Shown piece after piece: positions 1 to 64,000 of a stretch of 64,000 bases of DNA. Below the pieces are notes generated by a model, which saw only the letters and a list, made by a program, of their open reading frames with translations, ran no database searches and was not told the origin of the DNA. The stretch comes from an uncultured Flavobacteriaceae bacterium (GTDB lineage: Bacteria > Bacteroidota > Bacteroidia > Flavobacteriales > Flavobacteriaceae): the NCBI GenBank assembly GCA_905181615.1, contig CAJIYH010000002.1:806001-870000 (forward strand), in the 5' to 3' direction. Position numbers and translations under genes: made by a program. How positions within the stretch are numbered: the stretch's first letter is position 1; the number at the start of each line of letters is the position of its first letter.

Positions 1-1
1 G

Positions 2-466
2 TATTTTGGAGACACCAATTTATATATGGCATCTTCTACCAATCTTATCGATTGGGAGCCAGCGGAGAACATCGAAAACGGTGCTTTAATTTCAGTTCTT
101 CACCCAAGAAAAGGTTTTTTTGATAGCCGATTAGTAGAGTCTGGGCCTTATGCTCAGTATACCAAAAATGGTATTTCGTTAATCTACAATGCCAGTAATG
201 CTGCCAATTATAGCGATCCAAACCTACCTAAATTCACTTATGCTGCAGGACAAGCATTGTTTGATAAAGACAAACCCCATAAGTTAAAAGACCGAACAGA
301 TTCTTATTTCATCTATCCCGACAAGGCTTATGAAAAGATCGGAGAAGTAAACGAGGTTTGTTTCGTTGAAGGACTTGTGTTTTTTAAAGAAAAATGGTTT
401 CTGTATTATGGCACAGCAGACTCCAAAATTGCAGTTGCTGTATACGATCCTCAGGCAAAAAATTAA
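2..466 (+). CDS. GH130-family glycosidase / glycoside phosphorylase, C-terminal part
   Basis: The frame is open from the window edge, so only the last 154 residues are visible. They match the last blades of the five-bladed beta-propeller of GH130 enzymes (mannoside phosphorylases and related mannosidases): an FDSRLVESGP segment, an AAGQALFDKDKP segment, and a final FLYYGTADSKIAVA strand typical of the family's C-terminus. Family members act on beta-mannosides; the exact substrate and whether it is a phosphorylase or hydrolase cannot be told from this fragment. The stop codon directly abuts the end of dsbD on the other strand, with no room for a terminator between them. Confidence 0.8.
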   Translation, partial: YFGDTNLYMASSTNLIDWEPAENIENGALISVLHPRKGFFDSRLVESGPYAQYTKNGISLIYNASNAANYSDPNLPKFTYAAGQALFDKDKPHKLKDRTDSYFIYPDKAYEKIGEVNEVCFVEGLVFFKEKWFLYYGTADSKIAVAVYDPQAKN

Positions 467-2416
467 TTAGTCCTTTTTAATACCCAATTTTAACCATTCG
501 TAATAGGTTTTTGCATCTGTGTACTGAATTGGAGTATTTAAAAGCGTCCCATCTGCTTCCATAAGCACATAATAGGGTTGCGAAGCTGTGTTGAAATTTA
601 AACTCTGAAATGCCGCCCATTGCTCTCCTACTGTGTTTATTTGCTGCACACGCCCATTTGGAAACTTAAAATTAAAAACCTCTGATTCCTCAAGCGGTTT
701 TCGATCGTCAATGTATAGCGATATCAAAACAATATCCTTATTTAAAATCTGAAAAACTTCATCTCGAGACCAAATATTCTCTTCCATTTTTCGGCAGTTA
801 ACACATGCCCAGCCTGTGAAATCTATCAAGATGGGTTTTCCTGTTTCTTTTGCAACTTCTAATCCGGTTTCAAAATCCTTATAACAATCCAATCCGAGCG
901 GACAGTCATTATCCGTTGAGTTAATGCTGTAAAACTCAGGTGGTGGAAAACCGCTCAATAGTTTTAGGGTATTTGTTTTTGAAAACAAACCAAAAGAAAG
1001 ATATGCGGTTAGTAGTAAACTCAAAACCCCTACCCCAATTCTAGTTTTGGAAAGCTTCCTTTTTTGATCGTGTGGAAAACGAATTAATCCAAACAAATAA
1101 AGCGTTAGCGCCACCGAAAGTAAAACCCATATTCCTATAAAAATTTCTCTCTTAAGAATCCCCCAATGAGAAACCAAATCGGCATTCGACAAAAACTTAA
1201 GCGCAAGAGCCAACTCTAAAAATCCTAAAACTACCTTCACTGTTGTCATCCAACCTCCAGATTTAGGAATGGCATTAAGTGCATTTGGAAATAAAGCAAA
1301 GAGTGCAAAGGGTAAGGCAAGTGCAAATCCAAATCCTGTCATTCCAAATGTAAGTTGCATTGCGCCTCCATCGGAAGTTAAACTTCCTGCTAACAAAGAA
1401 CCTAAAATTGGACCTGTACAGGAAAATGAAACTATAGCTAAAGTAAGTGCCATGAAAAAGATTCCAATACCTCCATTTAATGAAGAACTTGAATCTGTGG
1501 AATTACCCCAACTACTGGGCAAGGTCAATTCATAATACCCAAAAAAGGAAAATGCAAAAAATATAAATATTCCAAAAAAGAAAACATTCAATGGAACATT
1601 AGTAGCAATCGAATTCAATATCTCGGGGTTTATACTGTCCAGAAAATGAAAAGGTAAACTCAATAGAATATAAATGAAAACAATAAAGAAGCCGTATAAA
1701 AATGCATTAAAAGCACCTTTCCTCATACTTGTTGCTTGCTTTAGGAAAAAGGAAACCGTAAGCGGTATCATTGGAAATACGCAAGGGGTTAATAAGGCAA
1801 TTAAACCTGCTAGGAAACCAAGCAAAAATAATCCTGAATATGGAGATAAATCTGAATCATCAATCAATGTGTTTTCTAAATACTTTTTATTTTTTAAATC
1901 TAACGTTAATGCAGCAGATTGAACTAAATCTTTCTCTGTTACCCGAAGGCTAGATGTTATCTTTTTATCATTTAAAGACAACGTAAAAGGTTCTGTCCTA
2001 AAAATACACAAACGGTCATCGCATGCCTGGTAATTGATTTCTCCACTAATTTGTTCAAGTGAGATATCTAGAAGCACGAATCGTTGTGTAAAGCTTGCTT
2101 TTTCCTTAAAATAGGGCAAATCAATTTCAAAAATTTGATCATATTCTACACTTGGCTCGCTAGTAGTCATAGAATTTTCTATACTAAAAGCCAGAGAATC
2201 TTTAAAGAAAACAAACTCAGTTGGTAAGGGGCCGTCTTTAAACTCTTTTAAAGTATAGAGGTGCCATTTATCCTTTATTACTGCATCAAACTGAATTTCC
2301 ACAAGTGATTCAGAAACACGATTCAAAGTGGCTGTCCAAACTACAGGCTCACCATCTTCTTGGGCAAAGCCCATAAAACTTATAAGTGCAAATAAAAAAA
2401 AGTAATATTTTTTCAA
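467..2416 (-). CDS. dsbD: Thiol:disulfide interchange protein DsbD
   Basis: A 649-residue inner-membrane protein that passes electrons from cytoplasmic thioredoxin to periplasmic thiol proteins. Visible parts in order: a signal peptide ending FMGFAQ; an N-terminal periplasmic domain with a CDDRLC cysteine pair; a central eight-helix CcdA-like membrane domain (about residues 190-480) with the redox Cys in LLTPCVFPMIPLT and a second Cys in SFSCTGPILG; and a C-terminal thioredoxin domain with the WACVNC active site near residue 537. All three cysteine pairs are present, so it should be functional. Its start overlaps the tilS stop by four bases (ATGA), which implies translational coupling. It may serve cytochrome c maturation, for which CcsBA lies at 54.8 kb. 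Confidence 0.93.
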   Translation of the reverse strand: MKKYYFFLFALISFMGFAQEDGEPVVWTATLNRVSESLVEIQFDAVIKDKWHLYTLKEFKDGPLPTEFVFFKDSLAFSIENSMTTSEPSVEYDQIFEIDLPYFKEKASFTQRFVLLDISLEQISGEINYQACDDRLCIFRTEPFTLSLNDKKITSSLRVTEKDLVQSAALTLDLKNKKYLENTLIDDSDLSPYSGLFLLGFLAGLIALLTPCVFPMIPLTVSFFLKQATSMRKGAFNAFLYGFFIVFIYILLSLPFHFLDSINPEILNSIATNVPLNVFFFGIFIFFAFSFFGYYELTLPSSWGNSTDSSSSLNGGIGIFFMALTLAIVSFSCTGPILGSLLAGSLTSDGGAMQLTFGMTGFGFALALPFALFALFPNALNAIPKSGGWMTTVKVVLGFLELALALKFLSNADLVSHWGILKREIFIGIWVLLSVALTLYLFGLIRFPHDQKRKLSKTRIGVGVLSLLLTAYLSFGLFSKTNTLKLLSGFPPPEFYSINSTDNDCPLGLDCYKDFETGLEVAKETGKPILIDFTGWACVNCRKMEENIWSRDEVFQILNKDIVLISLYIDDRKPLEESEVFNFKFPNGRVQQINTVGEQWAAFQSLNFNTASQPYYVLMEADGTLLNTPIQYTDAKTYYEWLKLGIKKD

Positions 2417-3717
2417 TGGATTTTTAGTATTAATAGATTATTAGTTTCCGAATTTCCAATAAATCGAGCATCAACTCTTTGGCCAATTACCCAAACAATT
2501 TCTTGTTCAGAACAGAGTAACCATTGATTTTCTTTATCTAGTAAGGAAAATTTTTGATCTTTAAAAAACTTACTCATTTTTTTCTTCCCTTGCATTCCAG
2601 CAGGATAAAAATAATCCCCTTTGCGGTATTTACGAAGAATTAAAGGATATTTTAACAAAGTAGTGTTTAATACAGCAGTATCTGGATCAGGTGATCTGTT
2701 TTTTTCAAGCGTCAATTTAACAGGAGTAAGCAGGTCAGCATTTGGAGTCCAAAAAATTTCATCTGAATCTGCCGAATTCGTTATGGGACCCAAAAATAAA
2801 ACTTCTCGGTCTCGAATTAAACGATGCGATTGGGAAATTAATTGTTTCCCACTCTGCGCTTCCAGCAAGGAAAATAAATCGGGTAGGTTACCAAAACCAT
2901 AGGGGAAAAACAATGCGTGAAGGTAATAAGCTGGTGGTTTCAACTCCTTTAATGCTTCAATAGCAATGGAGGTTCCTTGTTTCTTAGCAATAAAATTTTT
3001 TTGTTTAAAAGCATCCAAAACGCCCTTCAGAGCCTCCTGAGCTAGACTTATGTTTTCAAAAGTATGTGCAACTTGTTGTAAAAGGTTTTCATTAGAAGCT
3101 TTCCATTGAGGAACTACATGGTGTCGAATATGATTGCGCAAATAATCGTCTTTTGCATTGGAAGCATCCTCGCTCCAGTTAAGCCCTTTATCATTTGCAT
3201 AACCTTCTATTTCATCTTTAGAAAAAGGCAATAAAGGCCTGAGAATTGTATCGGTCGAAATTCCACGTAACCCTTTCAAACCAGTTCCCCTTCCTACATT
3301 AATCAGAAAAGTTTCTAATTGGTCGTCTAAATGATGTCCTGTAAGGATATGTGAAAATTCATATTCAGATTTTAATTCGTTGAACCAAGCATATCGTAGA
3401 TCACGAGCTGCCATTTGAATCGAAATCTTGTTGTGATCTGCAAATTGTTTTGTTTCAAACTTTTTAGTGTAGAATGGAATTTTGTGTTGCTCACAAAGAG
3501 AAGCACAAAAAACAGCATCTTTTTCGCTTGCATCAGCACGCAAATCAAAATTACAATGTGCAACAGAAAAGGAGATGTTGTTTTGATGTAATAAGTCGAG
3601 TAAAACCCTACTATCCAATCCTCCACTGAAGGCCAACAATAATTTTTGATCACAGAAATTATTGAATTCTTTATCAATATGTAATTTAAAGTGGCTATTC
3701 ACACTGCAAAAATACAT
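2413..3717 (-). CDS. tilS: tRNA(Ile)-lysidine synthetase TilS
   Basis: This N-type ATP pyrophosphatase attaches lysine to C34 of tRNA-Ile(CAU), changing its decoding from AUG to AUA. The PP-loop SGGLDS is at residues 31-36, followed by the GHHLDDQLET segment and the RNHIRHHVVP motif typical of TilS. The C-terminal TilS domain is recognisable from RKYRKGDYFYPAGMQGKKK. The length of 434 residues is normal. The ATG start is uncertain: a TATTTTTG sequence resembling a -7 box overlaps it, and GTG at codon 6 would also give a plausible N-terminus. It is co-transcribed with dsbD (four-base overlap) and divergent from the arginine operon. Confidence 0.92.
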   Translation of the reverse strand: MYFCSVNSHFKLHIDKEFNNFCDQKLLLAFSGGLDSRVLLDLLHQNNISFSVAHCNFDLRADASEKDAVFCASLCEQHKIPFYTKKFETKQFADHNKISIQMAARDLRYAWFNELKSEYEFSHILTGHHLDDQLETFLINVGRGTGLKGLRGISTDTILRPLLPFSKDEIEGYANDKGLNWSEDASNAKDDYLRNHIRHHVVPQWKASNENLLQQVAHTFENISLAQEALKGVLDAFKQKNFIAKKQGTSIAIEALKELKPPAYYLHALFFPYGFGNLPDLFSLLEAQSGKQLISQSHRLIRDREVLFLGPITNSADSDEIFWTPNADLLTPVKLTLEKNRSPDPDTAVLNTTLLKYPLILRKYRKGDYFYPAGMQGKKKMSKFFKDQKFSLLDKENQWLLCSEQEIVWVIGQRVDARFIGNSETNNLLILKIH

Positions 3718-3741
3718 GAAACTAAAACAAAATGTGTGTTT

Positions 3742-3774
3742 TTTGAGAAATTCGAAAAAATGACACTAAGTTTG
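3742..3774 (+). promoter_or_regulatory. Promoter of the arginine operon
   Basis: TTTG at 3742-3745, a 21-base spacer, then TAAGTTTG at 3767-3774. This fits the Bacteroidota housekeeping consensus (TTTG about 20 bases upstream of TAnnTTTG). Transcription would start near 3780, about 30 bases upstream of the leader peptide start codon. Confidence 0.55.
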
Positions 3775-3811
3775 GTACTTTAGCAATAATGTGGCAACTT
3801 TGATAAATCTT

Positions 3812-3895
3812 ATGAAAGAAAACAATACATATATGAACCCTGCTTCTGTTCCAACGAACAGCAGATGTCCTCGTGTATTCTGTCGCCGCCCCTAG
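3812..3895 (+). CDS. Putative arginine operon leader peptide (27 aa)
   Basis: A short frame starts with ATG just after the predicted transcription start and encodes 27 residues. The second half is Arg- and Cys-rich (SRCPRVFCRRP, then TAG), with Arg at codons 18, 21, 25 and 26. It lies between a good promoter and the first gene of the arginine operon. Regulatory amino acid codons near the end of a short leader are the hallmark of ribosome-mediated attenuation (as in his, trp and ilv leaders), so an arginine-sensing leader is the natural reading. A second in-frame ATG at 3833 could also serve as start. The stop codon lies in the loop of a small hairpin. Translation and function are inferred, not shown. 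Confidence 0.55.
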   Translation: MKENNTYMNPASVPTNSRCPRVFCRRP

Positions 3896-3900
3896 GGGTG
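3887..3900 (+). promoter_or_regulatory. Hairpin over the leader stop codon, possible attenuator element
   Basis: CGCCC and GGGTG can form a 5-bp stem (one G-U pair) with the loop CTAG, which holds the leader peptide stop codon. A second sequence, AGGTGCG near 3920, could compete for part of the left arm. From 3950 to 3970 the DNA is T-rich (TATATTTTTATCTTTTT), but no strong hairpin precedes it. The region to 3981 has no other obvious content. Confidence 0.35.
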
Positions 3901-3981
3901 ATATTCTTTACGGAATTTAGGTGCGTCCGGTTTCAGTTTCAACTTCTTATATTTTTATCTTTTTAACTTAAAATTTCAATA

Positions 3982-4548
3982 ATGGAAATCGTTATTGCCA
4001 GCTCAAACTACATACATTATTCAAAGACAATTAGTCTCTGTATAGATGAATCTGCCAAAGATCGCGGGACAGGAATTGCCAGAAGAACTCCCGAATATAT
4101 ATCCAAAAAAATGCGAAACGGCAATTCTGTAATCGCTCTTGAAAACGACAAATTTGCAGGCTTTTGTTATATAGAGGTTTGGGGACATGGAAATTATGTT
4201 GCCCATTCGGGACTCATCGTTTCCCCAGAGTTTAGGGGGCAAGGTCTTGCAAAGAAAATAAAGAAAACAGTTTTTGAATTGTCTTTAGAAAAATACCCTG
4301 GTGCAAAAATATTTGGAATTACAACAGGTCAGGCTGTCATGAAAATAAATTATGAATTGGGATATAAGCCGGTTCATTTTTCTGAACTTACAGATGATCC
4401 AGAGTTCTGGAAAGGTTGTCAGACCTGTAAAAACTATGATGTTCTAACACGAACAGAACGCAGTATGTGCTTATGCACAGGAATGCTTCATGATCCAAAT
4501 CAAGCTAAAAAAACTCAAACAAACACGACTAATAAAGAAACGAAATGA
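3982..4548 (+). CDS. GNAT-family acyltransferase, probable N-acyl-glutamate synthase of the arginine pathway
   Basis: A 188-residue GNAT protein. The acyl-CoA binding region is visible as GLIVSPEFRGQGLAKKI (about residues 77-93), followed by the helix-strand pair ending INYELGYKPV. The C-terminus carries four closely spaced Cys (CQTCKNYD and MCLCTG), a possible metal or structural site. It is the first gene of the arginine operon and overlaps argG by four bases. No other glutamate N-acyltransferase and no argJ is present in the operon, so this protein probably does the first step, acetylating or succinylating glutamate. The function rests on family plus context. Confidence 0.7.
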   Translation: MEIVIASSNYIHYSKTISLCIDESAKDRGTGIARRTPEYISKKMRNGNSVIALENDKFAGFCYIEVWGHGNYVAHSGLIVSPEFRGQGLAKKIKKTVFELSLEKYPGAKIFGITTGQAVMKINYELGYKPVHFSELTDDPEFWKGCQTCKNYDVLTRTERSMCLCTGMLHDPNQAKKTQTNTTNKETK

Positions 4549-5735
4549 AAAAATTAGTACTCGCATACAGTGGAGGTCTAGACACTTCTTATTGTCTTAA
4601 AACACTTTCTAAAGAAGGGTATGAAGTTCATGCTGTTAGTGTAAATACAGGAGGATTTTCTCCAGACAAAATTATCGAACAAGAATCGAAAGCCATGCAA
4701 ATGGGGGCAAGTTCTTATACTTCTATCGATGCTCTAGATTCGTTTTATAAAAAAATAGTTAAATACTTAGTTTTTGGAAACGTCCTGAAAAATAACAGTT
4801 ATCCGCTTTCGGTAAGCGCAGAACGGATTGTTCAAGCAGTAGAAATTATTTCGTATGCAAAAAGAATTGATGCTCAATTCATCGCACACGGAAGTACAGG
4901 AGCTGGAAATGATCAGGTACGATTTGATTTAATATTCCAAGTTTTAGCTCCCGCAATAAAAATTATAACTCCAATAAGAGACCAACAACTATCTAGAGAA
5001 GCTGAAATAGAATATCTAAAATCTGAAGGAATTGAAATGTCTTGGGAAAAAGCACAATATTCTATTAACCAAGGGCTTTGGGGAACTAGTGTTGGTGGTA
5101 GTGAAACCCTAACATCGGACAAAGCGCTTCCGAGCACTGCATACCCAAGTCAGTTAACCGAATCAGAACCTAAGCAAATTACTCTTGATTTTGAACACGG
5201 AGAAATATCTGGAATCAATGGAGTAAAAGGCAATCCAGTAGCGCTGATTCAGCAGGTGCAAGAAGTTGCCAAAGGATATGCCATTGGTCGCGACATTCAT
5301 GTTGGAGACACCATTATTGGAATTAAAGGCCGAGTTGGTTTTGAAGCTGCGGCACCCTTAATTATAATCAAAGCACACCACTTATTAGAGAAACATACCC
5401 TCTCAAAATGGCAACAATTTCAGAAAGAACAATTGGGAAGTTTCTACGGCATGCTTTTACACGAAGGAAATTATCTGGATGCGGTTATGCGCGATATTGA
5501 ATCGTTCCTAGAAAGCAGCCAGAAAACTGTAAATGGTTCAGTAATAATTACCCTCCACCCATACCGATTTGAATTAGAAGGCATACAATCGCCTAATGAT
5601 TTAATGAATGCCTCTTTTGGAAGTTATGGAGAAATGAATAAGGGTTGGACCGCAGAAGATGCAAAAGGTTTTATTAAAATAATAGCAAATGCACATAGCA
5701 TTTACGGGAGTGTAAATAATAAAGATTCGAAATGA
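4545..5735 (+). CDS. argG: Argininosuccinate synthase
   Basis: Joins citrulline and aspartate with ATP to form argininosuccinate, the penultimate step to arginine. The N-terminal PP-loop reads AYSGGLDTSYCL (residues 8-19), and the HGSTGAGNDQVRFD segment that contacts citrulline and aspartate is intact near residues 120-133. Length (396 aa) is typical. Start and stop both overlap the neighbouring genes by four bases (ATGA), indicating translational coupling with the GNAT gene upstream and argC downstream. Confidence 0.96.
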   Translation: MKKLVLAYSGGLDTSYCLKTLSKEGYEVHAVSVNTGGFSPDKIIEQESKAMQMGASSYTSIDALDSFYKKIVKYLVFGNVLKNNSYPLSVSAERIVQAVEIISYAKRIDAQFIAHGSTGAGNDQVRFDLIFQVLAPAIKIITPIRDQQLSREAEIEYLKSEGIEMSWEKAQYSINQGLWGTSVGGSETLTSDKALPSTAYPSQLTESEPKQITLDFEHGEISGINGVKGNPVALIQQVQEVAKGYAIGRDIHVGDTIIGIKGRVGFEAAAPLIIIKAHHLLEKHTLSKWQQFQKEQLGSFYGMLLHEGNYLDAVMRDIESFLESSQKTVNGSVIITLHPYRFELEGIQSPNDLMNASFGSYGEMNKGWTAEDAKGFIKIIANAHSIYGSVNNKDSK

Positions 5736-6706
5736 AAACAGCAGGAATTATAGGAGGTTCAGGATATACAGGCGGAGAACTACTCAGATTAGTTCTTAAC
5801 CATCCGGGTTTAGATTTGAACTTTGTGTACAGCACAACAAGACCTGGATTTGCAATAAGTGATACACATCCCGATTTATTGGGATCAACCGAAATGAACT
5901 TTACGGATCAAGTCAACACAAAAGTCGATGTCGTTTTTCTTTGCTTAGGTCACGGAAATTCTTCAAAGTTTTTGGAACAAAATATTTTTTCTGCCAATAC
6001 GCTAATCATCGATTTGAGTAATGATTTTAGGTTATCTGCCAACAGTGGATTTATGGGACGTAAATTTGTTTATGGATTACCAGAACTAAACAAAGAAGCA
6101 ATTGAACAATCAACTGCTGTTGCAAACCCAGGCTGTTTTGCTACTGCAATTCAATTGGCTTTACTTCCATTAGCAGAAGCTAAAAAGTTAAACAACAGCA
6201 TCCACGTCAATGCAACTACAGGAAGTACAGGAGCTGGAGTTGGTCTTTCGGCGACAGCGCATTTCAGTTGGAGAAACAATAATATGTCGTGGTACAAACC
6301 TTTTACACATCAGCATTTAGGAGAGATAAATGAAACTCTTGACTCCCTTCAAGAAGGGCAAACTAATATGCATTTTCTTCCACAGCGAGGTGATTTTACC
6401 CGCGGTATTTTTGCAACCGCATATACAGCATTCGATGGAAGCTTAGAAGAAGCAGTTGATATGTATTCTAACTATTATAAAAACGATCCTTTTACCCATA
6501 TTTCTAAACAAGAAATTGCTTTGAAACAAGTAATAAATTCAAACAACTGTTTCCTTCACCTATTCCTTCATGAAGGAACTTTATTAATTACTTCTGTAAT
6601 CGATAATTTAATTAAAGGTGCTTCTGGTCAAGCCATTCAAAATATGAATTTGATTTTTGGATGGGAAGAACGACTTGGATTAGACATCAAATCATCTATA
6701 TTTTAA
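5732..6706 (+). CDS. argC: N-acetyl-/N-succinyl-gamma-glutamyl-phosphate reductase
   Basis: An NADPH-dependent reductase that converts the N-acyl-glutamyl phosphate made by ArgB into the semialdehyde. The N-terminal Rossmann motif GGSGYTGGELLRL is at residues 8-20. The catalytic Cys lies in VANPGCFATA, and the ATTGSTGAG loop follows. At 324 residues it is of normal length. It overlaps argG by four bases and is followed after 15 bases by proC. Confidence 0.95.
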   Translation: MKTAGIIGGSGYTGGELLRLVLNHPGLDLNFVYSTTRPGFAISDTHPDLLGSTEMNFTDQVNTKVDVVFLCLGHGNSSKFLEQNIFSANTLIIDLSNDFRLSANSGFMGRKFVYGLPELNKEAIEQSTAVANPGCFATAIQLALLPLAEAKKLNNSIHVNATTGSTGAGVGLSATAHFSWRNNNMSWYKPFTHQHLGEINETLDSLQEGQTNMHFLPQRGDFTRGIFATAYTAFDGSLEEAVDMYSNYYKNDPFTHISKQEIALKQVINSNNCFLHLFLHEGTLLITSVIDNLIKGASGQAIQNMNLIFGWEERLGLDIKSSIF

Positions 6707-6721
6707 CCCCAAATAAACAAT

Positions 6722-7516
6722 ATGAAAATAGCAATAATAGGAACTGGAAACCTGGGCTTAAGTATCGCAAAAGGATTGATAATTAACAATACCATTACAA
6801 CCCTATACCTTACCAAAAGAGACCTCAACGGACTTTCGGAATATAAAGACCACAAAAACGTATTCTTAACCTCAGATAATGCGGAAGCAATCCGCAACTC
6901 AGACATTATCATTTTTGCAGTTCAACCGGGTCAATTTGAAAATATTTTGACTTCGATTAAAAACGAATTAACCGACAAGCATGTTCTAATATCTACCATT
7001 ACAGGATTTAAGATTGAACGCATTGAAGCCCTTATTGGATATAAATTTCCAATCATCAGAAGCATGCCCAATACCGCAATTTCTGTTGGTAAATCAATGA
7101 CATGTATCTGCTCTAATGTGGTGGGTAAAAAGAGAATCGATATCGCATCTGCTATATTTAATGGCTTGGGAACTTCAATAACCATTGGAGAAGAACACAT
7201 GCAAGCAGCGACAGTAATTTGCGCCAGTGGAATTGCTTTCTGGATGCGTCTAATTAGAGCCATGACTCAAGGTGGAGTTCAACTTGGGTTTGAAGCAAAA
7301 GAAGCCATGGATATGTCGGTATATACAGCATTGGGTGCAGCCTCACTTTTAATAGAAAACAAATCACATCCAGAGGCAGAAATAGACAAAGTAACAACCC
7401 CGCGCGGATGTACTATTACAGGTTTGAACGAAATGGAACATCAAGGTCTTAGCTCTTCTTTAATTCAAGGTCTAGCGGCATCATTTCATAAAATTAATGA
7501 AATTTCAACGCAATAA
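6722..7516 (+). CDS. proC: Pyrroline-5-carboxylate reductase (ProC-like)
   Basis: This 264-residue enzyme reduces pyrroline-5-carboxylate to proline using NAD(P)H. The N-terminus IAIIGTGNLGLSIAKGL is a dinucleotide-binding motif, RSMPNTAISVGKSMT matches the conserved ProC segment, and the C-terminal dimerisation helix carries the VTTPRGCTITGLNEME motif (the usual TSPGGTT region). Its place inside the arginine operon, as in other Bacteroidota, links proline and arginine synthesis through the shared glutamate-semialdehyde/ornithine node. Confidence 0.9.
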   Translation: MKIAIIGTGNLGLSIAKGLIINNTITTLYLTKRDLNGLSEYKDHKNVFLTSDNAEAIRNSDIIIFAVQPGQFENILTSIKNELTDKHVLISTITGFKIERIEALIGYKFPIIRSMPNTAISVGKSMTCICSNVVGKKRIDIASAIFNGLGTSITIGEEHMQAATVICASGIAFWMRLIRAMTQGGVQLGFEAKEAMDMSVYTALGAASLLIENKSHPEAEIDKVTTPRGCTITGLNEMEHQGLSSSLIQGLAASFHKINEISTQ

Positions 7517-7519
7517 ACT

Positions 7520-8659
7520 ATGAAACTATTTGATGTTTATCCACTTTACGATGTAACGCCTGTAAAGGCAAAAGACGTTTTTGTTTATGATGAAAATGGA
7601 ACTGAATATCTAGACCTTTATGGAGGACATGCTGTTATTTCTATTGGACACGGACATCCACATTACATTAAAAAACTAAAAGATCAATTGGATAATATAG
7701 GGTTCTATTCAAATGCAATTCAGAATCCATTGCAACAAGAATTAGCAGATGCTATTGGACACCAATCGTGCTGTCATGACTACCAATTATTCTTGTGTAG
7801 TTCGGGTGCAGAAGCAATTGAAAATGCACTAAAATTAGCCTCTTTTCATACCCAAAAAAAAAGAATCATAGCGTTTAGAAATGCGTTTCATGGCAGAACC
7901 AGTGCAGCAGTTGCAGCAACTGATAACCCCAATATAAATGCGCCTTTAAACAAGCAACAAAAAGTTACTTTTTTAGAATTCAACGATTCAGAAGGTCTAG
8001 AAAATGAATTGCAAAAAGGAGATGTTTGTGCAGTAATTTTTGAAGCCATTCAAGGTGTAGGCGGACTGGATCAACCCTCGGAAGCGTTTGTTTATGATAT
8101 GGATCGCTTATGTAAAAAATATAACTCTTGCTTAATTGCCGACGAAGTTCAATCCGGTTTTGGAAGAACAGGCACTTTCTTTGCTTATCAAAAGTATGCA
8201 ATACAACCACATATTGTAACCATGGCAAAAGGAATGGGAAATGGATTTCCGATTGGCGGAATCTTGGTTCATCCAAGTATAGAAGCTAAATATGGCATGC
8301 TAGGAACTACCTTTGGCGGAAATCATTTGGCTTGTGCAGCTTCGGTTGCCGTGTTATATGTTTTAGAAAAAGAAAGACTTCAAGAAAAATCAAAAGAACT
8401 TGAAGCCTATTTCATGAATCAGGCTAAAGATATTTTGGAAGTAAAGCAGATAAAAGGACGTGGTTTGATGTTAGGACTTGAATTTAATTTTGAAGTTGGA
8501 GCCTTGCGTAAAACTCTGATTTATGATAAAAAGATATTCACCGGAGGCAGTAGCAATAAAAATCTGTTGAGAATTTTACCTCCTTTAACAGTTCAGAAAA
8601 AACACATCGATTACTTCTTTAAAAGCCTAAAAGAAGCCCTTACAGAATATAAAAATTAA
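7520..8659 (+). CDS. argD: Acetyl-/succinyl-ornithine aminotransferase
   Basis: A PLP-dependent class III aminotransferase of 379 residues that makes N-acyl-ornithine from the ArgC product with glutamate as donor. Visible landmarks are SSGAEAIENALKLA (phosphate binding), FHGRT, the DEVQSGFGRTG segment with the Asp that contacts the pyridine nitrogen, and the Schiff-base lysine in MAKGMGNGFPIGG. It starts three bases after proC and ends three bases before argF'. Confidence 0.93.
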   Translation: MKLFDVYPLYDVTPVKAKDVFVYDENGTEYLDLYGGHAVISIGHGHPHYIKKLKDQLDNIGFYSNAIQNPLQQELADAIGHQSCCHDYQLFLCSSGAEAIENALKLASFHTQKKRIIAFRNAFHGRTSAAVAATDNPNINAPLNKQQKVTFLEFNDSEGLENELQKGDVCAVIFEAIQGVGGLDQPSEAFVYDMDRLCKKYNSCLIADEVQSGFGRTGTFFAYQKYAIQPHIVTMAKGMGNGFPIGGILVHPSIEAKYGMLGTTFGGNHLACAASVAVLYVLEKERLQEKSKELEAYFMNQAKDILEVKQIKGRGLMLGLEFNFEVGALRKTLIYDKKIFTGGSSNKNLLRILPPLTVQKKHIDYFFKSLKEALTEYKN

Positions 8660-8662
8660 CAT

Positions 8663-9610
8663 ATGAAAAATTTCATAACCCTAAACGATCTTCCCAGCTT
8701 TGACGCAGCTTTAGTCTTGGCTAAATCCCTGAAAAAAGATCCCTATGCTTTTGAAGAGCACGCAAAGAGAAAAACATTGGGACTGATTTTTTTCAATCCC
8801 AGTTTAAGAACTCGTTTGAGTACTCAGAAAGCAGCACAAAATTTAGGGTTCAATACCTTGGTTATGAATTTTTCAAATGAGGCTTGGGCACTAGAATTCG
8901 AAGACGGTACCGAAATGCGTGGTATACGATCGGAACACATTCGTGAAGCAGCAGCAGTTGTTTCTCAGTATTGTGATGTAGTTGCTATCCGAGCTTTTGC
9001 ATCCCTTACAAACAAAGAACAAGACGAAGCCGAAATTGTATTGAATAGCTTTGCTAAATACGCTAGTATTCCGGTAATCAATATGGAAAGTGCAACTGGG
9101 CATCCACTCCAAGCCTTGGCAGATGCTGTTACCCTTTCGGAACACCCTACGCCTCACAAACCAAAAATTGTATTGACTTGGGCACCGCACCCCAAGGCAC
9201 TTCCGCATGCTGTTGGAAATTCGTTTGTAAAAATGATGGAGCACCAAGATTCAGACTTTGTTATTGCAAACCCCGAGGGTTACGATTTGGATCCTAGAAT
9301 TACAAAAAACATTCCCATTTCACATAACCAAGAAAAGGCTCTGAAAAATGCTGATTTTGTATATTCTAAAAATTGGTGTTCCTACACGAATTATGGTTCT
9401 ATATTAAGAACGGATGATAAATGGATGTTGACTTCAGAAAAGATGAACTTGACTAAAAATGCAAAATTCATGCATTGTCTTCCAGTTCGAAGAAATATTG
9501 TAGTTTCAGATGGAGTTTTGGATAACCCAAATTCACTGGTTATTGAACAAGCAAACAACAGAACATTCGCAGCACAGGCTGTTCTAAAAATAATCTTGGA
9601 TCATGTCTAA
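8663..9610 (+). CDS. argF': N-acetyl-/N-succinyl-ornithine carbamoyltransferase
   Basis: Transfers carbamoyl to an N-acylated ornithine instead of free ornithine. The carbamoyl phosphate motif is SLRTR (in FFNPSLRTRLST), which characterises the acyl-ornithine carbamoyltransferases, where ordinary OTCases have STRTR. HCLPVRRN near the C-terminus is the ornithine-side motif. In the studied Bacteroides fragilis enzyme the substrate is succinylornithine, in Xanthomonas it is acetylornithine; the sequence read here does not settle which applies. The gene overlaps argB by eight bases. Length (315 aa) is typical. Confidence 0.92.
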   Translation: MKNFITLNDLPSFDAALVLAKSLKKDPYAFEEHAKRKTLGLIFFNPSLRTRLSTQKAAQNLGFNTLVMNFSNEAWALEFEDGTEMRGIRSEHIREAAAVVSQYCDVVAIRAFASLTNKEQDEAEIVLNSFAKYASIPVINMESATGHPLQALADAVTLSEHPTPHKPKIVLTWAPHPKALPHAVGNSFVKMMEHQDSDFVIANPEGYDLDPRITKNIPISHNQEKALKNADFVYSKNWCSYTNYGSILRTDDKWMLTSEKMNLTKNAKFMHCLPVRRNIVVSDGVLDNPNSLVIEQANNRTFAAQAVLKIILDHV

Positions 9611-10376
9611 AATAAGTATCGTGAAAATTGGCGGAAATGTAATTGAAAACTCAAAGGTATTGCAGTCTTTCCTTTCAGGATTCGCAAAACTAGAGGGACC
9701 CAAAGTCTTAGTTCATGGAGGGGGTAAAAAAGCATCTCAATGGGCAGATCGCTTGGGTATTCCAGCTCAAATGATCGAAGGACGCAGAATTACAGACTCC
9801 GAAACTCTAGAGCTTATAACCGGGATATATGGAGGTCAAGTAAACAAAAATATAGTAGCTTTATTACAAGCTCTTAATTGTAACGCCATTGGAATATCGG
9901 GAGCAGATGGAAACGCAATTAAAGCAGTAAAACGTGCTACTAAACCGATTAATTATGGGTTTGTTGGCGATGTAACTGAAGTCAATTCTAGCTTTTTTAA
10001 ACATCTTTTAGAACAAGGTTTAAGCCCTGTTTGTTGCGCTTTAACTCACGACGGATCAGGACAAATACTAAATACCAATGCCGATACCATTGCTTCTCAA
10101 ATTGCAATTGCACTAAGCGCTTCTTTCGAAGTTAACTTATATTACTGTTTCGAAAAACCGGGTGTCTTACGCGCTGTAGAAGATGAAAACTCGCTGATAG
10201 AAAACATAGATACAGCTGTCTACAAAGAACTGATTGAAACTAAAATAATCCACGAAGGGATGCTACCAAAAATGAAAAATGCTTTTGATGCACTACAACA
10301 AGGAGTTTCGAAAGTAGCCATCGGAAAGCCTGAAATGATTGGGAGTAACACAAAACACACATCAATAACCTTATAA
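9603..10376 (+). CDS. argB: N-acetyl-/N-succinyl-glutamate kinase
   Basis: An amino-acid kinase family enzyme (257 aa) that phosphorylates N-acyl-glutamate, the second pathway step. Visible features are the N-terminal KIGGNVI strand, the glycine loop LVHGGGKKAS, and the NTNADTIASQIA motif that contacts the substrate and nucleotide. The protein lacks the extra N-terminal helix known from arginine-inhibited hexameric kinases, so feedback inhibition at this enzyme is less likely; this fits control at the RNA level by the leader upstream. Confidence 0.92.
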   Translation: MSKISIVKIGGNVIENSKVLQSFLSGFAKLEGPKVLVHGGGKKASQWADRLGIPAQMIEGRRITDSETLELITGIYGGQVNKNIVALLQALNCNAIGISGADGNAIKAVKRATKPINYGFVGDVTEVNSSFFKHLLEQGLSPVCCALTHDGSGQILNTNADTIASQIAIALSASFEVNLYYCFEKPGVLRAVEDENSLIENIDTAVYKELIETKIIHEGMLPKMKNAFDALQQGVSKVAIGKPEMIGSNTKHTSITL

Positions 10377-10377
10377 C

Positions 10378-11436
10378 ATGAACGAAATACTAACCCAAGA
10401 AGCCTTAGCACTATTAAAAGATTTAATTTCAATTCAATCATTTTCTAGCGAAGAACAAGGAACAGCAAAGCGAATCGAAAGCTGGTTTACCGATCACGAA
10501 ATTCCGTTTATGCGCGAAAACAATAATGTATATGCATTTAATAGTTCTTTTGAAAAAGGCAAACCAACGCTGCTTTTAAACTCACACCACGATACCGTAA
10601 AACCAAACAGCGCCTATACCAAAGAACCTTATTTTCCGCATATCGAGGATGGAAAACTCTTTGGACTGGGAAGTAACGACGCAGGAGGGGCATTGGTGTC
10701 TCTTTTAGCTCTTTTTACTCACTATTACGAACATCCAAACCCTAAGTATAACCTTATAATTGCAGCGACCGCAGAAGAAGAAAGCTCAGGCCCATTAGGA
10801 CTTAATTCCCTTTTAAAAACCCTACCGGATATTGATTTAGCTATTGTAGGGGAACCTACGCTGATGCAATTGGCAGTGGCAGAAAAAGGATTGGTTGTTT
10901 TTGATGGCGTAGTTTCTGGAACTGCAAGCCATGCAGCACATCCAAACGATGATAACCCAATCATGAAACTACCTCAAGTTTTAGAATGGTTCAACAACTT
11001 TAAGTTCGAAAAAAAATCGGAAGCACTGGGCCCTGTAAAAATGACAGTAACCCAAGTTAGTGCAGGAAAGCAACACAACGTAGTGCCAGCAGAAGCTCAC
11101 TTGGTTATCGATGTTCGTGTTAATGATTGCTATTCCAATATGGATGTAGTTGCCCTACTTCAAAAAGAAGCGCCTTGTACGCTAACCCCTCGTTCGACCA
11201 ACTTAAACTCTTCTTCTATTCCAATCGATCACGAATTGGTTCAAGCAGGAATGGGCTTGGGCAGAACTCCCTATGGTTCTCCTACCCTTTCGGATCAAGC
11301 AAAATTATCCTGTCCTTCGCTAAAACTTGGTCCCGGAGATTCGACCCGTTCGCACACGGCAAACGAATACATTCATGTTTCCGAAATCGAAGAAGGCATC
11401 AAAATTTACATCAACCTCTTAAACGAAATCTTATGA
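10378..11436 (+). CDS. argE: Acetyl-/succinyl-citrulline (ornithine) deacylase, M20 family
   Basis: A 352-residue M20 metallopeptidase. Metal and catalytic residues are visible: SHHDTVKP (metal His and catalytic Asp), GSNDAGG (bridging Asp), AEEESS (general base Glu and metal Glu) and GEPT. Because ArgF' acts on acyl-ornithine in this pathway, the substrate is probably N-acyl-citrulline, giving citrulline for ArgG. It starts one base after argB and its stop overlaps the argH start by four bases. Confidence 0.9.
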   Translation: MNEILTQEALALLKDLISIQSFSSEEQGTAKRIESWFTDHEIPFMRENNNVYAFNSSFEKGKPTLLLNSHHDTVKPNSAYTKEPYFPHIEDGKLFGLGSNDAGGALVSLLALFTHYYEHPNPKYNLIIAATAEEESSGPLGLNSLLKTLPDIDLAIVGEPTLMQLAVAEKGLVVFDGVVSGTASHAAHPNDDNPIMKLPQVLEWFNNFKFEKKSEALGPVKMTVTQVSAGKQHNVVPAEAHLVIDVRVNDCYSNMDVVALLQKEAPCTLTPRSTNLNSSSIPIDHELVQAGMGLGRTPYGSPTLSDQAKLSCPSLKLGPGDSTRSHTANEYIHVSEIEEGIKIYINLLNEIL

Positions 11437-12713
11437 AACTTTGGCAAAAAGGAAAAGCAGCGCATTATAAAGTAGATCAATTTACCGTAGGTAGCGATCG
11501 CGAGTACGATTTATTATTAGCAGCGTACGACTGCGAAGCTTCTAGTGCACACGCACAAATGCTCGCTAAAATTCAAATCCTAACCCAAGAAGAAGCTGAT
11601 TTGCTTACCCTTGCGTTGAATCAGCTGAAAGAAAAAGCACAAAACGGAAGTTTTACAATCGAAGATGAATTCGAAGATATGCACTCCAAAATCGAACAGG
11701 TACTAACAGAACAACTGGGCGATTTAGGAAAAAAAATACACACCGCTCGTTCCCGAAACGATCAAGTTTTGGTCGCCATGCACTTGTACATAAAAGACGA
11801 ATTGTCTCAAATCAAAAAAACGGTATTTCAACTCTTTGACTTGCTGATGAATTTAGCCGATCAATACAAAAAAGAATTGATTCCTGGATATACGCATTTA
11901 CAAGTAGCCATGCCCTCTTCGTTTGGGATGTGGTTTTCTGCCTACGCAGAAAGTTTAATCGACGATGTGCATTTTATAAATACTGCCCACACCCTAGCAG
12001 ATCAAAACCCATTGGGAAGCGCAGCTGGTTATGGAAGTTCGTTTCCGATTGATCGAGAATTAACCACCGAGTTGCTCAACTTCAGTACCTTAAAGTACAA
12101 TTCAGTAGCTGCACAGATGAGCCGCGGGAAAGTAGAAAAAACAACCGCTATTGCTCTCAGCATGGTCGGCAGTACCTTGTCTAAATTTGCTATGGATGTT
12201 TGTTTATATATGGGACAGGATTTTAATTTTGTTTCCTTCCCCGACGATCTGACCACCGGATCGAGCATTATGCCGCACAAGAAAAACCCAGATATTTTTG
12301 AATTGATCCGAGGAAAATGCAACGCATTGCAATCCTTACCTACCCAACTAACACTACTAACCACCAATCTTCCTTCGGGTTACCACAGAGAATTGCAACT
12401 TGCAAAGGCGCCTATAATCGATGGAATACAAGAACTAAAAGCTTGTTTGGATATGTTGCTGTTTAGCCTACCTAAAATAGAAGTTACCAAAAACACAACC
12501 GACCAATCCAAATACGATTACCTCTTTAGTGTCGATACGCTAAACGCTAAGGTACAAGACGGAATGCCGTTTCGTGACGCCTACCGCGAATTGGGAACCG
12601 CTATTGAAGAAGGGAATTACACAGCAACCCGTGCGGTTGAACATACCCATCTAGGGAGTATTGGCAACCTCGGTTTACAAAAAATTAAAGATAAAATGAA
12701 CAAGCTCCGATAG
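11433..12713 (+). CDS. argH: Argininosuccinate lyase
   Basis: Cleaves argininosuccinate to arginine and fumarate; a 426-residue fumarase/aspartase superfamily enzyme. Conserved segments: TARSRNDQV, PGYTHLQVAMPSSFG, NPLGSAAGYGSS, and the signature loop GSSIMPHKKNPD with the catalytic Ser. The start chosen is the ATG at 11433, which overlaps the argE stop as ATGA and gives the usual MKLWQKG N-terminus. The open frame runs further upstream through argE, but that part is not protein-like. A hairpin follows at the end of the operon. Confidence 0.95.
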   Translation: MKLWQKGKAAHYKVDQFTVGSDREYDLLLAAYDCEASSAHAQMLAKIQILTQEEADLLTLALNQLKEKAQNGSFTIEDEFEDMHSKIEQVLTEQLGDLGKKIHTARSRNDQVLVAMHLYIKDELSQIKKTVFQLFDLLMNLADQYKKELIPGYTHLQVAMPSSFGMWFSAYAESLIDDVHFINTAHTLADQNPLGSAAGYGSSFPIDRELTTELLNFSTLKYNSVAAQMSRGKVEKTTAIALSMVGSTLSKFAMDVCLYMGQDFNFVSFPDDLTTGSSIMPHKKNPDIFELIRGKCNALQSLPTQLTLLTTNLPSGYHRELQLAKAPIIDGIQELKACLDMLLFSLPKIEVTKNTTDQSKYDYLFSVDTLNAKVQDGMPFRDAYRELGTAIEEGNYTATRAVEHTHLGSIGNLGLQKIKDKMNKLR

Positions 12714-12722
12714 GGCTTGTTC
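12698..12722 (+). terminator. Hairpin at the end of the arginine operon
   Basis: GAACAAGCTC and GGGCTTGTTC form a 10-bp stem (one G-U pair) around the loop CGATA, overlapping the argH stop codon. The following bases are only moderately T-rich (TATGTTTCC), so it may be a terminator or an RNA 3'-end stabiliser. Confidence 0.5.
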
Positions 12723-13066
12723 TATGTTTCCTGATGTATTTATAGTTGTTTAATTATGTTTTAAATAATAATATATATATATTTTAATATATTATATATA
12801 TTTGGATTAAAGAGCTTTCTGATTATTCTATAAATTACGCTTTGGTTAATGAATCAGCCAGCAGTTGACTCTGATCAATAAAATGATCTGATTCCATTCG
12901 TGCAACATTGACAAGTATTGTACTAATAACAATTATTACATTTTCATAAAAAAAGGAATTTTAGAAACTATTAAAAATGGAAACTAGTAGCTTAGGTCTT
13001 TTTCAAAACATTATAAATAATAAATTAATACGACTTGAAATATGTAAAGTATCATATTAACTAAAC
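12723..13066. other. Intergenic region after the arginine operon
   Basis: About 340 bases with no supported gene. It contains an AT-alternating stretch with imperfect dyad symmetry at 12770-12803 ending in TATATTTG, which resembles a -7 box but has no matching -33 element or gene at a suitable distance. Only very short frames are present. Confidence 0.5.
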
Positions 13067-13104
13067 CATTAGGAAGTCCCAATTCAATTTATTTCTTTTG
13101 TGCT
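13067..13104 (+). promoter_or_regulatory. Upstream element, copy 1 (before the RluA-type gene)
   Basis: It shares 29 of 38 positions with 13823-13860: CATTAGGAAGT is identical, followed by matching TTCA, TTTATTT and TTTG blocks at the same spacing. This copy ends 25 bases before the pseudouridine synthase start. Two copies upstream of separate transcription units suggest a common promoter or operator, but the factor is unknown. Confidence 0.4.
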
Positions 13105-13129
13105 GAATAAAATCACAAAAAAACTACTG

Positions 13130-13786
13130 ATGAAGTTAGAAGTAATACACGAAAACGAAGAGTATTTAGTAGTAAACAAGACAGGTGGTTTAATCAGTGA
13201 AAAAAGCTCGTTCGAAGACTGGACAGTCGAAGACCAAGTAAATAAGTACCTCACAAAGAAAAAGCGGAAACCCTTTATTGGAATAATCCATAGGTTGGAT
13301 CGAGTGACCAGCGGTGTTTTAATTTTCGCTAAGAAAAAAAGTGTTTTGGTATCCTTCAACGAACTGTTCAGTAGACGTAAGGTTAAAAAAACCTACTGGG
13401 CGGTTGTTAAAAACAAACCAACCAAAGAGAAAGAGAAATTAGTCCATTTTCTGTTTAAAAACAACCTAAAGAAAAAAGCAAATATTTTTAAATTATCAAA
13501 GAAAGGGGCTCAAGAAGCCATTCTTACTTATGAAGTAATGGGCAAAAATAACTTTGGATATCTCCTAAAAATAAAACCTAAAACAGGACGTTTTCACCAA
13601 ATCAGAGCTCAATTAGCCCACATAGGCTTACCCATTATTGGAGATGAAAAGTATGGTTCTGACCAAAAATACCTTCCCTTATCGATTTGTCTTCATGCTC
13701 AAAAGATAAGTTATCAAGTTTTAGGAACTAAAGAGTATAGATCCTACCAAACTGATGCTCCCAATAATGAATTTTGGAAATTCTAA
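13130..13786 (+). CDS. RluA-family pseudouridine synthase
   Basis: Isomerises uridine in RNA to pseudouridine. The catalytic motif HRLDRVTSG is at residues 54-62 with the nucleophilic Asp57, and the family segment GRFHQIRAQLAHIGLPIIGDEKYG follows in the second half. The ATG at 13130 (218 aa) begins just before the first conserved strand (EVIHENEEYLVVNK); a GTG 30 bases upstream is a weaker alternative. It has no N-terminal S4 domain, like the short RluA/RluC-type proteins, so its RNA target cannot be named. Confidence 0.88.
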   Translation: MKLEVIHENEEYLVVNKTGGLISEKSSFEDWTVEDQVNKYLTKKKRKPFIGIIHRLDRVTSGVLIFAKKKSVLVSFNELFSRRKVKKTYWAVVKNKPTKEKEKLVHFLFKNNLKKKANIFKLSKKGAQEAILTYEVMGKNNFGYLLKIKPKTGRFHQIRAQLAHIGLPIIGDEKYGSDQKYLPLSICLHAQKISYQVLGTKEYRSYQTDAPNNEFWKF

Positions 13787-13822
13787 CCCGCTCATAACAT
13801 CTAAATCATTTGAATCGCTTCT

Positions 13823-13860
13823 CATTAGGAAGTACGAGTTCATTTTATTTTATTTGCTCT
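13823..13860 (+). promoter_or_regulatory. Upstream element, copy 2 (before the acyltransferase operon)
   Basis: Second copy of the 38-bp element at 13067-13104 (29 of 38 positions identical). It ends 13 bases before the start codon of the DUF1624-type gene, so transcription would begin very near that start. Confidence 0.4.
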
Positions 13861-13873
13861 AGCCTTACATACT

Positions 13874-14968
13874 ATGAAAGAAAGTCAACGTCTTTATTTT
13901 CTGGATGCATTACGAGCATTTGCTATTTTGATGATGCTTCAAGGGCATTTTATTAGTGGTATTCTTGACCCTGTTCTTAAAGATCCACAGAACAACTTCT
14001 ACTCTTTTTGGCTCTATTGTCGTGGCTTTACTGCTCCCATATTTTTCACTATTACCGGCTGGATAGTTTACTTTTTATTACTCAAAAACACAACACAAGG
14101 ATTACGAAACCCAAGAATCAAAAAAGGTTTGAAACGTGGGATTGAATTAATTTTATGGGGGTATCTTCTTCGACTGAATCTTCCTTTGTTGCTGCTCAGG
14201 CAAATAAACAATTCTTTTCTAAAACCCGATGTATTACAAATAATCGGCTTAGGACTAATTTTTACTGTAAGTATGTATGCCTTATTTTATTTTTTAAAAA
14301 AGGGAATTGCAGTGCTGTTTTTAGGAATTAGCTTACTTATATTTCTAATGCAACCGCTGTACTTCGACGTTACTTTTAATCAACTTCCTTCCTTTTTAGC
14401 AGCTTATTTGACCAAAGCCAATGGAGCAGTTTTTTACATTTTTCCTTGGTTAGGCTATGTAAGTTTTGGTGCATTTATTGCAGTTATTTTTGGACCTCAA
14501 CCTAGGCGATTTTTAATTAAGAGCTTAGTTTTCGCAGTTCTAGGAATTCTCCTAGTTTATAAGTCCTCTGGCTTCTTGGTTTGGATTTACGATCAAACAG
14601 GTTGGATTATTTTTAATCAGGTAGCATACAACAACTTTTTGTTCATCCGATTGGGTGATGTATTTTTATTAGTTGCTGGATTTATGATTATCAACAACTT
14701 CTTCTCAAAAGGCTTTTGGATATGGATCGGCCAAAAAACACTGAGTATTTATATTGTGCATTATTTTATTCTTTACGGTAGTATTTTTGGATTGGGCATA
14801 TACCAGTACTTCAAATATTCCGGATCTATATTACAGAGTGCAGTGGGAGCATTATCTTTTATGTCACTATGTTTGATAATAACCTATTTTGTTCATCAAT
14901 ACAGAAGTAGGATATTTTTTATACTTTGGAGTAAATTTAAAATTAAACAAACTCCACCCTATAATTAG
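13874..14968 (+). CDS. DUF1624 / heparan-alpha-glucosaminide N-acetyltransferase-like membrane protein
   Basis: A 364-residue protein with about nine to ten hydrophobic helices. The N-terminus (RLYFLDALRAFAILMMLQGHF) has the D-x-x-R-x-x-A-I pattern and a His in the first membrane helix that characterise DUF1624 and the related HGSNAT acyltransferases, which move acetyl groups across the membrane to sugars. The GRGFTAPIFF-like segment (here CRGFTAPIFF) follows. The acceptor is unknown. It is the first gene of a three-gene unit with a ThuA-domain protein and a haloalkane dehalogenase-type hydrolase, six bases apart from the next gene. Confidence 0.75.
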   Translation: MKESQRLYFLDALRAFAILMMLQGHFISGILDPVLKDPQNNFYSFWLYCRGFTAPIFFTITGWIVYFLLLKNTTQGLRNPRIKKGLKRGIELILWGYLLRLNLPLLLLRQINNSFLKPDVLQIIGLGLIFTVSMYALFYFLKKGIAVLFLGISLLIFLMQPLYFDVTFNQLPSFLAAYLTKANGAVFYIFPWLGYVSFGAFIAVIFGPQPRRFLIKSLVFAVLGILLVYKSSGFLVWIYDQTGWIIFNQVAYNNFLFIRLGDVFLLVAGFMIINNFFSKGFWIWIGQKTLSIYIVHYFILYGSIFGLGIYQYFKYSGSILQSAVGALSFMSLCLIITYFVHQYRSRIFFILWSKFKIKQTPPYN

Positions 14969-14974
14969 CTGGTC

Positions 14975-15835
14975 ATGAAAAAAAGATACATTGCGATAAT
15001 TGGAATCCTATTGTTATACTTTTTAGCTAAAATGCAACTTTCGAATTCCATTGCAGAAAAATACACTATAAATGCTAACCAGGTTTCTTTAAATCTGGAT
15101 AAAAAAGATTTTAATGTTCTGGTATATTCTCAAGCAAACGAATGGGTCCATGAAGATGCAATTCCAGCCGCTATAGAAATGATTAATCTACTTTCGGAGC
15201 AGAACGATTGGAATTTGACAATTTCAGACGAAGCTTCAATATATAATCCAAATCAATTGGTGCTTTTTGATGTTGTAATTTGGAATAATGTAACGGGAAA
15301 CACGCTAAACACTAATCAGCGTCTTGCTTTTAAAAACTACCTCGAAAACGGAGGAGGCTTTGTAGGGTTTCATGGTTCTGGAGACAACTCTGGATCTTGG
15401 GACTGGTATTACGATGAAGTTATTCGAGCTAGGTTTTCGCATCACCCGATGGTTCCTCAGTTTCAAGTAGGAACTTTAAATAAAGAATGTCCAGAAAATT
15501 TTCCAGCGTGTAAAGAGCTTCCTATTCGATGGGATCAAGAAGAAGAATGGTATGTTTTTTATGATAGTCCCCGAAATAAAGGAGCACATATACTCTACAC
15601 CCTCGATGAAACCAATACAGTTATGAGTGGTGTTTTGGAAGATGGAACCCTAGAAGACAAGACTTTTGGTATGCCAGAAGACCATCCTATTGTTTGGTAT
15701 AATTGTGTTGGTAAAGGAAAAGCTTTTTACTCTGCACTTGGACATAAAGGGTATTATTATAAAAGTCCAAACTACCATCAACTTTTCACTGAAGCTATTA
15801 ATTGGGCAGGAAACCCAAAAATAAAATGTAATTAA
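14975..15835 (+). CDS. ThuA-domain protein, membrane-anchored or secreted
   Basis: A 286-residue protein with an N-terminal hydrophobic segment (IAIIGILLLYFLAKM), then a class I glutamine amidotransferase-like ThuA domain: FNVLVYSQANEWVHEDAIPAA, a YDVVIWNN-like strand (FDVVIWNNVTGN), and GGGFVGFHGSGDN with the HGS loop. C-terminal WDQEEEWYVF, PIVWYNCVGKGKAFYSALGHKG is strongly conserved in the family. ThuA domains occur with sugar use and surface enzymes but their reaction is mostly unknown. Its stop overlaps the next start by one base (TAATG). Confidence 0.85.
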   Translation: MKKRYIAIIGILLLYFLAKMQLSNSIAEKYTINANQVSLNLDKKDFNVLVYSQANEWVHEDAIPAAIEMINLLSEQNDWNLTISDEASIYNPNQLVLFDVVIWNNVTGNTLNTNQRLAFKNYLENGGGFVGFHGSGDNSGSWDWYYDEVIRARFSHHPMVPQFQVGTLNKECPENFPACKELPIRWDQEEEWYVFYDSPRNKGAHILYTLDETNTVMSGVLEDGTLEDKTFGMPEDHPIVWYNCVGKGKAFYSALGHKGYYYKSPNYHQLFTEAINWAGNPKIKCN

Positions 15836-16734
15836 TGAACGTACTAAGAACCACTGAAACTGTGTTTGAAAACATAAAAGATTATCCTTTTAAAGCTAAT
15901 TATCATCAAATTGATTCTGATTTAAGAATACATTATCTGGATGAAGGGAATACAAATGATCCTGTAATTCTACTTTTACATGGCGAACCAAGTTGGTCTT
16001 ATCTCTACAGAACCATGATACCTTCTCTAGTCTCTAATGGTTTCAGAGTAGTTGCACCTGATTTAATTGGTTTTGGGAAATCCGATAAACCAGCTGAACA
16101 ATCTGACTACACATATGCCAAGCACATCGATTGGATACAGGCCGTACTCGATCATCTAAAATTAAATGAAATTCACATGTTCATTCAAGACTGGGGTGGT
16201 TTAATCGGGTTACGATTACTAACTGCAAACCCTGATAATTTTGCTTCTGTGGTTGCTGCAAACACAATGCTCCCCAAAGGAAGTGTTACACCGCCTAAAG
16301 CCTTTTTGGATTGGCAAAATTTTGCTGCCACAAGCCCAAAGTTTGATGTGGCTACGGTTATCCAAATGGCAACCACTACAAACCTTACAGCAGATGTTAT
16401 AGCGGCATATAATGCGCCTTTTCCGGACGACAGTTATAAAGCCGGAGCACGTGTTTTTCCTGCCCTAGTTCCAACTTCTGAACAAGATCCAGAAAGTGAG
16501 AATAATAAAAAAGCATGGGGTATTTTAACACAATGGAACAAACCTTTCTTAACCTTGTTTAGTGATCAAGATCCAATTACAAAAGGTGGTGACCAAGTGT
16601 TTCAAAAGTTAATGCCTGGAGCAAAAGACCAAGAGCATCATACCATTTTTGGGGGACATTTTCTGCAAGAAGATGCAGGACCAGAAATAGCGGAACATAT
16701 GGTGAGATTCTACCTTAAAAATAAATTCAAATAA
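15835..16734 (+). CDS. Haloalkane dehalogenase-type alpha/beta hydrolase
   Basis: A 299-residue alpha/beta hydrolase with the marks of haloalkane dehalogenase subfamily I: HGEPSWSYLYR (residues 49-59, oxyanion-hole Glu51 and Trp54), the nucleophile elbow QDWGG (nucleophile Asp119 next to Trp120, which in known enzymes stabilises the halide), the acid Asp246 in DQDPIT, and the base His275 in GGHFLQED. The 29-residue distance between acid and base equals that of the Xanthobacter enzyme. Family members split carbon-halogen bonds by water. The natural substrate here is unknown; the operon partners do not suggest one. Confidence 0.85.
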   Translation: MNVLRTTETVFENIKDYPFKANYHQIDSDLRIHYLDEGNTNDPVILLLHGEPSWSYLYRTMIPSLVSNGFRVVAPDLIGFGKSDKPAEQSDYTYAKHIDWIQAVLDHLKLNEIHMFIQDWGGLIGLRLLTANPDNFASVVAANTMLPKGSVTPPKAFLDWQNFAATSPKFDVATVIQMATTTNLTADVIAAYNAPFPDDSYKAGARVFPALVPTSEQDPESENNKKAWGILTQWNKPFLTLFSDQDPITKGGDQVFQKLMPGAKDQEHHTIFGGHFLQEDAGPEIAEHMVRFYLKNKFK

Positions 16735-16750
16735 TTTTAACCCTTTTGAT

Positions 16751-18154
16751 TTAGATATGCAGCGGACGGTTTTCAGTAGCAGCTAGGGCTGCCTCTTTAA
16801 CTGCTTCGGCATAGGTTGGGTGTGCATGACTCATTCGAGCAATATCCTCTGCAGATGCTCTAAATTCCATTGCAGTAACTGCTTCGGAAATTAAATCTGC
16901 TACTCGTGCGCCTACCATATGAACTCCTAAAACTTCATCGGTTGCTGCATCAGCAAGGATTTTTACAAAACCATCGGTATCCATACTTGCGCGCGCGCGA
17001 CCTAGAGCACGCATTGGGAATTGTCCACTTTTGTATTGAACGCCTCCCTCTTTGAGTTGTTCTTCTGTTTTACCTACAGAGGCAACCTCTGGCCATGTGT
17101 AAATTACATTGGGAATAAGGTTATAATCGATATGTGGCTTCTGGCCTGCTAAAAACTCAGCCACCATAACGCCTTCTTCTTCTGCCTTATGAGCTAGCAT
17201 GGTTCCTCGAACAACATCACCAATTGCATAAACATTTGAAGCCGTTGTTTGTAAATGGTCATTTACTTCTACTTGTCCACGCTCATTTAACTGAACACCT
17301 GCGGCTGCAGTATTTAGACCTGCTGTGTAGGGTTTTCTACCTACAGATACTAAGCAGTAATCTCCTTCAAAGGAAACTTCTGCCCCTTTTTTGTCTTTAG
17401 CGGTAATTTGAACAGTATCTCCAGTTCGTTCTACTTTATTTACGCCATGGGAAAGATAAAACTTAACCCCTTGTTTTTTTAATATTTTAGTTAACTCACG
17501 AGAACATGCGCTATCCATAGCGGGTGTAATTCGGTCTGCATATTCGATTACAGAAACATTTGCTCCTAATCTTCTATATACTTGCCCTAATTCTAATCCG
17601 ATAACTCCACCACCTATAACCACAAGGTGTTTTGGGATTTCTTTTAACTCCAAAGCCTCTGTAGAAGTGATTACACGCTCTTTATCTACTGTGACGAATG
17701 GAAGTGTACTTGGTTTAGAACCCGTCGCAATGATGATGTTTTTAGCTTCGATGGTTTCTTTTTTGTCTCCACCAATTTCTATATGAGTTGCATCTACAAA
17801 ACTTCCTAATCCTTGAAAAACGGTAATCTTGTTTTTATCCATTAAGAACTCAATTCCTTTTGTAGTTTGCTCAACAACCGAACGCTTACGCCCAATCATT
17901 TTTTCGAAATTGATATTAATGTCTCCAGAAATTTCAATTCCATGGGTATCGAAGTGCTTAACAGCATCTTCGTAATGATGTGAAGAGTCTAAAAGGGTTT
18001 TAGAAGGAATACATCCAACATTCAAACAGGTGCCTCCTAGGGTACTATACTTTTCTATTAAAGCTGTTTTCATTCCCAATTGAGAACAACGAATTGCAGC
18101 TACATAACCCCCAGGTCCAGATCCAATTACAGCAACATCAAATTTACTCATCAT
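16751..18154 (-). CDS. lpd: Dihydrolipoyl dehydrogenase
   Basis: The E3 flavoprotein of the 2-oxoacid dehydrogenase and glycine cleavage complexes, reoxidising protein-bound dihydrolipoamide with NAD. FAD-binding GSGPGGYVAAI (residues 11-21), the redox disulfide Cys43-Cys48 in GTCLNVGCIPSK, the NAD-binding GGGVIGLELG, the second FAD motif YAIGDV and the C-terminal His-Glu pair in SHAHPTYAEA are all present. Length 467 aa is standard. Two adjacent Met codons can start it (18154 or 18151). It stands alone, converging on the dehalogenase gene with 16 bases between. Confidence 0.96.
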   Translation of the reverse strand: MMSKFDVAVIGSGPGGYVAAIRCSQLGMKTALIEKYSTLGGTCLNVGCIPSKTLLDSSHHYEDAVKHFDTHGIEISGDININFEKMIGRKRSVVEQTTKGIEFLMDKNKITVFQGLGSFVDATHIEIGGDKKETIEAKNIIIATGSKPSTLPFVTVDKERVITSTEALELKEIPKHLVVIGGGVIGLELGQVYRRLGANVSVIEYADRITPAMDSACSRELTKILKKQGVKFYLSHGVNKVERTGDTVQITAKDKKGAEVSFEGDYCLVSVGRKPYTAGLNTAAAGVQLNERGQVEVNDHLQTTASNVYAIGDVVRGTMLAHKAEEEGVMVAEFLAGQKPHIDYNLIPNVIYTWPEVASVGKTEEQLKEGGVQYKSGQFPMRALGRARASMDTDGFVKILADAATDEVLGVHMVGARVADLISEAVTAMEFRASAEDIARMSHAHPTYAEAVKEAALAATENRPLHI

Positions 18155-18177
18155 TTATTTTTTAAAAAATTGCAATA

Positions 18178-18185
18178 CAAAAATA
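18178..18185 (-). promoter_or_regulatory. -7 box upstream of lpd
   Basis: On the minus strand this reads TATTTTTG, an exact TAnnTTTG match, 23 bases upstream of the lpd start. Confidence 0.4.
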
Positions 18186-18319
18186 CAAATGTTTCGTTCA
18201 CTACCCTAGTATTTGAATTTTGATCTTTTAAAAAGTTTAATATCAATCAAACTATAGTTGAATTTGTTTCTTGCCTTCCTTCAAATAAAATTGTATTATT
18301 ACACTTAATAATACTTTCA

Positions 18320-19765
18320 ATGCAGCAACAAAAAAAACCTACCATATCCTTATGGGGAGCTTTAATTCCCGTCATCATTTTAGTTGTTTTTTTATCATTC
18401 AATGTTACCATCTACGGAGATGATGCATTGGGTGGGTCCAATCAATTTATATTATTAATTGGAGCGGCGGTAGCGGCGGTAGTTGGTTTTAGAAATAAAG
18501 TCAGTTATGACTCCATGCTTGATGCAATTGGTTCGAATCTTAAATCTACAACGGGTGCTATTCTTATTTTATTATTTGTTGGTGCCTTAGCTGGAACGTG
18601 GCTGTTAAGCGGTATTATTCCTGCTATGATTTATTATGGTCTACAGATTTTGCACCCAAGTATTTTCTTACCTGCATGTATTATTATTTGTGCTATAATT
18701 TCGATTGCTACCGGAAGTAGTTGGACAACATCAGCTACTGTTGGTATTGCTTTAATAGGAATTGGACGTGCACTAGACATTCCCGTTGGAATGGTAGCTG
18801 GTGCTGTAATATCAGGTGCATATTTTGGAGATAAACTCTCTCCGCTAAGCGATACAACAAATCTTGCACCAGCAATGGCAGGTTCGGATTTGTTTACACA
18901 CATCAAATACATGATGCACACTACAGTGCCTAGTATTATAATTACCATGATCGTATTTCTAATTCTTGGTTTTTTTCAAAATACTTCGGGTGCAGCAGAT
19001 ACCGATGTTTTATTAACCAGCATAAAAGGAAGTTTTACGATAAATCTGTGGTTGTTTGTTGTCCCTATTTTTGTAATCTTTTTAATTATAAAAAAAACTC
19101 CCCCATTGGCTGCCCTGCTAGCAGGAACTCTTTTGGGTGGACTTTTTGCTTTAATATTTCAACCCGATATAGTAGCAAAAATTGCAGGCGCAAACATCCT
19201 ATCCCCAACCACTGCTTATCAAGGCGTTATGAATGCCATCATTAGTGATATTAGTATAACCACGAGTAACGACTTATTAAACGAGTTGTTTAGTTCTGGA
19301 GGAATGAAAGGCATGCTTGGAACCATATGGCTCATTATATGTGCCATGGTTTTTGGAGGGATTATGGATGCTATAGGCGGATTAAAAAAACTAAGTAACT
19401 CAATGCTTTCGATTGCACAATCTACCTTTCAACTTTTTGCAAGTACAGCAGCTTCTTGTGTCGTAATTAATTTAACAGCTTCGGATCAATATCTTTCGAT
19501 TGTACTGCCCGGAAAGATGTTCAATAAAGCATTTGCTGATAAAGATTTAGCCCCAGAAAATTTAAGTAGAACACTTGAAGATGCCGGTACAGTAACTTCT
19601 GTATTGATTCCTTGGAATACTTGCGGAGCATATCAGTCTGGAGTTCTAGGAGTTGGCGTTGGAGAATATTTCATTTATGCAATATTTAATTGGCTAAGTC
19701 CGATCACAACCTTAATTTATGCATATTTTGGGATTAAAATTAGAAAACTAAGTGCTGTTAAATGA
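18320..19765 (+). CDS. nhaC: Na+/H+ antiporter, NhaC family
   Basis: An inner-membrane antiporter of 481 residues with about eleven hydrophobic segments. The conserved ATGSSWTTSATVGIALIGIG and ISGAYFGDKLSPLSDTTNLAPA segments are NhaC family signatures, with the Asp residues expected for cation binding. It exports sodium in exchange for protons, in keeping with a marine or salty habitat. It is monocistronic, followed by a hairpin. Confidence 0.93.
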   Translation: MQQQKKPTISLWGALIPVIILVVFLSFNVTIYGDDALGGSNQFILLIGAAVAAVVGFRNKVSYDSMLDAIGSNLKSTTGAILILLFVGALAGTWLLSGIIPAMIYYGLQILHPSIFLPACIIICAIISIATGSSWTTSATVGIALIGIGRALDIPVGMVAGAVISGAYFGDKLSPLSDTTNLAPAMAGSDLFTHIKYMMHTTVPSIIITMIVFLILGFFQNTSGAADTDVLLTSIKGSFTINLWLFVVPIFVIFLIIKKTPPLAALLAGTLLGGLFALIFQPDIVAKIAGANILSPTTAYQGVMNAIISDISITTSNDLLNELFSSGGMKGMLGTIWLIICAMVFGGIMDAIGGLKKLSNSMLSIAQSTFQLFASTAASCVVINLTASDQYLSIVLPGKMFNKAFADKDLAPENLSRTLEDAGTVTSVLIPWNTCGAYQSGVLGVGVGEYFIYAIFNWLSPITTLIYAYFGIKIRKLSAVK

Positions 19766-19811
19766 GCTCTAGTCCTTTAAATTGATTAGTTATTTAAAAT
19801 AGATTCAGACA

Positions 19812-19830
19812 GCATAAGATTTTCTTATGC
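19812..19830 (+). terminator. Hairpin after nhaC
   Basis: GCATAAGA and TCTTATGC make a perfect 8-bp stem with a TTT loop, 46 bases after the nhaC stop. No long T-tract follows, so termination efficiency is uncertain. Confidence 0.45.
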
Positions 19831-19897
19831 ATCAGTAATTATATTAAATATAAATAGAGGAATGAACTCATATATATTTTGTTATTTTAAACTTTAA

Positions 19898-22112
<2,215 letters not shown>

Positions 22113-22154
22113 AAAACGCGCTTTTAAGATTTTTTTTTAGAATCATTTTAAATT

Positions 22155-22187
22155 AAATAATTTTCCCTCGTGGGAAATTATTTTTTT
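22155..22187 (+). terminator. Rho-independent terminator after katG
   Basis: AAATAATTTTCCC and GGGAAATTATTT pair over 12 bp with one bulged T and the loop TCGT, followed by TTTTT. It lies 42 bases after the katG reading frame end. Confidence 0.7.
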
Positions 22188-22232
22188 AAGAGCGTTCCTA
22201 AATATTCAAACCGTTATTTCGAGCATTATTTG

Positions 22233-22240
22233 TAAGTTTG
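22233..22240 (+). promoter_or_regulatory. -7 box upstream of ftsK
   Basis: TAAGTTTG matches TAnnTTTG exactly and lies 16 bases before the ftsK start codon. The -33 element is weak (GTTA near 22213). Confidence 0.45.
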
Positions 22241-22256
22241 TACGAAGGTTTTATTT

Positions 22257-24605
22257 ATGACTGCAAAAAAATCAACTTCACCAAGAGTTCCTAAGTTTTC
22301 GGCTGCTTCGGAAGAAACTAAACGTACCCGTCAAATTTTGTTTGGAGGATTTTTAATTCTTATAAGTTTACTTCTGTTTATAGCCTTTACCTCCTACTTT
22401 TTTAGTTGGGAACAAGACCAAAGTACTTTAGGTGCCATGGGAGATCGTTCGGTTCAATCTGTGAATATACTTTCTAAGCTAGGCGCATGGGTTAGTGATT
22501 TCTTTATTTTTCAGCTGTTTGGCTTTTCTGCTTTCATATTAACTTACTTATTTTGTATAACAGGATTAGTGTATTTTTTTAACATCAACAAAAAACGTTT
22601 ATTAAGACAATGGACCTGGGGATTATACTACACCCTTTGGTTTGCTTTACTTTTTGGATATTATTCAAAAACATTCCCTTTGTTAAGTGGGGTAATGGGT
22701 TATGAAATTACTGATTTCATATCGGACTATGTAGGTTCTATTGGTATGGGCGTAATTCTAATTTTTGGGAGTTTAGCTTTTGTAGTACTTCACTGGAAAA
22801 TCACTCCAGAATCTATCATACTAAAAATCAAACCCTTATTTGATAAAGAAAGAACAAAGGCAGAAGAAAATCTAGATGCACCTATTCAAAATAACTTTGA
22901 AGACGTTATAGAAATCAATAGTAATCAAGATAACCCTGAGCTAACGTTAGTTGATGAAACGAAAATTGAAGAAGAATCGCTTTCACCACCTGAAGAAAAG
23001 GTTGAAGAAACAGTAAAAGCTGAACCTACTTTGGAAATTGAAATCAATACTGTTGAAGAAGATTTGGCTGAAAAAAATCTTTCGCAGAAACTCGTTGATA
23101 AATACGGAGCTTATGATCCAACTCTAGAACTCAGTAAATTTGTATTCCCGACTTTAAACTTACTCAAAGACTACGGAGATGGAAGTATTACCATAAACCA
23201 AGAAGAGTTAGAGGCTAATAAAACAAAAATTGTAGATACCCTCAAGAACTACAAAATTGAAATTGCACAAATAAAGGCAAATATAGGTCCCACAGTTACT
23301 TTATATGAAATTGTACCTGAAGCTGGAATTCGTATTTCAAAAATAAAAAATCTAGAAGACGATATTGCTTTGTCACTTGCGGCATTAGGGATTCGTATAA
23401 TTGCCCCTATTCCTGGAAAAGGAACTATTGGAATTGAAGTGCCAAATCAAAACCCGAGTATTGTATCGATGCGTTCTGTGATAGCTTCCAAAAAATTTCA
23501 AGATGCAGAAATGGAACTTCCTATTGCCATTGGAAAAACAATAAGTAATGAAACTTTTGTAGTTGATTTAGCTAAAATGCCTCACCTTTTGATGGCAGGT
23601 GCTACCGGACAAGGTAAGTCTGTAGGGCTTAATGCAGTTTTAACTTCACTTCTTTACAAAAAGCATCCTGCTGAAGTGAAATTTGTATTGGTTGATCCAA
23701 AGAAAGTTGAATTAAATATTTACAATAAAATTGAACGTCATTATTTAGCAAAACTTCCCGATTCGGAAGATGCAATAATTACAGACAACACTAAAGTTAT
23801 CCATACACTAAACTCACTTTGCATTGAGATGGATAACCGATATGAGCTGCTCAAAAATGGAATGTGTCGCAATATAAAAGAATATAATACCAAGTTTAAG
23901 GCACGCAAATTAAACCCTGATGATGGACATGTCTTTCTTCCATATATTGTTTTGGTAGTAGATGAGTTTGCCGATTTAATAATGACTGCTGGAAAAGAAG
24001 TAGAAACACCAATCGCTCGATTAGCGCAGTTAGCAAGAGCAATCGGAATTCACTTAATCATTGCAACACAACGTCCTTCTGTAAATGTAATTACAGGACT
24101 TATAAAAGCCAATTTTCCTGCTCGAATTGCTTTTCGAGTAACCTCTAAAATCGACTCTAGAACTATTTTAGACAGCGGTGGAGCTGATCAATTAATTGGT
24201 CGAGGGGACATGCTTTATACACAGGGAAATGATCTTACTAGAATTCAGTGTGCTTTTGTTGACACCCCTGAAGTAGAGCGCATTGTAGAATATATAGGTG
24301 GACAAAAAGCCTACGCTAATGCACATTTACTTCCTGAATTTATTGGTGAAGAAACTAAAGGCTTGGATATTGACATTAACGATCGAGATACCTTATTTAG
24401 AGATGCAGCAGAAGTAATCGTTACCGCGCAACAAGGTTCCGCTTCTTTACTTCAACGCAAACTGAAATTAGGTTATAACAGAGCTGGACGAATCGTAGAT
24501 CAGATGGAAGCGGCAGGAATAGTTGGACCCTTTGAAGGAAGTAAAGCAAGACAGGTTTTAGTTCCCGATTTGACTTCTTTGGAACAGTTATTGAATAATG
24601 AATAA
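22257..24605 (+). CDS. ftsK: DNA translocase FtsK/SpoIIIE
   Basis: A septum-bound motor of 782 residues that pumps chromosome ends apart during division and activates XerCD recombination at dif. N-terminal four-helix membrane domain (about residues 25-180), an acidic linker rich in Glu (about 195-280), then the alpha-beta motor with Walker A GATGQGKS at 448-455, the Walker B strand YIVLVVDEFADL, and FtsK signature DSRTILDSGGADQLIGRGDML. The C-terminal gamma winged helix (LLQRKLKLGYNRAGRIVDQM) that reads KOPS sites is intact. It heads a unit with lolA, lptF and ribB. Confidence 0.96.
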   Translation: MTAKKSTSPRVPKFSAASEETKRTRQILFGGFLILISLLLFIAFTSYFFSWEQDQSTLGAMGDRSVQSVNILSKLGAWVSDFFIFQLFGFSAFILTYLFCITGLVYFFNINKKRLLRQWTWGLYYTLWFALLFGYYSKTFPLLSGVMGYEITDFISDYVGSIGMGVILIFGSLAFVVLHWKITPESIILKIKPLFDKERTKAEENLDAPIQNNFEDVIEINSNQDNPELTLVDETKIEEESLSPPEEKVEETVKAEPTLEIEINTVEEDLAEKNLSQKLVDKYGAYDPTLELSKFVFPTLNLLKDYGDGSITINQEELEANKTKIVDTLKNYKIEIAQIKANIGPTVTLYEIVPEAGIRISKIKNLEDDIALSLAALGIRIIAPIPGKGTIGIEVPNQNPSIVSMRSVIASKKFQDAEMELPIAIGKTISNETFVVDLAKMPHLLMAGATGQGKSVGLNAVLTSLLYKKHPAEVKFVLVDPKKVELNIYNKIERHYLAKLPDSEDAIITDNTKVIHTLNSLCIEMDNRYELLKNGMCRNIKEYNTKFKARKLNPDDGHVFLPYIVLVVDEFADLIMTAGKEVETPIARLAQLARAIGIHLIIATQRPSVNVITGLIKANFPARIAFRVTSKIDSRTILDSGGADQLIGRGDMLYTQGNDLTRIQCAFVDTPEVERIVEYIGGQKAYANAHLLPEFIGEETKGLDIDINDRDTLFRDAAEVIVTAQQGSASLLQRKLKLGYNRAGRIVDQMEAAGIVGPFEGSKARQVLVPDLTSLEQLLNNE

Positions 24606-25251
24606 TCAAAAACAACAACGCATGCGTTTTATTTTCTTATTATTAGGATGCTCTACCGTAGCTTTAGCTCAAGGTCCTGAACAGGCAAAGTATTTATTAA
24701 ATCAAGTTTCCGTTGAAATCAAAAAACAAAAAAATCTTCGTTTGGAATTTCAATATGTTTTGGAAAATAAAGAAGAGCAGATAAAACAAGAAACTGAAGG
24801 AAAAGTTACACTTGCTGGAGACCAATATAAATTAGAGTTTTTGGAAGTTATTCAACTTTTTGATGGTAAAAAAACATATACAATTGTTCCTGAAAACGAA
24901 GAAATCACGGTCAGTATTCCAGAAGAAGGAGAAGCAATAAGTGTTAATCCCTCTAAGTTGTTAAGCTTCTATGAAGAAGGTTACGATTATCATTGGGATA
25001 TAAGTCAACGAGTTATGGGAAGGTATATTCAATTTGTTAAATTGATCCCATCAGAAGAAAACGAAGACATTCAATACCTATTGCTAGGGATTGATGTCGC
25101 TAAAAACTCTATTTACAGATTAATTGAAATTGGAAACAATAAAACAACGACTACCTTAACGATAATTAACCAGGAAGAAAACATAAGTCTTCCTGAGGAT
25201 TATTTTGAATTTAACAGTTCTGAATACCCTAATTTCTATATCAATAATTAA
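24598..25251 (+). CDS. lolA: LolA-like outer-membrane lipoprotein carrier protein
   Basis: A 217-residue periplasmic protein that should ferry lipoproteins from the inner to the outer membrane. It has a signal peptide (RFIFLLLGCSTVALAQ) and a LolA/LolB-like open beta-barrel pattern: repeated strands such as LRLEFQYVLENKEEQ, TEGKVTLAGDQYKLEF and QLFDGKKTYTIVPENEEI. The start overlaps ftsK by eight bases; a second ATG at 24622 gives a shorter signal peptide. Position between ftsK and an LptF-like permease fits a cell-envelope biogenesis unit seen in many Flavobacteriia. Confidence 0.85.
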   Translation: MNNQKQQRMRFIFLLLGCSTVALAQGPEQAKYLLNQVSVEIKKQKNLRLEFQYVLENKEEQIKQETEGKVTLAGDQYKLEFLEVIQLFDGKKTYTIVPENEEITVSIPEEGEAISVNPSKLLSFYEEGYDYHWDISQRVMGRYIQFVKLIPSEENEDIQYLLLGIDVAKNSIYRLIEIGNNKTTTTLTIINQEENISLPEDYFEFNSSEYPNFYINN

Positions 25252-25254
25252 CAA

Positions 25255-26718
25255 ATGAAAATTTTAGATCGCTATATTTTAGTATCCTACATTCAGCGCT
25301 TATTAAGTGTTTTTGTGATTCTAATGTTGATCTTTATCATTCAGACAATTTGGTTGTTTATAGATGAATTTGCTGGAAAAGGAATTGATATAGGGACTAT
25401 TTTAAAATTCTTATTGTACTACTCCCCTAAGCTTGTTCCATTGGTACTTCCATTATCGGTTTTACTCGCTTCCATAATGACCTATGGAACATTTGCAGAA
25501 AATTATGAGTTTGCCGCTATGAAATCTACTGGGATTTCTTTACAAAGGGCGATGCTTGGGCTAGTGATTTTTCACTTTTTCTTAGGAATAGGAAGCTTTT
25601 ATTTCTCCAATTACATAATACCCTTTACTGAAGTAAAATCATTCAACCTAAGAAGGAATTTAGCCAAATTGAAACCCGCCTTAGCTATAACCGAAGGAAT
25701 ATTCAATGATTTAGGACAGATGAATATTAAGGTGAGCGACAAATATGGAAATGAAGATCGGTTTTTAAAAAATGTTCTGATCCATGAAAAAACTCCAAGT
25801 TTAAAAAACAACATAGTAATTAAAGCTGCATCAGGAGAATTAAAGAGTGCCGAAATCAGTGATCAGCTTCAGTTGGTTCTTTTCGACGGAAATCGATATG
25901 AAGAGGTTGATCCTAAAAAGCAAGAAGATAAAAAGAGAATTCCGCACAGTAAAGTAAACTTTGAACGTTATGTAATGAATATTGATTTGTCTCAATTCAA
26001 TAATATTGATCTAACAAAGGAAGATTATAAAAGTACTTTTAGAATGCAAAAAGTAGATGAACTGGATGTTAGTATTGATTCTTTAGAAATAAAGTATGTT
26101 GATGTTAGAAAGTCATTTGCCAATAACTTTGTGAAAACAAATGGCATAAACATATTAAAGTACGAAAAAAGAGACAGCATTGTTAACGATTCAATAGTAA
26201 ATCATTTCAATAACCCGTTGAACTTCATGACTGCAGAAAAGTATTTTAGACACAAACAAGTGCTCTACACTACTTTGATGAATATTAAAGGAATCAATCA
26301 AAGTATTGAGAGTAAAAAGAAGGTGTTTTTTATTCACCAAAAATTAATAAACCTGCACAAGAGCTCTTTCCATGATAAATACACAATGGGGTTTGGTGTG
26401 TTTTTCTTATTCTTAATCGGAGCAGCTCTTGGAGCAATTATTAGAAAAGGTGGATTGGGACTTCCGGTAGTTTTAGCGATACTTATATTCCTCTCCTATC
26501 ACTACATCAGTCTCTTTGGTAAAAATGCAGCAGAAGACAGCAGCATAAGCCCTTTTGCAGGTAGTTGGATATCAGTTGTGATAATTGGTGTTTTTGCATT
26601 ATACCTAACTAAACAAGCTTCTGTTGACCGAGGTATAGCTAACTTTGACCGAATACAGCTGCCACTACTTAAGTTAATTAATAGAATTAAAGAAAATAAA
26701 TATTTCAAGAAATCATAA
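25255..26718 (+). CDS. lptF: LptF/LptG-family permease
   Basis: A 487-residue inner-membrane permease of the LPS export machine (LptBFG), which extracts lipopolysaccharide from the inner membrane. Three membrane helices lie at the N-terminus (YILVSYIQRLLSVFVILMLIF and the next two), then a periplasmic beta-jellyroll, then three more helices near the end. The central insertion of about 100 charged residues (KKRIPHSKVNFERY to KKKVFFIHQKL) is longer than in E. coli LptF. It starts three bases after lolA. Confidence 0.88.
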   Translation: MKILDRYILVSYIQRLLSVFVILMLIFIIQTIWLFIDEFAGKGIDIGTILKFLLYYSPKLVPLVLPLSVLLASIMTYGTFAENYEFAAMKSTGISLQRAMLGLVIFHFFLGIGSFYFSNYIIPFTEVKSFNLRRNLAKLKPALAITEGIFNDLGQMNIKVSDKYGNEDRFLKNVLIHEKTPSLKNNIVIKAASGELKSAEISDQLQLVLFDGNRYEEVDPKKQEDKKRIPHSKVNFERYVMNIDLSQFNNIDLTKEDYKSTFRMQKVDELDVSIDSLEIKYVDVRKSFANNFVKTNGINILKYEKRDSIVNDSIVNHFNNPLNFMTAEKYFRHKQVLYTTLMNIKGINQSIESKKKVFFIHQKLINLHKSSFHDKYTMGFGVFFLFLIGAALGAIIRKGGLGLPVVLAILIFLSYHYISLFGKNAAEDSSISPFAGSWISVVIIGVFALYLTKQASVDRGIANFDRIQLPLLKLINRIKENKYFKKS

Positions 26719-26722
26719 AGGA

Positions 26723-27871
26723 ATGTCAAAAGATAAATTAGATGCTATTGCAGATGCCATAGAAGCCATTAAAAATGGTGAAATTATCATTGTAGTTGAT
26801 GACGACAATAGAGAAAATGAGGGAGATTTCGTAGCTGCTGCAGAAAAAATAACTCCCGAAATGATTAATTTCATGGCTACCCATGGTCGGGGTTTAATCT
26901 GCGCTCCATTGACCGAAAAGCGTTGTGCCGAATTGAATCTTCATCGCATGGTAGATAACAACACAGATCCATTAGAAACAGCGTTTACAGTTTCTGTAGA
27001 CTTAAAAGGAAATGGAGTTACAACTGGAATATCGGCAAGTGATCGATCCAAAACTGTATCTGCTTTAACAGACGCCACTACCCAACCACACCAACTATCT
27101 AGACCTGGACATATCTTTCCGTTAATTGCCAAAGAAGGCGGCGTGCTCAGAAGAACAGGACATACTGAAGCTGCTATTGACTTTGCTCGTTTAGCAGGAA
27201 TGAAACCCGCTGGAGTAATTGTCGAAATAATGAATGAAGATGGAACCATGGCTAGGCTTCCACAATTGCTAGAAGTTGCTGATAAATTTAATCTGAAATT
27301 GGTTTCTATCGAAGATTTAGTTTCTTACAGAATGCAGCATGATAGTTTAATTCTAAAGCGAGCTGATACAGAAATTCAAACTCGTTTTGGAGAATTTAGA
27401 TTAAGAGCATACCAACAAACTACAAACAGCCAAGTTCATGTAGCCCTAACCAAAGGAACATGGGATGAAAGCGAAGGTGTTCTTACGCGTATTAACTCTT
27501 CTCAGATCAATAATGATATTTTGAGTATGTTAGCCGGATCTAACAACGGTAAAAATTACTTACAATCTTATTTAGATGATATTTTTGGATTAATAAATTC
27601 GGAAGGTAAAGGCGCTGTTATTTTTATAAATCAAGCGCAACAATCAGAAAACTTACTCGCAAGAATAACCGAATTGACTGCCATTCAACTTCAAGGAGAA
27701 CATCACAAAGTACCTCCAATGAAAATGGATTACAAAGATTTTGGTATTGGCGCCCAAATACTTCATGATTTAAGAATCAGTAAACTCAAAGTAATCACAA
27801 ACTCGAATCAGGGACCACGGGTAGGAATTACAGGCTATGGACTAGAAATTATGGAGTATATAAACTACTAA
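26723..27871 (+). CDS. ribB: 3,4-dihydroxy-2-butanone-4-phosphate synthase with a degenerate GTP cyclohydrolase II domain
   Basis: Makes the four-carbon precursor of riboflavin from ribulose 5-phosphate. The N-terminal half has DDDNRENEGDF, MATHGRGLIC and RRTGHTEAAIDFARLAG, the full RibB active site. The C-terminal half aligns in length with GTP cyclohydrolase II but lacks all three zinc cysteines of the CLTGD/CDCG region (here INSSQINNDILSM and no Cys) and the RGIGL loop. So the first half should work and the second half should not cyclise GTP. A separate RibA would be needed elsewhere. Total 382 aa; four bases after lptF. Confidence 0.88.
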   Translation: MSKDKLDAIADAIEAIKNGEIIIVVDDDNRENEGDFVAAAEKITPEMINFMATHGRGLICAPLTEKRCAELNLHRMVDNNTDPLETAFTVSVDLKGNGVTTGISASDRSKTVSALTDATTQPHQLSRPGHIFPLIAKEGGVLRRTGHTEAAIDFARLAGMKPAGVIVEIMNEDGTMARLPQLLEVADKFNLKLVSIEDLVSYRMQHDSLILKRADTEIQTRFGEFRLRAYQQTTNSQVHVALTKGTWDESEGVLTRINSSQINNDILSMLAGSNNGKNYLQSYLDDIFGLINSEGKGAVIFINQAQQSENLLARITELTAIQLQGEHHKVPPMKMDYKDFGIGAQILHDLRISKLKVITNSNQGPRVGITGYGLEIMEYINY

Positions 27872-27872
27872 A

Positions 27873-28625
27873 CTAAAAGAACCATAACTTTATTGACATT
27901 AAACTAACCATGATAACCATGGCTATTTTAATAACCCCCTCCCCTTTATCGACAGACCACCGACTGGACCACCATGCCCCTAATGATGTTCCTATTGCTA
28001 AAACAAAACCAGTAGACCAATCTACTTTACCGTTGTAAGCAAATAGTGCTAAAGCACCACAGGTGTAAATAAAGACCAAAGAGACTTTGGTTGCATTTGT
28101 TTTTATGAGAGACAACCGATTTACATTATTTAAAAATAAAATAATAACAAAGCCAATACCAGCATTTATAAACCCGCCATAAATACCAATAAAAAAGAAG
28201 CCTATAATTGCATAAAACAAGTACTTACCTGATAGTCGTTCTGCTAATTGTAATGAAGATGCTTTGGGTTTAAAAACAATAACAGCAACAACAAACAACA
28301 TGATAATAGCAAGCAATTTATTGAAGGTTTCTCCTTTTATGTCAACTGCAATTTGAGCCCCAATTAATGATCCAATTAAAGCAGAAATGCCTAAGTAAAT
28401 ATTAAACGGGAAATTTGAAACTCCTTTTGACCGATAACCCGCAGTTCCAATTAAAGCTTGAAAAGCAATTCCAATTCGATTAGTAGCATTTGCAACATTA
28501 GGAGGAAGACCCATAAAAATAAGAACCGGTAGTGTTAATAAAGAGCCTCCGCCTGCTAAAGTATTAATTACTCCGGCCAACATTCCAACAATAATTAGAA
28601 GTCCATATTGAAGTATATCGTTCAT
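27873..28625 (-). CDS. TSUP-family permease (TauE/SafE)
   Basis: A 250-residue membrane protein with about eight hydrophobic helices. The family's internal repeat is visible: GMLAGVINTLAGGGSLLTLPVLIFMGLPPNVANATN in the first half and a GGFINAGIGFVIIL segment in the second. TSUP proteins move sulfur-containing anions such as sulfite or organosulfonates. No neighbouring sulfur gene indicates the substrate. It ends one base from the convergent ribB gene. Confidence 0.85.
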   Translation of the reverse strand: MNDILQYGLLIIVGMLAGVINTLAGGGSLLTLPVLIFMGLPPNVANATNRIGIAFQALIGTAGYRSKGVSNFPFNIYLGISALIGSLIGAQIAVDIKGETFNKLLAIIMLFVVAVIVFKPKASSLQLAERLSGKYLFYAIIGFFFIGIYGGFINAGIGFVIILFLNNVNRLSLIKTNATKVSLVFIYTCGALALFAYNGKVDWSTGFVLAIGTSLGAWWSSRWSVDKGEGVIKIAMVIMVSLMSIKLWFF

Positions 28626-28713
28626 TGTGAAGTTTTAAATGAAGATATTAATTTTAGTATTAAAAAAAGATCAATATAAAGTTTTAAAAATTTTATTAGT
28701 TCAAAAAGGAATG

Positions 28714-28721
28714 TATATTTG
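28714..28721 (+). promoter_or_regulatory. -7 box of the tRNA-Ser gene
   Basis: TATATTTG, an exact TAnnTTTG match, ends 10 bases upstream of the mature tRNA 5' end, which places the start of transcription just before the tRNA. Confidence 0.5.
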
Positions 28722-28731
28722 CAACCGCACA

Positions 28732-28816
28732 GGAGAAATGGCAGAGTGGTCGAATGCGGCAGTCTTGAAAACTGTTGAGGGTCACACCTCCGGGGGTTCG
28801 AATCCCTCTTTCTCCG
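28732..28816 (+). tRNA. tRNA-Ser(UGA)
   Basis: An 85-base class II tRNA. Acceptor arms GGAGAAA and TTTCTCC pair fully, the anticodon loop CTTGAAA gives anticodon UGA (reads UCA), the long variable arm GAGGGTCACACCTC is typical for serine, and the T-loop TTCGAAT is standard. The 3' CCA is not encoded. Confidence 0.95.
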
Positions 28817-28826
28817 CAAAACGATT

Positions 28827-28865
28827 CCCTAATATATTTATAATCAATATGTTAGGGTTTTTTAT
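28827..28865 (+). terminator. Terminator after tRNA-Ser
   Basis: CCCTAATATAT pairs with ATATGTTAGGG (11 bp, one G-U pair) and is followed by TTTTTTAT. The 240 bases between it and the next gene hold a 7-bp hairpin at 29021-29041 (CTAAGCC/GGCTTAG) and nothing else recognised. Confidence 0.75.
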
Positions 28866-29108
28866 TTATATATTTGTACGATTATTGTACGGCCAGCATT
28901 ATAAAGCCTAAAAAGTCCAGCCTAAAAGTTTCAATATTATCCCCACCCTCTCAATTTAAATCCGTTTTCCTTTTGGGACTGTGCTGCTCAAATGATTATA
29001 TTAACTAACCAACCTTCTCTCTAAGCCCAAAATTGGCTTAGTAACTCTAAAAAACAAGCTTTAAAAACAGTTTTGTATATTGCATTTATAAATTAAATCT
29101 TATTTAAA

Positions 29109-29861
29109 ATGAAAAAAATTATAACTATTTTATTCTGTTCTTTTTTGTTCATTAATTGTGATTCAAACTCAGCTGAGATGATCAATTTTGAGAAAAACGT
29201 AGAAACATCAAAGGAATATTTCCAAGCATTTTCTGATGAAAAACTTGATGAAATGAAAAGCTATGTAACCGAGGACTTTACGTGGTCACCCCCACCAACT
29301 GGAGTTGACTCGCTTGATATTAATACTTGGCATAATACCATGAAAGGTTTTAATGCTGGATTCAAAGAAATTAATTTCACTAAACAACTTTATTTTGCTG
29401 GCTTAGATGACAATCAAAAACCCAATGGAGATGTAAGAGTTTATGGAACTTGGGAATCGTTAAATTCTGTCACAAAAAAACCAGTATTAATGGATTATTA
29501 TGCTGTATTGTTCTTTAATGACGAAGGCAAAATTTATCACCAAAGCGAATGGTATAATGCAGCTGATTTAGACCAAAACTCTTTGGTAGATGTTGTTGCT
29601 ATAATTCCATTAACTAAAGGTTATAGCACATGGTATAAAGGCTTTATAAAAGATAATACGAATAGAGAACAGTTTTGTGATGATTCTAGAACACTTGTCC
29701 ATAGAGATGTAAAAGATCCGAACAAAGTTTCTGTTTATTTATATGATGTTGATATGTCAAAATTAGGAGAAATGATGACTGATCCTGCATTTGAGAAATT
29801 TGCACTTTCATTAGGAGAAGATTTAGCCAACAAAAAGGTTTATACCATTAGTGCACTTTAA
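29109..29861 (+). CDS. SnoaL-like (NTF2-fold) lipoprotein, paralogue 1
   Basis: A 250-residue predicted lipoprotein: the signal peptide ends in a lipobox-like FLFINC at residue 18-19. Residues about 30-150 look like an NTF2/SnoaL-fold domain (KEYFQAFSDEKLDEMKSYVTEDFTW, then VRVYGTWES and DYYAVLFFNDEGKI). The remaining 100 residues resemble a small ferredoxin-like alpha-beta module. A second protein of the same layout lies 180 bases downstream, so the two probably arose by old duplication. NTF2-fold proteins bind small hydrophobic ligands or catalyse isomerisations; no function can be named. Confidence 0.7.
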   Translation: MKKIITILFCSFLFINCDSNSAEMINFEKNVETSKEYFQAFSDEKLDEMKSYVTEDFTWSPPPTGVDSLDINTWHNTMKGFNAGFKEINFTKQLYFAGLDDNQKPNGDVRVYGTWESLNSVTKKPVLMDYYAVLFFNDEGKIYHQSEWYNAADLDQNSLVDVVAIIPLTKGYSTWYKGFIKDNTNREQFCDDSRTLVHRDVKDPNKVSVYLYDVDMSKLGEMMTDPAFEKFALSLGEDLANKKVYTISAL

Positions 29862-29913
29862 GAATGTTTGTTTAAAAAGAATTATTTTTCATATTAATCT
29901 TATTTTCAATAAC

Positions 29914-29950
29914 AACGCCACTAATTATTTTTAGTGGCGTTTTTCTTTTA
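29914..29950 (+). terminator. Terminator after SnoaL paralogue 1
   Basis: AACGCCACTAA and TTAGTGGCGTT form a perfect 11-bp stem with a 6-base loop, followed by TTTTCTTTTA. The same stem recurs at 30864 after the second paralogue. Confidence 0.85.
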
Positions 29951-29976
29951 ATCTACAGGCATATCCTCTTCAGTTA
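29948..29976. repeat. Repeat copy A (ACAGGCATATCCTCTTCAGT core)
   Basis: Immediately after the terminator. The 20-base core is identical to copy B at 30.9 kb. On the minus strand it can be read as the end of a protein, LTEEDMPVD followed by a stop codon, so it may be the remnant of a gene's 3' end. Confidence 0.6.
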
Positions 29977-29985
29977 GTTCTGGGA

Positions 29986-30017
29986 TTTGTGATTTATAAT
30001 AAAAAACTTTATGTTTG
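29986..30017 (+). promoter_or_regulatory. Promoter of SnoaL paralogue 2
   Basis: TTTG at 29986-29989, a 20-base spacer, then TATGTTTG at 30010-30017, a full match to the Bacteroidota -33/-7 consensus, 27 bases before the start codon. Confidence 0.6.
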
Positions 30018-30044
30018 AGTATTATTAATAATAAATTAATTAAA

Positions 30045-30836
30045 ATGAAAAAAATTTTAACATTAACATTAGTGCTATTAATATTTTCTTGTTCTACCAA
30101 TAATCCTAATTACGAGGAAAACTTGACCCTTGCTAAAAAGTGGATTGAGGCTTTTGAAACTGGTAATATTGACCTTTGGAAAGATGTAGTCTCTGAAGAT
30201 TTAGTTGATGTTGCGCCTATTTATGGAATGGGAGAAGTAGATTATAACTCATCACTACAAGTTGCTGAATTTTATGTGCAAAACTATTCAAATGTAAAAT
30301 TTAAAAACCAAGTATGGTTACCTGGAATAGATACACTGACGATGAAACCTGATGGAAGTGTTAGAGCATATGGTAATTGGACTGGTAAAAGTAAATCAAC
30401 AGGTAGAAACTTTTCAATGGTCTCCTATCATAATTTTGATTTTAAAGACGGGAAGATAGTCTCAACTGGAGAATATTTTGATGCAACTGGAATGGTGAAT
30501 TCTGTTGGGCCTAACCAAAGAAATGTAGTTGTTGCCACTGCAAAAGTAAACAAGGATAACATAGATAAATTTCAAGAATTAATGGATTCTGAAGGTGGAC
30601 TTTCTGTTACTAGAAATTATGATGGTTGTTCTCATCTAGAAACATTTTACAATAAAGAGTCAAGCACATATTTTATTATTGAATATTGGGAGTCTTTTGA
30701 GAAATATGAGACATACCTTGATTGGAGATTCAATAAGGACCCTTCAAAGTTTACTGATAAAGTTTGGCCTTATGTTATTGGTGGTCAAGAAGGATTTACA
30801 GCATACTTTAATAACACTAAATATAAATTTTATTAG
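30045..30836 (+). CDS. SnoaL-like lipoprotein with C-terminal ABM-type domain, paralogue 2
   Basis: A 263-residue lipoprotein starting MKKILTLTLVLLIFSC, with the lipid-modified Cys in IFSCSTNN. Residues about 25-145 form an NTF2/SnoaL-like domain (LAKKWIEAFETGNIDLWKDVVSEDL; SVRAYGNWTGKS; VSYHNFDFKDGKI), and residues about 160-245 resemble an antibiotic biosynthesis monooxygenase (ABM) module (VVVATAKVNKDNIDKFQELM; SSTYFIIEYWES). The ATG at 30045 is preferred to an upstream TTG because that TTG lies inside the -7 box. Its domain layout and own terminator mirror the gene just upstream. Confidence 0.72.
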   Translation: MKKILTLTLVLLIFSCSTNNPNYEENLTLAKKWIEAFETGNIDLWKDVVSEDLVDVAPIYGMGEVDYNSSLQVAEFYVQNYSNVKFKNQVWLPGIDTLTMKPDGSVRAYGNWTGKSKSTGRNFSMVSYHNFDFKDGKIVSTGEYFDATGMVNSVGPNQRNVVVATAKVNKDNIDKFQELMDSEGGLSVTRNYDGCSHLETFYNKESSTYFIIEYWESFEKYETYLDWRFNKDPSKFTDKVWPYVIGGQEGFTAYFNNTKYKFY

Positions 30837-30863
30837 TAATAAAACCATTTCTTACTAAATACT

Positions 30864-30893
30864 AACGCCACTAATAAACTTTAGTGGCGTTTT
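30864..30893 (+). terminator. Terminator after SnoaL paralogue 2
   Basis: The same 11-bp stem as at 29914 (AACGCCACTAA / TTAGTGGCGTT) with a different 6-base loop, followed by TTT. Its downstream flank also matches the flank of the first terminator (repeat copy B). Confidence 0.85.
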
Positions 30894-30897
30894 CATT

Positions 30898-30929
30898 TAA
30901 ATCACAGGCATATCCTCTTCAGTAAATTC
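30898..30929. repeat. Repeat copy B, direct to A and inverted to C
   Basis: Shares the ACAGGCATATCCTCTTCAGT core with copy A and forms a 32-bp inverted repeat with 31140-31171 (30 of 32 bases paired). On the minus strand it reads MKLEFTEEDMPVI followed by a stop codon. Confidence 0.7.
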
Positions 30930-31139
30930 TAGTTTCATAAAAACTCACTTTTTGGTCATTTTTGACTCATTTTGAGTGTTTTTTGATCAATAAAATGTTA
31001 ATCTTCATATGAAGATTAACACAATCCTTTAGGCCTCTATTTGAGGCTAGGGGGTTTAAAACAACCGTTACTCCACAAACAAAGACACTTCTTTAACCTC
31101 ATCTGTTTCAACAAAGGTAAAAGTGTATTATAAATACCT
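30930..31139. other. Non-coding stretch between repeat copies B and C
   Basis: No gene is supported in the 332 bases from 30837 to 31168. Besides the terminator and repeats it holds a perfect 24-bp palindrome at 30997-31020 and an imperfect hairpin (TAGGCCTC / GAGGCTA) at 31030-31050. The sequence GTTACTCCACAAACAAAG at 31067 recurs with one mismatch at 32765. Confidence 0.6.
30997..31020. repeat. Perfect 24-bp palindrome
   Basis: The half-site GTTAATCTTCAT is followed directly by its exact reverse complement. There is no spacer, which is more typical of a dimeric protein-binding site or cruciform than of a simple RNA hairpin. Confidence 0.7.
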
Positions 31140-31171
31140 GAATTTACTTAGGAGGATATGCCTGTGATTTA
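31140..31171. repeat. Repeat copy C (inverted)
   Basis: Inverted copy of 30898-30929 with two mismatches. Its outer end coincides with the stop codon of the 78-residue secreted protein on the minus strand. In the plus orientation it reads EFT-stop-EDMPVI-stop, so the coding potential seen in copy B is broken here. Confidence 0.65.
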
Positions 31172-31405
31172 GTTGCATTGGTCTCTGACCCATTGAGCTG
31201 AATTTTGATGACCTAAACTACAAGGAGTAAGGACAAAGTTTGCAGATGCACCAATGGTATTTAGTATCTTATCTAAAGCATTTTCAGCTTCTGAGTCTGA
31301 AATAAAGTTGCTGGACTGCATTGCCAAACACAGTTGTAGTTCTTCTTTGGTCTGCCCAAAAGAAACCATAGGAACTAACAGTAAAATAAGAAGTGCCTTT
31401 TTCAT
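31169..31405 (-). CDS. Small secreted protein (78 aa), possibly truncated
   Basis: A signal peptide (KKALLILLLVPMVSFGQ) precedes about 60 residues, with ELQLCLAMQSSNFISDSEAENALDKILNTIGASANFVLTPC as the core and Cys residues that could form disulfides. The core resembles the N-terminus of longer secreted proteins in Flavobacteriaceae, from memory and not checked. The last 16 residues (LGHQNSAQWVRDQCN) end exactly at repeat copy C, so a shortened gene whose 3' end was replaced is possible. No function is assigned. Confidence 0.55.
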   Translation of the reverse strand: MKKALLILLLVPMVSFGQTKEELQLCLAMQSSNFISDSEAENALDKILNTIGASANFVLTPCSLGHQNSAQWVRDQCN

Positions 31406-31521
31406 AATCTCTAATTTATCAATACAAGGGTATATATTACACCTTTTTTAGAAGCGATTATTAACACAAAATTGCATTATCCCGTCTGTATCATAACTTA
31501 AACTCTAAACAACTGATTAGT

Positions 31522-32631
31522 TTAGTGATCTAGTGATATATTAAAATAGTTTACTTTTTCTCTTTTTTTGGTTTTTGCATTAGAATTTTTATTAGAATCA
31601 ACATTATTATAACCTAAGTATCCTTTAAAATATAGAGAAATAGGGAGGTTGTCAACTGTTCGCCCATTTGTCATTTTTAATGTGTATCTGTCATCTTCTC
31701 CTTTACTCAACAGAAATTCACCATTTATAAATTCAAATGCATTAGTCCCAGAATCTGGAGAACCATTTAATTCAAATGAGTTATTACTCGAAGCTAAATT
31801 TAAGACATTATAAAAATTACAGATTGTTTGTGTGGAACTTCCATCAAATAAACCTCCACAATCAAATTGTTCATCTATCCAGTTTTCTAATACACTTTCT
31901 TCATTAGTCTGTTCTACTACTTCAACAAAATCAATATGTGAAAAGTTTGTTTGATATAAAGAATTAAACCTATTTATATAATCACTGTAGGTTCCTTCTA
32001 ATAAATCATTTTGTTTACTTCCCCATAATTCAAGAGAAACACTTTGCCCTTCACCACTAAAACCATTAGAACTACTAAAGGATATACCTTCGGAAAACAA
32101 AGTCAAATCTAAATTATATAATGTATTACCTTGACAACTTAAAATTAAATTACATTCTTCTTCTGTTGTGTCACAACCGTCACATCCGTCATCCGCTGGT
32201 CCGTAATCTTCCAAAACCCCATTTAACAAAGAATAAAAATTATTTCCTACCCTTAATCCCATATCATTATCCTCAGTCACATTATATGTGGTTTGTTGAT
32301 GTGAACCAAGATTTTCAGATCCTGTATAGGTAGTTATAACTACTTCAATGTCTTCAAATAAATCATCGTCATTGTTTATATCTAATTCAACCGTTTCTTC
32401 ATCAGAATCTGTTGAAATTGAACTTGATGTTACAACTATAGTTCTTGTTTGTTGGGATCCTTGAGTTCCAGTTCTTGTTTGAGTAAAGTTTGAGGTTTGT
32501 TCTGAAAAGTCTGGTGACCAATTGGCAAATTGTTCTATTGGCTCGGTCTGAGTAACCTCTAAATCATCTCCGCCACCTCCACAAGAAATTAGCACCAAAA
32601 TTAATGTCAAACTAGTTAATTTTTTATTCAT
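31522..32631 (-). CDS. Hypothetical lipoprotein (369 aa)
   Basis: Not recognised. The N-terminus is a clear lipoprotein signal (SLTLILVLISCGGGGDD). What follows is acidic and rich in Ser, Thr, Asn and Gln, with a region of alternating beta-type strands (TRTIVVTSSSISTDSDEETVELDIN; DIEVVITTYTGS) and a CDGCD-TTEEECN cysteine cluster near residues 149-159. Near the C-terminus, YTLKMTNGRTVDNLPISLYFKGYLGYN looks like outer-strand material. Likely attached to the outer membrane and perhaps surface exposed. Confidence 0.65.
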   Translation of the reverse strand: MNKKLTSLTLILVLISCGGGGDDLEVTQTEPIEQFANWSPDFSEQTSNFTQTRTGTQGSQQTRTIVVTSSSISTDSDEETVELDINNDDDLFEDIEVVITTYTGSENLGSHQQTTYNVTEDNDMGLRVGNNFYSLLNGVLEDYGPADDGCDGCDTTEEECNLILSCQGNTLYNLDLTLFSEGISFSSSNGFSGEGQSVSLELWGSKQNDLLEGTYSDYINRFNSLYQTNFSHIDFVEVVEQTNEESVLENWIDEQFDCGGLFDGSSTQTICNFYNVLNLASSNNSFELNGSPDSGTNAFEFINGEFLLSKGEDDRYTLKMTNGRTVDNLPISLYFKGYLGYNNVDSNKNSNAKTKKREKVNYFNISLDH

Positions 32632-32868
32632 ATTTAGTTTTATTAATACGTATTTGTTTTATTTGTTAATGAAAATTTAAATAAATTTACAAGAATAACA
32701 CTATAAGTTAAAGTGAAATTAGTTGTATTATATTGTTCATGTTTTCAGGCAAGTATTTCTGTCAGTTAATCCACAAACAAAGGCTAAAAGGAGAATAAAA
32801 AAACAAGCTCCTTTAATCTATTGAGTTTATATTTATTTTAATAAGAAAAATAAAAATTATTTAATAAT

Positions 32869-33456
32869 CTAATAAGGTTGTCTACCAATCCAGTTTCCTT
32901 GAGGGCTATATCTAGCAACCACATAAACACTTCCTGAAGTGCTTACTGCTCGAGCCATTCCCACTTCTGTGGTTGTATTCCATATCATTTGAGTATAGTG
33001 ACCAATAACTACATTAGCATTCTTTGAAGATCCAATCTCGGCGTAAGTGTAATCCTTTATTTCATTATACCAGGCTGAGGAGGCGTCCTTTCCGGGTGTT
33101 TCACTAAAAGTAGGATTACCATTGCTTGATCTATACGAGTACGACAAATTTTCGCCTTGTCCAGGTCTACTTTCATTCGAAGAATGATACATGTCGTCTT
33201 TGAGTGCCAAATTTTTTGCCCATAATAAAGCATCTTCTGCCAATGAATTTGACCAAGAAAGTTCAGAAACGCCAACTTCTTTTCTTGCGTCGTTATGAAC
33301 TTGTAAAGACAAAAAAATATCCTGTTTTGTTAAAACACTGGATTCAATAGTACTATTATTTGAAGTTTTTAGTTCTTTAAATCCGCTGAGAAATAATACT
33401 GACGTGAATATTATTAGAGATAATTTGTTCATAAAAAAAGATTTCATTTTTAACAT
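32869..33456 (-). CDS. CAP-domain (SCP/PR1) secreted protein
   Basis: A 195-residue secreted protein with a signal peptide (NKLSLIIFTSVLFLSGF) and a CAP domain: LQVHNDARKEVGVSELSWSN, LAEDALLWAKNLA, the GENLSYS strand, GHYTQMIWNTTTEVGMA and VVARYSPQGNW. The two His and two acidic residues of the usual CAP cavity are present (HNDARK; GENL; GHYTQ). Roles of bacterial CAP proteins are mostly unknown; lipid binding and wall association are documented for some. Three Met codons near the start leave the exact start open. Confidence 0.85.
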   Translation of the reverse strand: MLKMKSFFMNKLSLIIFTSVLFLSGFKELKTSNNSTIESSVLTKQDIFLSLQVHNDARKEVGVSELSWSNSLAEDALLWAKNLALKDDMYHSSNESRPGQGENLSYSYRSSNGNPTFSETPGKDASSAWYNEIKDYTYAEIGSSKNANVVIGHYTQMIWNTTTEVGMARAVSTSGSVYVVARYSPQGNWIGRQPY

Positions 33457-33669
33457 ACATGACTGTTTATTAACCCAATAAGGCTTTTGTTTTGACTACA
33501 TTTCCATTTTATAATTTTCTCAGTTGAAAAAAGTGTTTGTTTTCTTTTGGGGCTTTAGCTAATACCCTATCCTTCTAATACTACATAAAAAAAAACCAAA
33601 TAAAGTGAATATTAAGATAGTTTTTTAATTTAGGAAAAAAAGTCTGAAAAATTGATAATTAATTGCCCT

Positions 33670-34872
33670 CTATTTCAAATCATCAAACTTTTGTTTCATA
33701 GTAGAGTTGCCTCTAGTCAGCTTTTTAATTGACAAATCGTCTGCTTTATTATTGGCTAGTCTTAAATTATTTTCAGATGACAACAAGGCTTCTTTAGTCT
33801 TGTTAAGGTGTTTAATGGTTTTATCTATTTCTTCGATGGCGGCTTGAAATTTCCTGCTTGCCAAATCATAATTATGAGCAAAACCTTTTCTGAATGAATT
33901 AATTTTATCTTCAAAATCAAAGATATCAATATTTTGATTTTTCATTATATTTAATTCAGCTTTATACTTTAAAGAATTCATTGATGCATTCCGTAATAAA
34001 GTAATAATAGGAATAAAAAACTGAGGTCGAATGACATACATCTTGTCGTGTTTATGTGACACATCAATAATCCCTGAATTATACAATTCATTTTCTGGCT
34101 CTAGTAGCGAAACCAACACAGCATATTCACAGTTCTTTTCTGTTCTGTCTTTATCGAGTTTGGCGAAAAAATCTTCGTTGCGTTTTTTAGAAGTAGTTTC
34201 ATCATTTTCATTTTTCATTTCAAACATTATTGAAATAATTTCATTATCAAAACTGTCTGATTCTTTAAAAATATAATCTCCTTTAGTACCGCCTAAAGAT
34301 GAATCATTGTCTTTTTCAAAATATGAATTTTGAAATGCCGATGCTCTTAATTTGTTGAATTCAACCTCACAATGTTGTTCTAATGTTTCTCCAACCATTT
34401 TGGTCGATAGCTTCTGTTTGAAATCTTTTAAACGATCAATTTCATCATCTTTTATTTTAATTAGTTGATCTTTAGACTGAAGTTTGTTTGTATAATTAAT
34501 CTGAATTGAAGACGCTTTTAACTGCATTTCTTTATCCTTTAAAGATATTTCATTCTTTAAATGATCTCTTTCTTTTTCAATATCCTTTATAGCTTTATAA
34601 ATTTCATGCTCATTTTGAGTTTCCACTGTTTTAATAGCTTGATTTAAATCCCCTATTTTAAGTTCTCTTTCATAAAGTGCTTTTTGAAAAGAATTTCTAA
34701 GATTTGCTTCAGCTAATTCTAGGGCTGATTTTTTTTCCACATCTGCAACTTTAAGACGTTTTTCAATTTCTTGATCAAATTCTGAATTACGAACTTGATT
34801 TAAAATATCAGAATAATCCGTTTCATCAATTTTAAAAGCTTTACTACAACTAGGACAAATAATATCTTTCAT
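33670..34872 (-). CDS. DUF2130 protein with a zinc-ribbon start, coiled coil and PD-(D/E)XK-like core
   Basis: A 400-residue DUF2130 protein. It begins with a CPSC pair (half a zinc ribbon), followed by a long charged coiled coil (about residues 30-155). The conserved domain after that has GGTKGDYIF (Asp199) and FEMKNEN (Glu218-x-Lys220), the spacing of a PD-(D/E)XK nuclease core, plus [24 protein letters not shown] and [15 protein letters not shown], both typical of DUF2130. A second coiled coil ends the protein. The layout resembles RmuC-like DNA-linked proteins. DNA cleavage is inferred from the motif only. Confidence 0.75.
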
Positions 34873-35164
34873 ATTCTAAATATAAGAATTGCTCAATTAA
34901 AAGGTGAATATATAGTCATGATTTTTATAAGTACATACACAATTTTAATTCTATAGAATCCAATCATTTATCTAAAAAATAAAAGTAACCCCAAAGCGGT
35001 GTTGCGTTTTATTGAAATTAGTCAGAAGTTGATGTGTGAATTTATAATTAATTGAGCATGCCTATGTTTAGCATATCTTAAAAAATACAGAGCCGATCAA
35101 GTTCCTTTTAAAAAGCTATATTTAATGAGCTTAAGAATTATAATATTAATTAAATAAACACGAG

Positions 35165-36127
35165 ATGGAAAGACGGAAATTTATAATAAATTCAGGCATT
35201 GCTGCCTCTTCTTTAATGCTATTTTCTGGCTGTAAATCACTTTTAAGCCAAGATGCTTTGAACTCTATTGGTGTACAGTTATTTTCTTTCCCTAAACTTC
35301 TGGAAAAAGATTTCAATGCAGGTATCAAAATGGTTTCAGAAATGGGATATAAAGAAATAGAAATGTTTGGTCCTTTTAACTTTTCTGTAGAAGCCGCTAA
35401 AAAACGATGGAAATCAATAACCCCAATGTTAGGATTTAATGGGAGTGGATACTTTGGGCACACGCCTAAGGAAATAAAAACGATCTTAGATGAACACAAT
35501 ATAAAAGTTACCTCAATACACTCGGATATGGATACCATGCAGACCCGAATGGAAGAAATAGCAAAAGAAAGTGAACAACTTGGCTTTGAGTATGTTGTTT
35601 TGCCGGCTATTCCAGAAGAAAAAAGACAAACACTAGATGACTATAAAAGAGTTGTAGAAGAATTTAACGAAATTGGGGGAAAAGCAAAACAAGTGGGGCT
35701 AAAATTTGTCTATCACAACCATGGTTATGGATTCAATAAAATAGAAAATCAAGTTCCAATTGAGCTTGTTTTTGATCAAACAGAATCTAATTTAGTCTTT
35801 TTTCAAATGGATTTATTTTGGACTATTGCAGGAGGAATGAACCCTTCTGATCTTCTAAATGCTTATCCAGGCCGTTATGTGTCAATGCATGTTAAAGACA
35901 TGAAAAAACTTACTAGGTTTTCTGGAGATGGTGGAGATCCAAGTCAGTGGATGGAATTGTTTCCAGAGATGGCTTCATTAGGTGATGGAGTTTTAGATAT
36001 CCCGAAAATCATATCAACCGCTCAACAACAAGGTGTAAAACATTTTTATATTGAGCAAGATATAGTCAACAATCCCGAAGTTGCATTGAAAAAGAGTTTT
36101 AATTATCTGAAATCTTTGAATGTATAG
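35165..36127 (+). CDS. Sugar phosphate isomerase/epimerase-like TIM-barrel lipoprotein
   Basis: A 320-residue protein of the xylose isomerase-like TIM-barrel superfamily. It begins MERRKFIINSG, a twin-arginine signal, followed by a hydrophobic stretch and a lipobox-like FSGC, so it is probably exported folded and lipidated. Barrel strands and metal ligands are visible in SIGVQLFSF, GYKEIEMFG, HNIKVTSIHSDM, KFVYHNHGYGF, FQMDLFWTIAGG, YVSMHVKDMKK and HFYIEQD. Family members isomerise or epimerise sugars such as inosose or 3-keto sugars. The substrate is unknown. Confidence 0.82.
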   Translation: MERRKFIINSGIAASSLMLFSGCKSLLSQDALNSIGVQLFSFPKLLEKDFNAGIKMVSEMGYKEIEMFGPFNFSVEAAKKRWKSITPMLGFNGSGYFGHTPKEIKTILDEHNIKVTSIHSDMDTMQTRMEEIAKESEQLGFEYVVLPAIPEEKRQTLDDYKRVVEEFNEIGGKAKQVGLKFVYHNHGYGFNKIENQVPIELVFDQTESNLVFFQMDLFWTIAGGMNPSDLLNAYPGRYVSMHVKDMKKLTRFSGDGGDPSQWMELFPEMASLGDGVLDIPKIISTAQQQGVKHFYIEQDIVNNPEVALKKSFNYLKSLNV

Positions 36128-36191
36128 GAACTGATATAGTTGTCTTATTTCAAAAGAATTTAGTAATTTTAGTTCATATAAAACTATATCT

Positions 36192-36278
36192 GTGTCCATT
36201 ACTTTTGTTTCAATCTTAGTCATTATTAGTACTACAGTAGTTGCATTTGGTATTATTATAGATTTAACAAAAAACTAA
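36192..36278 (+). CDS. Possible 28-residue membrane peptide upstream of the K+ channel
   Basis: From a GTG start the frame encodes SITFVSILVIISTTVVAFG and then IIIDLTKN, a single hydrophobic helix with a charged tail. Its stop codon shares one base with the ATG of the channel gene (TAATG), a layout typical of coupled genes. A TAATTTTA sequence (near-consensus -7 box) ends 20 bases before the GTG. There is no ATG, and a chance open frame in AT-rich DNA cannot be excluded. Confidence 0.35.
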   Translation: MSITFVSILVIISTTVVAFGIIIDLTKN

Positions 36279-37009
36279 TGAAATCATTCAACTTATTTGA
36301 CCGCTTTATTTATGTTCTTATCATTGTAAATGTAATAGCAATGGTACTCGAATCTCATCTGAGTCTACGAACTGCTTACGGTCCTTATTTTTACGCTTTT
36401 GAGTTTACTTCAATCCTCATCTTTTCTGCAGAATATATTTACAGAATTAGAAGTGCCTACAAATTAGATGGCAAAAAAGGAATATTTTCATACGTTTTTA
36501 GCCTCTTCGGGGTAATTGATTTGATTTCTATACTTCCTTTCTATCTGAGTCAATTCATTAAGTTGGACGGACGATTCTTACGTATTTTAAGGCTGTTTAG
36601 ACTGACACGAATATTTAAATTAGGCCGAAACAGTAATTCATTGAAAGTATTCACTAAGTCCTTGTCTGGAGTGAAAGCAGAACTCATATTCACATTATTC
36701 TTATCTATTTTAACGATTCTATTCTCAGCATCAGCCATTTACTATCTTGAAAATGAAGCACAACCTGAAAAATTCTCAAGTATAACAGAATCAATTTGGT
36801 GGGCAACGGTTTCTTTGGCAACTGTAGGTTATGGGGATGTTTACCCTATAACCGTTGGTGGAAAATTATTTGCTACCCTTATTTCACTTGTAGGGATTGG
36901 AGTTGTTGCAATTCCAACCGGTGTAATTAGCGCTTCTTTTGTTGAAGAAATTAGAATAGAAAAAGAAAAGAAAGCTAAGAAAAAGGCAAAAAATAAAGAC
37001 AAAAAATAA
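36278..37009 (+). CDS. Voltage-gated potassium channel (Kv-type, six helices)
   Basis: A 243-residue ion channel subunit. Helices S1-S4 are followed by the pore: the S4 sensor RFLRILRLFRLTRIFKLGR has an Arg at nearly every third position, and the selectivity filter TVGYGD is at residues 182-187, flanked by WWATVSLA and an S6 ending IGVVAIPTGVISASF. The tail is strongly basic (KEKKAKKKAKNKDKK). It should form a tetrameric K+ channel that opens on depolarisation. It converges on the antiporter gene with nine bases between. Confidence 0.92.
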   Translation: MKSFNLFDRFIYVLIIVNVIAMVLESHLSLRTAYGPYFYAFEFTSILIFSAEYIYRIRSAYKLDGKKGIFSYVFSLFGVIDLISILPFYLSQFIKLDGRFLRILRLFRLTRIFKLGRNSNSLKVFTKSLSGVKAELIFTLFLSILTILFSASAIYYLENEAQPEKFSSITESIWWATVSLATVGYGDVYPITVGGKLFATLISLVGIGVVAIPTGVISASFVEEIRIEKEKKAKKKAKNKDKK

Positions 37010-37018
37010 AAGTTAAAT

Positions 37019-38287
37019 TTATTTTACAATCTTCTTAAGCGTCAAACCTTGAACTAAAATAGTGAATAGTACCACTATATAAGTTAAGAATAAAATAAGG
37101 TTTTTCCCTTCTCCAATATTATCGGGTAGATTAAGTGCTAATGCAATACTCAAACCACCTCGAAGCCCTCCCCATGTGATGATTAGAGCGGTTCTTTTTT
37201 CAAAAGTCTTGAAGAATGAGAGGAATTTAATGGGAGTCCAAACACCGATTCCCCTTGAAACAACTACTAAGACTATTGTTAGTATTGAAACCAACAAATA
37301 ACTAGAATCAAAATTTTGTACTATTGGAATTATCTCCAGTCCAATTAATATAAATAAAACGGCATTAAGAGTTTCATCTAATAAATGCCAAAACTTATAG
37401 ACATACTCTCCCATAGCTTTCTGAACACCGACTTCGTTTTTGTCGACATCTATATTCTGATTTAAAAATAATCCCATAACAACAACACCTAAGACACCAG
37501 AGAAATGAAATTGTTTTGATACAATTGATACCATAAGTACTAGTGAAAGTGTAATAAGAACTTCTAGTTCTATATGTTCATTTTCAATATACTTTACAAG
37601 CTTTAGTCCCAAAAAGCCAATTAATGCACCAAGTGCAATTCCACCAATAATTTCAGTTGCAAATAAAGAACCAATACTTTCAGCAGTTACATTTTCAATG
37701 CCTAATTTTTTAACGCTTAAAAGAGTTAGAAAAATAACGACCCCAATTCCATCGTTAAAAAGAGACTCTCCTGCGATTCGAGTTTCAGTAGTTAATGATA
37801 GGTTCATTTTCTTCACCATTGCAAGCACAGCAATTGGATCTGTTGGCGCTATTAAGGAGCCAAAAAGCAAACAATCTACATAACTCAAGCCTAAAGTGTT
37901 TAGATTGAAAATGGGCTGTTCGATCAGCCAATAAACACCAGTTCCAACTGCAAATGTTGAGAATAAAACACCAAAAGTAGCTAGAAGAAGAATGGTTACT
38001 TTATCCTTTAGTAATTCATGAACGTTAACACTTATGGCTCCCGCAAAAAGCAAAAAAGGGAGCATAATATCTATCAAGAGTATTTCAAAATCAAAGCTTT
38101 TAATAATACTAGAAACGGAGTTTAAAATAGAAGGAAAAAAAAGTCCAATTGCTAAGATAAAAAAGGATAATCCTATAGCTAAAACCATCAAACCAATGGT
38201 TTGAGGAAGTTTTAAAATCCTTAAATTAATTATTGAAAAAAGAGATGCCAATAAAAGTAAAACCGTTGATAATTGGAGAACGTCCAT
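37019..38287 (-). CDS. Monovalent cation/H+ antiporter, CPA1 (NhaP) family
   Basis: A 422-residue membrane protein with about twelve hydrophobic helices. The CPA1 signature is present as GSLIAPTDPIAVLAMVKKMNL together with AGESLFNDGIGVVIFL, where the ND pair forms the ion-binding site, and TWGGLRGGLSIALALNLP. There is no large cytoplasmic tail. It exchanges Na+ or K+ for protons. Location next to a K+ channel suggests a shared role in ion homeostasis, though they are on opposite strands. Confidence 0.9.
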   Translation of the reverse strand: MDVLQLSTVLLLLASLFSIINLRILKLPQTIGLMVLAIGLSFFILAIGLFFPSILNSVSSIIKSFDFEILLIDIMLPFLLFAGAISVNVHELLKDKVTILLLATFGVLFSTFAVGTGVYWLIEQPIFNLNTLGLSYVDCLLFGSLIAPTDPIAVLAMVKKMNLSLTTETRIAGESLFNDGIGVVIFLTLLSVKKLGIENVTAESIGSLFATEIIGGIALGALIGFLGLKLVKYIENEHIELEVLITLSLVLMVSIVSKQFHFSGVLGVVVMGLFLNQNIDVDKNEVGVQKAMGEYVYKFWHLLDETLNAVLFILIGLEIIPIVQNFDSSYLLVSILTIVLVVVSRGIGVWTPIKFLSFFKTFEKRTALIITWGGLRGGLSIALALNLPDNIGEGKNLILFLTYIVVLFTILVQGLTLKKIVK

Positions 38288-38367
38288 AATATAGTTTTTT
38301 TCTAAGTTAGTAAAATGTTACTAGCTATCGCAAATGTTTATTTAAGATTTCCATAATAACATTAAGT

Positions 38368-39303
38368 TTAATTAATTATCTCAGTTAAGGAAGTTAAAAG
38401 TAAATTTTCAAAAACTTCTTGATTTTCCATATGAGGTAAGTGCGCTGCTTTTTCAATAAAAAACTCTTTGCGATTTGGTAAAAGCATTTTTAACTTCTCT
38501 TTAAAAGCTGCATAAGAAACAACTTCGTCATGAATTCCCCAAAAAACATATACCGGCAATCCTAAAGAATCTATTTTTACATGAATGTCATCCATCGTTG
38601 TTAAATTCTTTTGAGTAGAAATTAAAGCCTTAGCAAAACCTTTATGGTAAAGAAGTTTCTCGTATTTCTTTGGCCAATCTGGGAATTGATTTTGATCATA
38701 AAAATCCGCAAGTTGACCTTCCGATCGTGTTGGGTATGTAGCAATAAAGTCTTCTATTTCTTTTGATGAAACTTCTATAGAAGTTGGCTTTTTATAATCC
38801 ATAAAACTGGAAGTAGACACATAAAATAAAGCTTGAATTTTTTCTGAATTTAAAGCTGCCATCTTGGATATTATTCTTCCACCATTTGACAAACCAACTA
38901 AAACAGCTTTATCTATTTTAAGCTCATTTATTAATTCTAAAACTTGTAGAGCTCGTAATTGATCCGTTTGAGGAAGGTCCGGATTGTCAGAGTTTCCACG
39001 ACCAAACAAATCCATCATTACTACATGATATCCTTTGTCTTTTAAAGTATTAAAAGTAACTTCCCATATATAAGACGGAACAGAAAATCCATGAACTAAA
39101 ACAACAGTTCCGTTGTCAGAATTTGGATTAGCTTCTTCATAATAGGTATTCCCATTTGAAAGGGAAGCGTATTTCCCATTACTATACTTTAAAACTTCTT
39201 CTCGAAATTCCTTGTTTTTTTCTATAGATTCGTAAAGATTTTTGTTCGACAGACAGGATACTAAAACAAGACTAAAAAGGACAATTCTTAAAATCATTTT
39301 CAT
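38368..39303 (-). CDS. Alpha/beta hydrolase lipoprotein
   Basis: A 311-residue protein with a lipoprotein signal (LRIVLFSLVLVSC). The alpha/beta hydrolase fold is clear: VVLVHGFSVPSYIWEV (oxyanion loop), YHVVMMDLFGRGNSDNPD, the nucleophile elbow GLSNGG with Ser, the acid Asp in WGIHDEV, and the His in KAAHLPHMENQE. Substrate unknown; esterases and C-C hydrolases share this layout. It may be transcribed with the thioesterase and dehydrogenase genes upstream, 110 bases away. Confidence 0.82.
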   Translation of the reverse strand: MKMILRIVLFSLVLVSCLSNKNLYESIEKNKEFREEVLKYSNGKYASLSNGNTYYEEANPNSDNGTVVLVHGFSVPSYIWEVTFNTLKDKGYHVVMMDLFGRGNSDNPDLPQTDQLRALQVLELINELKIDKAVLVGLSNGGRIISKMAALNSEKIQALFYVSTSSFMDYKKPTSIEVSSKEIEDFIATYPTRSEGQLADFYDQNQFPDWPKKYEKLLYHKGFAKALISTQKNLTTMDDIHVKIDSLGLPVYVFWGIHDEVVSYAAFKEKLKMLLPNRKEFFIEKAAHLPHMENQEVFENLLLTSLTEIIN

Positions 39304-39413
39304 TTTGACGGTTTATATTTAATTGCAAATTAGCATTAATTTATTAAACAACTCCCTATTAATATTGGTTTTGGCAGCTAAGTTTATAACAGGTGAAATA
39401 TGTGAAACTTTAC

Positions 39414-39854
39414 TTATCTAATAAGTAATAATTCCTGCAATACCGCTTTAATAACCTTAGGAATCGATACGGATTTTTCTTCTTTTCGATTAACAAATAC
39501 ATGTACAAAAGTACCATAAGCAGCAGCATTTGCTTCTCCTTTTCTAAAAACAGCTAAAGCGTAAGTAACAGAACTATTTCCAAGTTTATCGACTCGAAGA
39601 CCTATCTCAATTTGATCGGGAAATGAAATTCCTGAAAGGTAAGTACATTCCGAATGAACTACATACCCAACAATAGGATCGTCTTTGATACTAAAACCTG
39701 CATGACTAGTTAAATATTGATTTACAGCAGTATCAAAATAAGAGTAATAGGTTACATTGTTTATATGTCCAAAAACATCATTATCCATCCATCGCGTTGT
39801 AATGGGATGAAAATGCTTGTAAACATTTCTATTGCTGTTTTTATTATCTTTCAT
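39414..39854 (-). CDS. Acyl-CoA thioesterase, 4-hydroxybenzoyl-CoA type
   Basis: A 146-residue hotdog-fold protein. RWMDNDVFGHINNVTYYSYFD carries the conserved Asp and the GHxNN motif of the 4HBT family at about residues 21-41. It should hydrolyse an acyl-CoA thioester. The next genes upstream encode an aldehyde dehydrogenase (37 bases away) and an alcohol dehydrogenase, all on the same strand, which points to a small catabolic unit. Confidence 0.88.
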   Translation of the reverse strand: MKDNKNSNRNVYKHFHPITTRWMDNDVFGHINNVTYYSYFDTAVNQYLTSHAGFSIKDDPIVGYVVHSECTYLSGISFPDQIEIGLRVDKLGNSSVTYALAVFRKGEANAAAYGTFVHVFVNRKEEKSVSIPKVIKAVLQELLLIR

Positions 39855-39891
39855 TCTTTAAATTTAAAAAATATATGATTCTATTACCGCT

Positions 39892-41331
39892 TTAATTGAC
39901 ATTTCCAAAGCACATATATTTGGTTTGTACGTAATCTTCAATACCATATTTTGAGCCTTCTCTTCCTTGACCCGAATATTTAAATCCACCAAAAGGAGCA
40001 ACTTCTGTGGAAATCAGTCCTTCGTTAATTCCTACCATCCCATACGCTAATGCTTCTGCTGTTTTCCAACACCTGTTTATGTTTTCTGAATAAAAATAAG
40101 CAGCTAATCCATAAATGGTGTCGTTTGCCATTTGGATTGCTTCTTCATCAGAAGAAAATTTAAAGATTGGTGCTACTGGACCAAAGATTTCTTCTTGAGC
40201 AAAATTCATGTCTTTTGATGCATTTCCAATTATTGTGGGTTCAAAAAAACAGTTGTCAATTGCTTTTCCTCCAAGTAGAATTTCTCCCCCTTTTTCTTTA
40301 GCGTCTTCAACAAATTCTGTTGTCTTTCTAATTGCTTTGTTATTAATCATTGGGCCTACATTTACACCATCTTCTAGTCCGTTACCAATTTTAAATTCAG
40401 ATACAGCAGCTATAAACTTTTGAGTGAATTCTTTGTAAACATTTTTATGAATTAAAAATCGGTTGACACAAACACAGGTTTGACCAGAATTTCTAAATTT
40501 TGACACAAGAGCTCCTTCAACTGCCTTGTCTATATTTGCATCTTCAAAAACAATGAAAGGTGCATTTCCTCCTAGTTCTAAACTAAGTTTTTTTAAGGTG
40601 CTAGAACTTTGCTCCATCAAAATTTTACCTACTCTTGTCGAGCCTGTAAACGAGATTTTATTTACCTCTTTACTTTTAGATAAAACTTTCCCCATTGAAG
40701 AAGCATCTTTTCCTACGACAACATTTATAACCCCTTTTGGAAATCCAGCAAGTTCAGCCAAATGTGCAAGGGCTAGCGCAGTAAGAGGAGTTTCTTCAGA
40801 TGGTCTAATTACAACTGTGCATCCTGCTGCTAATGCAGGTGCTACTTTACGCGTAATCATAGCCAAAGGAAAATTCCATGGAGTAATTGCTGCAACAACA
40901 CCAATGGGCTCTTTCACTACAACAATTCTTTTGTCTTCGGCAGTTGGTGGAATAACATCTCCATAAACTCGTTTTCCTTCTTCAGCAAACCATTTAATGA
41001 AAGAGGCACCATAAGCAACCTCACCTTTACTTTCTTTCAATGGCTTTCCACATTCTAAGGTCATTATAGTAGCCAGGTCATCTGTGCTTTTTAAAATAAG
41101 GCTATTCCAATTCTCTAAAATAGAAGCCCGGTGTTTAGCTGTTGATGAACTCCAGGGTTTGAACGCTGCATTTGCAGAAACAATAGCTTGCTCAACAATT
41201 TCTTTACCTCCATCTAACACGGTGGCTAATACTTTTCCATTTGCTGGATTAATAACTTCGAAGGAACCTAATCCGTGATTTGTCCATGCCCCGTTAATGT
41301 ATGATCGGTCGAATAATAAATCTGAATTCAT
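39892..41331 (-). CDS. gabD: NAD(P)-dependent aldehyde dehydrogenase, succinate-semialdehyde type
   Basis: A 479-residue aldehyde dehydrogenase. ITPWNFP, FTGSTRVGKILM, the base Glu252 in LELGGNAP and the nucleophilic Cys286 in GQTCVC are in place. The overall pattern (YINGAW start, ECGKPLKESKGEVAYGASFIKWFAEE, EEIFGPVAPI) is closest to succinate-semialdehyde dehydrogenases, but substrate range in this family is broad, so the symbol is tentative. It follows the alcohol dehydrogenase reading frame after 27 bases. Confidence 0.85.
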   Translation of the reverse strand: MNSDLLFDRSYINGAWTNHGLGSFEVINPANGKVLATVLDGGKEIVEQAIVSANAAFKPWSSSTAKHRASILENWNSLILKSTDDLATIMTLECGKPLKESKGEVAYGASFIKWFAEEGKRVYGDVIPPTAEDKRIVVVKEPIGVVAAITPWNFPLAMITRKVAPALAAGCTVVIRPSEETPLTALALAHLAELAGFPKGVINVVVGKDASSMGKVLSKSKEVNKISFTGSTRVGKILMEQSSSTLKKLSLELGGNAPFIVFEDANIDKAVEGALVSKFRNSGQTCVCVNRFLIHKNVYKEFTQKFIAAVSEFKIGNGLEDGVNVGPMINNKAIRKTTEFVEDAKEKGGEILLGGKAIDNCFFEPTIIGNASKDMNFAQEEIFGPVAPIFKFSSDEEAIQMANDTIYGLAAYFYSENINRCWKTAEALAYGMVGINEGLISTEVAPFGGFKYSGQGREGSKYGIEDYVQTKYMCFGNVN

Positions 41332-41358
41332 TTTTTAAAATATTTATAAGAATTAGGT

Positions 41359-42487
41359 CTAGTCAAAAACAACAATTTGCCGGACGGCATCACCTTTAGC
41401 TAATCGCTCAAATCCCTCGTTTATATCTTCTAATTTAAGTCGATGAGTAATTAATTTATCTACTTCCAAGCCACCAGATTTATATAACTCAATATACGCA
41501 GGGATATCCCTAGAAGGAACACAGCTGCCTAAATAAGAACCCTTAAGGGTTTTTTCTTGTCCAACTAATGCTCTCTGGTGATAGTTGAAGTCGAGCATCT
41601 GGATGAGGCAGTGCTGCCGTGACTGTTATGCCTCCTCTTTTGGTTGCCTGAAAAGCAAAATCTAAAGCAGAAATTGCTCCTGCAAATTCTACAGAAACAT
41701 CTACTCCGCCCCCGGTTAGTTTCATCAAATCTTCTAGAGCACCTTCTTGAGAAGAATCAATTACATGATGAGCACCAATTGAAAGCGCTATTTTTCTTTT
41801 TTCGGGATTTAAATCTGCAGCAATTATTTGAGAAGCTCCAGCTGCTTTGGCTCCAAAAATCGCAGAAAGTCCAACTCCACCCAAACCAACAACTAATATA
41901 CTATCTCCAAACTTCAAAGGCGCCGTATTCACAACAGCACCAACTCCTGTCATTACAGCACAACCAAAAAGAGCAGCAATTTCAAAAGGAATGTCAGCAT
42001 CTATTTTTACTAAAGAATCGACAGAAGCAACTGCATGTTCTGCAAAACCAGAGACACCAAGATGATGAAAGTAATAAGAGCCATCTTTATTAATTCGTTT
42101 ATGTCCCCCTAAGAGGGTTCCATTACCATTGGCTTCGGCTCCAGGTTCGCATAGAGCAGCCCTACCGGTTTGACAATAAGAACAAGCTCCACATGAAGGT
42201 AAAAATGTAAATACTACATGATCTCCAACTTTCAGTTTTTTTACACCAGGACCAAGAGATATAACTTCTCCAGCTGCTTCATGACCTAATGCCATAGGCA
42301 AAGGTCTTGGTCTATTTCCATCTATTACAGACAAATCTGAATGACACAATCCAGCTGCTTTTATTTTAACTACAACTTCATTAAATCCCGGATCATCGAG
42401 AATTACTTCTTCTATTTTCAAAGGTTTAGAAGTTGTGTAGGGTCTTTCTAAATGCATTTGATGTAAAACAGCTACTCTAGTTTTCAT
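41359..42487 (-). pseudogene. Zinc-dependent alcohol dehydrogenase, interrupted by a frameshift
   Basis: A medium-chain zinc alcohol dehydrogenase. The first frame (42487 to 41543) carries the catalytic zinc site GLCHSD and GHEAAG, the structural zinc cysteines CGACSYCQTGRAALC and the NAD motif VVGLGGVGLS, then goes wrong at LQLSPESIS. The family sequence resumes in another frame as ALVGQEKTLKGSYLGS and runs to the stop at 41359. Removing the single base at 41572 joins the two as LQLSPEALVGQEKTLKGSYLG, giving a 375-residue protein of normal length. The site is a CTCTCT dinucleotide run, not a homopolymer. It is a recent mutation or a sequence error. Confidence 0.88.
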
Positions 42488-42721
42488 TGAAAAATCATAT
42501 TTATTAATACTTTACAGACATTTAGTCTTTTTAGGTGTTCATGTAAAAATACAAAACAATTTAATTTTTATTAATATACAGAAGAATGCTTTATAAACCA
42601 TTTAGTCTAGTTTAAAACATTGATTAAAAGAAAATAAAATTACAGCATAAAATAAATCTATTTGGTTTGATAAAATTCATTCAAATTATTAGTAAATTCA
42701 GAATTGAAAAAATACAATGAG

Positions 42722-44533
42722 ATGAAAAAATATGTAGATGTAGATACTTTAAAATATATGCTTTATGATGTACATAATCTTGAAGGATTATTAAAAAGAG
42801 AACGTTTTCAAGACCATGATAAAGAATCGCTTGATATGTTTTTAGATTCTTCTAAAGATTTTGCAGACAAGGAGTTATTTCCTTTTATAAAGGAAATGGA
42901 CGAGAAACCTGCACACTATAAAGACGGGACAGTTTATGTTCACGATCAAGTAAAAACAATGATGCACAAGGGTGGAGAACTTGGTATTATCTCTGCTCCA
43001 TTTGATTATGAAGATGGAGGTATGCAAATCCCCTTGGTTGTTTATACCGCTGCAACCTATATTTTAGACGCCGCTAACAATCATTTACCTGGATATGCAG
43101 GTTTGACACAAGGAGCAGCCGAATTAATCATTCACTTTGCCAATAAAGAATTAAATGAAACCTATGTTCCAAATATGTTGTCTGGACAATGGGGAGGAAC
43201 TATGTGTTTGACTGAACCTCAGGCTGGAAGTTCATTGTCTGATATTGTTACAAAAGCAAAACCAACATCAGATGGCTACTATAAATTAAGTGGTCAAAAA
43301 ATATTTATTTCTGGAGGTGATAATCAATTTTCAGAGAATATAGTTCATCTGGTTCTTGCCCGTGTGGAAGGAGCGCCAAAAGGAACTAAAGGTATTTCTT
43401 TATTTGTAGTTCCAAAAAACAGACCTGATAGTTCTGGGTCACTAATCTCAAACGATATAACTACTGTTGCTGATTTTCAAAAACTAGGACAGCGTGGATA
43501 TTGTACTACACACCTTGGCTTTGGGGATGCAGACGATTGTAGGGGTTGGTTGGTTGGTGATGAAAATCAGGGATTAAAATATATGTTTTTGATGATGAAT
43601 GCTGCTAGAATAGGCGTTGGAAGAGGTGCTTCTGCAATTGCTTCGGCTGCATATTATGCCTCATTACAATATGCTAACGAACGCCCACAGGGAAGAAAAC
43701 TTACTAGGGATGGAAAAAAAGATCCAAACGAAAATCAAAGCTTAATTATAGAACACCCTGATGTTAGAAGAATGCTTCTTTTACAAAAAGCGGTAGTTGA
43801 AGGATCTATGAGCCTTGTTCTTCGAGCAGCAAAATATTATGATTTAGAGTTAACAGCTACTTCCGATGAAGAAAAAAGCAAGTACAACACCTTATTAGAA
43901 ATGATTATCCCAGTGGTTAAAACCTACCCCTCGGAGGCAGGTAGCTACGCCGTAAACAATGGTCTGCAGGTACTGGGCGGATACGGATTTTGTTCTGACT
44001 TTATTCTTCAGCAATATTATAGAGACATTAGAATTTGTGCAATATATGAAGGGACAACTGGTATTCAGTCTCAAGATTTATTAGGTCGAAAAATCACCAT
44101 GGGTAATGGTTCGGGTCTGGCGCTATTGTCTGTAGAAATTCTAAAAACAATTAAAGAATCTAAAAGTCATAAATCGCTTCAACCTTATGCAGCTGAATTA
44201 AGTAACAAGCTTGAACTTACTCAAAAAATACTTGAGTCACTCATGCCACATGCGTTAAAGGGTGACTACGAACGCTATTTAGCCGATGCTAGTATCTTTA
44301 TGGAGTTTTTTAGTTTAATCATTATAAGCTGGTCTTGGTTAGAAATTGCAACAAAAGCACAAGAGAATTTAAATACTTCAGAAGCTTCTTTATCAGATGA
44401 TTTTTATTTAAGTAAAATAGAAACCATGAAATATTTTTATGATTATGAACTTCCTAAAACCCTTGGACATGCTGCCATTTTGATGAACCCGTCAACAGTT
44501 ACTATTAAAAAAGAAAAAGAATATATAAATTAA
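42722..44533 (+). CDS. Acyl-CoA dehydrogenase
   Basis: An FAD enzyme of 603 residues that oxidises acyl-CoA to trans-2-enoyl-CoA. The flavin segment GTMCLTEPQAGSSLSD and the KIFISGGD strand are conserved, as is VLGGYGF and the CAIYEGTTGIQSQDLLGRK segment with the catalytic base Glu. A C-terminal extension of about 130 residues marks the longer subtype common in Bacteroidota. The ATG at 42722 gives MKKYVDVDTLKYMLYD, typical for the family. It diverges from the alcohol dehydrogenase gene with 234 bases between, in which no clear site was seen. Confidence 0.92.
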   Translation: MKKYVDVDTLKYMLYDVHNLEGLLKRERFQDHDKESLDMFLDSSKDFADKELFPFIKEMDEKPAHYKDGTVYVHDQVKTMMHKGGELGIISAPFDYEDGGMQIPLVVYTAATYILDAANNHLPGYAGLTQGAAELIIHFANKELNETYVPNMLSGQWGGTMCLTEPQAGSSLSDIVTKAKPTSDGYYKLSGQKIFISGGDNQFSENIVHLVLARVEGAPKGTKGISLFVVPKNRPDSSGSLISNDITTVADFQKLGQRGYCTTHLGFGDADDCRGWLVGDENQGLKYMFLMMNAARIGVGRGASAIASAAYYASLQYANERPQGRKLTRDGKKDPNENQSLIIEHPDVRRMLLLQKAVVEGSMSLVLRAAKYYDLELTATSDEEKSKYNTLLEMIIPVVKTYPSEAGSYAVNNGLQVLGGYGFCSDFILQQYYRDIRICAIYEGTTGIQSQDLLGRKITMGNGSGLALLSVEILKTIKESKSHKSLQPYAAELSNKLELTQKILESLMPHALKGDYERYLADASIFMEFFSLIIISWSWLEIATKAQENLNTSEASLSDDFYLSKIETMKYFYDYELPKTLGHAAILMNPSTVTIKKEKEYIN

Positions 44534-44658
44534 TATATATACAAAAACAGTCCTTTTGAGTATTTTAAAAAAATACATTATTGTTAACAAATATTAACTT
44601 AAAATATTTCTTTGGTATTGATTAAATTATGATTTTTATCAAAAAAATAAAATAGATT

Positions 44659-46500
44659 ATGAAGAGTATTTTTAGTTTTGATTTCAAATATTTTAGAGGT
44701 GATCTTTTTGGAGGATTAACCGCTGGTATAGTTGCACTTCCATTAGCTTTAGCCTTTGGAGTTAGTTCTGGTCTCGGCCCTAGTGCTGGATTATATGGAG
44801 CTATTTTCTTGAGTTTTTTTGCTGCCTTATTTGGTGGAACATCTACTCAAATATCAGGTCCAACTGCCCCAATGACTGCAGTGAGTATGGTTTTTATTGC
44901 AGAAATCATTTCACGTTTTGATGGTGATGTAGAAAAAGCTCTACCCACAATTTTATCTGTTTTCTTTTTGGCTGGTTTATTACAAGTAGCATTAGGAATG
45001 TTCGGTATAGGTAAATATATTAGATACATCCCCTACCCTGTAGTTTCTGGTTTTATGACTGCAATTGGAGTAATAATCTTAATAACTCAAATCCCACCAT
45101 CTTTCGGATACTACCCTAAAGAAGATGTAAATTATGTAACTCAGTTTAAACCTCAAGCAGAAGAAATTATTTTAAAAAATATTCTTAAGGATGAAATGAA
45201 AGAGGACATCTTAGTTTTAGAGGATTTTAAAACAACCATAGAAAGAGCTGAAAAAATAACACTTGATGACATCATGGTTGAAGCTAAAACTCTGGCAGGA
45301 AAAAATGCCTCAGGGGTTATTGGTACGATAAAAACTTTGCCCAAAATAGTTTCAGATATAAAATACTTAGAATTAATTCTTGCATTATCTACAATTTTTA
45401 TAATTTTTGGATTTAAAAAAATAACAACAAAAGTTCCAAGCACGCTTGTTGCACTATTTGTTGTTTCTGGAGTAGCCATTGGTTTTGGTCTAGAATACAG
45501 GCCTATAGCGACAATCCCTTCTGGACTTCCTATTCCTAATCTATCCCTGTTTGGCAGTTTGGGTATAGACACATTTAGCAGCTATATTTTTACAGCAATT
45601 ACACTTGCTTTTCTTGGCGCAATAGATTCACTTCTAACTTCTGTAGTTTCAGATAATATGACAAAAACCGTTCACAAGCCAAATAAAGAACTTATTGGTC
45701 AGGGAATTGGAAATAGCATTGGAGCCATATTTGGAGGATTACCTGGAGCTGGAGCAACCATTAGAACCGTTGTTAATATCAATGCAGGAGGAAAAACAAA
45801 GCTTTCTGGAATGATTTCTGGTCTTCTTTTATTAGTGATTTTATTAGTATTAGGACCTATTGCTTCTAAAATACCTGCAGCAGTTCTCGCTGGAATTTTG
45901 ATTACAGTAGGTATTGGAGTTATGGATTACAAAGGGCTTAAAGCAATTCCTTCGATGCCAAAAGATGAGGTGCTTGTTTTAATTATTGTATTGATTCTTT
46001 CAACTGTTTGGAATTTAGTTTATGCCGTTGGAATTGGCCTTATTATTGCCTCATTGATGTTCATGAAAAAAATTGGGGACCTTACGGGGGAGAGCTTAAA
46101 TATTAAACCTTTGAAAAACAAAGTTTCATGGGATGATGAAAAGAACCTTTCAAAAATATTAAAAGGAGAAGTTTTCATAAAGCACATCGACGGACCTTTG
46201 TTTTTTGGATCTACATCAAAATTTACGGAGACAGCCAAACAAATACCGGACTCAAGTACGACCTTAATCATTAGACTTGACAGAGTACCCTATATTGACC
46301 AGTCGGGGCTTTATGCATTAGAAACTGTGATTTTAGACCTCACTCAGCAAGGAAAGAAAATACTTATCGTTGCTGCTACTAAACAACCCAAATACATGAT
46401 GGAACGTATTGATATAATTCCAGACTTAATTCCTGAAAATCAAATTTTTGAAGATTTTAATTCTTGTCAAGAATGGCTTACTAAAAACCAGGGAAGGTAA
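44659..46500 (+). CDS. SulP-family anion transporter with STAS domain
   Basis: A 613-residue transporter. DLFGGLTAGIVALPLALAFG begins the membrane domain, and GLYGAIFLSFFAALFGGTSTQISGPTAPMT is the SulP signature. About ten to twelve helices follow, with an unusual hydrophilic insertion (about residues 165-230, EEIILKNILKDEMKEDILVL) between helices. A C-terminal STAS domain (residues 500-600: GEVFIKHIDGPLFFGSTSKF, LIIRLDRVPYIDQSGLYALE) closes the protein. SulP members move sulfate, bicarbonate or dicarboxylates. Ends three bases from the convergent regulator gene. Confidence 0.9.
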   Translation: MKSIFSFDFKYFRGDLFGGLTAGIVALPLALAFGVSSGLGPSAGLYGAIFLSFFAALFGGTSTQISGPTAPMTAVSMVFIAEIISRFDGDVEKALPTILSVFFLAGLLQVALGMFGIGKYIRYIPYPVVSGFMTAIGVIILITQIPPSFGYYPKEDVNYVTQFKPQAEEIILKNILKDEMKEDILVLEDFKTTIERAEKITLDDIMVEAKTLAGKNASGVIGTIKTLPKIVSDIKYLELILALSTIFIIFGFKKITTKVPSTLVALFVVSGVAIGFGLEYRPIATIPSGLPIPNLSLFGSLGIDTFSSYIFTAITLAFLGAIDSLLTSVVSDNMTKTVHKPNKELIGQGIGNSIGAIFGGLPGAGATIRTVVNINAGGKTKLSGMISGLLLLVILLVLGPIASKIPAAVLAGILITVGIGVMDYKGLKAIPSMPKDEVLVLIIVLILSTVWNLVYAVGIGLIIASLMFMKKIGDLTGESLNIKPLKNKVSWDDEKNLSKILKGEVFIKHIDGPLFFGSTSKFTETAKQIPDSSTTLIIRLDRVPYIDQSGLYALETVILDLTQQGKKILIVAATKQPKYMMERIDIIPDLIPENQIFEDFNSCQEWLTKNQGR

Positions 46501-46502
46501 AT

Positions 46503-46964
46503 TTATTTTGAATCTTCTCTAAATCTTCCAGCTTTAATAAAATCAAACAACTCCTTGCGTACTAATTTGTAATCATTTATTGTATTGTTTATAGTATGTT
46601 CACCTTTTAGGTTTTTATTATTTGAAAACCATTCAGTAGCTATGTCATTAAACTCTAAATTAAGATTTTTTCTACTCCACATTGACATTTCGAATATAAT
46701 AGGATAAAGATCAATACCAATATCTGTCAAAAAATAATACTTGGTCTTTTTGTTGTCGTATGCAAAAGCAAAGTCAATAATTCCCTTTTCTCTCAAAGAT
46801 TTTAATCGGTCAGAAAGAATATTAGTAGCAATTTTTTCAGCTGAATTTGTAAATTGTTTAAATGTACTTTTATTAGAAAACAAATCACGAATCACTAAAA
46901 GCGACCATTTATCTCCGACCAAGTCTAAAAAATTAGAGATTGGACAGCCCGAACGATATACCAT
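46503..46964 (-). CDS. HxlR-family transcriptional regulator
   Basis: A 153-residue winged-helix regulator. It begins MVYRSGCPISNFLDLVGDKW, with the Cys that in some HxlR proteins senses oxidants or electrophiles, followed by SLLVIRDLFSNKSTFKQF and the recognition helix TNILSDRLKSLREKGIID. Its target is unknown; HxlR regulators often control an adjacent oxidoreductase or their own gene. Confidence 0.9.
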   Translation of the reverse strand: MVYRSGCPISNFLDLVGDKWSLLVIRDLFSNKSTFKQFTNSAEKIATNILSDRLKSLREKGIIDFAFAYDNKKTKYYFLTDIGIDLYPIIFEMSMWSRKNLNLEFNDIATEWFSNNKNLKGEHTINNTINDYKLVRKELFDFIKAGRFREDSK

Positions 46965-47036
46965 AATATGAAGTTAATTATTTATGATTCAAAATTAATA
47001 CAATTAATTGAAAGATATGATGTTATAGAAAAAAAA

Positions 47037-48488
47037 TTAGAAAGATCCGATAGTTAAATCCATCCAACTCAGTCTTGCTTCAAGGTAACTTTCAAGTTCA
47101 ATGACAGCATTAATGTAATCAACATCTACTCCAGTCCACTTTTTATAATTCCTGTCTATTGCACCATTTGTAATTAAAAACTCAGAAGTTTCGCTAACTA
47201 ATCCCAAGACTGATGCATTACTCAATATATTGGAGCGTAGTTCAATCCATCTGGCTTGCAACGCAACTTGAAACTGAGGATCTTCTAGCAAGCGAGGCCA
47301 CCAAAAGGGAACCATCCAGGTGTCATCAGTCACATGATTATTATAGTTTGCAATCCAATCTGTGTTTGGCACTCTATACTGGCGATCATATCCAATGTTT
47401 AAATCCCAAACAGGTCCCATTTTTAAGGGTCCTGATTTTTCCTTATGCATATAAGTGCTTAATCGATAGGCATCTACATTTCCAGTCAATTCGTTCAAAA
47501 TAAAATAATCTAAAAAACTATCCAAGTCAATGAAATCAGTATAAGACCTTTCCTCGGTCGAAAAATCATCTGTCAAAAGAGCGGTTTCAAAACCATGAAT
47601 ATAATTCTGAATATATTCTTTTTGTTGAGGCGTTATATCATCATTCTTTGGATGCTCATATAGGAAATATGTTTCAAGAGGTTGTTTGGGCCCAAAAGGC
47701 TCAGAAGTGAGTGAACCGCCAAAAACATCATATTGAGATCTAAAACTAAGAGCATCAGAATAGCTCGAATCGTCGCCCCAATTATTTTCATAATAAGATA
47801 AGGGCTGATCGGTAGCAACATCCCCTCCTGAAGTTTTATCTATTTTTAGAATATAACCACCAGTCAAATCCTCACCTTCATTTTCAGATGGTTTTAATTT
47901 ATTAATATCAATTCGATTGGAATCTCGTTTTAATTTCTCCATAAAAACATAAACCCCTTCATAAGAATTATTAACTTCTAATTCTACATACCGACTTCTA
48001 CTAGCGTAATTACCCATTGAACGATACAATTGGTAACCCAAATAATGATGCATTAAACTCGGGTCAAAAACACGGTTATCCGCTGCGCGAAAAACATGTC
48101 CCATAAAGATCCAATCTTCCTCCTCAGGAAAACCTAAAACCTGAGCATCATATCCATCATTTGACTCATCCCAAAGTTCAATTCCAAAAGACTTTTTATC
48201 TGACAAACGGTAAGAAGTAGAACCGCGATATTCTATTCCTATTGTTGAAGAAAACACATGAGATTCTTCGATGTAAATATCCATTACACCAGGAATTTTT
48301 GGTTCGTTTTGAATGATATCTTCTGTAAATACTTGAATGTATGGGATTACACTTGTCCCCAGAGAAACATCAAAAAGAGATTTATGTTCTACATCCGATT
48401 TTTTACAAGATATTACTGTAAATGAAGATATAAGTAGAATAATCAAGAGTCTGAAAATTTTACTTGAAATAGAAAAAGAAACTGTCAT
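47037..48488 (-). CDS. CotH kinase-family lipoprotein
   Basis: A 483-residue protein with a lipoprotein signal (SFTVISC). It contains the CotH protein kinase-like fold: IGIEYRGSTSYRLSDKKSFGIEL (nucleotide-binding strand), WIFMGHVFRAADNRVFDPSLMHHYL, RYVELEVNNSYEGVYVFMEKLKRDSNRIDI, GGYILKIDK, and GPVWDLNIGYDR with the catalytic-site Asp. CotH proteins phosphorylate spore-coat proteins in Bacillus; in Bacteroidota their surface targets are unknown. Confidence 0.88.
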   Translation of the reverse strand: MTVSFSISSKIFRLLIILLISSFTVISCKKSDVEHKSLFDVSLGTSVIPYIQVFTEDIIQNEPKIPGVMDIYIEESHVFSSTIGIEYRGSTSYRLSDKKSFGIELWDESNDGYDAQVLGFPEEEDWIFMGHVFRAADNRVFDPSLMHHYLGYQLYRSMGNYASRSRYVELEVNNSYEGVYVFMEKLKRDSNRIDINKLKPSENEGEDLTGGYILKIDKTSGGDVATDQPLSYYENNWGDDSSYSDALSFRSQYDVFGGSLTSEPFGPKQPLETYFLYEHPKNDDITPQQKEYIQNYIHGFETALLTDDFSTEERSYTDFIDLDSFLDYFILNELTGNVDAYRLSTYMHKEKSGPLKMGPVWDLNIGYDRQYRVPNTDWIANYNNHVTDDTWMVPFWWPRLLEDPQFQVALQARWIELRSNILSNASVLGLVSETSEFLITNGAIDRNYKKWTGVDVDYINAVIELESYLEARLSWMDLTIGSF

Positions 48489-48619
48489 AATAATAATCTG
48501 TGAGGCGATAACAATAAATAAAATACTTTATTGTTGGTATTTTGTTTTAAATGTAATGAATTTAGGAGATGATAACAATTAATGTTTTAAAATAAAGAAA
48601 TTACCTGCCAATCAATTTG

Positions 48620-48627
48620 TATTTTTG
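48620..48627 (+). promoter_or_regulatory. -7 box upstream of the ABC-F gene
   Basis: TATTTTTG matches TAnnTTTG and lies 26 bases upstream of the start codon. No clear -33 element. Confidence 0.4.
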
Positions 48628-48653
48628 TTCTCTGAAAAAAGAAGCAACCATCT

Positions 48654-50522
48654 ATGAATTTACTCTCAATTGAAGGCATATCTAAGTCATATGGCGAAAA
48701 AGTTATTTTTAAGCCTATTTCTTTTGGGATTAATAAAGGTCAAAAGATTGCCTTAATTGCTAAAAATGGAAGTGGAAAAACTTCTATCCTGAATATAATT
48801 GCAGGAGAAGACACACCCGATGAGGGGAATGTAATTTACAGAAAAGGTATTCGAGTTGCCTATTTGGCTCAGGAACCCAAATTAGACGTTAAACTTACGG
48901 TAGAAGAAAGTATTTTACAGGCTGATAATCCGACTTTAAAAGTTATTGCTGCTTATGAAAAAGCTCTTGAAAATCCCGATGATCAAGAAGCTTATCAAAA
49001 GGCATTTGAAGCTATGGATCAAAACCAAGCTTGGGATTTTGAAAACCAATACAAACAGATTTTATTTAAACTTAAACTAAATGATTTAAGTGCACTTGTT
49101 GGAAGTTTATCTGGGGGGCAGAAAAAAAGAATAGCATTATGTAATGCCTTATTGAGACAACCCGAACTGATTATACTGGATGAGCCTACGAATCATTTAG
49201 ACCTTGAAATGATTGAGTGGTTAGAAGACTATTTTGCGAAAGAAAAACTAACCTTACTAATGGTTACACACGATCGTTATTTCCTGGAGCGAGTTTGTAA
49301 TGAAATTATTGAACTAGATGAAGGTAATTTATATACCTACAAAGGAAACTATTCATATTATCTTGAAAAAAGAGAAGCCCGATTAATTCAAGAAAGTGTT
49401 GAAGCTCATAAAACAAAACTTCATTTCAAAAAAGAATTGGATTGGATGAGACGTCAGCCTAAGGCAAGAACAACAAAGTCAAAATCTAGAATTGAAGATT
49501 TTAAAGTAATTAAAGAAAAGGCCAGTCAAAGAAGAAATGAACACGAGGTGCAATTAGAAATTAATATGGAACGACTGGGTAGTAAAATGATCGAAATGCA
49601 TAAGGTTCAGAAGGCGTATGGTGATAAGATCATTCTAAACCAATTCGATTATATGTTTCAAAAAAATGATCGTATCGGAATTATTGGTAAAAATGGTACG
49701 GGAAAATCAACTTTTTTAAATTTATTAACTTCAAACGATACAGCAGATGCAGGTAAAATTGTTTGGGGTGAAACTTTAAAATTTGGTTACTATACTCAAA
49801 ATGGGATCAAAGTAAAAGAGGGACAAAAAGTAATTGATGTTATAAGAGAATACGGTGATTTTATTCCGCTAAAAAAGGGACGTAAAATTTCTGCCCAACA
49901 ATTACTAGAACGTTTTTTATTCGATCGAAAAAAACAATATGATTTTGTAGAAAAATTAAGTGGTGGAGAACGCAAACGTCTATACCTGTGTACTGTATTA
50001 ATTCAAAATCCAAACTTCTTAATACTCGATGAGCCAACCAATGATTTAGATATTGTAACCCTCAACGTATTGGAGAGTTTTCTTTTAGACTTTCCAGGAT
50101 GTTTACTCGTTGTGTCGCATGACCGATACTTTATGGATAAAATTGTAGATCACTTATTTGTGTTTCAAGGAGAAGGAGTTATTGAAGATTTTCCGGGTAA
50201 CTATTCTGATTATAGAGTTTATGAAGATTCAAAAATAGAGGATAAAAACGCAACTCATTCAGCCGAAAAGAAAGTTAAAAAAGAATGGAAAGAAACTCCA
50301 AAAAAAGCAGTATTGACTTTTGATGAGCAAAAAGAATTCAAAAAAATAGAAAAGGAAATTGAAAAGATTGAACTTGAAAAAGAAAGTATTCAAAATCGTT
50401 TCTCAACAGAAAATCTAGAGCCTCAAAAAATTGAGGAACTTTCAATTAACCTAGGTAAACTAGATCAAAAACTAGATCAAAAAACTACGCGATGGTTTGA
50501 ATTATCTGCACTTCACGAATAA
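48654..50522 (+). CDS. ABC-F ATPase, Uup-type
   Basis: A 622-residue soluble protein with two ABC modules and no membrane part. Walker A AKNGSGKT (36-43) and GKNGTGKST, signatures LSGGQKKR and LSGGERKR, and Walker B LIILDEPTNHLD and FLILDEPTNDLD. A linker with RRQPKARTTKSKSRIEDF lies between them, and the C-terminal 80 residues (KKIEKEIEKIELEKESIQ) form a coiled coil, as in Uup. ABC-F proteins act on the ribosome or, for Uup, on DNA structures. Monocistronic. Confidence 0.93.
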   Translation: MNLLSIEGISKSYGEKVIFKPISFGINKGQKIALIAKNGSGKTSILNIIAGEDTPDEGNVIYRKGIRVAYLAQEPKLDVKLTVEESILQADNPTLKVIAAYEKALENPDDQEAYQKAFEAMDQNQAWDFENQYKQILFKLKLNDLSALVGSLSGGQKKRIALCNALLRQPELIILDEPTNHLDLEMIEWLEDYFAKEKLTLLMVTHDRYFLERVCNEIIELDEGNLYTYKGNYSYYLEKREARLIQESVEAHKTKLHFKKELDWMRRQPKARTTKSKSRIEDFKVIKEKASQRRNEHEVQLEINMERLGSKMIEMHKVQKAYGDKIILNQFDYMFQKNDRIGIIGKNGTGKSTFLNLLTSNDTADAGKIVWGETLKFGYYTQNGIKVKEGQKVIDVIREYGDFIPLKKGRKISAQQLLERFLFDRKKQYDFVEKLSGGERKRLYLCTVLIQNPNFLILDEPTNDLDIVTLNVLESFLLDFPGCLLVVSHDRYFMDKIVDHLFVFQGEGVIEDFPGNYSDYRVYEDSKIEDKNATHSAEKKVKKEWKETPKKAVLTFDEQKEFKKIEKEIEKIELEKESIQNRFSTENLEPQKIEELSINLGKLDQKLDQKTTRWFELSALHE

Positions 50523-50594
50523 TGAATCCCAACATCTTGTGATTTGAGTATTTGTTTTTAAAATAGCTTTTGTAGATTTACTAAAAACTATTCT

Positions 50595-52940
50595 ATGAAA
50601 CTTCGTTTATTATTCTTTACAGTACTGATTTCCCTAGGGGTTCATGCACAAAAAAAGAATCCTTCAGGCAAGGCTACTAAAACCATTGATTCTTTGACAA
50701 AAAAAATGACTCAGAGCAAAGGTTTAATTACAACCTATTTAGATGAAGAAAATCATTTGTATTTTGAAATTGACAGTACTCTTCTGGATAAAGATCTACT
50801 AGTAGTGACTAGAATAGCTCAACTTCCAGCTAATTATTCGCCTTACACAAATGCAGGTTCTAAAACTGCGCAACAAGTAATCCGCTTCACCAAAAAAGGA
50901 AAGAAAATAATCTGGAAAGAAATTTCTTATAGTAATGTAGCTTCTCATGAGGACCCCATTAGCTTGAGTGTTGCTGAAAATAATTTTCAACCTATTTTAG
51001 CGGCATTTGATATAAAAAACAAAGAAAATAATAGGTTCTTAATCGACGTTAGTGATCACTATCTAAAAGATTCACCTGGGTTTAATATAATTCAAAAATC
51101 ACAAAAAGACAATTATAAAATAGGAAGTGCTGATAAAAAAAGAAGCATGATTGATAGTGCTAGAAGTTTTCCTCAAAACACTGAAATTCTTCACACCTTG
51201 ACTTTTAGTGCCTCAAAAGCTCCAAGAGCAAATAGAAGTAAGACATTTAGTTTTCAAATAAATCATTCATTCATTGCCTTACCCGAAGATAAAATGAAAA
51301 TTAGACATAGTGATCAACGTGTTGGGTGGTTTTCTGTAAAAAAGGTAGATTATAGTTCGCAAGCCCTCAAGGCTGATGAAATAGAACTTATAAGAAAATG
51401 GCGCCTAGAACCAAAAAATCCTGAAGCATATATGAATGGTCAATTGGTAGAACCTATAAAGCCTGTTGTATATTATTTAGATCCTGCAACACCTATTAAA
51501 TGGCGTCCTTATTTTAAACAAGGAATTGAAGATTGGAATATCGCTTTTGAAAAAGCTGGATTTAAAAATGCAATTATAGCAAAAGACCCCCCAACAAAAG
51601 AAGAAGATCCCGATTTTAGTCCAGAAGACATCCGCTATTCTACCGTACGCTATGTCGCTTCAACAACACGAAATGCAGTTGGTCCTAGTGTATCAGATCC
51701 TAGAACTGGCGAAATTATAGAGAGCGATATAATTTGGTATCACAACCACCTCCGCTCCTACCGTAATCGATATTTGCTGGAAACTGCTGCCGCAAACCCA
51801 AAAGCTAGAACCTTAGATACTCCTGAAAAAGAGATCGGGGAAATGATGCGTCGAGTTATCTCTCATGAAATTGGTCATGCATTAGGCTTACCCCACAACA
51901 TGAAAGCAAGTTCTGCATATCCAGTTGATTCATTAAGATCAGGAACTTTTACCCAAAAAATGGGAATTGCAGCTACCATAATGGACTACGCACGATACAA
52001 TTATGTTGCACAACCTGGTGATGAAAACATCCGTTTTGTTCGACAACTTGGACCATACGATGATTATGCTATAGAATGGGGATACCGCTTTTATGATTCT
52101 AAGACCGTTGAACAAGAAACAAAGGAATTAAAAAAGTTTGTAGATGCTAAATCTTTAGATCCTGTATATATGTTTGGAGGACGAGGATATGATCCTGATT
52201 CACAAACTGAAAACATTGGAAATGATCCCGTAAGAGCAAGTGAATATGGTTTAAAAAACTTAAAAATCGTTGCTAAAAACTTACCTGAATGGACGCTAAC
52301 AGAAGGATCTAATTACGATGATTTGAAAGAACTTTATGGAGAGATGATTGGCGTTTATAGAAGATATATTTACCACGTTCATACTTTGGTTGGAGGTGTT
52401 AACGAAACACGTCACAACACAAATCAAAAGGGAGTTTACACCTATAATAATACTCCTAAATCAGATCAATTAAGCGCGCTAAACTTTTTAAACAGAGAGC
52501 TTTGGGATACGCCAAGTTGGTTAATGAATCCTGCCTTAATTTCTAACATAAAAAACGAGGGAAGTCTAAATCTTATACAAAACTTACAGCGCTCTGCCCT
52601 CAATCGTTTTTTATCAGAAAGACTTCTAAACCGTATGCTTTCTACTTCTCAAACTTTGGTAGGAGATGCACTTAATGTAGACAAACTTTTACAAACTCTA
52701 TTCAGTAATATTTTTGAAAGCCGAGTACAACCTGATTCATTTGAACGTGCACTTCAACTCAACTTTATTATGCAAGTAAAAGAGTTAAAGACAGCTGAAA
52801 AACTTCATCCAGAAGTAAAAGCTCTATTGACAAGTTTACAGGCTGATGTAAATAAATGGGCAAAAAAGAAAAGAGGCATTTCAGATAAAACATTAAAATC
52901 GCATTTTCAATATTGTTATAAAGAAAGTTCTGAAAGTTAA
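50595..52940 (+). CDS. Secreted zinc metalloprotease, DUF5117/DUF5118 type
   Basis: A 781-residue secreted protein with a signal peptide (RLLFFTVLISLGVHAQ). The zinc motif HEIGHALGLPH at residues 424-434 is a full metzincin HExxHxxGxxH, with catalytic Glu425. The family's N-terminal DUF5118/DUF5117 part is seen in TIDSLTKKMTQSKGLITTYLDEEN and LLVVTRIAQLPANYS. Proteins of this layout are abundant in Bacteroidota; substrates are unknown. It may be released to the periplasm or outside. Confidence 0.9.
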   Translation: MKLRLLFFTVLISLGVHAQKKNPSGKATKTIDSLTKKMTQSKGLITTYLDEENHLYFEIDSTLLDKDLLVVTRIAQLPANYSPYTNAGSKTAQQVIRFTKKGKKIIWKEISYSNVASHEDPISLSVAENNFQPILAAFDIKNKENNRFLIDVSDHYLKDSPGFNIIQKSQKDNYKIGSADKKRSMIDSARSFPQNTEILHTLTFSASKAPRANRSKTFSFQINHSFIALPEDKMKIRHSDQRVGWFSVKKVDYSSQALKADEIELIRKWRLEPKNPEAYMNGQLVEPIKPVVYYLDPATPIKWRPYFKQGIEDWNIAFEKAGFKNAIIAKDPPTKEEDPDFSPEDIRYSTVRYVASTTRNAVGPSVSDPRTGEIIESDIIWYHNHLRSYRNRYLLETAAANPKARTLDTPEKEIGEMMRRVISHEIGHALGLPHNMKASSAYPVDSLRSGTFTQKMGIAATIMDYARYNYVAQPGDENIRFVRQLGPYDDYAIEWGYRFYDSKTVEQETKELKKFVDAKSLDPVYMFGGRGYDPDSQTENIGNDPVRASEYGLKNLKIVAKNLPEWTLTEGSNYDDLKELYGEMIGVYRRYIYHVHTLVGGVNETRHNTNQKGVYTYNNTPKSDQLSALNFLNRELWDTPSWLMNPALISNIKNEGSLNLIQNLQRSALNRFLSERLLNRMLSTSQTLVGDALNVDKLLQTLFSNIFESRVQPDSFERALQLNFIMQVKELKTAEKLHPEVKALLTSLQADVNKWAKKKRGISDKTLKSHFQYCYKESSES

Positions 52941-53005
52941 TTTTAAGAATTTTAAAAAACTAGAAAAAGAACAGCTTACCAATAGGAAAGAGATTAGCTA
53001 TTTTT

Positions 53006-53013
53006 TATATTTG
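53006..53013 (+). promoter_or_regulatory. -7 box upstream of the TerB-like gene
   Basis: TATATTTG matches TAnnTTTG and ends 16 bases before the start codon. Confidence 0.45.
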
Positions 53014-53029
53014 ATTAAAATATAAAACT

Positions 53030-53446
53030 ATGTCTATATCTGATATTTATTCTTCTGGATTTAAAAATAAAAACCGAGCTCATTTTACTGCTATTGTTAG
53101 CATAGCCAAATCCGATGGAACCATTACCCAAGAAGAACAAAAGTTCTTGGATCGCATGGCTATTAATCTAGAAATAGAGGGAAATGAATATCAAAACATC
53201 CTTGAAAATTCAAGTACGTTTGAAATTAATCCTCCGGTTAACCAAGTGGAACGATTGGAACGTTTATTCGACCTCACGCGAATGATTTATGCTGATCATA
53301 TTGCGGATGATAATGAGACCAAACTTTTAAATCGTTTAGTTGTTGGTCTTGGGTTTAATTTTGATTCAGAAGCTGTTGTTGAAAAAGCACTTAGCCTTGT
53401 TGCAGCTGGAAAGGATGAAGAAGAATTTATAGCGGCTTTTAAATAG
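53030..53446 (+). CDS. TerB-like (tellurite resistance family) protein
   Basis: A 138-residue all-helical protein. The two acidic helical repeats of the TerB fold are visible: IVSIAKSDGTITQEEQKFLDRMA and LTRMIYADHIADDNETKLLNRLV, each with an Asp-rich metal-binding type loop. It has no signal peptide. TerB-like proteins in genomes without a ter operon have no settled function, so tellurite resistance should not be assumed. Confidence 0.82.
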   Translation: MSISDIYSSGFKNKNRAHFTAIVSIAKSDGTITQEEQKFLDRMAINLEIEGNEYQNILENSSTFEINPPVNQVERLERLFDLTRMIYADHIADDNETKLLNRLVVGLGFNFDSEAVVEKALSLVAAGKDEEEFIAAFK

Positions 53447-53452
53447 AAAAAA

Positions 53453-53908
53453 TCATTCTGTTGTTTGCGACACAAAACCAGTAAAAGTGTAACCTATTTC
53501 TTCATCGGCTATCTGCAAATCATAATCAAAATAAAATTGATTTGGGAATCCATAATTCTCATCAAAGAGAACAGTATAACTCGCTGGATTTTGATTTAGT
53601 CCTCCCCTAATATATTTGAACCTGTCGTTAACTGTTAAAATAGATTGATGTATTTCGGAATCATATGGGACTTGGTTTACCGAAATAATTTGATCATCTA
53701 ATACAACTACTGCTTTGGGGCTTGTGTAATCAGTTATACAGTAACAACTTATTGTTTGCACAAAAGAATAGGAGCTAATTTGTTTAGATTCCCAAAGCAC
53801 TTTTTGTTTTTCTAAAACAGTAAAATCGGTTTCCTCTTCATTACCGGCCTTGGAACAAGAGCTTATTGCAATGAGTAATAAAAATAAAAAAGAATATTTT
53901 AAATTCAT
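53453..53908 (-). CDS. DUF6174-type lipoprotein
   Basis: A 151-residue lipoprotein: LLLIAISSC is the lipobox. The body has SSYSFVQTISCYCITDYTSPKAVVV, with a Cys-x-Cys pair, VNDRFKYIRGG and FGFPNQFYFDYDLQIADEEIGYTF-like strands (here YGFPNQFYFDYD), typical for small DUF6174 proteins. No function is known. It lies two bases from the EamA transporter gene upstream and converges on the TerB-like gene. Confidence 0.75.
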   Translation of the reverse strand: MNLKYSFLFLLLIAISSCSKAGNEEETDFTVLEKQKVLWESKQISSYSFVQTISCYCITDYTSPKAVVVLDDQIISVNQVPYDSEIHQSILTVNDRFKYIRGGLNQNPASYTVLFDENYGFPNQFYFDYDLQIADEEIGYTFTGFVSQTTE

Positions 53909-53910
53909 GG

Positions 53911-54771
53911 TTATTTATTTTTAGTTCGGATGCTTTCTACCACAACAGAAAACAATATGATTGCACCCCCAACATAAACATTTGATGCGGGAACTTCACT
54001 CAAAAACACAAAAGCTAAAATAATTCCAAAAATGGGTTGTAAACTGCTAATTATACTCGCTGTACTTACTTCAAAAAAGCGTAGACTTTTAACAAAAAGT
54101 GTGTGCCCTATTGCTGTTGTTAAAACTGCTAGAATTATCAAATATGGCATTTGAGAAGGAATTAAAGATAAATCCATGAAAAACAAAAATGGAATTAGCA
54201 AAACACTCACTACAAACATTTGATGAAACATGATAACAGTTCCATTGTATTGATTTACATGACGTTTTAGAAGCAGGGTTCTTAATGCATATAAAAGAGC
54301 CGAAAATACACCGACAAGTACGCCTTTGAAATTGTCGTTTTCTAAATCGAATTCTGGAACTAAAACATAGACACCAACTAAGATTAGGAGCGTAAGAAAC
54401 ACCTGTACATAACTAAGTTTTGATTTTATAAAAAAAGGCTCAAGTAAAGCTGTAATTACTGGAAATGTATATAATGACAATACCCCAAGAGCAACGTTAG
54501 AAAGTTTTAGAGCATAGAAATAGGTGATCCAATGCCCTGCCATAAAAAAACCACTTAGTACTAAAGATAGGAGATCTTTTTGAGAAAGAATCTTTAGATT
54601 CATTTTCTTATATCGACAATAAAAATATAATGCCACCAGAGCCAAAATAGAACGACACCATATAATAACCGGGGGATCTAGAGCAATATATCTTCCTAAA
54701 ACACCCGAGGTGCTGATTAAGAATGTTGCAAATATTAACTCAATAAATTGATTCTTTTGAGTTCCGATCAT
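53911..54771 (-). CDS. EamA-family (DMT superfamily) transporter
   Basis: A 286-residue membrane protein with ten hydrophobic helices in two EamA repeats. ATFLISTSGVLGRYIA and SGFFMAGHWITYFYALKLSNVALGVLSLYTFPV are in the first repeat, SSLQPIFGIILAFVFLSEVP in the second. It should export or import a small metabolite such as an amino acid or nucleobase. It sits between the ccsBA gene (six bases) and the DUF6174 gene, possibly co-transcribed with both. Confidence 0.88.
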   Translation of the reverse strand: MIGTQKNQFIELIFATFLISTSGVLGRYIALDPPVIIWCRSILALVALYFYCRYKKMNLKILSQKDLLSLVLSGFFMAGHWITYFYALKLSNVALGVLSLYTFPVITALLEPFFIKSKLSYVQVFLTLLILVGVYVLVPEFDLENDNFKGVLVGVFSALLYALRTLLLKRHVNQYNGTVIMFHQMFVVSVLLIPFLFFMDLSLIPSQMPYLIILAVLTTAIGHTLFVKSLRFFEVSTASIISSLQPIFGIILAFVFLSEVPASNVYVGGAIILFSVVVESIRTKNK

Positions 54772-54777
54772 AGCATA

Positions 54778-57700
54778 CTACTTTCGATACATTTTCTTAA
54801 ACCTCCAATAAGATGCTCCACCTAAAAGAGTAACAAAAAACAAGGCATAATAAACGAAATCTGGGGTTATAATTTTATCTCCACTTGCATAAGAATGCAA
54901 TCCTGATAAATAAAAATTAACACCGAAATAAGTCATCATAATACTTCCAAATGCTAATACACTAGAGAAGTTAAACATCCATTTACTTTTTAGCGCTGGA
55001 ATTAGTCGCATGTGAATTACAAAAGCATAAATCATAATGCTGATAAGTGCCCAAGTCTCTTTAGGATCCCAACCCCAATATCGCCCCCAACTTTCGTTAG
55101 CCCACATACCACCAAGGAAATTCCCTATGGTAAGCATAATTAGACCAACTGTCAAGGAAAGCTCGTTTATTATGGTTAATTCTTTTATGTTTAAAGCCAT
55201 ACGCGCTTTGTTCTTATTAGTAGTCAATAGAATCAATAGTAAAGCAACAATTCCTATAATCATACTCAAGGCAAACGGCCCGTAACTTCCTACAATAACC
55301 GCAACATGAATCATCAACCAATAACTATCCAGAACGGGTTGTAAGTTTGCAATAGCTGGATCCATCCAATTCCAATGAGCAATCATCAAAATCATTGCGG
55401 CCACAAATGTGGTTGCTGCCATCGTTAGATTAGATTTTCTTCCAAAAGCAAGACCAAAAAACATAGTAGCCCAGGATACATAAATCATAGATTCATATGC
55501 GTCGCTCCAAGGAGCGTGACCTGAAATATACCAACGAGCAATTAAACCAGCAGTATGGAGTAAAAACAGAATTCCAATTGAAGCTTTAAAGAAAAAAATA
55601 CTAGATCGAATGACTTTAGAATCTTTAAAAATCTGAATCAATAGAATTATAAAGAAAAGAGCTCCAACGTAGAGATACCAACTGAAAAGTTTTTTGAATA
55701 TATCGTATTTATTGTAAGCAATCTCTGCCGTAATTTTGTCCTCAGAAGGCAATATATCTCCTCCATAACGCTTTTGAAAACCTGCTAAACTTTCTAATAG
55801 ATCAGAAGCTTGCTTATAATCTTTTGTTGCTTTTCCAGTACGTAATGATTGAAAATATAAAGGCAAGACATTACGAACATAAAGAGAGTCCGTTCCTTTA
55901 AAATTAGCTTCTTCTAACTCAGGGAAAGAAACCCATTTATTGTTTTCATCTTCGGGGATAGGAAAAATTCGAAGCACTTTCCCCTCTAGTGCAGAATACA
56001 ATAAATTGACACGTTTGTCTACTTCAATAAAGTCTTTTTGAAACTGATTTGGAACTGGTGTTCTATAGGCACCTTCCAGTTGTGTGGATAATTTATAAAC
56101 CCCAGTAGTATCAAAAAATGACATTAAGGGGGCAAATTTGGCTTTGGTATTGACGCCTAATATTGAACGAATAGAATCGTTACCGCGTTTCAAATAAATT
56201 ACCGGAATATTATACCAAACAGCAGGAGCATTAAGAATAGATAGTAAAACTTGGTTAGAATCCATTCCATTGTAAGTATCGGATTTACTTACTTTTCTTA
56301 ATAATTCAGATGAAAATGTATTGGCAGGTTTCATTCGGCCTCCCATATCTTGAATTACTAAAGATCCGAATTTAGCAGCATGCTCTTTTGAAAAAGCATC
56401 CGCTACCACAAGTGAATCGAAATTAATTTGAGTTTTTACATGGTCGTGGTCTTGAGCCCAACCAATCGAAAAAGCAAGTAATATTAGCAGCGTTAGTTTA
56501 TTCTTCTCTATTTTAATTTTATCTAGTGTTTTTGAAAGGTCTTTAAATCTAGTTTTTCCTATAAAGAAAATCCCCATTAAACTCATATACAACATAAAGT
56601 AACCAATATAGGTAACCCAAGTTCCCCAAAAGTCATGATTTACAGAAAGCACAGTACCTTTTTCGTCTGGAGAAAAAGAGGATTGAAAAAAACGATATCC
56701 TTGTTGATCAAGAACATGATTCATGTATATATCATAATCATAGGGTTCCTTGTCTTCAACTATAATTTTACTTTTGAAAGAAGAATAACTTTTTTCAGTT
56801 CCGGGGTAACGTTCTGCAATAAAATCTTTTAATCTAATATTAAAAGGAAGCTCATAAGATGTTGAACCATATTTAACATAGAATTCTAAATTTCCAACTA
56901 CTATTTTTTTAGGGTCGTTTGTTACACCTTTCCCTCCAAGAACGGTAATCAATTCTGACTTACCATCTGTTTTAATTTCTAATCTTAAAGCATCTTGCTG
57001 AGAAGCTTGGTCTTCATCTGCTTTTACTATATCAAACTTACCTCTTAAAACAGGCTCTGGAATTACAAACTGAAAATTAGGCAATTCATAAAGCGAGCGA
57101 AGTTGTAACGGCTGTATGCTGTCTTTAACTAGATTTCCTTCAAACTGATCTGCCATTCGCATAAAAGTACCTTCAAACGGACTGCTAACAAAATACTCCC
57201 CATCTATTACCTGGATATTGGTGGCACCATCTATAGGGTTGTTTAACGTAAATAAGAGATTGTGGATGTTAACTACCTCTCCCTCTTTGATATAATGATC
57301 GTGCCTATTTCCATCACTTGCCTCAACTATCTTTAGGTATCTATCTCCCTCCGAGTCTAAAACTAAACCCTCGGTTGCATTTTCTAAATAATCTACAAAA
57401 TTAATCGAAAAATCTTGATCTTTAAATTCATCTGATATCACAAAATCGTGATCAACATGTTCTGATAAAAGAAGTTGTTTTGTGATTGGCTTTCTTAAAG
57501 CGCTCCCTTCAAACTCGCCATCAACTAAAATTTCTAAATAGGTTTTTTCAGATAAAAAAATGTTGGTAGACTCCCCTTCTCGTATGGGCATAACACCTTC
57601 ATAACCAATATAACGAGTAATAAAAGCTCCAAATAGTATTAAAATAAATGATAAATGAATACTTAAAACTGCCCACTTTTCTTTTCTGAAAAGTTTGTAT

Positions 57701-57903
57701 TTAAACATGTTTCCTATGAAATTGAAAACAAAAAACACCATCATCAACTCAAACCACCAGGCGTTATATACCCAAATCTTTGCAGCATCGGTAGAATACC
57801 AGGTTTCTAAAAAAGTACCGATTCCCATTGCTGTTGGAAATGCAATAAAAAGCACACTCATTAAACGATTAGAAGCTAAATAAGTTAGTAATTTTTCTTT
57901 CAT
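54778..57903 (-). CDS. ccsBA: Fused cytochrome c biogenesis protein CcsB-CcsA (ResB-ResC)
   Basis: A 1041-residue membrane protein that exports haem and ligates it to apocytochrome c (system II). The N-terminal part is ResB/CcsB-like: three helices, a large periplasmic domain and a fourth helix. The C-terminal half is CcsA-like, with the haem-handling WWD motif [20 protein letters not shown] and histidines in flanking helices. A segment in the middle ([19 protein letters not shown]) reads like an internal signal or membrane anchor. Fusion of both parts is usual in Bacteroidota. DsbD (at 0.5 kb) could supply reduced thiols for the same pathway. Confidence 0.93.
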   Translation of the reverse strand: [1041 protein letters not shown]

Positions 57904-58117
57904 AAAAAGTCATCCTAAATTTCGACACAAAGATACTTGATGCATTTTAAATAGGCTTTCAAAACAAAACAAATCTTCGATATAACAAACAAAAGTTCAA
58001 TTTCAATCTTCATTCAACAATCTTATACTTGGAATAGGTCCCAAAGAGTATCTAAACTGAAAAAATAACAGCTAATATCAAATATTAATTATGAAAATAT
58101 TGTTTTACATTTAGGGT

Positions 58118-58885
58118 ATGATAAAGATTTCTATTCTTGGTGCTGGAAATTTAGGTAGGCATCTTTTTAATAATTTCATTCAAACCAAAGAGGTTGAGGT
58201 AATTCAATGGTTTAATAGAAATATAAATTCAATTGAATCACATAAAAATGAAGTTAGTATTACGAATCGAATTGAAGAACTAAAAGAAGCAGATTTATAT
58301 TTATTGTGCTTAAGTGATGATATACTGCCAGAGATTTCGGCTAAATTAAATTCCCTAAAAGGAATTGTTGCTCATACTGCTGGAAGTGTTTCTATGGATG
58401 TATTATCAGATCATGAAAACCATGGTGTATTTTATCCGCTCCAAACCTTTTCTAAAAATAGAGCTGTAGTTTTTGAGAATATCCCGATTTGTATTGAAGG
58501 AAACAATAACCTAAGTGAAGAAACCTTAAACAAACTAGCAAAACATATAAGTAAAAACATTCATGCTATAAATTCCAAACAACGCATGGGCTTGCATACT
58601 GCTGCGGTTTTTGTAAATAACTTCACGAACCATCTTTATCAAATTGGAAATGAAATTTGTGAAGAACAGCAAGTGTCTTTTGAGATGCTTTTACCCTTAA
58701 TTAATGAAACAGCTTCGAAGATTGAGTCCATTACTCCAAAAGAAGTCCAAACTGGACCTGCTTTAAGAAAAGATATAAATACCATTCAAAAACATCTGGA
58801 TCTGCTTTCAAATCCTGAGTTTAAAAACTTATATTTAACCCTTACAGATTCTATACAGAAAAACGATGAGCACAGTAAACTATAA
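58118..58885 (+). CDS. Rossmann-fold protein with DUF2520 domain
   Basis: A 255-residue cytoplasmic protein. The N-terminus ISILGAGNLGRHLF binds a dinucleotide, and YLLCLSDDILPEIS and VAHTAGSVSMDVL match the family. The C-terminal DUF2520 helices (GLHTAAVFVNNFTNHLYQIGNEI) are like those of 6-phosphogluconate or ketopantoate reductase-like enzymes. The substrate is unknown. First gene of a unit with kdsC and maf; overlaps kdsC by 20 bases. Confidence 0.82.
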   Translation: MIKISILGAGNLGRHLFNNFIQTKEVEVIQWFNRNINSIESHKNEVSITNRIEELKEADLYLLCLSDDILPEISAKLNSLKGIVAHTAGSVSMDVLSDHENHGVFYPLQTFSKNRAVVFENIPICIEGNNNLSEETLNKLAKHISKNIHAINSKQRMGLHTAAVFVNNFTNHLYQIGNEICEEQQVSFEMLLPLINETASKIESITPKEVQTGPALRKDINTIQKHLDLLSNPEFKNLYLTLTDSIQKNDEHSKL

Positions 58886-59396
58886 AGAAAATCTAAACCA
58901 CGTTAAAGCTTTTATTTTTGATGTCGATGGGGTTTTAACAAACGGAAATGTGATGATTACCACTACAGGTGAAATGTACCGTGAAATGAATACAAAAGAT
59001 GGCTATGCCATGAAATGCGCTCTAGAACAAGGGTTTAGAATTGCTATTATTTCTGGAGGAACTAATGAAGGAGTTCGAAGTCGTCTTAAAGCACTTGGAG
59101 TTGATAGTATATATCTAGGGGCGCACCACAAGATTGAACCTTACGAAGATTTTATTTATAGTTACGACCTCAAAGCAGAAGAAATTCTATACATGGGAGA
59201 CGATGCACCTGACATTGAAGTAATGTTAAAAGTAGGAGTTGCTACCTGTCCTAAAGATGCTGTTACTGACGTTAAGGAAGTAGCCGACTATGTTTCTCAT
59301 AAAAATGGTGGAGCAGGTTGTGTCCGAGATGTTATTGAGCAAGTACTTCGAGTTCAAGGAAAATGGAGCACTTCTATTGGTGCAAAAAACGATTGA
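58866..59396 (+). CDS. kdsC: 3-deoxy-D-manno-octulosonate 8-phosphate phosphatase
   Basis: A 176-residue HAD phosphatase that removes phosphate from KDO 8-phosphate on the way to lipopolysaccharide core sugar. Motif I FIFDVDGVLTNGN (nucleophile Asp19, acid Asp21), motif II IISGG, and motif IV YMGDDAPDIEVM are present, with the typical KdsC lack of a cap domain. The neighbouring DUF2520 and Maf genes do not belong to KDO synthesis but commonly accompany kdsC in Flavobacteriia, from memory. Confidence 0.9.
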   Translation: MSTVNYKENLNHVKAFIFDVDGVLTNGNVMITTTGEMYREMNTKDGYAMKCALEQGFRIAIISGGTNEGVRSRLKALGVDSIYLGAHHKIEPYEDFIYSYDLKAEEILYMGDDAPDIEVMLKVGVATCPKDAVTDVKEVADYVSHKNGGAGCVRDVIEQVLRVQGKWSTSIGAKND

Positions 59397-59397
59397 A

Positions 59398-59991
59398 ATG
59401 TACGCTCAAAAATTAAAGTCATATGAAATTATTTTAGCTTCAAATTCTCCGAGAAGAAAACAATTCTTTGAAGAAGCTGGAATCCCGTTTACCCTAAAAA
59501 CATTTGAGGTAGATGAAGTTTTTGATCCTAAACTAAAAGGAACTGAAATTTCTGATTATCTCGTGAAATTAAAAGCTAAACCTTTTATTTCAATTATTAA
59601 AACCAACCAAATTGTTGTTACTGCAGACACCATAGTCTGGGGAGATAAACTTTATTTAGGAAAGCCTAGAACCAAAAAAGAGGCTGTTGAAATGTTAACT
59701 ACCTTATCAGCAAAAGAACACCAAGTAATAACGTCAGTTGCTTTTACCCAAAAAAAACAACAACACATAATTAATGAAATCAGTAAGGTCCGTTTTAAAG
59801 AACTTTCTTCCGAAGAAATAGAATACTATGTAAATAATTTTGAACCCATGGATAAAGCAGGAGCTTATGGAATTCAAGAATGGATAGGAACCATTGGAAT
59901 TGAAAACATATCGGGTAGTTACACCAATATCGTAGGTTTGCCTATGGCACAAGTAGTTCAAAGTTTAATTCGTCTTACATCAAGCATTTAA
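59398..59991 (+). CDS. maf: Maf-like nucleoside triphosphate pyrophosphatase
   Basis: A 197-residue enzyme of the Maf/HAM1 group that hydrolyses non-canonical dTTP/UTP-type nucleotides to monophosphates. It begins YEIILASNSPRRKQFFEEAGIPF, the family's phosphate-binding loop, followed by VVTADTIVWGD and EPMDKAGAYGIQEW, which hold the acidic residues for metal. The ATG at 59398 is chosen because it lies one base after the kdsC stop codon; the frame upstream would run into kdsC. Many paralogues also affect septum formation. Confidence 0.9.
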   Translation: MYAQKLKSYEIILASNSPRRKQFFEEAGIPFTLKTFEVDEVFDPKLKGTEISDYLVKLKAKPFISIIKTNQIVVTADTIVWGDKLYLGKPRTKKEAVEMLTTLSAKEHQVITSVAFTQKKQQHIINEISKVRFKELSSEEIEYYVNNFEPMDKAGAYGIQEWIGTIGIENISGSYTNIVGLPMAQVVQSLIRLTSSI

Positions 59992-59993
59992 AA

Positions 59994-60872
59994 ATGATAA
60001 AAAAAGCACACACCTTGTTTTTTATATTCTCCCTCTTCGGGTTTCTAAGTATTAACGCTCAACGTGTTTCTGAACAATTTAAAAAACATTGGTTTGACGG
60101 AAATGCTGAGATAAGTTCCTATTCTCTTGAGCAATCTCGGTATGGAGAAATAAGAGATGGAAGTGCAGTCCTGATCTTTGTAACCGAAGATTTTTTAAAT
60201 AAAGAACAAGTAAAAGCAAACCAAAAGTCAAAAACCACAATTCCTATTATAAAGTCAAACAGGACCAAAAAATTTTTAACAGGAATATACCCCTACTCTA
60301 TTATGAGTAGTTCTTTTAGTGCAATTAAAAGTCCTCAAAATATCGTAAAAAGTTCTGCCTCCATTCAAGAATGGTGTGGGCTAAGTTATTTACAAATAAA
60401 TAAAAGAGAAAAGCAACTTGAAATCACTTCACATTCTTATTTCGAAGGAGAGGCAGATCAAAACTTTAAAATCGCAGAAAACAGAACTGAAGATGAGCTT
60501 TGGAATTTGATTCGAATGGGTCCGCAAAATCTACCTCTTGGAGAAATAAAATTAGTCCCAAGTCTTGAAAGTAGTCGTTTAAATCATAAAGAAATTAGAG
60601 CACATCAAGCCCTTGCGGAAATGAATCAAAAGGAAAAAACTACAGTTTACACAATAACGTATCATGAATTGAAACGATCAATTGCGATAGAGTTCAACAC
60701 TGCTTTCCCTCATTTTATAGAAGGCTGGGTTGAAAAAAATATTGGAAAAGGAGCTGCTTATGTATCTACTGCAAAAAAAATACACACAGAGCGACGACAA
60801 TATTGGAGAGAAAATAATAACGCTTCTAAACAATATAGAGTTCCTTTTAAACTTGACTTAAATGAAAAATAA
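59994..60872 (+). CDS. Secreted protein of unknown function (292 aa)
   Basis: Not a Maf protein despite its place behind maf. It has a signal peptide (TLFFIFSLFGFLSINAQ) and a mature part of about 270 residues with KHWFDGNAEISSYSLEQSRYGEIRDGSAVLIFVTEDF, SSASIQEWCGLSYLQINKR and PHFIEGWVEKN. Nothing in it is a recognised catalytic motif. Such proteins are common behind maf in Flavobacteriia and are often mislabelled septum inhibitors in databases (from memory). Starts two bases after maf and overlaps the next gene by 11 bases. Confidence 0.65.
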   Translation: MIKKAHTLFFIFSLFGFLSINAQRVSEQFKKHWFDGNAEISSYSLEQSRYGEIRDGSAVLIFVTEDFLNKEQVKANQKSKTTIPIIKSNRTKKFLTGIYPYSIMSSSFSAIKSPQNIVKSSASIQEWCGLSYLQINKREKQLEITSHSYFEGEADQNFKIAENRTEDELWNLIRMGPQNLPLGEIKLVPSLESSRLNHKEIRAHQALAEMNQKEKTTVYTITYHELKRSIAIEFNTAFPHFIEGWVEKNIGKGAAYVSTAKKIHTERRQYWRENNNASKQYRVPFKLDLNEK

Positions 60873-63330
60873 AGCACTTACTTTTTTATTGTTAATCGTT
60901 CTTAGCCCTACCAAAGGGTATAGTCAAAAGTCGAGTACAGAGATATACAATCAGCTGGAAAAGTTAAATTTTTTAGGATCTGCTCTTTATGTAGCTGCTC
61001 ATCCAGACGATGAAAACACAGCCTTAATATCTTACTTTTCTAATCATGTAAATGCACATGCAGCCTACTTATCCCTGACACGCGGAGATGGAGGACAAAA
61101 TCTTATTGGAACGGAACTACGTGAATTACTCGGGGTTATTCGCACAGAAGAATTGATGCAAGCAAGAAGTATCGATAACGGAAATCAATATTTCACCTCT
61201 GCTATAGATTTTGGTTTTTCAAAACACCCGGACGAAACCTTAAAAATTTGGGATAAGGAACAAATCCTAGGTGAAGTTGTAAATCGTATTCGAGCGTTTC
61301 AACCCGATATTATAGTCAATCGTTTTGATCACAGAACTCCCGGAAAAACACATGGACATCATACTTCTTCTGCTTTATTAAGTAAAGAAGCTTTTGGGCT
61401 AAGCAACAATACTGATGCATATCCAGAACAACTTAAAGAGTTTGGAGTTTGGCAACCCCAACGCTTATTTTTCAATACCTCTTGGTGGTTTTATGGAAGT
61501 CAAGAGAAATTTGAGAAAGCTGATAAATCAAATTTACTGTCTCTAGAAATAGGCGTATTCAATCCATTAACCGGAGTCTCAAATAGTGAAATTGCTGCAT
61601 CAAGTCGAAGTTCTCATAAGTCACAAGGTTTTGGAAGTGCTCCTACCTTGGGAAGTAGAACAGAATATATTGAAATTATTGGAGGAGAACGCCCGCGCTC
61701 TAATGATCCTTTCGAAGGAATAAACACCACCTGGTCCAGACTAGAAAGAGGAAGTCCAATTGGAAAAATGGTAGCTACTGCAATCGAATCATTTGATTTT
61801 GAACAACCTCAGAAGAGTTTAGAAACATTAGTGAACATTCATGAAGCAATCCTCAAACTCCCTGCTAGCTTATGGAAAGAAAGGAAACTTGATGAGACTA
61901 AACAATTGATCTTAGATTGTGCTGGAATACAAATGCAATTTAATGCAGAACGCCCTTATGGAGTTCTTGGGGAGCAATTAAAAATCACAATCAATGCGGT
62001 TCAACAAAGTAAACTTCCTATTCAACTTGAAAGTGTTCAAGTTAACTCAACTCTTGATTTGCTTGACAAACCCCTTGAAACAAATACTAGGTTTAATAAA
62101 GCATTCAAAATCACTTTGGCTAATTCAATTAGCACTCCCTACTGGTTGCTAAAAAAAGGATCTTTAGGAACTTTTACTATTGATAATAAAGATTGGATTG
62201 GAAAACCACAAACTCCAAGTCCAATTCAAGTGAACTTTCAGTTGAATCTTGCAGGAAAAAAAATTGTTTTTACAGAGTCAGTAAAACACCGAAAAACAGA
62301 TCCGGTTCGAGGAGAAGTTATAAGTCCTTTTTATATGCTACCAGCCTTGGGTGTTAACTTTGAACAACCTGTTTTTCTTTTTGCCGATGGAAAAGAACAA
62401 AGCATTCGCTTAAACGTAACCAGTTATGGAACTGATTACAAAGGGTCCGTTACATTATCTCATCCCAAAGGATGGGAAACTTCTCAAAGTGCATTTCCTG
62501 TTAATCTTAATGGAAGAGGAAGCTCCCAATATTTAGAGTATAAATTAAAACCATTAGTGAGTGCAGAAAGTGGTTTGTTGAGCCCTGTTGCTATTCAAGG
62601 AGATAAAAAGGAAAATTTATTTGCAGTTCAAACCCTAGATTACACCCATATTCCAAAACAATATATTGCTCAACCTAGTGAAGCTAGAGTTGTTCGGATG
62701 GATTTAAAACTTCCTCAAATTAAAGTGGGCTATATTGCCGGTGCAGGAGATACCGTAATGGAGCGTCTAAAAACAGTTGGTATTGATATTAGCTCTATTG
62801 ATATAGAAACAATTTCTCTAGAAGAATTAAAAAAATACGATGCGGTCCTCATTGGAATTAGAGCATACAACGTGATCGAATCTTTAGCATATAAAAACCA
62901 AATGCTATTTGATTTTGCAGAAGCTGGCGGAACCTTAGTGACTCAGTACAACACCAGCAGAGGGCTTAAAACAAGTAGATTAGCTCCTTTTGATTTAAAA
63001 CTCTCGAGGGATCGGGTAACGGATGAATATAGTTATGTTCGCATACTGGATCCAAAACATCCTGCACTAAATCTACCACATAAAATAATAGCAAAAGATT
63101 TTGAAGGATGGGTTCAAGAACGTGGCTTGTATTTTCCAAATCAATGGGATGCAAGGTTTACTCCCTTATTGGGAATGAATGACTTGGGTGAATCTGAAAA
63201 ATTTGGAAGTATACTTGTTGCGCCTCATGGAAAAGGAACGATAGTATACACCGGTATTAGCTTTTTTAGAGAATTACCTGCAGGTGTTCCGGGTGCTTAT
63301 CGTTTGCTCATTAATTTACTAGCTCTATAA
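60862..63330 (+). CDS. PIG-L family deacetylase with C-terminal amidotransferase-like domain
   Basis: A large secreted protein of 822 residues. Signal peptide (TFLLLIVLSPTKGYSQ), then a zinc-dependent LmbE/PIG-L domain with AAHPDDEN (His47, Asp49, Asp50) and the third His in KTHGHHTSS. A middle beta-rich region follows, and the last 170 residues resemble a class I glutamine amidotransferase/ThuA fold (KVGYIAGAGDTVMERLKTVGID, GIRAYN, GGTLVTQYNTSRG, GWVQERGLYFP). PIG-L enzymes remove N-acetyl groups from sugars. A cell-wall or glycan target is plausible but not shown. Confidence 0.85.
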   Translation: MKNKALTFLLLIVLSPTKGYSQKSSTEIYNQLEKLNFLGSALYVAAHPDDENTALISYFSNHVNAHAAYLSLTRGDGGQNLIGTELRELLGVIRTEELMQARSIDNGNQYFTSAIDFGFSKHPDETLKIWDKEQILGEVVNRIRAFQPDIIVNRFDHRTPGKTHGHHTSSALLSKEAFGLSNNTDAYPEQLKEFGVWQPQRLFFNTSWWFYGSQEKFEKADKSNLLSLEIGVFNPLTGVSNSEIAASSRSSHKSQGFGSAPTLGSRTEYIEIIGGERPRSNDPFEGINTTWSRLERGSPIGKMVATAIESFDFEQPQKSLETLVNIHEAILKLPASLWKERKLDETKQLILDCAGIQMQFNAERPYGVLGEQLKITINAVQQSKLPIQLESVQVNSTLDLLDKPLETNTRFNKAFKITLANSISTPYWLLKKGSLGTFTIDNKDWIGKPQTPSPIQVNFQLNLAGKKIVFTESVKHRKTDPVRGEVISPFYMLPALGVNFEQPVFLFADGKEQSIRLNVTSYGTDYKGSVTLSHPKGWETSQSAFPVNLNGRGSSQYLEYKLKPLVSAESGLLSPVAIQGDKKENLFAVQTLDYTHIPKQYIAQPSEARVVRMDLKLPQIKVGYIAGAGDTVMERLKTVGIDISSIDIETISLEELKKYDAVLIGIRAYNVIESLAYKNQMLFDFAEAGGTLVTQYNTSRGLKTSRLAPFDLKLSRDRVTDEYSYVRILDPKHPALNLPHKIIAKDFEGWVQERGLYFPNQWDARFTPLLGMNDLGESEKFGSILVAPHGKGTIVYTGISFFRELPAGVPGAYRLLINLLAL

Positions 63331-63332
63331 CT

Positions 63333-63434
63333 ATGTTTTCATCCAAAAATAAAATATACTTCTACTTAATCCTCGGAAATGTAATCTATTGGATTCTTTT
63401 CATTTTATTCATGAAAACATTCGAGAAATGGTAG
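63333..63434 (+). CDS. Small membrane protein (33 aa) before the symporter
   Basis: An ATG-initiated frame of 33 residues (MFSSKNKIYFYLILGNVIYW, then ILFILFMKTFEKW) with one strong membrane helix flanked by lysines. It starts two bases after the PIG-L gene and its end overlaps the symporter start by seven bases (ATGGTAG). The tight packing and good start support a real gene. It could be a regulatory or assembly subunit of the symporter. Confidence 0.55.
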   Translation: MFSSKNKIYFYLILGNVIYWILFILFMKTFEKW

Positions 63435-64000
63435 CATTGGACTGGTTTATCCTTTTAGGAACCGTTGCATTTATAGTATTCTATGGTGTTTGGAAAAACA
63501 GAAAAAACGATTCAATTGAAGATTACTTAAAGGGTGGAAACAGCAGCCGATGGTGGACCATAGGACTTTCAGTGATGGCAACTCAAGCGAGTGCAATTAC
63601 CTTCCTTTCTACTCCCGGTCAAGCTTATCATGACGGAATGGGATTTGTTCAATTCTATTTTGGGTTACCACTTGCGGTGGTAATAATCTGCCTCTTTTTT
63701 ATCCCAATATACCACCGACTAAAAGTATTTACAGCATATGAATTTTTAGAGGAACGCTTTGATTTAAAAACAAGAACCCTAACCGCTGTGTTGTTTTTGG
63801 TTCAACGTGGTTTAGCTGCTGGAATTACTATATATGCACCTGCAATTATATTGAGTGTTGTTTTAGGCTGGAACCTTAAAATTTTAATACTACTCATTGG
63901 ATTCATGGTTATTTTATATACCCTTATCGGAGGAACACGTGCGGTTAATGTAACACAAAAACAACAAATGTTCATCATCTTTTTTGGGATGATTACAGCC
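63428..64000 (+). CDS. Sodium:solute symporter (SSS family), N-terminal part
   Basis: The first 191 residues of a sodium-coupled transporter, cut by the window end. FYGVWKNRKNDSIEDYLKGG followed by WWTIGLSVMATQASAITFLSTPGQAYHDG is the family signature (helices 1 and 2, where sodium and substrate bind), and YEFLEERFDLKTRTL is the conserved cytoplasmic loop. Solute unknown; sugars and related molecules are common in Bacteroidota, and the preceding PIG-L gene hints at an amino sugar. Confidence 0.85.
   Translation, partial: MVALDWFILLGTVAFIVFYGVWKNRKNDSIEDYLKGGNSSRWWTIGLSVMATQASAITFLSTPGQAYHDGMGFVQFYFGLPLAVVIICLFFIPIYHRLKVFTAYEFLEERFDLKTRTLTAVLFLVQRGLAAGITIYAPAIILSVVLGWNLKILILLIGFMVILYTLIGGTRAVNVTQKQQMFIIFFGMITA

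What the first reader, a model, noticed from the sequence alone, without database searches (positions are those of the whole stretch)
3742..3981. Candidate arginine-sensing leader peptide and attenuator in front of the arginine operon
A consensus-type promoter is followed by a 27-codon frame whose last ten codons include four Arg codons (AGA, CGT, CGC, CGC), ending CRRP-stop. It sits directly before a nine-gene arginine operon. The stop codon lies in the loop of a 5-bp hairpin, whose left arm has an alternative partner (AGGTGCG near 3920). The three-Cys, Pro-rich C-terminal motif is unlike the known his/trp leaders and could be a nascent-chain arrest peptide. Seen: the frame, its codons, promoter boxes and hairpin. 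Inferred: regulation by arginine supply. The 3900-3981 part lacks a clear terminator, so the mechanism may be translational or Rho-linked, not classic attenuation.
Basis: partly seen in the sequence, partly recalled or inferred. Interest (0 to 1): 0.75.

Follow-up and report, generated by a model that had tools for sequence, protein, structure and literature searches.

The report
Arginine-codon leader switch before arginine genes
In front of the arginine-making genes of this marine bacterium, and of about 200 related species checked, sits a tiny arginine-rich reading frame followed by a conserved RNA hairpin, which probably lets the cell switch the genes on when ribosomes run short of arginine; the family has lost the usual arginine repressor and this RNA element is in no public RNA catalogue.

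Summary
A 27-codon frame (3812-3895) ending in an Arg-rich run and RRP-stop lies before a nine-gene arginine operon (3982-12713), and it is conserved. Of 110 loci fetched by the first operon gene, 91 carry the same module; a covariance model finds it in 213 of 299 Flavobacteriaceae genomes, once per genome, and not convincingly outside the family. CGT/CGC triplets occur in frame 271 times against 52 and 43 in the other phases. Leader Arg codons are 94% CGC/CGT and 1.5% AGA; in the adjacent gene AGA is 39%.

The proposed "alternative partner" AGGTGCG is P2's bulge and loop. There are two Cys, not three, and they are not conserved, so a nascent-chain arrest motif is not supported. Unlike his leaders of related genomes (intrinsic terminator 24/24), arg leaders lack one (6/99). 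ArgR is absent from all 60 relatives.

Best reading: ribosomes stalling on CGY codons sense low tRNA-Arg charging; the output (Rho, mRNA stability or translation) is inferred and resembles Salmonella orf34-speF. New variant of a known kind.

The parts
3771..3802 (+). Likely promoter of Bacteroidetes type: TTTG (3771-3774), 20-nt spacer, CAACTTTG (3795-3802; consensus TAnnTTTG)
   Evidence: Sequence; TAnnTTTG within 60 nt upstream of the leader ATG in 31/81 relatives, mostly 15 nt before it, against 5/81 control stretches. Transcription start not measured.
3812..3895 (+). Leader ORF, 27 codons, MKENNTYMNPASVPTNSRCPRVFCRRP-stop
   Evidence: CGY in frame 271 vs 52/43 in the other phases over 98 loci; mean 3.9 Arg in the last 14 codons.
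3846..3861 (+). P0 hairpin inside the leader ORF (CTGTTC-CAAC-GAACAG), upstream of the Arg run
   Evidence: Hairpin at the same place with changing sequence in relatives; strong hairpin in 40/98 loci vs 7.5 expected from codon shuffles, maximum 14; predicted in the window fold.
3863..3892 (+). Arg-codon region RCPRVFCRRP (AGA, CGT, CGC, CGC): inferred arginine sensor
   Evidence: Leader Arg codons over 99 loci: CGC 233, CGT 141, AGA 6 of 396; GNAT gene Arg codons: AGA 269 of 696.
3887..3900 (+). P1, stop-codon hairpin CGCCC-CTAG-GGGTG
   Evidence: 91.7% of cells paired in 96 relatives, variants such as GGGCG and CGCAC/GTGCG keep pairing.
3912..3934 (+). P2 hairpin: GGAATT / TA bulge / GG-TGCGT-CC / GGTTTC; loop consensus GG-UGNGU-CC
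   Evidence: At least 5 bp in 90/99 loci vs mean 44, maximum 55 when arms are exchanged between loci; 40 distinct arm pairs; loop GG and CC invariant in 99/99.
3935..3981 (+). Unstructured, G-poor tail up to the first start codon
   Evidence: Over 99 loci: mean length 48 nt, G 5.2%, C 18.1%, mean folding energy -0.4 kcal/mol; 28 control stretches in the window: G 9.5%, C 10.9%.
3982..12713 (+). Regulated operon of nine genes: GNAT, argG, argC, proC, argD, acetylornithine carbamoyltransferase, argB, argE-like, argH

Best explanation
A cis-acting arginine leader. RNA polymerase transcribes a short frame whose end is a run of CGT/CGC codons read in this genome by the only ACG-anticodon tRNA-Arg found. 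When arginine is short, the ribosome stalls in the CGY run, upstream of or over the left arm of the stop-codon hairpin P1. When arginine is plentiful, it runs on to the RRP-stop, opens P1 and leaves. The two ribosome positions act on the RNA between the leader stop and the operon (P1, P2 and the naked tail) so that the operon is expressed under arginine shortage. There is no intrinsic terminator, so the output is most likely premature Rho-dependent termination, or mRNA decay, of the untranslated stretch after leader termination, with P2 as the downstream-of-stop hairpin that sets the choice. Shown by comparison: leader frame, Arg codons and CGY choice, P0/P1/P2, absence of a terminator, absence of ArgR. 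Inferred: that arginine is the signal, the sign of the response, the role of P2, and Rho or decay as the output. The 0.6 is for the whole statement; for an arginine-sensing translated leader alone I would put about 0.88.
For: Frame conserved with changing sequence; CGY in frame 271 vs 52/43; leader Arg codons 94% CGY vs AGA-rich neighbouring gene; one tRNA-Arg(ACG) among the tRNAs examined; element only before GNAT-argG, one per genome. In 18 family genomes searched both ways, 11 with the operon gene have a strong element and 7 without it have none. P2 covariation, P1, P0. Intrinsic terminator in 24/24 his leaders but 6/99 arg leaders. ArgR absent in 60/60 relatives with controls ringing. Rho present. 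Precedent: Salmonella orf34-speF has Arg codons, a stop-codon hairpin, a downstream-of-stop hairpin, Rho and RNase G (PMC6386406).
Against: No transcript, ribosome or reporter data. P1's right arm has no conserved alternative partner, so the structural switch is undefined. The distance from leader stop to P2 varies (stop from -30 to -10 relative to the P2 loop), which fits poorly with one simple steric rule. A leader with no obvious ATG in about 16 relatives needs another start codon. P2's near-invariant loop is not explained by this model. The G-poor, C-rich tail is only weak support for Rho, and its control came from one genome.
Confidence: 0.6

Rival explanations
1. Translated arginine leader, but the output is mRNA stability or translation of the first gene rather than transcription termination: a stalled ribosome or P2 protects the 5' end or keeps the first start codon open.
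For: No terminator in 93 of 99 leaders; P2 is followed by an unstructured stretch up to the start codon; orf34-speF uses RNase G and access to the ribosome-binding site.
Against: P2 lies about 48 nt upstream of the start codon and no conserved pairing hides the start; nothing here tests decay.
Confidence: 0.25
2. Two independent devices in one leader: the Arg leader peptide, and P2 as a binding site for an unidentified trans-acting factor (protein, RNA or ligand) recognising the bulged A, GG/CC and the UGNGU loop.
For: GG and CC invariant and UGNGU nearly so in 99 loci while the stem changes freely; found only before the arg operon.
Against: Some relatives keep a plain hairpin at this place without the loop (L105, L108, L118, L119), so the loop is not needed everywhere; no factor identified.
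Confidence: 0.2
3. Classical attenuation, with P1 as a weak intrinsic terminator followed by a T-rich linker.
For: P1 plus T-rich linker passes a relaxed terminator scan in the window and in 44 of 99 loci.
Against: Only 6/99 pass the strict scan that 24/24 his leaders pass. The hairpin lies on the coding end and stop codon, so a ribosome waiting just upstream during starvation could leave it free, the wrong sign; no antiterminator partner is conserved.
Confidence: 0.08
4. Nascent-chain arrest peptide that senses arginine in the ribosome tunnel, like the fungal arginine attenuator peptide or TnaC.
For: Conserved RRP before the stop; Pro-stop is slow in known arrest peptides (general knowledge).
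Against: Cys and most residues are not conserved; Arg positions and peptide ends vary (RRP*, RRPLGV*, RRLVRV*, RRTFVRA*), and the RRP end is partly forced by P1's CGCCC arm. Arg codon choice is selected, which a peptide-level sensor would not need.
Confidence: 0.05

Closest known systems
Salmonella orf34-speF leader (PMC6386406)
   Same: Short leader ORF whose Arg codons sense arginine; hairpin at the stop codon and a downstream-of-stop hairpin; Rho involved; low arginine favours expression.
   Different: Controls ornithine decarboxylase, leader over 500 nt, two consecutive Arg codons early in the ORF; no UGNGU hairpin; expression also responds to ornithine. No sequence relation was tested.
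Classical amino-acid attenuators (e.g. the his leaders in related genomes, L179-L202)
   Same: Short leader peptide rich in the end-product amino acid just before the biosynthetic operon.
   Different: The his leaders have a strong intrinsic terminator in 24/24; arg leaders in 6/99, with P2 at that place instead.
Leader-peptide attenuation noted in Flavobacterium psychrophilum (PMC9723704)
   Same: Same bacterial family; leaders before amino-acid operons.
   Different: The main text names structured elements before hisG, pheA and others but no arginine leader; its supplements could not be read here.
GUCCY-hairpin (Weinberg 2010, PMC2864571)
   Same: By its name a small hairpin with GUCC, listed for Bacteroidetes and Proteobacteria.
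   Different: P2 has GUCC followed mostly by A or G, not a pyrimidine; the published consensus could not be read and the table gives no Rfam number, so identity was not tested.
Fungal arginine attenuator peptide
   Same: uORF peptide regulating an arginine gene.
   Different: Eukaryotic peptide arrest by free arginine (general knowledge); no shared features tested or seen.

Membership tests
Amino-acid leader-peptide control (general kind) | Short translated ORF rich in codons for the pathway's product just upstream of its operon | tested here: met
   Mean 3.9 Arg in the last 14 codons, in-frame CGY 271 vs 52/43, adjacent arg operon. Translation inferred from conservation, not measured.
Classical (trp/his-type) transcription attenuator | Intrinsic terminator between leader and first gene | tested here: not met
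   6/99 arg leaders vs 24/24 his leaders by the same strict scan; P1 passes only a relaxed scan.
Classical (trp/his-type) transcription attenuator | Conserved mutually exclusive antiterminator pairing | tested here: not met
   No consistent alternative partner for P1's right arm over 96 loci.
Rho-dependent leader attenuator (tnaC/speFL/mgtL-like) | Rho-dependent 3' ends after the leader | not testable with these tools
   Rho is present in the genome; tail is C-rich, G-poor and unstructured, which is only suggestive.
orf34/speF-type leader | Arg codons, stop-codon hairpin and downstream-of-stop hairpin | tested here: met
   Anatomical likeness only; function and homology not shown.
Any Rfam family | Score above the family's gathering threshold | tested here: not met
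   No hit in the leader at gathering score, and only chance-level hits at E up to 10.
Nascent-chain arrest peptide | Conserved residues at fixed distance from the arrest site | tested here: not met
   Cys not kept, Arg positions and peptide ends variable.
ArgR/ARG-box control | ArgR in the genome | tested here: not met
   0 of 60 relatives, own genome included, with positive controls.

The most novel reading that the evidence does not exclude
P2 is a new family-wide RNA signal (bulged A, GG/CC, UGNGU loop) read by an unidentified factor or by RNA polymerase, so that the arg operon of Flavobacteriaceae is controlled by a leader peptide plus a terminator-free hairpin switch of a kind not described before, which took over from the lost repressor ArgR.
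Probability: 0.25. Interest if true: 0.8.

Novelty: new variant of a known kind. Interest (0 to 1): 0.6.

Why it matters
How Bacteroidetes that lack ArgR regulate arginine synthesis was not described in the literature I could search. This element gives a concrete, genus-spanning candidate with a testable sensor (the CGY codons) and a conserved RNA hairpin not in Rfam. It also offers a natural comparison: in this bacterial family the his operon uses a textbook attenuator while the arg operon does not.

Tried and rejected
Rfam at gathering score and at E up to 10: nothing relevant. Exact peptide pattern CPRVFCRRP in 60 relatives: own genome only, because the peptide drifts; the gene-anchored search was needed. 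P2 loop pattern elsewhere in 40 genomes: the arg leaders plus a few chance matches. Secondary covariance-model hits in 12 genomes: chance matches, mostly in or against coding sequence. Class-wide search: strong hits only in Flavobacteriaceae; the four weak others look like chance. GGUG of P2 pairing with the Arg codons CGCC: no covariation with the variable loop base on inspection. P2 loop as a Shine-Dalgarno-like site (AGGUGA): variants GGUAAGCCC, GGCGUGCCC and GGAUAUUCC and the invariant extra G speak against it. GUCC of the P2 loop pairing with P1's right arm: fails in loci with GTGCG arms. Single-sequence folding of the window alone is not significant, so the case rests on comparison. The relationship to the published GUCCY-hairpin could not be resolved.

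Full report
Observation. The reading frame 3812-3895, its four Arg codons and the stop-codon hairpin at 3887-3900 are present as described. They precede nine arginine-pathway genes on the same strand: GNAT acetyltransferase, argG, argC, proC, argD, acetylornithine carbamoyltransferase, argB, an ArgE/DapE-type deacylase and argH. Three details were wrong: there are two Cys, not three; no sigma-70 consensus promoter lies on the + strand, a Bacteroidetes-type promoter being more likely; and the AGGTGCG segment is part of another hairpin.

Conservation. The first operon gene (GNAT) was used to fetch upstream regions without reference to the leader: 30 loci from 60 relatives and 80 named Flavobacteriaceae loci. 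91 of the 110 loci carry GGTGNGTC, in nearly all cases as GGTGNGTCC, within 320 nt upstream of the gene, usually 55-80 nt before its start, with an Arg-rich frame ending in front of it. Several of the remaining loci carry loop variants, or a leader with a plain hairpin at that place. A covariance model finds the element in 213 of 299 Flavobacteriaceae genomes at E up to 0.1, including the window at 2.5e-16; the weakest of those 213 are likely chance. In 18 family genomes searched both for the gene and for the element, all 11 with the gene have a strong element match and none of the 7 without the gene does. Extra hits are chance matches, and the class-wide search gives no convincing case outside the family.

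Translation. In the 36 nt upstream of the last in-frame CGY codon, CGT/CGC triplets are in frame 271 times and out of frame 52 and 43 times over 98 loci. Among 64 closely related leader pairs, differences fall most often at third codon positions (448 vs 333 and 284). This is strong evidence for a translated frame under selection for Arg codons. Arg codons in the leaders are CGC 233, CGT 141 and AGA 6 of 396; in the first 180 codons of the adjacent gene AGA leads with 269 of 696. The window's genome has tRNA-Arg genes with anticodons ACG, TCG and TCT among those examined, one ACG; that CGY is read by the ACG (inosine) tRNA is general knowledge. Part of the CGC excess at the very end is forced by P1.

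RNA structure. P1 (CGCCC...GGGTG) lies on the RP codons and the stop; 91.7% of cells pair, with variants such as GGGCG and CGCAC/GTGCG (visible). P2 has at least 5 bp in 90 of 99 loci against a mean of 44 and a maximum of 55 when 3' arms are swapped between loci; there are 40 distinct arm pairs, and pair types vary at most stem positions. The inner GG and CC are invariant in 99 of 99, and the loop is UGNGU with few exceptions. The 99 were chosen by that loop or a near variant, so its invariance is partly by selection; 91 of 110 gene-anchored loci is the fair figure. The count on the model alignment agrees but is out of register for loci with a one-base bulge. P0 is a further hairpin inside the leader frame. 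The window sequence alone does not fold significantly better than shuffles.

What it is not. By one strict scan, 24 of 24 his leaders in related genomes have an intrinsic terminator, and 6 of 99 arg leaders do. P1 passes only a relaxed scan, in 44 of 99. No conserved competing partner for P1's right arm was found. The leader is therefore not a classical two-state attenuator on this evidence. ArgR is absent from all 60 relatives, so the common repressor is not available. Cys residues and peptide ends are not conserved, which speaks against an arrest peptide.

Mechanism. Shown by comparison: a translated Arg-codon leader, three hairpins, no terminator, and an unstructured G-poor tail of about 48 nt before the first start codon. 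Inferred: low charging of tRNA-Arg stalls the ribosome in the CGY run and raises operon expression; with plentiful arginine the ribosome finishes and leaves, and the untranslated RNA is terminated by Rho or degraded, P2 acting as the downstream-of-stop hairpin. The closest experimental precedent is Salmonella orf34-speF, where Arg codons, a stop-codon hairpin and a downstream-of-stop hairpin set termination and RNase G decay (PMC6386406). That is a likeness in working, not shown kinship. Rho is present, but Rho dependence is untested.

Known or new. Leader-peptide control of amino-acid operons is known, and leaders are mentioned for flavobacteria in general (PMC9723704). No description of an arginine leader in this family was found in the open library, and the element has no Rfam family. 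The library lacks most subscription papers, and supplements were closed, so absence there is weak evidence. I rate it a new variant of a known kind.

Noticed in passing
L020, L022, L023, L025 upstream of the arg operon: A second Arg-rich short frame (e.g. MILIKNIIRPSSPAIALRRRRSAH in L025) lies about 230-310 nt upstream of the first gene, ahead of the P1/P2 module: apparently two arginine leaders in tandem.
   Followed up: partly
L019, L021, L022, L026, L075, L087, L102, L107: The Arg-rich frame before P1/P2 is open but has no obvious ATG start; the start codon or the mode of translation is unclear.
   Followed up: partly
L182 (own genome, upstream of hisG): Textbook his attenuator: peptide MKRNLLHNNHHFTVSNEL followed by a strong intrinsic terminator.
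   Followed up: yes
L105, L108, L118, L119, L029, L030, L031: Arg-rich leader followed by a plain hairpin at P2's place without the UGNGU loop, including three loci from other families of the order.
   Followed up: partly
L160 (G111): Degenerate P2: TTGAATTAGATGAGTTGAGTTCAG keeps UGAGU, but one inner G-C pair has become A-T and the other is lost.
   Followed up: partly
window 8663-9607: The carbamoyltransferase passes the cut-off for N-acetylornithine carbamoyltransferase but not for ornithine carbamoyltransferase, so arginine synthesis likely runs through an acylated citrulline.
   Followed up: no
window 6722-7516: proC (pyrroline-5-carboxylate reductase) lies inside the arginine operon.
   Followed up: no
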